A stretch of DNA of 39,582 nucleotides. Source: Helicobacteraceae bacterium (GTDB lineage Bacteria; Campylobacterota; Campylobacteria; Campylobacterales; SZUA-545). The stretch lies in assembly GCA_031288475.1 (NCBI GenBank), contig JAITRJ010000030.1:1-39582 (forward strand), given 5' to 3'. Positions 1 to 39,582 of the stretch are shown here, piece by piece; the first letter of the stretch is position 1; each line of letters begins with the position of its first letter. Both the position numbers and the translations under genes were made by a program. Below the pieces are notes generated by a model that saw only the letters and a list, made by a program, of their open reading frames with translations, was not told where the DNA came from and ran no database searches.

Positions 1-1203
1 AAGCAGGACTTTTCCAAATTGGGTGAACAAACCAGGGCGGTCCACGCCGGGGAATTTCCGGACCCCGTGACCGGCGCTTCGGCGCCGAACCTGGTCATGT
101 CCACGACCTTTGTGGTGGACGCCGGCACGACTTTCTCGGTAGAAGGTATGGGGGAGGACGATCCCTTTGTATACACCCGCTGGGGCAACCCCACCATACG
201 GCAGCTGGAGGAAAAACTTGCCGTTTTGGAAGAAGCCGAAACCGCTGTTGTTTTTGCCAGCGGCATGAGCGCCGCCACCGCCCTGCTGCTCCATACCCTC
301 AAGGCCGGGGACCGGGCGGTCATAAGCGACGTTGCCTACGCGGCGGTGGCCGAGGCAACCAATGAACTGTTCCCGGGCCTCGGCGTTGATATTGTCAAGG
401 TTGATACGTCGGATCCGGACGCGCTGGCGGCGGCGGTAACACCGGGCGTAAAACTGGTTTACATCGAAACGCCCTGCAACCCCCTGCTGCGGCTCACCGA
501 CATCGGGGCCGCCGCGAAAATCGCCCACAAGGCGGGAGCCCGCCTGGCGGTGGATTCAACTTTCGCGACCCCGGCGGCGACAAAGCCCCTGCGGCTCGGC
601 GCGGATTTCGTCATCCACTCGCTGACAAAATATATTGGCGGCCACGGCTACGCCCTGGGCGGCACTTTGCTGGGCAGGGCCGTGGACCTGGTTCCCCTGC
701 GCAAAAAAACCTCGATCCGTTTAGGCGGGACCATAAGCCCCTTCAATGCGTGGCTTATCCTGAGGGGCCTTGCGACCCTGCCGCTCCGCATGAAAGCCCA
801 TGAGGAAAACGCCCTGAAAGTCGCCCGCTATCTTGAAACAAACCCAAACGTAACGCGGGTGATCTACCCCGGTCTTCCCTCCCATCCCCAGCACGATCTC
901 GCGCGGCGTCAGATGAAAAATTTTTCCGGCATGATAAGTTTTCAAACCAAAGACGGAAAGGAAACCGCCCGCTGTCTTGCGGAAAAACTGCGGATCATCC
1001 ACTATGCCGTCTCCCTGGGGCATCATCGTTCCCTCATCTTTTACCTTCATACCGAAGAACTGCTCGCCACGTCGTTCAAACTGGTAACGCAAAAGCAGCT
1101 TGATTCCTGGAAAACCTTTGCGGGTGACGGCATATTCCGCCTCTCGGTCGGCCTTGAAGACGCGGAGGATCTCATCGCCGATTTGGAACAGGGCTTAAGG
1201 TAA
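1..1203 (+). CDS. Cys/Met-metabolism PLP enzyme (methionine gamma-lyase / cystathionine lyase or synthase type), 5' partial
   Basis: This is a PLP-dependent enzyme of the trans-sulfuration family, which lyses or forms C-S bonds in cysteine, homocysteine or methionine metabolism. The reading frame is open to the left edge. The first start-like codon is TTG at 19, but the codons before it also read as protein, so the true start probably lies outside the window. Counting from 19, the family motifs are YTRWGNPT (about 52-59), SGMSA (81-85), the PLP-contacting Asp in VDSTFATP (about 179) and the Schiff-base Lys in SLTKYIGGH (204). The roughly 394 residues seen are nearly full family length. Methionine gamma-lyase, cystathionine gamma-synthase and O-acetylhomoserine sulfhydrylase cannot be separated by eye. 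Its GGC/CTG/CCG-rich codon use differs from the rest of the window, and the gene is followed by a hairpin. It looks foreign or artefactually joined. Confidence 0.85.
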   Translation, partial: KQDFSKLGEQTRAVHAGEFPDPVTGASAPNLVMSTTFVVDAGTTFSVEGMGEDDPFVYTRWGNPTIRQLEEKLAVLEEAETAVVFASGMSAATALLLHTLKAGDRAVISDVAYAAVAEATNELFPGLGVDIVKVDTSDPDALAAAVTPGVKLVYIETPCNPLLRLTDIGAAAKIAHKAGARLAVDSTFATPAATKPLRLGADFVIHSLTKYIGGHGYALGGTLLGRAVDLVPLRKKTSIRLGGTISPFNAWLILRGLATLPLRMKAHEENALKVARYLETNPNVTRVIYPGLPSHPQHDLARRQMKNFSGMISFQTKDGKETARCLAEKLRIIHYAVSLGHHRSLIFYLHTEELLATSFKLVTQKQLDSWKTFAGDGIFRLSVGLEDAEDLIADLEQGLR

Positions 1204-1209
1204 AGGGCA

Positions 1210-1240
1210 CCTCTGAAAACCCCGGTTGAGTTTCCAGAGG
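1210..1240 (+). terminator. Terminator-like hairpin after the PLP enzyme gene
   Basis: CCTCTG at 1210-1215 pairs with CAGAGG at 1235-1240, and the arms extend inward to AAAC/GTTT with one mismatch. It begins six bases after the stop codon. There is no clear T run, so Rho-independent termination is only likely. From memory, similar CACCTCT...AGAGG hairpins are frequent between genes in termite-gut Treponema. A second small inverted repeat, GTGTC/GACAC, follows at about 1247-1266. Confidence 0.5.
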
Positions 1241-1289
1241 CAACGGGTGTCTCTCCGTATTGGACACATGAAGTGCTATTCTGTCATGG

Positions 1290-1527
1290 TTTGCATAGCG
1301 GACTCGCTTACTATAATTTATGCGACTATAGCAGGGCGATCGCCGATTTCACACAAGCAATCAAGATCGATCCGAACTATGGAATGGCTTATAATAATCG
1401 CGGACTTGCTTACCTGGACGCGGATGACCGCGAAAACGCCGCGAAAGACGCCCGCAAAGCGTGCGAACTGGGAGATTGCAATTTGCTGCAAAGTATGGAT
1501 GAAAGCAACAAGACCTTTTGCCGCTAA
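1290..1527 (+). pseudogene. C-terminal remnant of a TPR protein
   Basis: In the frame of a GTG at 1273 the translation becomes clearly TPR-like from about 1297 (GLAYYNLCDYSRAIADF, then AIKIDPNYGMAYNNRGLAY) and ends with DARKACELGDCNLLQ before the stop at 1525-1527. The last part matches the end of the intact TPR gene at 9626-10120 (DARAACHFGDCDVLEQ), so the two are related. The residues before about 1290 do not look like TPR. No signal peptide or full repeat set precedes them, and no ribosome-binding site is obvious. I read it as the 3' end of a broken gene, its front replaced by the sequence carrying the PLP enzyme. It converges with modC. Confidence 0.6.
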
Positions 1528-1610
1528 CCGTTTTGCCACCAGCTCCCTGCGTTTCCACCGAAGCTTTTCTTATCAAGCGAAAGTGAGACTTGCAGGAATT
1601 TCAGTTTGGA

Positions 1611-2483
1611 TTAGTCTATCTTTATGATAATCGGGTTGAAGGCTTTGGAAGCGATCAGGGCGCGATCTCCGATTCTGATATTTTCGATCTCTGTTTGCGC
1701 CGCCGCAACTTTCACAATATCGCCGCCGACGAGAACGCTTAAAATATAAACCACGCCAGACTCTTCAATCGACAAGATGTCCCCTATCACACGAAACTTA
1801 TTGCTGACGCTGCTCATTGAAAACACCTTTGATGGCGCGCCGCTTTTGACGATCCGCCCGCCTTCGATCACGAAGGTTTTGCTTGATAATCTGAATACCT
1901 CGCTTAGATCATGACTGACCAGCAGCGTAGCGGGGCAAAGCGTTTTTTGCAGCGCCAGCAACTCATTTTGCAACTCGTGGCGCATTACGTTATCCAGCGC
2001 GCTCAGCGGTTCGTCCAGCAACAAAACTTTGGGGTGCGGCGCCAATGCGCGGGCAAAGGCTACACGCTGTTTCTGCCCGCCGCTCAACTGCGCGGGTTTT
2101 TGATCTTGAAGGTTGTTTAGTCCACACAGATCAAGCAGACGATCAGCGTTTTGGCGTTCGTTTTTTGCTAGCGCAAACTCAATATTTTTCCTCACGCTCA
2201 TATTTGGGAAAAGCGCGTAATCCTGAAACACGAAGCCAACGCGCCTTTTCTGCGGCTTGAGGTTGATCTTGCGCGCTCCGTTGAACCAGACCTCGCCATT
2301 GACAACTATTGAGCCGCTATCTGGCGCGGTAAGCCCCGCGATCATCCTAAGAAGCGTCGTTTTACCAGCCCCGCTCGCGCCGAAAATCGTAACGAATTCG
2401 CCCTCGCCAATCGTACCTTTGAAGGCGAACTCTATATCGCCGTTTGCGGATTTAAGCCGTTTTCTAACGTCGATCTCGATCAT
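1611..2483 (-). CDS. modC: Molybdate ABC transporter ATP-binding protein ModC
   Basis: This is the cytoplasmic ATPase that powers molybdate import through ModB. The 290-residue protein has Walker A GASGAGKT at 35-42, the Q-loop in FVFQDYALFP (about 84-93), the ABC signature LSGGQKQR (133-140), Walker B LLLDEP (154-159) and the switch His in LLVSHDLSEV. The C-terminal 70 or so residues form a TOBE-like anion-binding region, as in ModC. The start at 2483 is chosen because ATG there overlaps the modB stop as ATGA. A longer frame to 2528 exists but would run inside modB. It is the last gene of the mod operon. Confidence 0.93.
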   Translation of the reverse strand: MIEIDVRKRLKSANGDIEFAFKGTIGEGEFVTIFGASGAGKTTLLRMIAGLTAPDSGSIVVNGEVWFNGARKINLKPQKRRVGFVFQDYALFPNMSVRKNIEFALAKNERQNADRLLDLCGLNNLQDQKPAQLSGGQKQRVAFARALAPHPKVLLLDEPLSALDNVMRHELQNELLALQKTLCPATLLVSHDLSEVFRLSSKTFVIEGGRIVKSGAPSKVFSMSSVSNKFRVIGDILSIEESGVVYILSVLVGGDIVKVAAAQTEIENIRIGDRALIASKAFNPIIIKID

Positions 2484-3292
2484 AAAACGCCAGCGCGCGC
2501 GAACCGGCGGTTTAAAATATAGACGCAAAGCAGCAACGCGAAAGTGATCGCAAAAAGTGTGAAAGCGTATTTATGCGCCAGCGCATAGTTCAGCCCCTCA
2601 ACCTCCTCGTAAATCGCTATGCTTGCCACTTTGGTAACGCCCGGCCTGCTACCGCCAATCATAATCACGACGCCGAATTCGCCCACCGTATGCGCGAAGC
2701 TAAGCACGATTCCCGTCAGCATTGAGCTTTTCATATTTGGAAGCAGAACGAAAAAAAGCGTTTTAAGCCTATCTGCGCCAAGCGTAGCAGCGGCTTCGCG
2801 TAAAGAGACGTTAAGCGATGAGAAACCGCTTTGAATCGGCTGAACCATAAATGGCAGACTGAATATCACGCTTCCCAAAACCAAGCCTTCAAAACTGAAA
2901 ACCAATTGAAAGTCGTAATTTTTGTCCAGATACCTGCCGATTGCGCTGTTTTTCTTGCTGAAAGCCATCAGCAGATAGAAGCCAAGCACGCTGGGCGGCA
3001 GCACGAGCGGCATACTGACGATCGTTTCGATCACGACGCGGACGCGGCTTTTTGTGTGAGCCAGCCAATATGCCAATGGTACGCCTATTATCAACAAGAC
3101 TATAGTCGTGCAGAAGGCAAGTTTGAAGGTTACGACCATCGTCGATACGAATCCGATCGAATCCTTGCTCAACTCGAATCCGGCGCTTTGGAGCAGATCG
3201 ACGATTCTATCGCTCAGTCTGAAGGAGGAGAACGCTTCGGCGATTTTGCTTCCTGTAAAGGAGGGACTGGCAGTTTCAAGCGTATCACTCAT
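2480..3292 (-). CDS. modB: Molybdate ABC transporter permease ModB
   Basis: This is the inner-membrane permease that forms the molybdate channel with ModC. The 270-residue protein has several hydrophobic helices (for example VVTFKLAFCTTIVLLIIGVP near 50-70 and an ending helix TLFAITFALLLCVYIL). It carries the cytoplasmic coupling (EAA) loop around LREAAATLGADRLKTLFFVL, which docks on the ATPase. Length fits the family, though the N-terminus (about 30 residues before the first helix) is longer than in enteric ModB. Its ATG overlaps the end of the upstream TOBE gene by 8 bases, and its TGA overlaps the modC ATG. Confidence 0.93.
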   Translation of the reverse strand: MSDTLETASPSFTGSKIAEAFSSFRLSDRIVDLLQSAGFELSKDSIGFVSTMVVTFKLAFCTTIVLLIIGVPLAYWLAHTKSRVRVVIETIVSMPLVLPPSVLGFYLLMAFSKKNSAIGRYLDKNYDFQLVFSFEGLVLGSVIFSLPFMVQPIQSGFSSLNVSLREAAATLGADRLKTLFFVLLPNMKSSMLTGIVLSFAHTVGEFGVVIMIGGSRPGVTKVASIAIYEEVEGLNYALAHKYAFTLFAITFALLLCVYILNRRFARAGVL

Positions 3293-3692
3293 TGGGCGCT
3301 CTTATGGATATTTCGTTGGCTTTGACCAGCCACTCGACCTCGTCGCCAGCCGTGAGATTAAGCCGTTCGGCAGATTGCGCCGTAATAATGGACTTTACTT
3401 CGCGCGCGTCGCTTCGCAGCGATATTTCGCATAAGATACCGCCGTAACGCAAGCTATTAATTGTTGCGCTATGGCGGTTTCTCAAGCTTATTCCTCCGCT
3501 TAGGTTTTTGGCGATCACTACTTCCGTCTCCTTGAACAGCGCTTCAACCTCGCGCCCGATCATCAGATAATCGCAGCTTTCCGGCGTTTCAACAAGCAAC
3601 GTCGTAAACGACAAACCGCCGGAGGCGATCTCGACGATCGAGATCGCGCCGCCAGTTTCAATCCCCGTAATACAGCCGGAGAGAACATTCAT
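3285..3692 (-). CDS. TOBE-domain (Mop-like) molybdate-binding protein
   Basis: This 135-residue protein sits between modA and modB, where Campylobacter species carry a similar small gene. It reads as two tandem TOBE/Mop-like units. The first is around MNVLSGCITGIETGGAISIV. The second is around NRHSATINSLRYGGILCEIS with the typical ending GDEVEWLVKANEISI. Such proteins bind molybdate or tungstate and may store it or help regulation; the precise role here is inferred. The start ATG at 3692 shares one base with the modA stop (TAATG), and the 3' end overlaps modB by 8 bases, so translation is probably coupled. It has no DNA-binding domain, unlike modE upstream. Confidence 0.75.
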   Translation of the reverse strand: MNVLSGCITGIETGGAISIVEIASGGLSFTTLLVETPESCDYLMIGREVEALFKETEVVIAKNLSGGISLRNRHSATINSLRYGGILCEISLRSDAREVKSIITAQSAERLNLTAGDEVEWLVKANEISIRAPNE

Positions 3693-4414
3693 TACTTGAT
3701 GACGCTTAAACCGTGTTTAGCGAAGATTTTGACCGCTTCGTCGGACTTCAAAAACGCGACAAACTTCTTGGCTTCATCTGGTTTCTTGCTATTTTTGAGA
3801 ATTACTGTGCCGTATAGAAGCGGATCGTAGAGCTTGGAATCGATGTACTCATATTTACCTTCGCCCTTGGCGATTATATCCGCCACTACCGAATAGCCGG
3901 TAATGCCTATTTCAGCCGCACCGCTTTCCACAAAGGTGGTTGCCTGAGAGATATTATCGCCCTGAACCAGCTTGGATTCGATCTTTTTGTACAAACCCGC
4001 CTTTTCCAGCGCTTGCACGGCCGCCGCGCCCAGAGGAGCGGTTTTGGGGTTTGCGATTGCGATTTGCTTTATGCTTTTATCGGTTAAAACGCTTAGCCCC
4101 TTTTTAAGATCGATCGAACGGCTCCATAGTATCAGCTTATTCTCTACCGTCGAAATCACCTCGCCATCGGCCCAGCCGTTTTTTACGACCTCCTGCGGAA
4201 ACTTCAAATCGGCGCTCATAAACACGTCGAAGTCTGCGCCCTCTCCGATCTGCTGTGTCAGTTTGCCGCTTGCAGCGAAAACCGTCTCCACCTTGCCGCC
4301 TTTATAAGCTTCGACTACTTCCGTCAAAGCGTTTTTGTAGCTTGCCGCTGCCGCTACCGTTATATCAGCAAACAATAACGCTGCCGCTACACACAAAAAC
4401 AATAACGCCCTCAT
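3692..4414 (-). CDS. modA: Molybdate ABC transporter periplasmic binding protein ModA
   Basis: This periplasmic protein captures molybdate (or tungstate) and delivers it to ModBC. The start at 4414 gives a clean Sec signal peptide (MRALLFLCVAAALLFADITVAAAA) and a Shine-Dalgarno AGGA just upstream. The longer frame to 4459 would place 15 charged residues before the signal and is rejected. The mature part shows the family pattern: AASGKLTQQIGEGADFDVFMSAD near the N-terminus, IAIANPKTAPLGAAAVQALE in the middle, and VESGAAEIGITGYSV before the end. It is 240 residues long, near the usual size. It follows modE by 34 bases and shares one base with the TOBE gene. Confidence 0.93.
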   Translation of the reverse strand: MRALLFLCVAAALLFADITVAAAASYKNALTEVVEAYKGGKVETVFAASGKLTQQIGEGADFDVFMSADLKFPQEVVKNGWADGEVISTVENKLILWSRSIDLKKGLSVLTDKSIKQIAIANPKTAPLGAAAVQALEKAGLYKKIESKLVQGDNISQATTFVESGAAEIGITGYSVVADIIAKGEGKYEYIDSKLYDPLLYGTVILKNSKKPDEAKKFVAFLKSDEAVKIFAKHGLSVIK

Positions 4415-4448
4415 TTTTTTCCTTTTAGTGGGGTTTATATTGCGGCTT

Positions 4449-5228
4449 TTACGCCGCAATGATTACGTTGGATGCGTTAAAAAGCGCCCAAGACTTATCT
4501 CCAACCTTTATGTCCAGCTCTTTCCGAGCATCGGTTGTAACGATTGCCGTGATAACGTTGCCGCCAGCTATTGAGAGCTTGACTTCAGCGTTTACCATAC
4601 CGTTGATCACTTCGATCACGTTCCCTTCAAGTGCGTTTCCAGCGCTGATCTTACCAGGCTTTTCGCGCGAAAGGATGATCCAGCTTGCCTTAATCAAGGC
4701 ATACGCGTCGTCACCTACCTTCAGTTTCATCTCCTCTACGCTGTCATTTGTAATGATCGCTGCGATCCGCGCCGAATTCCTGAGAGTTAAAACAACTCTG
4801 GAGTTGACGGCGCCGCTTTTGATCTCCGAAATGGTGCCATAGAGTTGATTGCGTGCGCTTGTATTCATCGTGATCCTTTGTGCGGCGCTTAGCGCCGAAA
4901 ATAGGTCGTCTCCTATCGAGAGCAACAAAAGAAGGCGATCGAACTGTTTCCTGTACGCGTCAAACGCTTTGATTACCCTAAGCGCTTCCTCCGTCAGCAG
5001 TGTGCCGCCGCCGCCCTTTCCACCAACGGTGCGCAGTACCAGCGGTTTAGGCGAGAGATTGTTCATAGCGTCGATCGACTCCCACGCCGACTTATAGCTT
5101 AAATTAACCGCTCTTGCCGCCGCGTTGATCGATCCGTGCCTTTCAATTGCTTTAAGCAATTCTATGCGTCTCTCGCCAAGATAGGGTTTGTTGTCCACAT
5201 CAACCCAAACTTTACACCCAAGCATCAT
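4449..5228 (-). CDS. modE: Molybdate-responsive transcriptional regulator ModE
   Basis: ModE senses molybdate and controls molybdate uptake genes. The 259-residue protein has an N-terminal winged helix of the ModE/LysR type (IELLKAIERHGSINAAARAV, then LSYKSAWESIDAMN, then the GGKGGGGTLLT wing near 70-80). Two C-terminal TOBE domains follow (about 125-190 and 195-259; SARNQLYGTISEIKSGAVNS and AGNALEGNVIEVINGMVNAE), giving the full-length architecture. An in-frame stop lies two codons before the ATG, so the start is 5228 or the next ATG at 5225; AAGG precedes it. Here it is the first gene of the mod operon, which suggests autoregulation. Confidence 0.92.
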   Translation of the reverse strand: MMLGCKVWVDVDNKPYLGERRIELLKAIERHGSINAAARAVNLSYKSAWESIDAMNNLSPKPLVLRTVGGKGGGGTLLTEEALRVIKAFDAYRKQFDRLLLLLSIGDDLFSALSAAQRITMNTSARNQLYGTISEIKSGAVNSRVVLTLRNSARIAAIITNDSVEEMKLKVGDDAYALIKASWIILSREKPGKISAGNALEGNVIEVINGMVNAEVKLSIAGGNVITAIVTTDARKELDIKVGDKSWALFNASNVIIAA

Positions 5229-5255
5229 AGCTTACCCTTAATACGACACACACAA

Positions 5256-5277
5256 GTATATAACCAAACATTAATAC
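5256..5277 (-). promoter_or_regulatory. Candidate ModE operator overlapping the mod operon -10
   Basis: On the minus strand the sequence runs GTATTAAT - 6 bases - TTATATAC, an imperfect inverted repeat of AT-rich half-sites like the TATATA-type boxes of known ModE sites. A possible -10, TATACT (5255-5260), lies within it. It ends 28 bases before modE. The position would let ModE repress its own operon when molybdate is plentiful. The symmetry is imperfect, so this is tentative. Confidence 0.3.
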
Positions 5278-5290
5278 CGTGTCCTCCTTA

Positions 5291-5309
5291 CTGGTTGAAA
5301 AATAACCAG
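5291..5309 (-). terminator. Hairpin downstream of htrA
   Basis: CTGGTT at 5291-5296 and AACCAG at 5304-5309 form a perfect 6-bp stem with a 7-base loop. It lies about 40 bases after the htrA stop and before modE, so it could end the htrA transcript. There is no T run after it, so it could instead be a regulatory site of the mod operon. Confidence 0.35.
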
Positions 5310-5346
5310 ATACCGCCTTCCAACCGATTGCGACAATCCATATCGC

Positions 5347-6717
5347 TCAAAGCGCGGTTATAAATATCGCGCCTCTGCGGTATAAATATATCCGCTTTTT
5401 ATTACCGCCTGCCGTTGCTTTCTTGAAGGCTTCCACGCCGTTTATTTCAATAGATTCCACCTGCACGATCACATCGCCGGCGCTTATTCCCAGCTTTTCC
5501 GCTTGAGAGTCGCTTGAAACTTTCTCCACCAGAACGCCTTTGAAATCTCGTTGCAAACCAAGTCTAGATCGATGCTCATCCGTCAATGGAATGACGTTTA
5601 AACCCTTATATTCGACGGAATTCTCCGAAAGCGATTTGCCATCACTCTTTGCCAAAACAACGTTTAACGTAATAGTCTTTTTGTCGCGTATGATTTCCAG
5701 CTTTACCGTCTTCTGCGGCGAGAGCGAACCGATTGTGTTTTTCAAATCGGACGCGTTTGCGATTGTCTTTGCGTCTACCTTGATAATCAAGTCGCCTCGT
5801 TTTACCCCGGCTTTTTCGGCGGGCGAATTTGGCTCAACGCCGTTAACCAGCGCGCCGTCCTTGCGTCCATAGAACTCTTGTAGATTCTCATCCAGATTTC
5901 CTATGCTTACGCCCAACCATGCCCGTACCACTTCGCCGTTTTCAATAAGCTGTGAGGCAACCTGCTTAACCATATTCGCTGGTATTGAGAAACCCACGCC
6001 GTGACTCGCGCCGCTTCGCGTCAGAATTGCGCTGTTTATACCTATAAGCGCTCCTGTTGAATTTACCAGCGCGCCGCCGGAATTACCCGGATTGATTGCC
6101 GCGTCGGTTTGTATGAAGTTCTCATATTCGACGATCCCGACAGCGGATCGGTTTGTAGCGGAAACAATACCGCCTGTGATCGTCTCGCCGACACCGAACG
6201 GATTGCCTATTGCAAAGACCATATCGCCCACCTCTACCTTGTCCGAATCGTAAAAGATCGCCGGCGTAAGATTATTTGCCTCAATCTTAATCACTGCCAG
6301 ATCGCTTCGCGGATCGCTGCCGATAATTTTGGCGGTAAATTCATCCTTGCCGATCGTCACAATCACCTTGTCCGCGCCTTCGACCACGTGGTTATTAGTG
6401 ACAACATAGCCGTTCCTGCTTATGATCACACCGCTGCCAAGCGATCTTTCTATGCGATCCTTTGGAATGGTTAAACCGTAATTGTCAAAAAACTGACGAA
6501 AAAAAGGGTCGTTCAAGAACGGCGAAAAACTACGCTGATCCACCTTGACATTCTTTTGCGTCGAGATATTCACAACACTTTTACGCGCGTCTTTCAGCAC
6601 GGAGGCGTAGCTGACAACCGACGGCGAGTCGGCGGAAGGCTCGTGGTCTTGAAAGACAATTTTCGGCGCAGCCAGCGCCAAACAGACCGATACGGCCAAC
6701 ATTAAAGCTTTTTTCAT
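5347..6717 (-). CDS. htrA: Periplasmic serine protease HtrA/DegQ type
   Basis: This is a periplasmic protease and chaperone that handles misfolded envelope proteins. The start at 6717 gives a signal peptide (MKKALMLAVSVCLALAAPKI) with AGGAG upstream; the longer frame to 6792 is rejected. The trypsin-like domain shows the full catalytic triad: His110 in TNNHVVEGA, Asp139 in DPRSDLAVIKI and Ser213 in NPGNSGGALVN. Two PDZ domains follow (about 270-365 around GVEPNSPAEKAGVKRGDLII, and 375-456 around EKLGISAGDVIVQVES). The 456 residues fit DegP/DegQ. It is a single gene; a TGCTACAAT promoter element lies 31-39 bases before the start. Confidence 0.95.
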   Translation of the reverse strand: MKKALMLAVSVCLALAAPKIVFQDHEPSADSPSVVSYASVLKDARKSVVNISTQKNVKVDQRSFSPFLNDPFFRQFFDNYGLTIPKDRIERSLGSGVIISRNGYVVTNNHVVEGADKVIVTIGKDEFTAKIIGSDPRSDLAVIKIEANNLTPAIFYDSDKVEVGDMVFAIGNPFGVGETITGGIVSATNRSAVGIVEYENFIQTDAAINPGNSGGALVNSTGALIGINSAILTRSGASHGVGFSIPANMVKQVASQLIENGEVVRAWLGVSIGNLDENLQEFYGRKDGALVNGVEPNSPAEKAGVKRGDLIIKVDAKTIANASDLKNTIGSLSPQKTVKLEIIRDKKTITLNVVLAKSDGKSLSENSVEYKGLNVIPLTDEHRSRLGLQRDFKGVLVEKVSSDSQAEKLGISAGDVIVQVESIEINGVEAFKKATAGGNKKRIYLYRRGAIFITAL

Positions 6718-6747
6718 ATGGTATGCTCCTGAAAGAGATGAAGGGAT

Positions 6748-6756
6748 ATTGTAGCA
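6748..6756 (-). promoter_or_regulatory. Extended -10 promoter of htrA
   Basis: The minus strand reads TGCTACAAT, an extended -10 (TG, one base, TACAAT). The start would be near 6741, leaving a leader of about 25 bases with AGGAG before the htrA ATG. The same nonamer precedes the tetR gene and the tRNA in this window. No clear -35 is seen. Confidence 0.55.
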
Positions 6757-6774
6757 ATCGAATGTGTAGAAACT

Positions 6775-6963
6775 ATGAAGCCGGATGAACAAGAGATCGA
6801 ATGCAAGGCGCTCGCGATTACGATAAAAGACGTAAAACCAGCGAACGCGGTCGTGGGGCGCAAGGGGAGGGTGGCTCTGCGATTTGCGCTCTCCTATTGT
6901 GTCTGCCGCCTTACGCTATTGCAAAACGAACGCTCTAAGATTGCAGATACACAGGGGAGATAA
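6775..6963 (+). other. Short open frame at the edge of the decayed region, doubtful
   Basis: An ATG at 6775 opens a 62-codon frame (start MKPDEQEIECKALAITIKDV) that is divergent from htrA. I see no family, no good ribosome-binding site and no promoter that avoids the htrA start region. The composition is richer in charged residues in its first third than in the rest. It may be the beginning of a broken gene, since the next sequence decodes in another frame as part of the phage-like remnant. Confidence 0.2.
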
Positions 6964-8458
6964 ACTATGCCGCTGACAAAGCCGTTGAAAAGCTGAGGCT
7001 GGATACGGACGGATTTATCCTGATTTACTCAGGACGATAGCCTCCAACGCCAAAGACGAGGCGAATATCGTTGAAAATCTGGGTCTGCTCAGCCCGAAGA
7101 TCGATAAGGAAAAGAAAGTCAAAGAGACCATAGTAAGGAATATGTTCAAACAGGTAATGAGGCGGGATATAACAGCCAACGAGAAGAGACTGATATGTCG
7201 GGGGATAATCAGAGCCGATATATCTTCGCTGATCGACGGCAGCAATACGGACGACGTTCTTGAAACAATTGGGGAACAGACGTTTCCCAATACCGGACGA
7301 AAAGAAGATAGTTATATCGCCCAGTTCCAGCAGCCCAAAGTACAGAAAACTCTGGAATATGCTTCCCAAGTCTACAAGGGAGCATATAAAGAACAATACG
7401 AAAGACGGCAGCTTGATGATCAATAAAAATCGCCTGTCTATGCTGTTTGGGACGAAGAAATGGTCGATAACGGATATGGAGATGATCTCTGGTTCTGAGT
7501 TTGGGAGGTTATATAACCCCGGCGCTGAAGATTGTGGAGGCTTACCGGAAACATCTTGTATCGGCGGCAAAGGAAACCATAGTAATCAAGATGCCTATGG
7601 TACTGGTGGCTAAAGACAATGTGCAACCTTGGGATTCAGATGATTTTGGGGCATAATCCACCGGAAATGCTGAAACACTACTAAGGAAGGGACGCGGCAG
7701 CTCATAGAGTACAACAGACTAAGAGAGATTGCGGACAGAAAGAGGCTTACTTCGCCAAAAGGCGCCGACGCGGTTGTCGACAGAAACATGGAGAGATTGG
7801 AAGAACGGCTGGAAAAAACCGATCCATATGTTTATCGACAGAGGCTTCACCGCCTCCATAGTAAGCGATCTGAACGTGAATCTGCCGCTGCTGACGGCGA
7901 TTTACGAGCTGAGACGAAGCTGCCGGGCAGGGTAAACACAGTATTAGACTGGGTATTTCTGACGAAGGAAACGGCGTACAATAAATTTATGAGCAGGGCT
8001 ACCGTCGGTTCTAACTTTATAGCCAGATACGCCACCTACATGATTGAGGCGGAAAGAGAAACAGAACGGTTCAAAAGGACAATAAGAGAGACCCTTCAAA
8101 AGTTGAATCATCTCAGATACAGGACAATACTTTAAATCTTGTAAGAGATTTATATATCAACTATGACAGACCGGACAGCTCGGCGCTGGATTGTATGAAT
8201 AAAACAGGTCTTGTGATGTTCTCCAAGTTTCTGATCAGAGTGCAGAAGGTAATAGGTTATCTCGCGATAAAGCACCCTTTCTCCACAGCGGCTGCTTTGA
8301 TCTGGGGATATGGACTGAAGGAACTGACAGATATGCACAGGTTGAGAATATAATGCAGTCCTCGCTGCTGGTTAAATCCCCTAACTTTGGGACAGACAGA
8401 ATACCTGAACTGGCGTTCTTTCCCCATATACTCAGGCTGAAAGATGCGGTGATCTAGT
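6940..8458 (+). pseudogene. Frame-shifted remnant of a large phage-like protein
   Basis: One protein can be followed through at least six frame changes. Segments in order: YAADKAVEKLRLDTDGFIL to 7021; DLLRTIASNAKDEANIV from 7022 to about 7400; LMINKNRLSMLFGTKKWSIT to about 7500; VEAYRKHLVSAAKETIVIKM to about 7650; RQLIEYNRLREIADRKRL to about 7815; HMFIDRGFTASIVSDLNVN to about 7910; then VLDWVFLTKETAYNKFM and SNFIARYATYMIEAERE to 8135; LVRDLYINYDRPDSSALD and LVMFSKFLIRVQKVI to about 8350; and LAFFPHILRLKDAVI, ending at the stop 8456-8458. Because each frame makes sense locally, the DNA was coding and has decayed by indels. From memory these motifs recall the C-terminal part of very large virion proteins of N4-type phages (virion RNA polymerase or relatives); I am not certain. 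No terminase, integrase or capsid gene is next to it. Confidence 0.5.
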
Positions 8459-9201
8459 ACGGAAAGCATTCCAGACGATTCTCTTTGCAGCGCTGTGCGG
8501 TAAGCGGGCTAAGCGGCATACCAACCGGTACGCATATCGTATTTATTCCTTATTTCTTTACCCAGAACGGGTTTGGTTCTTCACCAGCAGTTGGACGGTC
8601 GAAGAAGAAGTTATTTAACGGTTCGCAAGGAAAACCAGTAGAAAAATGAAATGTGCTTCCAGAAATATAAGGGGATATCAGTTGGAAAAATGATACGGGT
8701 GTTATTCTCCAATCGCCGTCATTTAACTTTTCTTCGTCCAACATCTGCCTGTCTGATTATATAAAGCCTTCTCTTTGCAGGTATTATCCTTGGGGAACAC
8801 GGTATATATCGGCGATTGCCGCTTATCTTTCTTCAGGAAAAGAGCAGGTATTATCCCCCATATCTTATCTGTATTTTTAAAGCTTATCTCAAAAAGAAAT
8901 GGCGTAGAAAATGGAACTTTGGCTGACGCATTGCCTTTTCTGAAGATACGATTAGGGGAAGGATTTTCAATAATAAGAGGAGCGACACCAAAACAGCCTT
9001 GACTAAACCCCGCCTCTAAACTCGTAAAGGAATGTCCGGAGAAATCAGAGCGCCCTGAGTTAATTTCTCATCTTTCATTTACTTAGTCCTCTTATCTGGC
9101 GTACGGAAAATCCTCAGCAAACCCTTTGAGAATCCTCCTTTTGCCGTATGACAGCATCCGTTCGGCTGACTGACGTTGTGTGCATCGTACCCTGACTTTG
9201 C
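8459..9201. other. Gene-free stretch with unreadable coding remnants
   Basis: No intact gene is visible on either strand. Short open frames exist on both, for example minus 8550-8744 (LNDGDWRITPVSFFQLISPY) and plus 8775-9002 (NTVYIGDCRLSFFRKRAGII, ending GFSIIRGATPKQP), but neither has a convincing start or a family I can name. A minus-strand 20-codon frame with AGAGGA before its ATG lies at about 9021-9083. The stretch looks like decayed accessory DNA joining the phage-like remnant to the ImmA/IrrE-like fragment. Confidence 0.35.
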
Positions 9202-9490
9202 TTAAGCCGCCCTGAGGGAGATGAAGACCCGGCTGGGGTTAAATTCATCAGCCGTACGCTCCCCTTTCAGATTTATATAAGATGCAGATTTTTCAATCTG
9301 TACCGCACATTTTCCTCCGAGACTTCGGCTAAATTGGCGATAGCAGGAATAAACGCTTCCGACGGGCATACTCCTGCTCTTTATGTCTCTGATATAACGG
9401 TTGACCATCTCCTGCCCGCACTTTACAAGTAATTCTCTTGGCATCAGGAACCCTGCGGCAAAATCATTCGCCGCTGTTTCTATATATGTT
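9202..9490 (-). pseudogene. Fragment resembling an ImmA/IrrE-type metallopeptidase
   Basis: The minus-strand frame reads KTYIETAANDFAAGFLMPRE and then continues to a stop at 9202. The pattern E..AN.FAA.FLMP is the conserved segment after the HExxH zinc motif in ImmA/IrrE peptidases, which cleave phage or mobile-element repressors. The HExxH part itself is absent: upstream of about 9490 the frame no longer looks like the family. The part after FLMPRE is divergent (RDIKSRSMPVGSVYSCYRQF). With the phage-like remnant nearby, a dead prophage or integrative-element control gene is a fair reading. Only one motif supports it. Confidence 0.4.
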
Positions 9491-9625
9491 TTGGCTCCAT
9501 TTCTTTTCAGAGTGGAGAAACTACCGGTCGATCCGAATACTCAGGGCTTAAATATCTGTCAGGACGCGCTGGCGGCTATGGCAACTCAGACGCGAAAGCG
9601 TTAAAACAACAATCTCAAGCCAACA

Positions 9626-10120
9626 TCACTTATTTACAAGTTTCTCTTCTTTTAACTGTTCCAGCACATCGCAGTCGCCAAAATGACAAGCCGCTCTCGC
9701 GTCGCTTTCAGCTTTATTGATATCGCCAATCTCCTTATAAACCAAAGCGCGGTTATAGTAAGCTTCCGATAAATTCGGATTAAGCTCAATCGCCCGATTG
9801 CAATCGTTGAGAGCTTTTGTATTATCAAACAAAACGTAATGAGCAAAGCAGCGTTTGTTGTAAAACGAAGCGTTTTCAGGCCCAAGTTTTATCGCATTGT
9901 CGTAATCCTCCAGTGCGCTATGATATTCTAATAAATTGACAAAAACCTCCGCGCGGTAGTAATAAGCCTGCGTGTTTTTCGGATTTTCTTTGACAGCGGC
10001 GGAGAGATGTTTTAGCGCTTCTTCATAATTTTTCTGTTCGATTGCCGCTAAACCCTGCTCGTACGCGTTTTGTGCCGCGGCGGTTCCCCAAAAGAGCGCA
10101 ATCAGCATAATTTTTCTCAT
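9626..10120 (-). CDS. Exported TPR-repeat protein
   Basis: This 164-residue protein has a Sec-type N-terminus (MRKIMLIALFWGTAAAQ). Four tetratricopeptide units follow (about 18-51, 52-85, 86-119, 120-153), with the usual pattern AYYYRAEVF...YHSALEDYDNAIKLGPENA and IELNPNLSEAYYNRALVY. Such repeats bind other proteins; no enzyme motif is present, so the partner and role are unknown. The ending DARAACHFGDCDVLEQLKEE contains two Cys eight residues apart and matches the TPR remnant near 1500. The start is supported by AGGAGAAG directly upstream and by a TATAAT box at 10155-10160. It is a single-gene unit bordered by decayed DNA. Confidence 0.85.
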   Translation of the reverse strand: MRKIMLIALFWGTAAAQNAYEQGLAAIEQKNYEEALKHLSAAVKENPKNTQAYYYRAEVFVNLLEYHSALEDYDNAIKLGPENASFYNKRCFAHYVLFDNTKALNDCNRAIELNPNLSEAYYNRALVYKEIGDINKAESDARAACHFGDCDVLEQLKEEKLVNK

Positions 10121-10154
10121 CTCTTCTCCTTATACGGATAACATAAATCGTTTA

Positions 10155-10160
10155 ATTATA
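10155..10160 (-). promoter_or_regulatory. TATAAT -10 of the TPR gene
   Basis: The minus strand reads TTTTAGCTATAAT, a perfect TATAAT preceded by a T-rich stretch as in Campylobacterota sigma-70 promoters. It lies 35 bases before the ATG at 10120. No good -35 is visible. Confidence 0.55.
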
Positions 10161-10229
10161 GCTAAAACGCACATCTTTGCCGTCACAAATCGCTGCGCGG
10201 CGGCGGATGAATAAAATACTCCGCCACTA

Positions 10230-10261
10230 TGTCATCGCGAACCGCAAAGCAGCACTGCAAT
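10230..10261 (+). repeat. Dispersed palindromic repeat, copy A
   Basis: The sequence starts TGTCATCGCGAACCGC and continues AAAGCAGCACTGCAAT. It resembles the widespread bacterial intergenic repeat of the form GTCATTGCGA...GAAGCAATC, though degenerate. It lies in the 383-base gap between the efflux operon and the TPR gene, in the opposite orientation to copies B and C. Confidence 0.4.
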
Positions 10262-10366
10262 TAAACAATACGTAAGCGTTTTATGAAAACAACATTTTAT
10301 CTATCAATGACAAGATTCATCAGAACATTAAAAAACTTCATATCACTTTTTTTGACAGTTTCCATA

Positions 10367-10400
10367 GATTGCTTCGCCGCCTACGGCGGATTGCAATGAC
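10367..10400 (-). repeat. Dispersed palindromic repeat, copy B
   Basis: On the minus strand it begins GTCATTGCAATCCGCC and ends GGCGGCGAAGCAATC. It can fold with ATTGC/GCAAT outside and CCGCC/GGCGG around a 3-base loop. This is the best-preserved copy. Lying about 100 bases after the efflux operon, it may also work as a transcript end. Confidence 0.55.
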
Positions 10401-10423
10401 AGAAAGGGCGCGCGTCGTTGCGG

Positions 10424-10446
10424 GGATTGCCGAGGCACGCGCAATG
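10424..10446 (-). repeat. Dispersed repeat, copy C (partial)
   Basis: On the minus strand the sequence runs CATTGCGCGTGCCTC then GGCAATCC, sharing the CATTG...GGCAATCC frame with the copy at 39444-39479. It directly follows copy B. The rest of the 10121-10503 gap shows nothing else that I can name beyond the TPR gene promoter. Confidence 0.4.
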
Positions 10447-10503
10447 GAAAGTCCGCCCCTCTTTCGCCGCAAAAAGGGACGGGCGCGAAATAGTAAAGAC
10501 GCC

Positions 10504-11886
10504 TTAGTTTTTCGCTTCGGCTTTGTATCCGCCACCCAAAGCCTTGTAAAGTTGCACCTGCGCGGCGATATTTTCAGCCTCCGCGCCGTTTAGATTGATC
10601 TGCGCGGTAAGCAAATCGGTTTCTGCGTCGATCACGGCGATATAGTCGTTATAACCCGCCTCGTACTGTTCCCGCGTAAGTTTCAGCGCCTTTCTCAGAT
10701 AGGTCGTCTGCTCCTTAAGCTGTTTAAGACGGGCGGCGGCTTGCTCTTTGCGGCTCAGCGCATCTTTTACCTCGCTGAAAGCCGTCGCCACGCTCTTTTG
10801 ATACTGCGAGATCGCGATCTCTTTCGCCGCTTTCGCCGAATCGACCTGCGCGCCGATACGCCCGAAAGAGAAGATCGGCAGATTGATCCCTATCCCAGCC
10901 CGCGCGCTTTGTGATTCCTGATTGAAGAGATCACCAAGCTCGGCGCTTTGAAATCCCGCCGCGCCCGTAAGCGAAATAGAGGGCAGATATTGCGCTCTCG
11001 CCGCGCCGATCGAATAGTTGGCGGCTTTGAGCTCCTCTTCGGCGGCTTGGATATCAGGACGGCGCAAAATCAGATCGCTCGGCAGATTGGCGCTCGGCAG
11101 CATCCTGGACGGAAATCTGTCGCTAAGTTTGGTTTTCCCCTCGAAAATAGCCTTGGGCGTTCGTCCAAGCAAAACGGCAAAAGCGTTCTCCGCCGCCTCT
11201 TTCTGACGTTTAATGTCAATTAACTGCGCTCTCGTGCCGTTTAAGTTCGCCGCGACCTGACTAAGGATCAGCTCGGTAAGCGCCCCCGCCTCCGCCTGCG
11301 ATTTTCTAAGCGCGTAAGCCTGCTCCTTGCCTTGCAGCATCTCTTCTATATCACGCTCGTTGCAAGTCAGCGCAAGTAGCGAATAATAGCCTTCAATCGC
11401 GCCGCCGATCAGCGAAAGCCTGATCGTCTCCCGCGTAGCCTGCATAGCTAAAAGCTGCGAAAATGCGGACTTTTTGCTATCGCTAAGTCTGGACCAGAGA
11501 TCAACCTCAAAGCTGAGCGTTCCGCTCAGAGCGAAACTGTCGGCATTGATAAACTTGGAACTGTCCAGCGAATCGCGCACCCAAGTTCTGGCGCCCTCGC
11601 CCGAAACCGCGAAATTGGGATACTGCTGCGCTTTCGCCAGCCCCAGAGCGGCGCGCGCGCGCGCCACATTGCCCGCCGCGATCGCCAGATCGTGGTTGCG
11701 TTCTAACGCCTCCTTTACAATCTCGTTCAGATCGGGATCGTTAAAGCCCTCCCACCACGAATCGCCGATGGACAGATCGCCGCCTGCGCTTTCGGGCAGA
11801 TCGTTCGCGGGCGCTACGTATGAGGGCGTAAGCGAACAGCCGCCGAAAAAAAAGACAATCGCGAGCAATATAGATAAGTTACGCAT
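10504..11886 (-). CDS. cmeC: RND efflux outer-membrane channel lipoprotein (CmeC/OprM type)
   Basis: This is the outer-membrane exit duct of the tripartite pump. The 460-residue protein begins with a lipoprotein signal ending in the lipobox FFGGCS (Cys near residue 18). It has the two repeated outer-membrane efflux domains of the TolC/OprM superfamily, with long helices rich in Ala, Glu and Gln (for example RLKQLKEQTTYLRKALKLTR) and the motif LPSDLILRRPDIQAAEEELK. The start at 11886 is chosen because the ATG overlaps the end of the pump gene by 8 bases and gives the lipobox; the frame to 11985 lies inside the pump gene. The symbol follows Campylobacter usage by position and family. Confidence 0.9.
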   Translation of the reverse strand: MRNLSILLAIVFFFGGCSLTPSYVAPANDLPESAGGDLSIGDSWWEGFNDPDLNEIVKEALERNHDLAIAAGNVARARAALGLAKAQQYPNFAVSGEGARTWVRDSLDSSKFINADSFALSGTLSFEVDLWSRLSDSKKSAFSQLLAMQATRETIRLSLIGGAIEGYYSLLALTCNERDIEEMLQGKEQAYALRKSQAEAGALTELILSQVAANLNGTRAQLIDIKRQKEAAENAFAVLLGRTPKAIFEGKTKLSDRFPSRMLPSANLPSDLILRRPDIQAAEEELKAANYSIGAARAQYLPSISLTGAAGFQSAELGDLFNQESQSARAGIGINLPIFSFGRIGAQVDSAKAAKEIAISQYQKSVATAFSEVKDALSRKEQAAARLKQLKEQTTYLRKALKLTREQYEAGYNDYIAVIDAETDLLTAQINLNGAEAENIAAQVQLYKALGGGYKAEAKN

Positions 11887-14800
11887 TGGCGCCCTTTTTA
11901 AACAGTTTGGCGAAAAAATCCCCCACTTTGCCCATATGGACGTAAAACAGCGGAATGTAAAAGATCGCGATAAAAGTCGCGGCAAGCATACCGCCTATCA
12001 CGCCCGTGCCAATCGAATGGCGGGCGGCTTCGCCCGCGCCCGCGCCGATCGCCAGCGGCATCACGCCCAGCGTGAAGGCGAGCGAAGTCATAATGATCGG
12101 GCGGAAGCGCAGCTTCGCCGCCTCGATCGCCGCCTCAATATGCCCGTAGCCTTCTTCGCGCTTGTTCATAGCGAACTCAATGATCAAAATAGCGTTTTTC
12201 GCCGCGAGACCAATCAGCACCACAAGCCCTATCTGAAAGTACAGATCGTTGTTTAAGCCTCTCGTCCAGACAGCGAGGATTGCGCCGAATACGGCGAACG
12301 GCACCGCCGCAACAACAGCAAGCGGCATCAGCCAGCGCTCGTACAGCGCAGCCAAAATTAAAAACACCAGTATTACGCCGAAAACAAACGCCTGAATGCC
12401 CGTGCCACTCATCGCCTTTTCCTGATAGGAGCTGCCCGACCACGCCAGCGTGTAGCCTTCGGGCAGCACCTCCGCGGCTACCTCTTCGATCGCCTCGATC
12501 GCCGCGCCGCTACTGATCCCTGGTTTCGGCTCGCCCGTAATCTGCGCGCTGGTAAACAGGTTGAAGCGCTGAACGACATCGGGACCCAGCGCGCGATTAA
12601 CCTTTACGAGGGCGCTAAGCGGGATCATTTTCCCCGTATTCGATCTCACGAATACGTCCTCTAAGTTTTCGGGGCTTTTTCTGAAATCGCCCTGCGACTG
12701 CATCATCACGCGAAAGGCGCGGGCGTACATATTAAAATCGTTGATATAATACGCGCCGAAGGTCGCCTGCATCACGCCAAAAAGATCACTGACTGATACG
12801 CCGAGCATTTTCGCCTTATCGCGATCAAGCTCGATTCGGTACTGCGGCGTATCCACGTCAATCGTGCTGCGTACCTGCATCAGCGCGGGATGCTGGTTGG
12901 CTTTATCGACAATCTGATTTATATACTTCGCCAGATCGCGGATGCTACCGCCCGTGCGATCCTGCACGTGCATTTCAAAACCGCCGCCGATGCTTAAGCC
13001 TGTAATGGGCGGAAGATTTATGGCGTAGATCAGCGCGTCGGAATTGCGCATAAACTTCCCGATAAACTGCCCAGCTAACGCCTGCGAATGCTGATCGGCT
13101 CTGGTGCGCTCTGACCAGTCGATAAGGTTGATAAATCCTGCTCCCGCACTTGGTTTGAGGGCGTTGGACATCATATCGATCCCGCTCATCAGCGTCGCGT
13201 ACCGCACAAGAGGACTTTCCAGAATAATGTCCGCCACGTCGTCCATCACCTTCTGCGTGCGTTCCAGCGAGGAAGCGGGCGGCAGATTGGCGATCACCAG
13301 CAAACCACCCTTGTCCTCCATAGGCACCAGCGCGCCCGGGACGCGCTCAAAGAGATTGTAGGCGATATACATCAGACCTATGAAGATCAACACGAAAACC
13401 GCGCCGAAGCGTACCGTCTGACGCACTCCCTCCGAAAAGCTCTTCGTAACCCACATAAAAAACTGGTTAAACAGACGAAGCGGCAGGATAGGCTCCGGAT
13501 CGTGAGCGCGCAGCAGCACGCCGCATAGCGCGGGCGTAAGCGTCAGCGCGACGAAGCCCGAAATAATCACGCTGAGAACAATCGTCGTAGCAAACTGCTT
13601 GTACATCTCGCCCGTAAAGCCGCCCATAAGCGAAACGGGAATAAAGACGGCACATAAAACCATCACGATCGCCACGATCGGTCCCGTAACTTCGCTCATC
13701 GCCTTGATCGCCGCCCGCTTGACGCTTAATTCGGGGTATGTTCTTAATATCCGCTCGACGTTCTCAATAACAATAATCGCGTCGTCCACCACGATCCCAA
13801 TCGCCAGCACCAGCGCGAAAAGCGTCAGCAGGTTTATCGAAAAGCCCAGCGCGTAAAGCCCCGCGAACGCGCCGACGATCGACACGGGTACGGCGAGCAT
13901 AGGTATAAGTGTGGCGCGCCAGTTTTGCAGGAAGAAGTAGATGATAAGCATCACGAATAGCAGCGCTTCGCCAATTGTCTTAAACACCTCGTTGATCGAA
14001 ATGCGCACAAACTTTGTCGTGTCGTACGAAATCGCGTAGCTGATCCCTTCTGGGAAACGCGTACTTAAATCCTCCATAACGACGCTCACCGCGTCAGCGG
14101 TCTCCAGCGCGTTCGCGCCCGATTGCAGAAATATGGCGATCGGTATGGTCGGCAACTTGTTCTGCTTCGCGCCGAAGCTGTAGTTTTGAGCGCCAAGCTC
14201 AATCGCAGCTACGTCTTTTAGCCTCAAAAACGTCCCGTCCGCTTCGGCTTTGATAATGATATTGCCAAAACTTTCGGGATCGGCAAGCCGCCCTTGAGAG
14301 ACAATGGTGTAGGTATACATCGTCCCGCCGTTTTCCAGCGGCGACTGCCCGAACTGACCGGGCGCGTATTGCGCATTCTGCTCGCGGACAACGTTGATCA
14401 GGTCTGTGGGCGTAAGGTTGTATTTGGCTAAAAGATCGGGGCGCAACCAGATGCGCATAGCGTAGTCCTTGCCGCCGAAGATCACCGCGTCGCCAACGCC
14501 TTTGATCCGTTTAAGATCGTCCAGCACGTTCAGCAGCGCGTAGTTGTTGATGTATATCGCGTCGTAGCGATCTGGATCGCCGCGCATAGTGATGATCTCC
14601 AGCATCGTGTTGGTACGTTTGCGCACCGTCACGCCCTGCTGCTGCACCTCCTGCGGCAGGCGCGAGATCGCGCCCTGAACGCGGTTATAGACGTTAACCG
14701 TCGCGTCGTCGGGATCCGTGCCCGTTTCAAACGAAACGGAGATCATCACCTCGCCGCTTGCCGAGGCGCTTGACTGCATATAGAGCATATTCTCTACGCC

Positions 14801-15013
14801 GTTGATCGCCTGCTCGATAGGGGAGGCGACGGTGGCTGAGGCGGTTTCCGCCGAAGCACCCGGATAGCTGGTCATAACCATAACCTGCGGCGGCACGACC
14901 TGCGGATACTCCTCGACAGGCAGCGCCCGCATAGCGATCACTCCCGCCAGCACGATCACGATCGACAGTACGCTCGCTAAAATAGGGCGATCGATAAAGG
15001 TTTTCGAAAACAT
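11879..15013 (-). CDS. cmeB: RND inner-membrane multidrug transporter (CmeB/AcrB type, HAE1 family)
   Basis: This proton-driven pump exports drugs, bile salts and similar compounds from the periplasm and inner membrane to the outer-membrane duct. The 1044 residues match AcrB (about 1049). It starts MFSKTFIDRPILASVLSIVI, the standard first transmembrane helix. The proton-relay Asp pair is in GIVVDDAIIVIENVER (fourth helix, near 405). Two repeated halves are visible, the second carrying AAKNAILIIEFA with the relay Lys near 935. It follows the adaptor gene by 9 bases and overlaps the channel gene. Confidence 0.95.
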   Translation of the reverse strand: MFSKTFIDRPILASVLSIVIVLAGVIAMRALPVEEYPQVVPPQVMVMTSYPGASAETASATVASPIEQAINGVENMLYMQSSASASGEVMISVSFETGTDPDDATVNVYNRVQGAISRLPQEVQQQGVTVRKRTNTMLEIITMRGDPDRYDAIYINNYALLNVLDDLKRIKGVGDAVIFGGKDYAMRIWLRPDLLAKYNLTPTDLINVVREQNAQYAPGQFGQSPLENGGTMYTYTIVSQGRLADPESFGNIIIKAEADGTFLRLKDVAAIELGAQNYSFGAKQNKLPTIPIAIFLQSGANALETADAVSVVMEDLSTRFPEGISYAISYDTTKFVRISINEVFKTIGEALLFVMLIIYFFLQNWRATLIPMLAVPVSIVGAFAGLYALGFSINLLTLFALVLAIGIVVDDAIIVIENVERILRTYPELSVKRAAIKAMSEVTGPIVAIVMVLCAVFIPVSLMGGFTGEMYKQFATTIVLSVIISGFVALTLTPALCGVLLRAHDPEPILPLRLFNQFFMWVTKSFSEGVRQTVRFGAVFVLIFIGLMYIAYNLFERVPGALVPMEDKGGLLVIANLPPASSLERTQKVMDDVADIILESPLVRYATLMSGIDMMSNALKPSAGAGFINLIDWSERTRADQHSQALAGQFIGKFMRNSDALIYAINLPPITGLSIGGGFEMHVQDRTGGSIRDLAKYINQIVDKANQHPALMQVRSTIDVDTPQYRIELDRDKAKMLGVSVSDLFGVMQATFGAYYINDFNMYARAFRVMMQSQGDFRKSPENLEDVFVRSNTGKMIPLSALVKVNRALGPDVVQRFNLFTSAQITGEPKPGISSGAAIEAIEEVAAEVLPEGYTLAWSGSSYQEKAMSGTGIQAFVFGVILVFLILAALYERWLMPLAVVAAVPFAVFGAILAVWTRGLNNDLYFQIGLVVLIGLAAKNAILIIEFAMNKREEGYGHIEAAIEAAKLRFRPIIMTSLAFTLGVMPLAIGAGAGEAARHSIGTGVIGGMLAATFIAIFYIPLFYVHMGKVGDFFAKLFKKGANA

Positions 15014-15022
15014 CCGTCGCCT

Positions 15023-16102
15023 CTAATTCTGCGGCGTTTGGTCTGGAATCGGTGCGACGGGCGAACCTGGGCGCAGTTTCAGCAGATTGTTCAGAATAAT
15101 CTGGTCGCTATCCTTCACGCCTTCGCTTAAGATCAGGAACCGATCATTTTCGGCTTCGATCGTTACGGAGCGTCGCATAGCCTTGCCGTTTTCGACCACA
15201 TAGATGAATTTGCCTTCGGGCATTTGCAACAGCGCCTCCGACGGAATGCGGAACGCATTCTTTTTGACTATGCCCGTTAATACCACGCGCGCGAACTGAC
15301 CTGGCATAAGCTCGCCTTTGGGATTGGGAAGAACGGCGCGCGCCTTGACGCTTCCAGTGTTCGCGTCGATCGAGGCGTCCACAAAGTCAATCCTGCCTTC
15401 GCTTCGATACTCTATGCCGCTTTCGCCTTTAACGAACACTTTTATTCCGACGGGATTAGCCCAATCGCCCTTTTCAATCGCGTACTCGGTTTTAAGCTTT
15501 TCTATATTGGTAAAGGAAAACTCCGCATAGAGAGGATCGGTTTTGGTGATCGTCGTAAGCAGCGTTCCCGCGGAGATCAGGTTGCCTGCGTCCAGCGCGA
15601 TCTGCCCCGCGAAGCCGTCGATGGGCGCTTTAACGCGGGTGTAGCTTAGGTCCAGCGCCGCGTTTTCCAGCGCCGCTTTCGTGCTTTCGTAAGCCGCCAG
15701 CGTCGCGTCGCGATCCTTTTCGCTGACCGCGTTACTTGAAAAAAGCTTCTGCGTCCTTTTATACTCGCGCTCAGCTTGATTGAACGCCGCCTGAGCCGCG
15801 TCTTTCGCCGCCGCGTATTTGGCGGGATCGATAACGAACAAAACCGCGTCTTTTGCAACGCGGCTGCCTTCTTTATACTCCTGACTGAACAGCGTCCCGC
15901 CCACTTTGGCGCGCACTTCGACAAAGCCGGAGCTTACCAATTTGGCGGGATACTCCAGAGTAATGGGCAGATCGCCGCCCCGCGCCGCGAAGGTTTTTAC
16001 CGGTACGGAAGGTGTTTGCGGCGTTCGCGCCTGCTGATCGTCCGGCTTGCCTTCGCAGCCTAAGAAAATTATGCCGATCAAAACAATCAGTGCCTTTTTC
16101 AT
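15023..16102 (-). CDS. cmeA: RND efflux periplasmic adaptor lipoprotein (CmeA/AcrA type)
   Basis: This adaptor joins the inner-membrane pump to the outer-membrane channel. The 359-residue protein has a lipoprotein signal with lipobox IIFLGCEG (Cys16) and a barrel-sandwich (lipoyl-like) half from VEVRAKVGGTLFSQEYKEGS. A helical hairpin follows around AAFNQAEREYKRTQKLFSSN, then the second lipoyl half YTRVKAPIDGFAGQIALDAG and a beta-barrel with FVDASIDANTGSVKARAVLP. It is the first gene of the pump operon. AAGGA precedes the ATG, and two GTAAC...GTTAC inverted repeats lie within 100 bases upstream. Confidence 0.93.
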   Translation of the reverse strand: MKKALIVLIGIIFLGCEGKPDDQQARTPQTPSVPVKTFAARGGDLPITLEYPAKLVSSGFVEVRAKVGGTLFSQEYKEGSRVAKDAVLFVIDPAKYAAAKDAAQAAFNQAEREYKRTQKLFSSNAVSEKDRDATLAAYESTKAALENAALDLSYTRVKAPIDGFAGQIALDAGNLISAGTLLTTITKTDPLYAEFSFTNIEKLKTEYAIEKGDWANPVGIKVFVKGESGIEYRSEGRIDFVDASIDANTGSVKARAVLPNPKGELMPGQFARVVLTGIVKKNAFRIPSEALLQMPEGKFIYVVENGKAMRRSVTIEAENDRFLILSEGVKDSDQIILNNLLKLRPGSPVAPIPDQTPQN

Positions 16103-16124
16103 GCGGAATCCTTTTTCGTCGTTA

Positions 16125-16131
16125 ATTTATA
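16125..16131 (-). promoter_or_regulatory. Candidate -10 of the efflux operon
   Basis: The minus strand reads TATAAAT about 23 bases before the cmeA start, directly next to the operator at 16132-16148. Transcription would start near 16118, giving a short leader that holds AAGGA. No clear -35 is seen. Confidence 0.45.
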
Positions 16132-16148
16132 CGTAACCGCTCGTTACG
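16132..16148 (-). promoter_or_regulatory. Efflux operator O1 (inverted repeat)
   Basis: CGTAAC at 16132-16137 and GTTACG at 16143-16148 form a perfect 6-bp inverted repeat with a 5-base spacer. It lies just upstream of the candidate -10, so a bound TetR-type repressor would block the promoter. Its half-sites match those of O2. Confidence 0.6.
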
Positions 16149-16184
16149 CGTTCGCACAACAATACCGTACTCACCCTTTAAAAG

Positions 16185-16200
16185 TGTAACAGCCGTTACA
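16185..16200 (-). promoter_or_regulatory. Efflux operator O2 (inverted repeat)
   Basis: TGTAAC at 16185-16190 and GTTACA at 16195-16200 form a perfect 16-base palindrome with a 4-base spacer. From memory, the CmeR operator of Campylobacter jejuni is a 16-base inverted repeat of the same outline (TGTAAT, spacer, ATTACA). Its centre is about 52 bases from that of O1, roughly five helical turns. Confidence 0.65.
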
Positions 16201-16294
16201 TTCTTTCGGAAGAACCATATCGCCTGCCTATTCGCTTTGATGCGTAAAAAATAGCCAATGCACAAATATTTATAGTAGAGCATCACAAGTGAAG

Positions 16295-16903
16295 TCAGCG
16301 TGAAGCGACGCCGATCCCGTTGAGAAAAAAATTGATGGCATCTTCCATTGCCGCCGTCTTCTCTTCTCTGGTCATCTGTTCCTTATGCCCCAGAAGCCGC
16401 TTTAGATTGAACGGCTCTTTTATCAGCCAGAAAAACCGCGTCGACAAAACAAATGGATCGCCTTCGCGCAAAAGTCCTTCGTTCTGCCACCGCCTTATGT
16501 AGTCCGTCAGCACATTCATAATACTCATAAAGCCGCGATTAAAAATGATACGCGCCAGCCGCCCATTATCCGAGTGGGCAATCTTCACCAGTGAAAAAGA
16601 CTGATCACTCATAAAATAATCAAAAGCTCTCATACCAAAAACAAAGAGAAACTCTCTGATATCAAGATTTTCATTGTCCTCACATAGCTTCCTGAAGGCA
16701 AGGGATTCGTCCGCCATCTTCGCCTCCAGCGCGGCGGTAAACAGCTTCTCTTTTGAACCGATGCGCTTATAGATCGTAGAGAGCGACCCCCCCCCCGCCG
16801 CCTTTATAATCAAACTCATCTTCGCCTGATTGAAGCCCTTGGCAAGAAAGACCTTGAACGCCGCTTCCAATATCAAATCGCGCTTTTTATCAAACGAACC
16901 CAC
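16295..16903 (-). CDS. cmeR: TetR-family repressor of the efflux operon (CmeR-like)
   Basis: This 202-residue regulator has an N-terminal TetR helix-turn-helix (about 8-55: RDLILEAAFKVFLAKGFNQA, then MSLIIKAAGGGSLSTIYKRI, then GSKEKLF). A helical ligand-binding C-terminal part follows. It lies directly upstream of the RND operon in the same orientation, as cmeR does in Campylobacter. Drug or bile release of the repressor is the expected mechanism (inference). The HTH contains a run of ten G (16787-16796) that encodes the Gly-Gly-Gly. Close relatives as I recall them have AGGSLST with one Gly fewer, so the present copy may be one codon long. A TGCTACAAT box lies 43-51 bases upstream. Confidence 0.85.
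   Translation of the reverse strand: MGSFDKKRDLILEAAFKVFLAKGFNQAKMSLIIKAAGGGSLSTIYKRIGSKEKLFTAALEAKMADESLAFRKLCEDNENLDIREFLFVFGMRAFDYFMSDQSFSLVKIAHSDNGRLARIIFNRGFMSIMNVLTDYIRRWQNEGLLREGDPFVLSTRFFWLIKEPFNLKRLLGHKEQMTREEKTAAMEDAINFFLNGIGVASR
16787..16796 (-). repeat. G10 homopolymer in the tetR reading frame
   Basis: Ten C on the plus strand, ten G on the coding strand, inside the recognition region of the TetR HTH. G tracts of about this length vary by slippage in Campylobacter and Helicobacter. Gaining one G puts a stop seven codons past the tract; losing one changes the whole downstream frame. Confidence 0.8.
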
Positions 16904-16945
16904 TTACATCCCGCCTCTCTCCCGCGTCCAACGGCACAGGAGATT

Positions 16946-16954
16946 ATTGTAGCA
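16946..16954 (-). promoter_or_regulatory. Extended -10 promoter of the tetR gene
   Basis: The minus strand reads TGCTACAAT between the carB stop and tetR, the same nonamer as at htrA and the tRNA. Transcription would start near 16939, about 36 bases before the ATG. Confidence 0.5.
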
Positions 16955-16975
16955 CAGAGTCTCAGCCAACCGCCG

Positions 16976-19900
16976 TTATTTCAGGTATTCCTGCAGCGCT
17001 TTAGGAACCGGAAGCCGACCGCGTCTTAGCTCTTTGAGCGCCTCCAGCGCAGCGCGCGCGGCGGCTATAGTGGTGAAATACGGTATCTTATTGCCAAGCA
17101 CCGCCTGCCGCAGCCTTCTGGCGTCCTCCTTGCCGCGCTTGCCGCTGGGGGTGTTGATCGCCAGATCGACTTCCTTATTCTTAAAGAGATCCTCTACGTT
17201 TGGTCTGCCTTCGCTCACCTTCAGCACCATTTTCGCGCCAACCCCTCCGTTTTCAAGCGCCTTTGCCGTACCGCTTGTGGCAATGATCTCAAAGCCAAGC
17301 TTTACGAACTCGGCGGCGATCTTCACGCCATCTTGCTTGTCCACCTCAGCAAGGGACATGAAGAGCCTCTTGCCCTCCGCCGGAATCGGGTTCTGACTGG
17401 CAAGCTGCGACTTGGCGAAGCTGATCCCGAAACTCTCCGAAATACCCATCACCTCACCCGTTGAACGCATCTCAGGACCCAGCACCAGATCGGCGCCCGG
17501 CAGCTTGTTGAACGGGAAGACCGCCTCCTTCAGCGCCACCAGATCTTTCAGCCGCGCCTTAAAAACGCCGTCTTTCTTTATTACGATCTTCTGTTTATCG
17601 TAGAAAGAGATCGCGCTCTCCAGCGGCTCTCCCCACATCACTCTCGTGGCGATCTTAGCCAGCGGAAGACCAGTCGCCTTTGACACAAATGGCACGGTAC
17701 GGCTTGCTCTGGGATTTACCTCCAGCAGATAGACTTTGCCCTGATGAATGGCGTACTGGATATTCAAAAGCCCCTTAACGCCCAACGCAAGCGCGATAGT
17801 TTTAGTCGCCACCTCGATCTCTTTTAGCAGGCTCTCCCTGATCGTTACCGTCGGCAGCGAGCAGGCGGAATCGCCGGAGTGTATACCCGCTTCCTCAATA
17901 TGCTCCAAGATGCCTCCGATATATACCGCCGTGCCGTCGCTGATGGCGTCAACATCAAGCTCTGTCGCGCGATCAAGGAATTTATCCACCAGAAGCGGGG
18001 CTTCGGAACTGACGCCGACCGCTTCGTCAACGTAGAGTTTCAGCTCGTTCTCATCATACACTATACGCATCCCGCGCCCGCCCAGTACGTAGCTTGGGCG
18101 CACGAGAACGGGATAGCCTATGCGGGAGGCCGCTTCAAAAACCGCCTCCTTCGCAACCGCCGTTAAACCGGCGGGCTGCAGCAGATTGTTATCCTGCACA
18201 AATTTGGAGAACTTCTCGCGATCCTCCGCTATATCAATTGCCTTTGCCGATGTGCCGACAATTTTCGCGCCCATCGCGCTGAGGCTGCGCGAGAGTTTCA
18301 GCGGCGTCTGCCCTCCGAAATGAACGATGATTCCATCGGGCTGTTCCCGTTCGATTATGGCGCGTATATGCTCAAGATCAATCGGCTCAAAGTAGAGAAC
18401 GTCGCTTGTGTCATAATCGGTAGAGATCGTTTCCGGATTGCAATTGACCATAATAGTTTCAACGCCCATCTCGCGCAGGGCAAACGCGGCGTGAACGCAG
18501 CAGTAGTCAAATTCGATCCCCTGCCCTATTCTGTTGGGGCCGCCGCCAATGATGATCGCTCGCTTGCGGCTGCTCTCGCGCGGTTTGATCGCCCTTGCCT
18601 CCAGCGGCATAACAGAGTAGAGATAGGGGGTGAGGGCTTCAAATTCCGCCGCGCAGGTGTCCACCTCGCAGAACTTAGGTTCCAGACCGAACCTTTTGCG
18701 GGCGAGATAGATGTCGTTTTCATAGAGCGCAAGCCCCTCGTTCCTATTGAGCATACGGGCGATCATCTTGTCGCTGAAGCCCAGTGACTTAACTTTTGCA
18801 AGCGCATTGGCGTCACTGAGCAAATTGATGCTCATCTCCTTCTCCTCGCGCACCACTCTTTCAATCTGCCGCAGGAAAAAGCGGTCAATTCTGCTTAAAT
18901 CGTAAATCTCCTCAACACTCATACCCTCGCGGAAAGCCTGCGCGACATATAAAAGACGTCGATCTCCCGGATGACGCAGCTCTCTGACGATGGTTTCGGT
19001 CGAACACTCAATTGGATCAAACCCGCATATGCCAGTTTCAAGCGAGCACAGCGCCTTCTGGATCGCTTCGATAAAGGTCGCGCCGATCGCCATCGCTTCG
19101 CCGACGCTTTTCATTGAAGTGGTAAGCGTTCCATTAACACCCGGAAACTTCTCAAAGTTAAAGCGCGGCATCTTGACGACGATATAGTCGATCGTCGGTT
19201 CAAAGCTGGCGCTTGTCCCCGTAATGTCGTTTTTCAGCTCGTCAAGTGTATAGCCCACCGCCAGAAGCGTCGCTATTTTGGCGATCGGATAACCAGTGGC
19301 TTTGGATGCAAGCGCGGAGGAACGGCTTACACGCGGGTTCATCTCAATCACCGTCATTCTGCCGTCTTTGGGATTGATCGCAAACTGTACGTTGCTGCCG
19401 CCCGTATCAACGCCGATCTCGCGCAGGATCGCGAAGCTCGCGTCGCGCATATTCTGAAACTCTTTGTCGGTAAGGGTAAGCGCGGGAGCGATTGTAACGC
19501 TGTCTCCTGTGTGTACCCCCATCGGATCGAGGTTTTCAATGGAACAGATGATGATACAGTTATCCAGACGATCTCTGATCACCTCCATCTCAAACTCCTT
19601 CCAGCCAAGAAGCGACTCCTCTACCAGTATCTCGCTGATCGGGGAAGCGTCCAGCCCATGCTGCGCCAAAACCTTAAACTCGTCTATGTTGTACGCTACT
19701 CCGCTTCCGCTGCCCGCAAGAGTATATGAAGCGCGGATAATAAGCGGGAAACCTATCTCCTCCGCCGCGCCCACCGCTTCGGCGACATTGTAGGCGTAGC
19801 GGCTCTTCGCCAGATCCATTCCAATCCTCTGCATCGCCTCCTTGAACGCCAGCCGATCCTCTCCTTTTTTGATCGCCTCCGGACTCGCGCCCAGGAATTT

Positions 19901-20233
19901 CACCCCTTCTAAAAGTCCCTTTTCGTGCATCTTCATCGCCACGTTAAGGGCTGTCTGTCCGCCCATCGTGGGTAGGATCGCGTCTACCTTTTCCTTTCTT
20001 ATAATCTCGCTGATCGTCTCGACCGTAAGCGGTTCAATGTATGTGCGATCGGCAAACTCCGGATCGGTCATAATGGTCGCAGGGTTGCTGTTTACAAGCA
20101 CGACGCGGTAACCTTCTCTTTTGAGCGTTTTCGCCGCCTGCGCGCCGGAGTAGTCAAATTCACACGCTTGACCGATTACGATGGGTCCTGAACCGATCAG
20201 TAAAACCGTTTTAATATCTTCGCGTTTTGGCAT
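16976..20233 (-). CDS. carB: Carbamoyl-phosphate synthase large subunit CarB
   Basis: CarB makes carbamoyl phosphate from bicarbonate, ammonia and two ATP for pyrimidine and arginine synthesis; the small glutaminase subunit CarA is not in this window. The 1085 residues cover the standard order. The first half has an ATP-grasp domain (start [20 protein letters not shown], then [16 protein letters not shown]) and the oligomerisation region. The second half is a repeat of the first ([20 protein letters not shown], then [16 protein letters not shown]). It ends in an MGS-like allosteric domain from about 945 ([20 protein letters not shown]). The ATG lies two bases after the mreC stop, with GAGGT across the junction, so the gene ends the fabZ-to-carB operon. 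Confidence 0.97.
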
Positions 20234-20235
20234 GG

Positions 20236-20994
20236 TTACCTCACAGATTCCACCAAATAAAAATAGCCGGGGTTAAACGAACCGTAATAAGGTTTGACGA
20301 CCGCCTCTATATATGCGTTGAGGCGGTTTACCTTGGAAACCACGCCCACCTTAACGCCCGCGAAAAAGATGCCGTCAAGCCCGTTGGTTACTACTTCGTC
20401 TCCCTCGTGAATGGTCATCCACGCCGGTATGTAGCGCACGATCATCTCCTGATCGCTCTTGCCAGATACGATGCCGGGCGCCTCAAATTCGCCGATGCTC
20501 ACCGAATAGCTGCAATCCGGATCGCCGTTTAAAATTGCTTTGGAGTAGTTACCCGTCGCCTTGATCGCGATTCCGGCCGACTGATTGTTAAAGATCAGCC
20601 CGCGCACCTCGCTGTCGTTTATATCGCCGTAGTCGATCAGTACTTTCTGCATATCTGGAAGCTCGGCGTAGCTTATGGCGCGTACAGTAACTACCCTATA
20701 GCCAAGCGGCGTTTCGTAGCCTCTGAGCTTGGCGATGTTTTTTATCTCACTCGCAAGAGCGCCGATCACCTCTCTCTGCTCCCGCAGGAGACGGTTCTCT
20801 TCCAGCAGCCGCTCAATTGTCTCCGCCTGATCGAAATGGGCGGTAAAAAAATCATCCGCGCTCTGCACCACCGCAGCATAGCGCGATTTGATAAAACCTG
20901 TCGCCTCCGTAAACACGCCGCTGACCCACCCGAAACGGATCGCGGTGATCACGACAAGCAGCGCGGCAATCGCCAGTGCGGCTACTCTAAGCAC
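20236..20994 (-). CDS. mreC: Rod-shape protein MreC
   Basis: MreC is a bitopic inner-membrane protein that links the MreB filament to the peptidoglycan elongation machinery. The 252-residue protein has one N-terminal membrane helix ([20 protein letters not shown]). A coiled-coil segment follows at about 55-90 ([20 protein letters not shown]). The periplasmic double beta-barrel core contains [20 protein letters not shown] and [20 protein letters not shown]. It starts three bases after the mreB stop and is two bases from carB. MreD is not next to it. Confidence 0.92.
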
Positions 20995-20997
20995 GGT

Positions 20998-22032
20998 TTA
21001 CTCATAAGCAATCTGCTGTAGATAATCCATCCTTTCGAGCACCTTGCCCGCTCCTCTTACCACAGCCAACAGCGGATCGTCCGCTATATAAACGGGAAGA
21101 CGCGTCGCGTCCGCGAGGAATCTATCAAGACCCTTAAGCAGCGCGCCGCCTCCCGCAAGAATAATCCCGTTCTCCACAATATCCGCCGCCAGATCGGGCG
21201 GAGTTCTCTCCAGCACGTCCTTAAGGGCGTCCAAAATATCTTTAACCGTGTCTTTGAGCGCTTCTCTGGCGTCGTCGGAGGTAAATTCTATTGTCGACAG
21301 AAGACCGGTGATCTGATCGCGTCCCTTGACAAACTTTTTCAAAATCTCGCGCGGAGGGTAGGCGTTTCCTATGTCGATTTTGATCTCTTCGGCGACGCGT
21401 TCGCCGATTAACAGATTGTGCTTGCGCTTGATGTACTCGACAATCGCCATATCCAGTTTGTCGCCAGCCACGCGAATCGACTTGCTTATAACCAAGCCGC
21501 CCAGCGAAACAACGCCAATCTCCGTCGTCCCGCCGCCTATGTCAACGATCAGCGATCCCTTCGGTTCCTGAACTGGAAGCCCCGCGCCGATCGCAGCGGC
21601 CATCGGTTCTTCGATCAGAAAGACCTCCCGCGCTCCCGCGCTCATCGTCGATTCTTTGATCGCTTTGCGCTCCACCTGAGTTACCCCGTACGGCACGCCC
21701 ACCACCACGCGCGGACGAACAAACGCCTTCCGCCGGTGAACCTTCTCAATGAAGTAGCGGATCATCCGCTCGGTCATCTCAAAGTCCGCAATCACGCCGT
21801 CCTTCATAGGACGGATCGCGAGTATGTTGCCAGGCGTCTTGCCCACCATCTCTTTGGCTTCGCGTCCCACCGCCAGAATATGATTTCTGCCGCTGCCATC
21901 TCTCTGAACGGCCACAACGGACGGCTCGTTGATCACGATCCCCTGCCCGCGCACGATAACCACCGTGTTAGCGGTGCCCAGATCAATCGCGATGTCGCTT
22001 GAGAAGACACCGATGAGTTTGTCCATAAACAT
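20998..22032 (-). CDS. mreB: Rod-shape actin homologue MreB
   Basis: MreB is a cytoplasmic actin-like ATPase that guides lateral wall growth. The 344-residue protein shows the actin-fold nucleotide motifs: phosphate 1 in IAIDLGTANTVVIV, phosphate 2 in LIVDIGGGTTEIGVVSLGG, and the adenosine motif in GIILAGGGALLKGLDRFL. The amphipathic N-terminus is short (MFMDKLIGVFSSD). AGGA lies five bases before the ATG at 22032; a second ATG at 22026 is also possible. It sits 12 bases after clpX. Confidence 0.96.
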   Translation of the reverse strand: MFMDKLIGVFSSDIAIDLGTANTVVIVRGQGIVINEPSVVAVQRDGSGRNHILAVGREAKEMVGKTPGNILAIRPMKDGVIADFEMTERMIRYFIEKVHRRKAFVRPRVVVGVPYGVTQVERKAIKESTMSAGAREVFLIEEPMAAAIGAGLPVQEPKGSLIVDIGGGTTEIGVVSLGGLVISKSIRVAGDKLDMAIVEYIKRKHNLLIGERVAEEIKIDIGNAYPPREILKKFVKGRDQITGLLSTIEFTSDDAREALKDTVKDILDALKDVLERTPPDLAADIVENGIILAGGGALLKGLDRFLADATRLPVYIADDPLLAVVRGAGKVLERMDYLQQIAYE

Positions 22033-22044
22033 ACTTTTCCTTTG

Positions 22045-23271
22045 TTATGCGCTGGTTTTTGCCGGCGCCATTTTGATATAAAGAGGCTTTTCCTGATTGT
22101 TTACGCAGTTCTTATTAACCACGATCTCGTAACCTTCCAGTTCGGGAAGCTCGTACATTGTCTCGCTGGTTACTTTCTCCACGATCGATCTCAACCCTCT
22201 CGCCCCTGTTTTACGCTTGATGGCCTGCTCTGCGATTGCCGAAACGGCGTCCGTTTCAAACGTCAGCTTCGCGCCGTCAATCGCGAAAAGCTTCTGATAC
22301 TGTTTAATCAGAGCGTTTTTCGGTTCCGTCATAATTTTTACGAGATCGTCCTTGGTGAGCTCGTCAAGCGTCGAGATCACATGCAACCGCCCGATCAGCT
22401 CTGGAATCAATCCGTAATGAATCAAATCGTCAGGCTCCAATTCTCTCAAAAGCGTCTGATTCTGCTTCGCGGCGCTTTTGGAATGGGTGAAGCCGAGCGT
22501 GTTTCTGCCGATTCTTCTGGCAATTATGTCGTCTAAACCGTCAAACGCCCCGCCGGCAATAAAGAGTATGTTGGTCGTGTCGATGGGGACAAACTCCTGA
22601 TGAGGGTGTTTGCGCCCGCCCTTAGGCATAATGTTGACCACTGATCCTTCTATGATCTTCAAAAGCGCCTGCTGAACCCCCTCACCGCTGACATCGCGGG
22701 TGATTGAGCGGTTCTCGCTGAGTCTGGCTATCTTGTCGATCTCGTCGATGAAAACGATCCCGCGCTCGGCAAGCTTTACGTCGTCGTTGGCGTTTTGCAG
22801 GAGCTTGGAAAGAATATTCTCCACATCTTCGCCCACGTAGCCAGCCTCCGTAAGGCAGGTAGCGTCAGAAATGGCGATCGGCACGTTCAGATAACGCGCC
22901 AGCGTCTGCGCCATAAGCGTCTTGCCGCTGCCGGTGGGACCGATCAGAAGTATGTTTGATTTGGCTATTTCCGACTCATCGCCACTCCCGTTGTTGCGGT
23001 AGATGCGTTTGTAGTGGTTATAGATTGCAATCGCGAAGGTCTTTTTCGCCTCCTCCTGACCGATCACGTACATGTCAAGTATCTTCTTAAGCGCTTTAGG
23101 GCTGAAACTGGAAATGTCCATCGCTTTTATCCCTGCCTCTTCACTGCTCATTCCAAATACTTTTGACGCGGCTGCGACGCATGCCTTACAGATTGCGACC
23201 CCATCTCCGAATATAAGCGGATTCGCGTCGCTTTGCGGAGATCGGCAGAAGCTGCACAAATGTTCTCTCAT
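22045..23271 (-). CDS. clpX: ATP-dependent Clp protease unfoldase ClpX
   Basis: ClpX unfolds tagged proteins and feeds them to ClpP. The 408-residue protein has an N-terminal C4 zinc domain (Cys6, Cys9, Cys28, Cys31). It has Walker A GPTGSGKT (110-117), Walker B IVFIDE (171-176), the pore-loop GYVGED (143-148) and arginine-finger and sensor regions toward the C-terminus. The ClpP-docking tripeptide appears as LGF in [10 protein letters not shown] rather than IGF. The ATG overlaps the lpxA stop as ATGA, so the two are translationally coupled. Confidence 0.96.
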
Positions 23272-24065
23272 TGATGTTCCTCTTTTTCATAGTGAGCGTT
23301 TGGAACGCCCCGCTTCGCGGCGGCGATAAATTCGCAGAACTCTCTTGAGAGAGCGTCCAGATCGCCTGAAAGCAGTGATTCGGCAGCCGCCTTCGGGGCG
23401 CGGTTGGCGCGGAATATCCGCTTAAAGGTACGGTTGAGGAGGTCGATCTCGCCGTGCGAAAAGCGCCTCCTTAAACCTATGAGATTGAGCGATCTGATCC
23501 TGACCCGATTGCCGTCGGCAAGCAGAAACGGGGGAATATCCTGCGAAACGGCGGAAGCGCCGGCGATCATCGCGCACCTGCCGATATGAACAAACTGGTG
23601 AACGGCGCTTTCGCCGCCTATCACCGCGTAATCGCCTATTTCAACGTGACCCGCCAGAGCAACAAAGTTCGCTATGATGCAACCGTTGCCGATCTGATTG
23701 TCGTGGGCAATATGAACGTGCCCCATAATAAGGCAGTCGTCCCCTACGCGCGTTACTCCGCCTCCGTGAGCGGTGCCAACGTTAATCTGGCAGAATTCGC
23801 GGATCGTGTTGCCGCTGCCGATTTCCAGATGCGTTGGTTCGCCCGCGTACTTGAGGTCCTGCGGCGCAGTGCCCAAAACGGCGTACGGGAAGATGCGGTT
23901 GTTCTCGCCAATTGCCGTACGACCCTCAATATGCGCGCCGTGCGAAACGATTGTGCCCCCGCCGATGGTTACCTCTTTGCCGATAAACGCGTATGGACCA
24001 ACCGTTACGCCATCCGCAATTAACGCGCCCCCTTCAATGATTGCAGTTTTATCTATCTGAAGCAT
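23268..24065 (-). CDS. lpxA: UDP-GlcNAc O-acyltransferase LpxA
   Basis: LpxA catalyses the first step of lipid A synthesis, moving a 3-hydroxyacyl chain from acyl carrier protein to UDP-GlcNAc in the cytoplasm. The 265-residue protein is a left-handed beta-helix built from hexapeptide repeats ([20 protein letters not shown] onward). The catalytic His is in the region [20 protein letters not shown], followed by [14 protein letters not shown] helical C-terminal domain follows ([17 protein letters not shown]). The ATG shares one base with the fabZ stop (TAATG), and the stop overlaps clpX. This gene shows that the organism makes lipopolysaccharide. Confidence 0.96.
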
Positions 24066-24517
24066 TACTGATCTTTATTGATTACCATAGCTTTTAACAC
24101 TGCCTCACAGACGAGTTTCCCATCTACGTACGCCTTGCCGTCAAGCACCCAGACCGCCGATTTGCGCTTGATAAGTCCCATTTTATAGACAAGCCGATCG
24201 CCCGGCCGTATCGGCTTTCTGAATTTCGCGTTGTCAATGCTCATAAAATACACCAGCTTATTTTCTTTGCTGTCCGCGTCAAAATCGCCCGTGTAAAAGG
24301 CCAAAACAGCGCCCGTCTGCGCCATTCCCTCCACAATCATTACGCCCGGGTATATGGGATGACCCGGAAAATGCCCCTGAAACACCGGCTCGCTGATCGA
24401 AATGTTTTTGTATGCCTCAACATATTCGCCAATCCTCACCTCCGTAACGCGATCAATCAGCAAAAACGGAACACGGTGCGGAAGAATCTGCTGAATCTGC
24501 ATCACATCTAACACCAT
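24065..24517 (-). CDS. fabZ: 3-hydroxyacyl-ACP dehydratase FabZ
   Basis: FabZ dehydrates 3-hydroxyacyl-ACP in fatty acid elongation and competes with LpxA for the same acyl substrate, which suits their pairing. The 150-residue hot-dog protein has the active-site His in [15 protein letters not shown] (His49) and Glu63 in VEGMAQ. The start at 24517 gives [20 protein letters not shown], the usual N-terminus, with GAGGG seven to eight bases upstream; the frame to 24559 is rejected. It is the first gene of the fabZ-lpxA-clpX-mreB-mreC-carB run. Confidence 0.95.
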
Positions 24518-24548
24518 AAAACTGCCCTCTTTGCGCAAAATACCGCTT

Positions 24549-24554
24549 ATTGTA
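24549..24554 (-). promoter_or_regulatory. Candidate -10 of the fabZ operon
   Basis: The minus strand reads GAGTACAATAA, with a TACAAT core 32 bases before the fabZ start. A 13-base palindrome, GGCGC-TAA-GCGCC (24562-24574), lies just upstream of it. That palindrome may be an operator or the end of the preceding transcript. Confidence 0.4.
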
Positions 24555-24606
24555 CTCAATTGGCGCTAAGCGCCGCGAAACAAGTCGCCGATCAATCCGG
24601 TTCGGC

Positions 24607-25422
24607 TTAAAACATCCCTCCCTCGACGACAAAATCCTCCGGTTGAACAGATCCGCCGTAAAAAGGCAGCATCGTCGCGTAAAAAGCTTTCATAGCAAAC
24701 TTTTCCCTGCCAAGCTTAAAAAGCGTTTCGTTAATCCAGTGTACAAGTTCCGCACCTCCTTTTTTTACCGCGGGAGCTATCGGCTCCGCCGACCCGATCG
24801 CCGCGACGCCGACCCGAAAGCCCCTATTCTGAAGCGCCCACGCCAAAAGAATTGTGTTGTCGTGCGCGAACGCGCTCGCCTTCGCGCTTCGCAGCGCGTC
24901 AAACCCATCTTTGTTAGTATCCACTCTGATCAGCTCAATCTCCGGATAGGCGATCGAGAAATACGCCTCCGCCGTGGTGCCGCGTTTAACGACGAGCTTT
25001 TTACCCACAAGCTGCGCTGGTTTGGTTATGTACCCGGAGCCGGACAGAATGCCGATGGAGGTTTTGGCGTACGGATTGGCAAAATCCACCCTCCCCTTGC
25101 GCTCGCGCTTGACAGTAAAGTTTGCCAGCACGATGTCCGCCGCTCCTTCCTCCAACGCCTCGATCCTTCTGCTGCTTTCAACCGCGATAAACTCCACCTT
25201 CTGTTCATCGTCGAAAAGTTCTTTCGCCAGCCGTCTTGCCAGCATAATCTCGTACCCCTGATATTCACCATTGGCATCTTTGTAGCTAAACGGCGGCGCG
25301 TCCGTAAAGACCGCCACTCTTAAAAAGCCGCGCTCCCGTATCGCCGAAAGGGAAGAATCCTCCCCGAACGCAAAACTCAGCGTTAAAAACGCCGCCAACA
25401 AAATACTTAATACTTTTTTCAT
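24607..25422 (-). CDS. Polar amino-acid-type ABC transporter solute-binding protein
   Basis: This periplasmic binding protein belongs to family 3, like HisJ, GlnH or the Campylobacter PEB1/CjaA antigens. The start at 25422 gives the signal peptide MKKVLSILLAAFLTLSFAFG with AGGA upstream; the frame to 25578 is rejected. The mature part has SAIRERGFLRVAVFTDAPPF, GEYQGYEIMLARRLAKELF, then DIVLANFTVKRERKGRVDFA and the second-lobe motif GKKLVVKRGTTAEAYF. It is 271 residues long. No permease or ATPase gene is adjacent, so it is an orphan here; the ligand cannot be told. Unusually, the last 20 residues (MLPFYGGSVQPEDFVVEGGMF region) extend beyond the second lobe. Confidence 0.85.
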   Translation of the reverse strand: MKKVLSILLAAFLTLSFAFGEDSSLSAIRERGFLRVAVFTDAPPFSYKDANGEYQGYEIMLARRLAKELFDDEQKVEFIAVESSRRIEALEEGAADIVLANFTVKRERKGRVDFANPYAKTSIGILSGSGYITKPAQLVGKKLVVKRGTTAEAYFSIAYPEIELIRVDTNKDGFDALRSAKASAFAHDNTILLAWALQNRGFRVGVAAIGSAEPIAPAVKKGGAELVHWINETLFKLGREKFAMKAFYATMLPFYGGSVQPEDFVVEGGMF

Positions 25423-25449
25423 CGTTTTAATCCTTAGCAAAAAGTAGCT

Positions 25450-25478
25450 ATTATAAACTTGATTTGACAGATTTTCAA
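25450..25478 (-). promoter_or_regulatory. Sigma-70 promoter of the solute-binding protein gene
   Basis: On the minus strand TTGAAA (25473-25478), a 17-base spacer and TATAAT (25450-25455) form a near-consensus promoter. It lies 28 bases before the ATG. A plus-strand TTGACA (25464-25469) for the divergent MFS gene lies inside the spacer, so the two promoters overlap. Confidence 0.7.
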
Positions 25479-25507
25479 CCCTGTTTGGCATATTATTAGG
25501 AGTTTTT

Positions 25508-26797
25508 ATCAAAGATATTGTTCCTTTGTGCGTCATTCTGTCCCTTCGTTTTTTCGGACTCTTTTTGGTGATGCCCATTCTGGCGGCGGCGGCGCTGAAG
25601 CTAGAAGGCGCGACGCCCTTTCTGGCAGGACTTGCCGTAGGCAGTTACGCGCTGATGCAGATGATATTTCAGTACCCTTTTGGAATGCTCAGCGACCGCT
25701 TCGGGCGAAAACGGATGATCGCAGCCGGAATGATCATTTTCGCCGCTGGATCGATCATCTGCGCCCAAAGTACGGATATATGGTTTCTGATAATCGGGCG
25801 TTTTGTGCAGGGAATGGGGGTGGTAACCTCCGTGATCACGGCGGGCATCAGCGATCTTACAAGCGAGGATCAGCGATCGAAGGCGATGGCGTTTATGGGC
25901 GTGTCGATTGCCTGTAGTTTCACCGCCGCGATCCCACTCTCGCCGGTGATCGGTGGCGCGTTTGGCGTGGAATCCCTGTTTTGGATCAGCGCCTGTCTGG
26001 TGATCCCCACCATCTTTCTGCTAATCTTCGCTGTTAAAACACCGCCAAAAATCCATCCGCTGGAACCAATCGTCGGCTCAAAGCTAAAGCGCGTCTTTGC
26101 CGATTCAGACCTTATGCGGCTTAACTGCGCAATGTTCCTGCACAGTTTTGTGATGACTTCAAGCTTTGTGATGATCCCGCTTGCCTTAACGCGTGAGCTT
26201 GGATACGAAATCGGCTGTATGTGGAGGATCTACCTGCCCGCGCTCGCCTGCGGAGTCCTTGCTATGGGACTGGGTACGGCAATCGGCGAAAAGAAAAATG
26301 CCGTGAAAAAGGTGATGCTCTTCGGCATCACGGCGCTGATATGTGCGTATGCCGGGCTGCTGCTTAGCGGCATTCTTCTTATCCCGTGGGTGATGCTGAT
26401 CTTCGCGGGGCTTAACTCCTTGGAACCGCTTATGCAGTCAAGTGCCTCCAAACTCGCCCGCAGCGACGTGAGAGGCGCGGCGCTGGGGCTGTTTAACGCC
26501 TTTCAATTCTGCGGCGTTTTCGCGGGCGGCGTCGGCGCTGGAGTCGCCTACGATCGTATGGGCGCGGCGGGGATTGCCGCTGTCCTGCTTGTCGTATCGT
26601 CAATCTGGTTTATAATTACACTTCGGCTGAAAAATCCGGTCAAAACCGTAACGATACGAGTGGAATTTGATACCGCGCGGACGCAGAAGGAGATTGAGGA
26701 GATAAATGGCGTGATCGAGGCGTACAGAAGCGAAAAGCTCTATATTCGCTACGATCCGGCGGTCATAGACGGAGATACATTAAGAGGCAGGTTGTAA
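25508..26797 (+). CDS. MFS transporter of the YajR type with C-terminal YAM-like domain
   Basis: This is a twelve-helix major facilitator protein. The N-terminal part reads LRFFGLFLVMPILAAAALKL, with the loop motif GMLSDRFGRKRMI between helices 2 and 3. The closing domain TIRVEFDTARTQKEIEEI to the end resembles the small C-terminal YAM domain of E. coli YajR. I recall strong similarity to YajR across the whole length, but the substrate is unknown. The start is uncertain. AGGAG (25498-25502) is followed five bases later by ATC at 25508, reading IKDIVPLCVILSLRFFG, which fits homologues. The first standard start codon is TTG at 25526, which is too far from the ribosome-binding site. It is divergent from the solute-binding gene and is followed by gatC. 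Confidence 0.85.
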   Translation: MKDIVPLCVILSLRFFGLFLVMPILAAAALKLEGATPFLAGLAVGSYALMQMIFQYPFGMLSDRFGRKRMIAAGMIIFAAGSIICAQSTDIWFLIIGRFVQGMGVVTSVITAGISDLTSEDQRSKAMAFMGVSIACSFTAAIPLSPVIGGAFGVESLFWISACLVIPTIFLLIFAVKTPPKIHPLEPIVGSKLKRVFADSDLMRLNCAMFLHSFVMTSSFVMIPLALTRELGYEIGCMWRIYLPALACGVLAMGLGTAIGEKKNAVKKVMLFGITALICAYAGLLLSGILLIPWVMLIFAGLNSLEPLMQSSASKLARSDVRGAALGLFNAFQFCGVFAGGVGAGVAYDRMGAAGIAAVLLVVSSIWFIITLRLKNPVKTVTIRVEFDTARTQKEIEEINGVIEAYRSEKLYIRYDPAVIDGDTLRGRL

Positions 26798-26823
26798 AAT
26801 CTGTCTGTTGTTAAGGAGGATAT

Positions 26824-27117
26824 GTGCGGATTGACGATAAGCTTTTAAACCATCTGGAGACGCTTTCGATGCTCAAAATAGCGCATGAAAAGCGCGAGGA
26901 GATGAAGCGCGACCTGACCGAGATCCTGGGTTTTGTGGAGAAGCTCAACGAACTTGATACCGATCATCACATAGACGCGATCTCTTCTCTATCGGACGAA
27001 CCCGTCAGATTGCGGGAAGACACGGTGCGGGAGGATACGCGGATAATCACGGAAATACTGGGGCGCGCTCCAAAGCGCAGCGAAGATTGCTTTATCGTAC
27101 CAAGGGTCGTAAACTAA
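26824..27117 (+). CDS. gatC: Asp-tRNA(Asn)/Glu-tRNA(Gln) amidotransferase subunit GatC
   Basis: GatC is the small subunit that stabilises the GatA-GatB amidotransferase, needed where Gln-tRNA or Asn-tRNA is made indirectly. The 97-residue protein has the family pattern MRIDDKLLNHLETLSMLKIA, EILGFVEKLNELDTDH and the ending EDCFIVPRVV. It starts with GTG at 26824, with AAGGAGG seven bases upstream. gatA and gatB are not in the window, as is common in Campylobacterota. It lies 26 bases after the MFS gene and 29 bases before pilT. Confidence 0.93.
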   Translation: MRIDDKLLNHLETLSMLKIAHEKREEMKRDLTEILGFVEKLNELDTDHHIDAISSLSDEPVRLREDTVREDTRIITEILGRAPKRSEDCFIVPRVVN

Positions 27118-27146
27118 AACACCAAATCCCAAATCAAGGATATACA

Positions 27147-28241
27147 ATGGACTTTACTCTTGAACAGCTGCTCAACACCATAGCGGCGCACAATGCCAGC
27201 GACCTGCATCTTATAGCCGGCAGCGAACCGCAGATTCGTATCTACGGCAAGCTGAAGCCTCTCGACCTGCCTAGAATGGATAAGAACGATATTCAGACGC
27301 TCTGCTATTCGGTGATCACCGAGTCGCAGAAGAAGAGGCTTGAGGAAACGAAAGAGCTTGACTTTGCTCTGGATATACCGAAAGTAGGACGCTACAGAAC
27401 GAACTACTACTATCAGCGGCACGGGCTGGCGGCTGCGTTTCGCATAATCCCGACGGAGATTCCGACGATGGAATCGCTTGGACTGCCAAAGGTGCTGCAC
27501 GAGGTGATCCGCCGCCAACGTGGTTTGATACTGGTGACCGGACCGACCGGAAGCGGTAAAACCACCACGATGGCGGCGATAATCGACGAAATTAACCGCA
27601 CGGAAAACGGGCATATCGTAACAATTGAGGATCCGGTGGAGTTTATCCACGAGCACCGGGGGTGTTTGATGTCGCACCGGAGTCTGGGCGAAGACACCAA
27701 GAGCTTTGCGTCGGCGCTGAAGCACTCAATGCGCCAGGACCCAGATGTCATATTTGTGGGCGAAATGCGCGATGTTGAGACTATCAGAACCGCTATGACA
27801 GCGGCGGAAACGGGACACCTCGTCTTCGGCACCCTGCACACTAACAGCGCACCGCAAACGATCAGTCGTATTGTAAACGTCTTTCCGACCGACGAACAGG
27901 AACTTGTGAGGACACAGCTCTCTATGGGTCTTTTGTGCGGCGTTTCGCAGTGTCTGATACCAAGGGCAAACGGCGACGGGCGAAAGGCTATCTTTGAGAT
28001 CTTGATCAACACCCCCGCCGTGGCTAACCTGATCCGCGACAATAAATTGCACCAGATAATGGCGACTATGCAGCTTGGACAGGGACAAACCCATATGCAG
28101 ACGCAGACGCAGGAGATACTTAAAGCAGTGCGGGATCGGGAGATTGCCGGCGAAGAGGCGCTCAAATACTCCTCCAGCATTGAGGAACTGAAAAAGGCGC
28201 TAGGCGTCGGTGCGGAGCAGGAGCAGCAGTTAAAAAGGTAG
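27147..28241 (+). CDS. pilT: Type IV pilus retraction ATPase PilT
   Basis: PilT depolymerises type IV pili and so drives twitching, adhesion or DNA uptake. The 364-residue protein has an N-terminal PAS-like domain (NTIAAHNASDLHLIAGSEPQ). Walker A is [13 protein letters not shown] (about 131-143), the Asp box runs IEDPVEFIHEH (160-170), Walker B is in RQDPDVIFVGEMRD (196-209) and the His box is GHLVFGTLHTNSA. The C-terminal AVANLIRDNKLHQI matches the retraction-specific AIRNLIRE region. The start at 27147 is chosen for AAGGA seven bases upstream. The gene ends 8 bases from the accC stop in opposite orientation. No pilus structural genes are nearby. Confidence 0.93.
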   Translation: MDFTLEQLLNTIAAHNASDLHLIAGSEPQIRIYGKLKPLDLPRMDKNDIQTLCYSVITESQKKRLEETKELDFALDIPKVGRYRTNYYYQRHGLAAAFRIIPTEIPTMESLGLPKVLHEVIRRQRGLILVTGPTGSGKTTTMAAIIDEINRTENGHIVTIEDPVEFIHEHRGCLMSHRSLGEDTKSFASALKHSMRQDPDVIFVGEMRDVETIRTAMTAAETGHLVFGTLHTNSAPQTISRIVNVFPTDEQELVRTQLSMGLLCGVSQCLIPRANGDGRKAIFEILINTPAVANLIRDNKLHQIMATMQLGQGQTHMQTQTQEILKAVRDREIAGEEALKYSSSIEELKKALGVGAEQEQQLKR

Positions 28242-28262
28242 CTTGACGGCTACTTCTGCTCC
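28220..28262. terminator. Inverted repeat between the convergent pilT and accC stops
   Basis: GTAGC (28238-28242) and GCTAC (28249-28253) flank a 6-base loop and cover both stop codons. An outer pair, GGAGCAG (28220-28226) and CTGCTCC (28256-28262), extends the structure with a bulge. It may act as a two-way terminator. No strong T run is present. Confidence 0.4.
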
Positions 28263-29596
28263 AGATACCTCTCCAGATATTTGGTGTCGAATCTATTGGC
28301 GGCGAAATCGGGATTTTTCATCATACTGCGGTGAAACTCAATGGTAGATTTGACGCCGCCGATATTAAACTCGCTTAATGCCTGCGTCATCTTGGCAATC
28401 GCCTTCTCACGCGTCGGAGCGTATACAATAAGTTTGGCAATCAGCGAATCATAGTAGCTAGGCACGATATAGCCCTCGCAACAGTGACTCTCCAGCCGTA
28501 CGTCGCGTCCCGCTGGAGCGATCCAGCGCTTGATCTTACCTGGACTTGGCAGAAAACGTACGGGGTCTTCGGCGGTGATGCGGCACTCAATCGCGTGCCC
28601 GCTGAGCGTTATCTCCTCTTGTTTTGGCAGCCTTTCCCCTTCGGCGACTTTTACCATCATCTCGACAATATCCAAAGAGGAGATCATCTCGCTTACGGGA
28701 TGTTCCACCTGTAATCTCGTATTCATTTCCATAAAGTAAAAGTTCTGATCGCTGTCCACCAGAAATTCCAGCGTTCCCGCTCCTTCGTATTTGAGCGCTG
28801 TCACCGCCGCCACCGCCATCTCCAGCAGTTTTTGGCGCGTCTCCGGTTTCAGATACGCGGCGGGCGCTTCCTCAATCACCTTCTGATGCCGCCGCTGCAT
28901 AGAACAATCGCGCTCTCCAACGTGAATCGCGCCGCCGTATTTGTCGCCTATAACCTGTACCTCAATATGACGTGGCTCTTTTATAAACTTCTCCATATAA
29001 ATGCTGCCGCTGCCAAAGGCGCTTTCCGCCTCCAACTTGGCGGCTAAAAAGGCGTTTTCTATGTAGCTTTCGTCTTCCACTACCCGCATTCCGCGCCCGC
29101 CGCCGCCCGCCGCAGCTTTCAGAATAACTGGATAGCCGATTGATTTTGCTTTCTTTTTGGCATCGTTCGCGTTGGCAATTGTCCCTTCCACGCCGGGAAC
29201 TGTCGGTATTCCCGCCTTTTGCATCACCTCTTTGGCTTTTGCTTTATCCGCCATCATCGTCATCACGTCGGGGCTTGGTCCTAAAAAGGCGATCTTGTGG
29301 CGCGCACACGCCTCAACAAAGTTTTCGTTTTCGCTTAAAAATCCGTAGCCCGGAAATATGGCGTCGCTGTCGGTCACCTCGGCTGCCGTGATGATCGCTG
29401 GTATATTCAGATAGCTTTCGGAAGGTCTCGGTCCGCCGATACAGATTGCAACGTCGGCAAGCTCAAGGTAGAGCGCGTCCCGATCGGCGGTGGAGCAAAC
29501 ACAGACTACCTCTTTCCCCATCTCCTTGAACGTTCGCAGGGCGCGAAGAGCAATCTCGCCTCTGTTGGCAATGAGAATACGTTTGATCTCACCCAT
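28250..29596 (-). CDS. accC: Acetyl-CoA carboxylase biotin carboxylase subunit AccC
   Basis: AccC carboxylates the biotin on AccB with bicarbonate and ATP, the first half-reaction of malonyl-CoA synthesis. The 448-residue protein starts with the Rossmann-like domain IKRILIANRGEIALRALRTF. It has the glycine-rich ATP lid AAAGGGGRGMRVVEDESY, the catalytic region ERDCSMQRRHQKVIEEAPA and FMEMNTRLQVEHPVSEMIS, and ends with the usual biotin carboxylase C-terminal domain. It lies two bases after accB, forming the accBC pair. Confidence 0.96.
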   Translation of the reverse strand: MGEIKRILIANRGEIALRALRTFKEMGKEVVCVCSTADRDALYLELADVAICIGGPRPSESYLNIPAIITAAEVTDSDAIFPGYGFLSENENFVEACARHKIAFLGPSPDVMTMMADKAKAKEVMQKAGIPTVPGVEGTIANANDAKKKAKSIGYPVILKAAAGGGGRGMRVVEDESYIENAFLAAKLEAESAFGSGSIYMEKFIKEPRHIEVQVIGDKYGGAIHVGERDCSMQRRHQKVIEEAPAAYLKPETRQKLLEMAVAAVTALKYEGAGTLEFLVDSDQNFYFMEMNTRLQVEHPVSEMISSLDIVEMMVKVAEGERLPKQEEITLSGHAIECRITAEDPVRFLPSPGKIKRWIAPAGRDVRLESHCCEGYIVPSYYDSLIAKLIVYAPTREKAIAKMTQALSEFNIGGVKSTIEFHRSMMKNPDFAANRFDTKYLERYLEQK

Positions 29597-29598
29597 AG

Positions 29599-30036
29599 CT
29601 ACCCTCGTTTTACGCGAAAGAGCGGCGTGTCATATTCAACGACCTGTCCGTCTTCGACAAGTATCTCCAAAATTGTGCAGTTAAACTCCGCCTCAACCTC
29701 GTTGAATATCTTCATCGCTTCCAAAATGCAGATGGGCCTGCCCTTGGCCATATTGTCGCCCACCTGCGCAAACGGCGGGGAATCTGGCGAGGGCGATCGG
29801 TAAAATGTGCCGACCATAGGGGAGGCGATTACCTCGTCGCCATTCGATTCAGACGCCTCCGCCAGAACACGGCTCGGCGGCGTCACCTGCGGAACTGCGC
29901 TTTCTGCGGCAGGAAACACGGCGTTCTGAGCCATTCGCTCAAGGCTGACGGAAAAACCATCTTTCTTGACACTGATCCTGTTAAGCGTAGAGCGGTCTAA
30001 AAATTCGGCTAGAGATTTTATTTCATCAAGCGTCAT
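29599..30036 (-). CDS. accB: Biotin carboxyl carrier protein AccB
   Basis: AccB carries the biotin of acetyl-CoA carboxylase. In 145 residues it has an N-terminal helical part (LDEIKSLAEFLDRSTLNRIS), a Pro/Ala/Ser-rich linker (about 40-70) and the C-terminal biotinyl domain. The target lysine is Lys109 in LEAMKIFNEVEAEF; the family usually has EAMKM or EAMKL, so the Ile after Lys is a small variation. The upstream gap of 65 bases to the divergent dcd holds both promoters. Confidence 0.95.
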   Translation of the reverse strand: MTLDEIKSLAEFLDRSTLNRISVKKDGFSVSLERMAQNAVFPAAESAVPQVTPPSRVLAEASESNGDEVIASPMVGTFYRSPSPDSPPFAQVGDNMAKGRPICILEAMKIFNEVEAEFNCTILEILVEDGQVVEYDTPLFRVKRG

Positions 30037-30101
30037 AGAGTTCCTCGCTAATCATTGTTTCGACATAATACCACAGCGCCCAATAAAAAGGAGATATTGA
30101 G

Positions 30102-30665
30102 TTGGGGATTAAGGCGGATTCGTGGATCAGAGAAAAGGCGCTTAACGAAAATATGATCGTCCCCTTTGTCGATAAACTTGCCGGCGAAGGGATAGTAAGC
30201 TACGGGTTGTCAAGCTACGGTTATGATATTCGCGTAAGCAATGAGTTCAAGATATTCACCAATATTAACGCCACTGTAGTGGATCCAAAAAACTTCGACA
30301 GCGCCAACGTGGTGGATTTTATCGGCGACGTGTGTATCGTACCACCAAACTCGTTCGCTCTGGCGCGGACGGTGGAGTACTTCAAAATGCCATGCGATGT
30401 GCTGGCGATCTGTCTGGGCAAAAGCACCTACGCGCGTTGCGGAATTATCGTTAATGTTACGCCTTTTGAGCCGGAATTTGAGGGGCACATCACGATCGAA
30501 ATCTCCAACACCACGCCGCTGCCAGCGAAAATATACGCAAACGAAGGCATAGCGCAGGTGATCTTTCTGAAAGGAGACGAGCAGTGCCTCACCACATACA
30601 AGGATCGAAAAGGTAAATATCAGGCGCAGACGGGAATCACGCTGCCGCGCATATTAAAAGTCTAA
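30102..30665 (+). CDS. dcd: dCTP deaminase Dcd
   Basis: Dcd converts dCTP to dUTP, the main route to dUMP for thymidylate synthesis. The 187-residue trimeric enzyme has the substrate loop [20 protein letters not shown] with the catalytic Glu in [20 protein letters not shown], and [11 protein letters not shown]. Translation starts with TTG at 30102, nine bases after AAGGAGA; the codons before it are not coding-like. It faces away from accBC, the arrangement I recall from Campylobacter jejuni, and is followed by a tRNA gene. Confidence 0.94.
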
Positions 30666-30674
30666 AGGTATCTC

Positions 30675-30683
30675 TGCTACAAT
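30675..30683 (+). promoter_or_regulatory. Extended -10 promoter of the tRNA-Arg gene
   Basis: TGCTACAAT lies 14 bases before the first base of the tRNA and ten bases after the dcd stop. This is the same nonamer as at htrA and tetR. A start near 30690 gives a 5' leader of about seven bases, typical of a tRNA gene. Confidence 0.55.
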
Positions 30684-30696
30684 TCGCCCCTCAAAA

Positions 30697-30772
30697 GCGT
30701 CCATAGCTCAACGGATAGAGCATCGGTTTGCGGTGCCGAAGGTTGCAGGTTCGAGTCCTGCTGGGCGCGCCA
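30697..30772 (+). tRNA. tRNA-Arg, anticodon GCG
   Basis: This is a complete 76-base cloverleaf with encoded CCA. The acceptor stem GCGTCCA pairs with TGGGCGC (one T-G pair). The D stem is GCTC/GAGC and the anticodon stem TCGGT/GCCGA with loop TTGCGGT. The T stem is GCAGG/CCTGC with loop TTCGAGT. The loop gives anticodon GCG, which reads CGC and CGU. Most bacteria use ACG edited to ICG for this box, so this tRNA is a notable choice. The gene ends one base before the stop codon of the membrane protein on the other strand. Confidence 0.93.
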
Positions 30773-30773
30773 T

Positions 30774-31616
30774 CTATTTAGGCAGAAATCCCGTAAACAG
30801 CTTGACCAGCACCCACAGCGAAACCAGCGGAAAGATGAGCGACTGGAACACGAAGAGCGTAAAGAGCGTCATAAGTGATTTGAGCAGACTCTCAACGCGC
30901 TTTTTAAACATATCCAGATATTTTGAAACCACATCCGTGCCGGTAAGCGTCTTGATCGATCCCCAGAAACCCCCGTCGCTGACGCCGGGCATTACGCGAT
31001 CACCCATTATGTTTTTTTCCTCAATGATCATCTCTTGCGCCTCCTGAAGCTGCCGCTGCAAAAACATCTTGCCTGCAACGTCCGCGCCATACGCCATCAG
31101 CGGGACGATCAGCCTCAAAGCGAGGGCGAAGACGATCAGCCGCGCGCCCCACACGCAGCATATATCCTTCCCCATCCGCAACCATAACCCCGCAAGGAGC
31201 AGAACGCAGCCAATCGACATAAAAACGGCGATGCCCAGCGTCGAGCATATTTCCATCATAAACCGCTGCGCTCCTAAAGAGGCAATCGCAATCAAAAGTA
31301 CGTCGGAAAGCTGCTCGATCAGATCCTCCGCGGGATTTAGCGCCTCGCCCAGCGAAAGCGTTACAAATGGCGGGTGAACCTGCGTGCCCTTGATAACGGA
31401 GATCACGGCATGAATGCCACGCACTGTGCCATAAACGATTGCTGTCTGCGTGAGTGTATCTTCCAGATACGTCTTCGCACGGTTGTCAATGGGTGCAAAC
31501 AGTAAATCGTAGCTTTTGTCACGCCCAAAGAGCGAAAACATCAGGACGCACACAAGCAGTACCGAAAGCACAAATCTGAGCGCCAGACCAGAAACGGCGC
31601 CAGTTTCAACGTTCAT
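30774..31616 (-). CDS. Membrane protein of unknown function downstream of dxs
   Basis: This is a 280-residue integral membrane protein that I do not recognise. Hydrophobic segments lie at about 12-30 (LRFVLSVLLVCVLMFSLF), 128-146 (GIAVFMSIGCVLLLAGLWL), 152-172 (WGARLIVFALALRLIVPLMA) and 253-275 (TLFVFQSLIFPLVSLWVLV), with a weaker one at about 103-115. Between the first two is a periplasm-sized domain with TYLEDTLTQTAIVYGT. Between the third and fourth is a charged, helical stretch with QRQLQEAQEMIIEEKN. There is no signal for an enzyme or transporter family. Its ATG overlaps the end of dxs by 11 bases, so it is probably translated with dxs. In Campylobacter jejuni I recall perR at this place instead. 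The stop TAG is one base from the tRNA end. Confidence 0.75.
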   Translation of the reverse strand: MNVETGAVSGLALRFVLSVLLVCVLMFSLFGRDKSYDLLFAPIDNRAKTYLEDTLTQTAIVYGTVRGIHAVISVIKGTQVHPPFVTLSLGEALNPAEDLIEQLSDVLLIAIASLGAQRFMMEICSTLGIAVFMSIGCVLLLAGLWLRMGKDICCVWGARLIVFALALRLIVPLMAYGADVAGKMFLQRQLQEAQEMIIEEKNIMGDRVMPGVSDGGFWGSIKTLTGTDVVSKYLDMFKKRVESLLKSLMTLFTLFVFQSLIFPLVSLWVLVKLFTGFLPK

Positions 31617-33408
31617 CGATCAGCCTTTTTGCGATTTGTTCCACTCCAAGCCCCAGACTTATCTCGATCTCATGCGGTTCTCCCTGCCGCAAAAAAAGAT
31701 CGGGAAGTTCAAAGCTCGTAATTGTAACCTCTTTACAGCCCAGCGTACAGAGCGTCTCCATCAGAGCGCCGGAGACGCCGCCAACCTTTGACGAATCACT
31801 GAATACCGCAAAATGTTTGTACCGAACAGCGGCGGCGGCAATCGTTTCCCAATCGATCGGTTTTACGAATCGTAAATCCAGAACGCCAGCTTCTACGCCA
31901 CCGCAATGTAAAATCTCCCAAACGGCAAGCGCCTTCGCCGCGCCGTTGCCGTAACCGATCAGCAACAAATCGCTGCCATCTCTGAGCCACTCCGCCCTGC
32001 CAAGCGCAAACGGCTTAAAAGGCGCAATTTCGTGCGGGTAGAACGCGCCGCGCGGGTATCTAAAAGCGCAAGGTCGGCTCAGATTCGCCGCAAAGCGCAC
32101 CGCGTCTCTTAACGATTCTTCATCCCTGGGGGCAAAGAGAACCATATTGGGAATCAACCGCAGATAGGAGACGTCAAAAACCCCCTGATGCGTCTCACCG
32201 TCGCCTCCCACCAATCCGGCGCGATCGATCGCAAAAATTACCGGTAATTCACCAATCGCCGCGTCGTGTATGATCTGATCGAATCCGCGCTGTAAAAAGG
32301 TGGAATAGATGGTGCAAAACGGCTTCATTCCCTCTTTAGCGAGCGCGGCACAGCTTGTTACGGCGTGTTGTTCGGCGATCGCCACGTCCCAGAAGCGATC
32401 CGGAAATCTCTCAATGAGCCGGTCAAGCCCTGTTCCGCTCGGCATAGCGGCGGTAACACCCACCACCGTTTTGTCTCTTTCCGCCAGCTTTAAAAGCTCA
32501 TCGGCGTATATGGCGGTAGCCGTTTTCTTTGAAGCGTTCGCAAGTGGCTTTCCGCTCTCAAGATCGAAGGGTCCCACACCATGCCAATGCTCCATCGCCC
32601 CCTCCGCCATCTCGTAGCCTTTACCCTTGATCGTCTGAGCGTGAACGACAACAGGCTTTCTCATCTCTTTTGCCCGCCGCAGCGTTGCGATCATATCGTT
32701 TACGCTGTGCCCGTCAACCGGACCAATATAATCAAGTCCCATTTCTTCAAACAGCATGCCGGGCGTGATCAGCCGCACGCTCTCTTCAAACCGTTTGGCA
32801 AGGTAGCGGAAGGTCTCGCTTGATCCAAGCAGATTGTCCAGCATAGCTTTGATCTTCTGTAAAAAAGGAGAGGCGATGATATGCGAAAGATAGTAGCTTA
32901 TCGCCCCGATCGGCTTTGCGATTGACATTTCGTTGTCGTTTATGATAATCACGATCGGATATTTGCGATCTCCCAACTCATTCATCGCCTCATATACCAT
33001 TCCCGCGCTCATAGCGCCGTCGCCTATCAGCACGACTGGCGTTCGGCTCTCGCCTTTGAGCGCGATCGCCTTCGCCGCTCCGACCGCGACGCTGATACTT
33101 GTTGAACTGTGTCCGGCGACAAAATAGTCCGTCTCACTCTCGGAAGGTCTGGTAAAACCGCTGATCCCGCCCATCCTGCGCAGTCCATCGAAACTTTCCC
33201 AGCGTCCTGTTAAAAGCTTGTGCGCGTACGCCTGATGAGAGACATCAAAGATAAACGGATCGCTCTTTGGATCAAACACCGCGTGCATCGCCACGATCAG
33301 TTCCACAGCCCCCAGCGAGCTTGAAAGATGACCGCCATTTCTGCTCACAACCTCTAAAATTCTCTTTCGTATATCCTCGCATATTTTGTCGTATTCGCTT
33401 ATTGACAC
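31606..33408 (-). CDS. dxs: 1-deoxy-D-xylulose-5-phosphate synthase Dxs
   Basis: Dxs is the thiamine-diphosphate enzyme that joins pyruvate and glyceraldehyde 3-phosphate, the first step of the MEP isoprenoid pathway. The 600-residue protein shows RNGGHLSSSLGAVELIVAMH, the His of FDVSHQAYAHKLLTGR, the TPP motif GDGAMSAGMVYEAMNE...INDNEMSIAKPIG, and the transketolase middle domain with VAIAEQHAVTSCAALAKEGM. Translation starts with GTG at 33408, immediately after the fliH stop, which is in the same frame and so fixes the start. This makes the N-terminus about 15 residues shorter than the Campylobacter protein as I remember it. Confidence 0.95.
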   Translation of the reverse strand: MSISEYDKICEDIRKRILEVVSRNGGHLSSSLGAVELIVAMHAVFDPKSDPFIFDVSHQAYAHKLLTGRWESFDGLRRMGGISGFTRPSESETDYFVAGHSSTSISVAVGAAKAIALKGESRTPVVLIGDGAMSAGMVYEAMNELGDRKYPIVIIINDNEMSIAKPIGAISYYLSHIIASPFLQKIKAMLDNLLGSSETFRYLAKRFEESVRLITPGMLFEEMGLDYIGPVDGHSVNDMIATLRRAKEMRKPVVVHAQTIKGKGYEMAEGAMEHWHGVGPFDLESGKPLANASKKTATAIYADELLKLAERDKTVVGVTAAMPSGTGLDRLIERFPDRFWDVAIAEQHAVTSCAALAKEGMKPFCTIYSTFLQRGFDQIIHDAAIGELPVIFAIDRAGLVGGDGETHQGVFDVSYLRLIPNMVLFAPRDEESLRDAVRFAANLSRPCAFRYPRGAFYPHEIAPFKPFALGRAEWLRDGSDLLLIGYGNGAAKALAVWEILHCGGVEAGVLDLRFVKPIDWETIAAAAVRYKHFAVFSDSSKVGGVSGALMETLCTLGCKEVTITSFELPDLFLRQGEPHEIEISLGLGVEQIAKRLIDER

Positions 33409-34215
33409 CTAATTGCCGCTTTCCAATATGCTTTTCCTGATAGCCGCAAACCTGTTTTGTATCTGCGCGTCCATATTTCCCGCATCGCTGAAAATCACGA
33501 CGCCTCCCTTCGCGATCGCCTTGTCGGGAACAATGGTGACGCCGCCTTCGCCCGCGAATTTTGTATTCAGCTCGCGTGCATCGTCCGGCGAAACCCTGAT
33601 CGTAACTTTATTCGCCCCCCTGAGCTCGCCTAAAAGCGCGGAGGCAAGCGCGGAGGCGATTTTAGCGCTGTTCTCGCCTACTTCTTTGGCGATCACTTCG
33701 CCGGCGATCTCAACGGCGATTGACGAAAGCTCCTTATCCAGCGAAGCGGCGTGATTGCCAAACTCCGAGATCGCCGTGTCAAACTTGGAAAACGATTCGG
33801 CAAACTGCTCCCTTAAGGCGTTCAATTCGCCCTCAAAAGCCGCTCTTTCCTCCTTCTGACCAGCTTTCCTGCCATCCTCGAACGAGCGCTCCCTCTCCTC
33901 CTTGATTTTCGCGGCAAACTCTTCCTCCTGTCTCTCCAGCCGCGTTTGAAGTTTCACTATGCTAGCGCTGAGATCGTCAATCTTCCCGACCAGCGCGTCC
34001 AGAGAGTCTTCTTCCTCCGCCTGACGGGCTTGGATCGCGGCGATCGCGGACTTCTCCTCGTCGCTGAAACCCGCTGGACTTAACGGCGCGGCGTTCGCGT
34101 GAGGGCGCACGGACGCGCCCGCTTCCGCGGCATTTTTTGAAGAATCGAAGTTTTTAAAGTTGTACTTGGCGACCTTATGGCTTGAAATCATATTGGGCGT
34201 AATTATAATATTCAC
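33409..34215 (-). CDS. fliH: Flagellar assembly protein FliH
   Basis: FliH is the cytoplasmic stator that holds and restrains the export ATPase FliI. The 268-residue protein has a variable N-terminus, a long coiled coil at about 70-135 (VKLQTRLERQEEEFAAKIKE), and the conserved C-terminal domain from about 150 (FDTAISEFGNHAASLDKELS, IAVEIAGEVIAKEVGEN, VTIRVSPDDARELN). The start is GTG at 34215, eight bases after a perfect AAGGAGG; the frame to 34248 would begin before this site. It sits between fliG and dxs; FliI is elsewhere. Confidence 0.9.
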   Translation of the reverse strand: MNIIITPNMISSHKVAKYNFKNFDSSKNAAEAGASVRPHANAAPLSPAGFSDEEKSAIAAIQARQAEEEDSLDALVGKIDDLSASIVKLQTRLERQEEEFAAKIKEERERSFEDGRKAGQKEERAAFEGELNALREQFAESFSKFDTAISEFGNHAASLDKELSSIAVEIAGEVIAKEVGENSAKIASALASALLGELRGANKVTIRVSPDDARELNTKFAGEGGVTIVPDKAIAKGGVVIFSDAGNMDAQIQNRFAAIRKSILESGN

Positions 34216-34264
34216 TAACCAATCCTCCTTATGTCGATCGGCGCGCACTTTAAAAACGGCGCGA

Positions 34265-35290
34265 TCAATCGATCAACTCCTCCTCGCCGCCGAGTTCAAT
34301 CACACCTTGTTCGGCAAGCTGCTGTACGCCGTCGACGATCTTTCTCTGCGCCGCTTCCACCTCACGCACTTTGACCGCGCCAAGATACTGAAGCTCTTCG
34401 CGCATCGTATCCGCCGCTCGCTGGGACATATTGGAAAAAAACTTGTCTTTCAGCGGATCGGTGGCGGTTTTAAGCGCCAGCGTCAGCTCTTTCTTATCGA
34501 CCGCACGCAGCACTTCGCGTACCGCCTGATTGTCCAGCTTAATAATATCCTCAAAGGTAAACATCATTTCCTTGATTGAGCTGGCGAGCTGTTCGTCGAC
34601 CTGTTCAATATAAGAAAGCGTCGCTTTGGAAGCTTTTGTGCCGAGTCTGTTGAAAATATCGGCGACAGCGCGCGGTCCTCCCACTTCAACCTTGTAACTC
34701 GTAAGCGCCTCTAGTTTGCTCTCCAGCACAGCCGATACCCGTTTGATGATCACTGGGGATATATCTCCCAAATTTGCCATTCTCATCGAAACCTCCCCGC
34801 GCAGATCGTCGGGAAACAGGCTCAAAGTTTCCGCCGCCGCACTGGCGTCCATATGCGCCAAAATCAGCGCGATTGTCTGCGGGTGCTCGTTCAGGATAAA
34901 ATCACTCAGTTGCTGAGGCTTGATCTTACCAAGATAGCTGAAATTCTGCCCGCTCTGCATTGATTTGGCAAGCTTTTCAAGCACTTTTCGGGCTTCCTCC
35001 GGTCCTAACGCCTTGTATAAAATCTCTCTGGCATACTCCATACCGCCCGTGCTGATGTACTGATTTGACTGGAAGATCGCGTAAAACTCCTCCAGTACCG
35101 CCATACCGATCTGCTTATCAATATTTTTTGAGAGCGCGATATACTTGGAGATTTCGGTAATGGTATCCACGTCCATATGGGCAAACACCTGCGCGGTGAC
35201 ATCTTCGCCCATCTGCATTAAGAAGATCGCGGATTTCTCCGCCATTGACATCTCTTCAAACTGCGATTGCAAATGCGGTGACAGTGCCAT
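34265..35290 (-). CDS. fliG: Flagellar motor switch protein FliG
   Basis: FliG lies on the MS ring, couples stator torque to rotation and sets direction. The 341-residue protein has the N-terminal FliF-binding domain (EMSMAEKSAIFLMQMGEDVT). The middle domain carries the EHPQ motif in NEHPQTIALILAHMDASAAA, and the C-terminal torque domain has MFTFEDIIKLDNQAVREVLR, followed by DKKELTLALKTATDPLKDKF with the charged residues that face MotA. AAGGAG precedes the ATG. It follows fliF by nine bases. Confidence 0.96.
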   Translation of the reverse strand: MALSPHLQSQFEEMSMAEKSAIFLMQMGEDVTAQVFAHMDVDTITEISKYIALSKNIDKQIGMAVLEEFYAIFQSNQYISTGGMEYAREILYKALGPEEARKVLEKLAKSMQSGQNFSYLGKIKPQQLSDFILNEHPQTIALILAHMDASAAAETLSLFPDDLRGEVSMRMANLGDISPVIIKRVSAVLESKLEALTSYKVEVGGPRAVADIFNRLGTKASKATLSYIEQVDEQLASSIKEMMFTFEDIIKLDNQAVREVLRAVDKKELTLALKTATDPLKDKFFSNMSQRAADTMREELQYLGAVKVREVEAAQRKIVDGVQQLAEQGVIELGGEEELID

Positions 35291-35299
35291 AGCTGCTCC

Positions 35300-36988
35300 T
35301 TATAATTTAGCGGTGCCGGATCTGACAATTTCGTCCGTCAACAGACTGCTGATCAACTGAGAAATATCTTTTGGCTTCTCGTCGCACGCCTCCTTGAGCC
35401 GCTCAAGCAGCACATCATACTTGAGCTTCTCCTCGTCCGCCCCTTTGCCAAGCCCAAGCTTCTCCTCAATGCTCTTTCTGAGATCGTCCAAACGGCTGTC
35501 ATCCTCTTCCAGATCGTCGGCATCAAACTCGATTCGTTTCTGTTCTTCCTCTTCTTCGGCAACTGGCACTTCCATCATTCTCTGCGCAAACGGCGCGATC
35601 ACCTTTCTGTAGAAGAAAAACAGCACGATTGCGGCAAAAAGGTACTTCGCGGCGGGATAGAACGGTCCCAGCCGCGTGGTAAGCCACCGCACCCAGAACG
35701 GCTCGGCCTCCTCCGTCGCCGTAATTTCCGCTCTGAACTCAAAGTTGCTTACCGTAACCTCATCCTTGCGATCTGGATTAAAACCGATCGCCTGCTTAAC
35801 CAGATTTTCTATCGCCGCAATCTCGTTCTGCTCAAGCGGAACATATTCCGGCGTCGGCGCTTCACCCTGCCTGTACCTGCCGTCGACGGCGACAGCCGCC
35901 GTAATTCGGTTGATCGTTGCAAACTCGCCAGTGATCTGCGATATCCTCTTGCTTACCTCGTAGTTGACGGTATTTTCGCTTTTGGAGTACTTTTCGCGCA
36001 TACGATCCTCTTCCAGACCCTGCACGGGACCGATATTGCTCACTGCGCCGGGCACGCCGCCGATTTCGCGCGGGCGGTAGCCTTCGCGCTTCTCCTCCGT
36101 GTTTTGTTCGCTTCGTACGACGTTGCTTGGATCAAACGTCTCCTGCGTGCTGCTGCGCTGCGAAAAATCAAAATCAATCGTCACGCGCGCCACGACCTTC
36201 TGCTCGCCGCCCAGAAACTGTCCCAGCATCTGCGCGATCTTGTTTTCGTACACCTGCTCGTACTCGCGCTTATACCGAAGCTGCGATCTCGCAAGCTCGC
36301 CCGCGGTCGTCAGCGCGTCCTCCTCGCCCAGCGGAATGCCGCTCTCATTCACGATTCGCACGTTTTCAATCGTAAGTTTCGGTACGGCAGAAGCGACAAG
36401 GTGTTTTATCCCAAGAACCTGCTGACGGTTTATTTGCATTCCGTCGCGCATAGCGATCATAACGGAGGCGGTGGGGGGTATATCTTTAGCGACAAAAACC
36501 GACTCTTTCGGAATCGCGAGATGCACTTTCGCACTGCGCACGCTCTCCAGACTTTCAATCGTAGCTCCGAGCTCCCCTTCCAGTGCCCTGAGGAGTTTCA
36601 CCTGCTGATCAAAATCCGTCGCTCCGAAATCCGGCGAGTTGAAGAGCTCGTATCCCGGCCTGCCCTCCCTGGGAAGCCCCTGCGTAGCAAGGTTCAAGCG
36701 AACGCGATTGACCTGCTCTTTCGGAATTTCAATCGCCCCCTCTTCGGGAATCCTGAACTTGATGCCCTGCGCCTCAAGCTGCTGAACGACAAGTCCGGCG
36801 TCTTTGGCGCTCAAATCTCTGTATAGGACGCGGTAGCCGCTGTCGTAATCTTTAGGGCTTGCGTAAACGATCAGAAACGCGATCAGCGCGATTACGCCTA
36901 CAAGCGTCACCGCGATTACGGTCTTCTGTTTTTTGTTGAGCCTCTTTTGGATCAGCGTCAGTTGCTGAACGAGGGCTTTTATGTCCAA
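35300..36988 (-). CDS. fliF: Flagellar MS-ring protein FliF
   Basis: FliF builds the MS ring in the inner membrane, the base of the flagellum. The 562-residue protein has a first membrane helix at about 23-43 (VIAVTLVGVIALIAFLIVYA). The ring-building domains follow, from about 50 (YRVLYRDLSAKDAGLVVQQL, then RAVEGELGATIE-like RALEGELGATIESLESVRSA, and VHLAIPKESVF). A second helix lies near 447-463 (AKYLFAAIVLFFFYRKVIAP). The acidic cytoplasmic tail (EVPVAEEEEEQKRIEFDADD) ends in the FliG-binding segment. It is three bases from hisC. Confidence 0.96.
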   Translation of the reverse strand: MDIKALVQQLTLIQKRLNKKQKTVIAVTLVGVIALIAFLIVYASPKDYDSGYRVLYRDLSAKDAGLVVQQLEAQGIKFRIPEEGAIEIPKEQVNRVRLNLATQGLPREGRPGYELFNSPDFGATDFDQQVKLLRALEGELGATIESLESVRSAKVHLAIPKESVFVAKDIPPTASVMIAMRDGMQINRQQVLGIKHLVASAVPKLTIENVRIVNESGIPLGEEDALTTAGELARSQLRYKREYEQVYENKIAQMLGQFLGGEQKVVARVTIDFDFSQRSSTQETFDPSNVVRSEQNTEEKREGYRPREIGGVPGAVSNIGPVQGLEEDRMREKYSKSENTVNYEVSKRISQITGEFATINRITAAVAVDGRYRQGEAPTPEYVPLEQNEIAAIENLVKQAIGFNPDRKDEVTVSNFEFRAEITATEEAEPFWVRWLTTRLGPFYPAAKYLFAAIVLFFFYRKVIAPFAQRMMEVPVAEEEEEQKRIEFDADDLEEDDSRLDDLRKSIEEKLGLGKGADEEKLKYDVLLERLKEACDEKPKDISQLISSLLTDEIVRSGTAKL

Positions 36989-36991
36989 GCG

Positions 36992-38086
36992 TTACCTCCA
37001 ATACTCTCTGAATAACTTGAAAAAGCGGTCGTTTTCGCTTTCCAAACCAATCGTAACGCGAAGAGCGTTGAGATCGTAGCTTTTCAGATCGCGCGCGATC
37101 ATTCCGCGCTTTAACAATGCGTTCGCCGCTTCGGAGGCGCTTCTGCTTTGCGGAAAAAGCAGCGTTATAAAATTCGCGTAACTTGGTTCGTACTCTAAGC
37201 CTATTTCGCGCGCAAATGATTCGTATCGCGCCATCTCCCTGAAATTATGCTCCGCGCTCTTTGCCACAAACTCGCCGTCGCTCAAAGCCTCGCTCGCCGC
37301 GGCGAGCGAAAGCGTTGTGATGTTAAACGGGGCGCGGATCTTATGCAGCGCCTCAATAATATCCTCCTGCGCGATCCCGTATCCCACGCGCATACCGCCA
37401 AGCCCGTAAGCTTTGGAAAAAGTGCCCGCGTAGATCGTGTTTGGAAAACGATCGATCAGCTCCTTAGGCTCAATACGTTTTTTCGGGTCTTTGAACGCCG
37501 CGTATTCCATATATGCCCCGTCGATAACGACAAGCGTTTGAGCGCTTACCTTATCCAGAAACGCGAAAACTTCCTCTTTATTCAGCGCGTCGCCGTAAGG
37601 ATTGCTCGGCGTGCAGATATAGATCAGCCTAGGGTTTTTTGCCAGCAGTTTTTCAAACGCCCGCAAATCGTGGCGGTTGGTATCAGTCGTAATCGTAACC
37701 GCGCCGATCTGCGCGGAGTAGATCGCGTACATCGCGAAGGTAATTTTATTTTGCAGTACAACATCGCCGCGCTCCAGCAACGCGTGGCTGATAAACTCAA
37801 ATATCTGATCGCTGCCGCTGCCAATTACGATATTACCGCCGCCAACGCTGTATTTTTCGGCAAGCGCCGTTTTAAGCGCGTAACAGCCGTCGTCGGGATA
37901 GCGGTGCATTTTGCCGATAAGCTCGGCGATCTTGGCTTTGACCTTCGGGCTGGTTCCGAAGGGATTTTCGTTGCTCGCCACTTTAATAATTTCGTTTTCC
38001 GCAACGCTGTAATCGCGTGCTATAAGCTCGATCGGCTTGCCCGCCTCGTAGATCCTGATCTTCTCAAGCTCTTTTCTGAATCGCAC
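36992..38086 (-). CDS. hisC: Histidinol-phosphate aminotransferase HisC
   Basis: HisC is a PLP enzyme of histidine synthesis that can also aminate aromatic 2-oxo acids, which suits its place after pheA. The start is taken as GTG at 38086, nine bases after AAGGAG. It yields RFRKELEKIRIYEAGKPIEL, the usual beginning, and lies five bases after the pheA stop; the ATG at 38119 would overlap pheA. Motifs are VASNENPFGTSP, GSGSDQIFEF, the PLP Asp in TLVVIDGAYMEYA, the Schiff-base Lys in AGTFSKAYGLGGMRVGYG, and the Arg near the end in ALRVTIGLESENDRF. It is 364 residues long. Confidence 0.94.
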   Translation of the reverse strand: MRFRKELEKIRIYEAGKPIELIARDYSVAENEIIKVASNENPFGTSPKVKAKIAELIGKMHRYPDDGCYALKTALAEKYSVGGGNIVIGSGSDQIFEFISHALLERGDVVLQNKITFAMYAIYSAQIGAVTITTDTNRHDLRAFEKLLAKNPRLIYICTPSNPYGDALNKEEVFAFLDKVSAQTLVVIDGAYMEYAAFKDPKKRIEPKELIDRFPNTIYAGTFSKAYGLGGMRVGYGIAQEDIIEALHKIRAPFNITTLSLAAASEALSDGEFVAKSAEHNFREMARYESFAREIGLEYEPSYANFITLLFPQSRSASEAANALLKRGMIARDLKSYDLNALRVTIGLESENDRFFKLFREYWR

Positions 38087-38091
38087 CGCGG

Positions 38092-39141
38092 CTAACTCCT
38101 TGCATAGCTTCCCAGCCATTTATATTGTTTGATTTTAGATAAAGTAGCCTGCGTTTTCGGATCGTCTTTATGCCCTTCGAAATCGATAAAAAACCGTGAA
38201 TTGCGCTTATCGCCTCTTGAGGGAAGCGATTCGATTTGCGATAGATTGATCTTCGCATCGTTAAACTCCTTAAGCAGAGCAAATAACGCTCCGGGCTTGT
38301 TTGGCGTTCGCGCGATAATGGTCGTCACGTCGCCGCCGCTCGGCTGATTGGAAAAATCGCTCAAGATGGCGAAACGGGTTTTATTTTCGCCGCTGTCTTG
38401 AATGTTATCAAATAAAATCGGCAGACGGTTCAGCTTCGCGGCGATATGAGAGCAGATCGCCGCGCTCTTGTCGTCCTCGCAGGCAAGCCGCGCCGCCTTC
38501 GCGGTGCTTTCAATCGGAATGTGTTCGATATTTTCAAGATTATGCCCGCGCAAAAACTCGCCGCACTGCCCAAATGCCGCGTCTTTGGAGTAGATTCGCT
38601 CAATTGCGCTTAGCTTCTCGGATTTGGCGGCTAAGCAGTGATGAATGGCAATCTCCATATCGCCCACGATCAGCAAAGGGCTGTTTTCAAGACGCTCAAT
38701 CGTGTCGCCCACAAGTCCGCTGGTGTTGTTGTAGATCGGAACTACACCGTATTTCGCCCCAAGAGACTCAACCGCTTTGAAAACCGCGCCGATCGACTGC
38801 ATAGAAAGGTAATCGCCCATCGCGCCGAAGCGGCTTTCAGCCGCCTGATGCGTAAAGCTTCCAATCGGACCCAAAAACGCCACGCGCTCGGAGCGCTCCA
38901 GCGATCTTGAAACAGCGAAAATCTCGAAAAATATTGCCTCGATCGCCGCTTTGCTCAGCAACCCCTTATGACTGGCAAGCCTTGATAGAATCTCTTTTTC
39001 ACGCGCAGGGCGGTAGATGGTCGCGCAGTCCATTTTTTTGATCTCGCCAATTCTCTTAACGAGACTCATCCGCTCTTCCAGCAACGCCAGAAGATTGTCG
39101 TCAATCGCGTCGATTTGCGCTCTGATTTCAGAGAGGCTCAT
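38092..39141 (-). CDS. pheA: Bifunctional chorismate mutase / prephenate dehydratase PheA
   Basis: PheA converts chorismate to phenylpyruvate for phenylalanine. The 349-residue protein has an N-terminal chorismate mutase of the AroQ type (about 1-85: LSEIRAQIDAIDDNLLALLE). The prephenate dehydratase domain starts with VAFLGPIGSFTHQAAESRFG, has VVPIYNNTSGLVGDTIERLE and TRFAILSDF near its end, and is followed by a C-terminal ACT domain for feedback control (TTIIARTPNKPGALFALLKE, IESLPSRGDKRNSRFFID). The usual ESRP motif reads ESLPSRG. A GTG three bases upstream of the ATG could also start it. It is the first gene of the run to dxs. Confidence 0.94.
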   Translation of the reverse strand: MSLSEIRAQIDAIDDNLLALLEERMSLVKRIGEIKKMDCATIYRPAREKEILSRLASHKGLLSKAAIEAIFFEIFAVSRSLERSERVAFLGPIGSFTHQAAESRFGAMGDYLSMQSIGAVFKAVESLGAKYGVVPIYNNTSGLVGDTIERLENSPLLIVGDMEIAIHHCLAAKSEKLSAIERIYSKDAAFGQCGEFLRGHNLENIEHIPIESTAKAARLACEDDKSAAICSHIAAKLNRLPILFDNIQDSGENKTRFAILSDFSNQPSGGDVTTIIARTPNKPGALFALLKEFNDAKINLSQIESLPSRGDKRNSRFFIDFEGHKDDPKTQATLSKIKQYKWLGSYARS

Positions 39142-39443
39142 CACGCCGCTTTCAGCAATCCGATCGGCTTGTTATCAATAGCGCCGATCCGTTGGCAAAG
39201 CTTCTCACTCGTCATCGCTGACCATCCAGGCGCTTAAAGCTAGTGCTAAACGTTTCAAAGTCCACCTTGCAAATTGCGTTTGAAAGCGTTAATAGTAACA
39301 GTCAGGCGCTAAAACCCGCTCTTTTTTCACAGTTAAAAACTCAACATATCCCGCATCCCGCACAGAGCAACAAGCGCGCTAATAACAAAATAACGCCTAC
39401 CGCCGATCCGTTGCCCGCAAAGCAGGATGAAGCCCGCGTTTTT

Positions 39444-39479
39444 GTCATTGTGAAACTGCTTTAGCCGCGCGGCAATCCG
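39444..39479 (+). repeat. Dispersed palindromic repeat, copy D
   Basis: The sequence begins GTCATTGTGAAACTGC and ends GCGCGGCAATCCG. It has the same ends as the copies between 10230 and 10446 (GTCATTG...GGCAATCC), so the family occurs at both ends of the window. Confidence 0.45.
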
Positions 39480-39484
39480 ACCGA

Positions 39485-39494
39485 CCCCCCCCCC
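39485..39494 (+). repeat. C10 homopolymer outside genes
   Basis: This is a run of ten C in non-coding DNA, the same length as the G10 tract in the tetR gene. It could vary in length and alter spacing of a promoter for a gene beyond the window. A TATAAT is seen at 39573-39578 in the plus strand. Confidence 0.6.
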
Positions 39495-39582
39495 ATAATT
39501 TCCGCAGAATATCTTTGCTTCAGCGTTTGGTTTAACACAGATGCGGGATGCTGGAGTTTGTGTAACCCCCCTATAATCTACT

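Follow-up and report, generated by a model that had tools for sequence, protein, structure and literature searches.

Can a run of guanines in the DNA-binding domain of a transcriptional regulator switch an efflux pump on and off in part of a bacterial population? The question is raised by a gene within a 39,582-nucleotide stretch of DNA (the window) from a Helicobacteraceae bacterium, represented by a MAG of 71% completeness. An initial annotation of this DNA had placed a tract of ten guanines (G10) in the DNA-binding domain of an efflux repressor and proposed that its length changes could make drug resistance phase-variable. Phase variation through polyG tracts is already known, as are frameshifts at homopolymers in efflux repressors. 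Searches of the open-licence literature under these terms turned up nothing on a phase-variable CmeR, or on a CmeR or other efflux repressor switched by a homopolymer. The answer that we favour, at a probability of about 0.55, is that the gene encodes a CmeR-type repressor whose G10 tract was grown by slippage and is prone to further slippage, with frameshifts probably shedding derepressed cells in a reversible way. Most likely, the repressor works, and its coding sequence is unusually slippery.

The repressor gene and its efflux operon

The gene (16295..16903, minus strand) starts with GTG, encodes 202 amino acids and is the single cmeR-like copy in the MAG. Its assignment as a CmeR-like TetR-family repressor draws on Pfam, on profile A1 and on the dN/dS ratio given below. 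Both the TetR_N domain (30.4 bits, cut-off 24) and the TetR_C_7 domain, the AefR-like C-terminal domain (50.5 bits, cut-off 22), score above the Pfam gathering thresholds. When profile A1, comprising ten family members, was searched against solved structures, the closest relative by sequence was CmeR of Campylobacter jejuni (E 8.3e-43). In the fold search CmeR ranked only eighth (TM 0.73), with a Mesorhizobium TetR, FrrA and MexL ahead of it; the AF2 model (mean pLDDT 88) resembles TetR-type repressors including FrrA, MexL, CmeR and NalC. In alignment A1, the effector domain of both species that carry G10 is without four residues which most relatives have after KIA (around residue 110), and ligand binding of these repressors may therefore differ too.

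Downstream lies a tripartite RND operon, read in the same direction as the repressor gene. It encodes a CmeA-like periplasmic adaptor (15023..16102, minus strand; TIGR01730, 229 bits, cut-off 94.9), a CmeB/AcrB-like permease of 1044 amino acids (11879..15013, minus strand; ACR_tran; NF000282, 1345 bits, cut-off 1250) and a CmeC/NodT-type outer-membrane efflux channel (10504..11985, minus strand; OEP; TIGR01845, 313 bits, cut-off 210). The gene order is the same in the sister species (G002) and, over the part that its contig covers, in a further member of the genus (G001).

The interval between cmeR and cmeA holds a predicted CmeR-type operator, the inverted repeat TGTAAC-N4-GTTACA (16185..16200), which is the one site in the window that matches TGTAAY-N4-RTTACA. 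Equivalents are present in G002 and G001, i.e. in all three members of the genus, and near 18 of 25 CmeR relatives; the operator of C. jejuni CmeR is TGTAATAAATATTACA (PMC7344827). A second inverted repeat, CGTAAC-N5-GTTACG (16132..16148), lies nearer to the pump genes and is a possible second operator, of which G002 has a related imperfect copy.

Taken together, the domains, the relatedness to CmeR, the RND neighbours and the operator identify a CmeR/CmeABC-type locus. As in C. jejuni, a TetR-family protein with an AefR-like C-terminal domain is encoded directly upstream of an RND operon, with TGTAAY-N4-RTTACA between them (PMC7344827, PMC4488513). The "efflux repressor" of the initial annotation is thus borne out as a TetR-family regulator adjoining an RND operon, for which a role as repressor is likely from the sequence, and the pump would be its target. 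Any part in drug resistance would be by analogy with Campylobacter CmeR/CmeABC, the organism here being an uncultured MAG.

The guanine tract and the additional glycine

The tract is a C10 run on the plus strand at 16787-16796, hence G10 on the coding (minus) strand. Exactly as annotated, it encodes the glycine run of AAGGGSLST, the coding strand reading AAG GCG GCG GGG GGG GGG TCG CTC TCT ACG (KAAGGGSLST) across it. The ten bases comprise the last G of an alanine codon and three GGG glycine codons. Sequence, alignment A1 and the AF2 model place them in the helix-turn-helix (HTH), at the turn that joins helix 2 to recognition helix 3, and hence in the DNA-binding domain, as had been claimed. 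Such runs are rare by chance: G8 has six overlapping matches in the window, in two tracts, compared to a mean of 0.49 and a maximum of 3 in shuffled sequences. The second of these tracts, a G10 at 39485-39494 (minus strand), lies 88 bases from the contig end, outside any clear gene and upstream of a chorismate mutase/prephenate dehydratase-like gene.

Computed length variants define what slippage would do to the protein. G11 leads to a TAA stop after 45 codons, in agreement with the early TAA announced for it, G9 leaves 90 codons, and the frame is kept by G7, G10 and G13. The run is uninterrupted, in frame and longer than the threshold for polyG loci (9 or more, as in PMC5953494), and a change of one base shifts the frame and ends the protein. 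In these respects it is like polyG phase-variable loci.

It had also been suggested that the protein carries one glycine more than its relatives, and that the run may have grown by one codon from G7 to G10. The alignment confirms the former. The spacing from helix 1 to the recognition helix is 26 in 25/25 distinct CmeR relatives from across the order and 27 in both genes with G10; likewise C. jejuni CmeR, of known structure (PDB), has normal HTH spacing (SGGSYSNIY), unlike the protein with extra glycine and G10 described here. The 25 relatives have two glycines in the turn, except for one that has three by substitution, without a change in length. Their glycine codons are mostly mixed (GGC GGA, GGT GGT and so on), and none of them writes the same additional glycine in mixed codons, an outcome that had been named as refuting evidence. 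Among the relatives compared, the extra glycine is confined to two orthologs, that of the window and that of the sister species, and both write it as GGG GGG GGG within G10. G001, the nearest outgroup that shares the gene order, has GGC GGA at this site. Spacing, codons and outgroup together support the view that the run gained one codon in an ancestor shared by the two species. One relative, in G007, has a split gene, the split not being at a G tract.

In the AF2 model, helix 2 (residues 29-35) and helix 3 (41-47) are both kept and the extra glycine falls into the turn. We propose that this turn is extended but tolerated. In MtrR, one substitution in the HTH (G45D) is enough to abolish DNA binding (PMC8053128).

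Guanine runs and selection in the genus

In 298 kb of the genome, we counted 8 G/C runs of at least 9 bases where 0.3-0.5 are expected (about 16- to 27-fold; P about 1e-9 to 6e-8). No such excess is found for G/C runs of 7, and A/T runs of at least 9 are depleted (3 versus 14-30 expected). Across the whole MAG, runs of at least 8 G begin at 44 positions. In five genomes of the family, neither MutL nor MutS1 was detected above cut-off, the controls being positive. Judged by eye, many tracts lie in or near envelope-like genes (acyltransferase, glycosyltransferase, NeuB-like synthase, TonB-type receptors, repeat lipoproteins), and the recognisable products of tract genes are mostly surface- or envelope-like, not regulators. 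Of 43 tracts, 11 are found no more than about 210 bases from a contig end (P about 5e-10), the repressor tract not among them; heterogeneity, repeats or poly-G read artefacts may account for this clustering.

Several further tracts were observed in passing. Two contigs (C35:1-66 and G002 C57:1-91) open with near-pure long poly-C, maybe sequencing artefacts. In the sister species, the context tagttaaaaa(a)(c/t) followed by G9 to G16 recurs (L091, L093, L095, L097, L104, L117, L118, L120) close to where the genes of a putative lipoprotein family begin, a multi-copy family of polyG-linked surface genes of which some have RCC1-like repeats. In the genome of the window species, facing G8 and C9 runs (GGGGGGGGACCCCCCCCC; G000:C37:15307-15326, L087/L088) are found close to the start of a gene for a NeuB-like synthase.

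A search of GTDB contigs for other assemblies of the window species found only the sister MAG, deposited as Helicobacteraceae bacterium Cc175_bin116, a name from which we guess a termite gut origin. Three G runs are common to both species by position. In a methyltransferase-like gene, the run is G9 and out of frame in the window species (G000:C54:1758) versus G16 and in frame in the sister (G002:C27:10258), a direct on/off difference. In an SDR-family gene, G21 (G000:C45:7660) compares to G8 (G002:C48:21922), both in frame; growth of the run accounts for five additional glycine codons. Genes for an acyltransferase (C3:2208), a glycosyltransferase (G002 C22:28547) and an SGNH-type protein (C14:28700) are split at their tracts. 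The frame difference in the methyltransferase-like gene and the genes broken at runs show that frame switching by G runs occurs in the genus.

Unlike these two other orthologous tracts, the repressor tract has kept its length and frame. The ortholog in the sister species has 80% amino acid identity, diverged flanks, a 202-codon open reading frame and the same G10 in frame, without any difference in length between the two genomes that carry the tract, each of them a consensus. Between the two species dS of the repressor gene is 0.81 and dN/dS 0.12, similar to the pump genes (dN/dS 0.08-0.16); the in-frame repressor is thus favoured and under purifying selection. For phase variation as initially proposed, then, the frame effects of slippage and the genomic setting of frame-changing polyG genes speak in its favour, and the two known copies of the repressor tract itself are both G10. 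A single fixed length had been named as refuting evidence, and the two genomes go part of the way towards it.

Equal in-frame length and a dN/dS of 0.12 are also what might be left by a passive relic. The run would have lengthened through slippage in a genome poor in repair, with the extra glycine tolerated and frameshifted cells selected out, leaving a mutable tract and no beneficial switch. We take this to be a serious alternative, somewhat short of an even chance. It is in keeping with the SDR tract, which also changed by whole codons with the frame kept, and with the position of the repressor as one regulator among tract genes that are mostly of the envelope. The enrichment of G runs while A/T runs are depleted, however, argues that G runs are kept in this genome for a reason. 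Moreover, silent third-base changes could break the run, since GGC is the preferred glycine codon and GGG makes up only 17% of glycine codons, yet it is unbroken in both species. By fourfold-site identity, the probability that both species retained three GGG codons by chance is 0.24-0.41, not significant alone.

A further explanation holds that the tract acts by whole codons, G7, G10 and G13 altering the length of the HTH turn and hence the affinity or specificity of the repressor rather than turning it on and off. The insertion lies exactly at the turn between helix 2 and helix 3, and the G10 lineage has TGTAAC half-sites and the second inverted repeat where G001, with two glycines, has one TGTAAT site. 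TGTAAC half-sites also adjoin relatives with two glycines, however, which uncouples the operator change from the insertion, and we dropped the idea that the extra glycine is tied to a change from TGTAAT to TGTAAC. Three-base steps should furthermore occur less often than one-base steps, and we regard this explanation as improbable. That the true run has another length on which the consensus settled at G10 is hardly credible: the MAG is incomplete and long poly-G stretches at contig ends look artefactual, but G10 and the open 202-codon frame recur in two separately assembled species with diverged flanks.

A proposed slippage-prone repressor and its precedents

The favoured reading, a working repressor with a slippery tract, suggests the following course. 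In the ancestor of both species, the stretch coding for two glycines in the HTH turn would have become an uninterrupted G run, which then gained one codon, from the equivalent of G7 to G10. In a lineage that is without detected MutS1 and MutL and is rich in long G runs, G10 would slip frequently at replication. With one G lost or gained, the repressor would be cut short (at 90 or 45 codons, respectively). A small part of the population would then express the pump unrepressed, and a second slip would restore repression. The rate of slippage, the derepression of the pump and any advantage of the switch are what this course would presuppose.

Related systems are known. Rv0678 (MmpR5) of Mycobacterium tuberculosis is a MarR-like protein. 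It, too, is the repressor of an RND-type pump and has a G run within its gene, and frameshifts in this homopolymer have arisen repeatedly and independently in clinical isolates whose bedaquiline resistance is raised (PMC10353445). Unlike the tract described here, it is a mutation hot spot of 6 G in a pathogen under drug, its run being neither expanded nor the source of an extra residue. In a C. jejuni isolate, a T insertion truncated CmeR (stop after residue 193); the protein did not bind promoter DNA, and CmeABC was overexpressed (PMC4488513). The polyG contingency loci of Campylobacter and Helicobacter are alike in their coding G/C runs, in undetected MutS1 and MutL and in several frame-changing genes per genome; a polyG gene of C. 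jejuni switches at a rate of 2-3 x 10^-2 (PMC8437040). Their usual targets, however, are surface-modifying genes (PMC8437040), whereas here the target is a transcription repressor with equal tract lengths in two species. The polycytidine tract of mga in group A Streptococcus is likewise a homopolymer in a regulator, with a reversible switch and protein length variants (PMC10330708), but it is a C8 near the 3' end of the activator of M protein and concerns neither an efflux repressor nor an HTH.

The locus is a clear case of a homopolymer that adds one residue to a DNA-binding turn whose length is fixed in all 25 relatives compared. A wider interpretation, that the G run of CmeR makes efflux phase-variable and bet-hedged in a gut-associated Campylobacterota lineage without clinical drugs, three-base steps also tuning operator binding, is at present rather unlikely. 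If the tract does switch, a heritable and reversible mutation would make multidrug efflux vary at random in an environmental gut bacterium. The repressor would then parallel, in nature, the homopolymer frameshifts by which efflux is released in tuberculosis under drug treatment.
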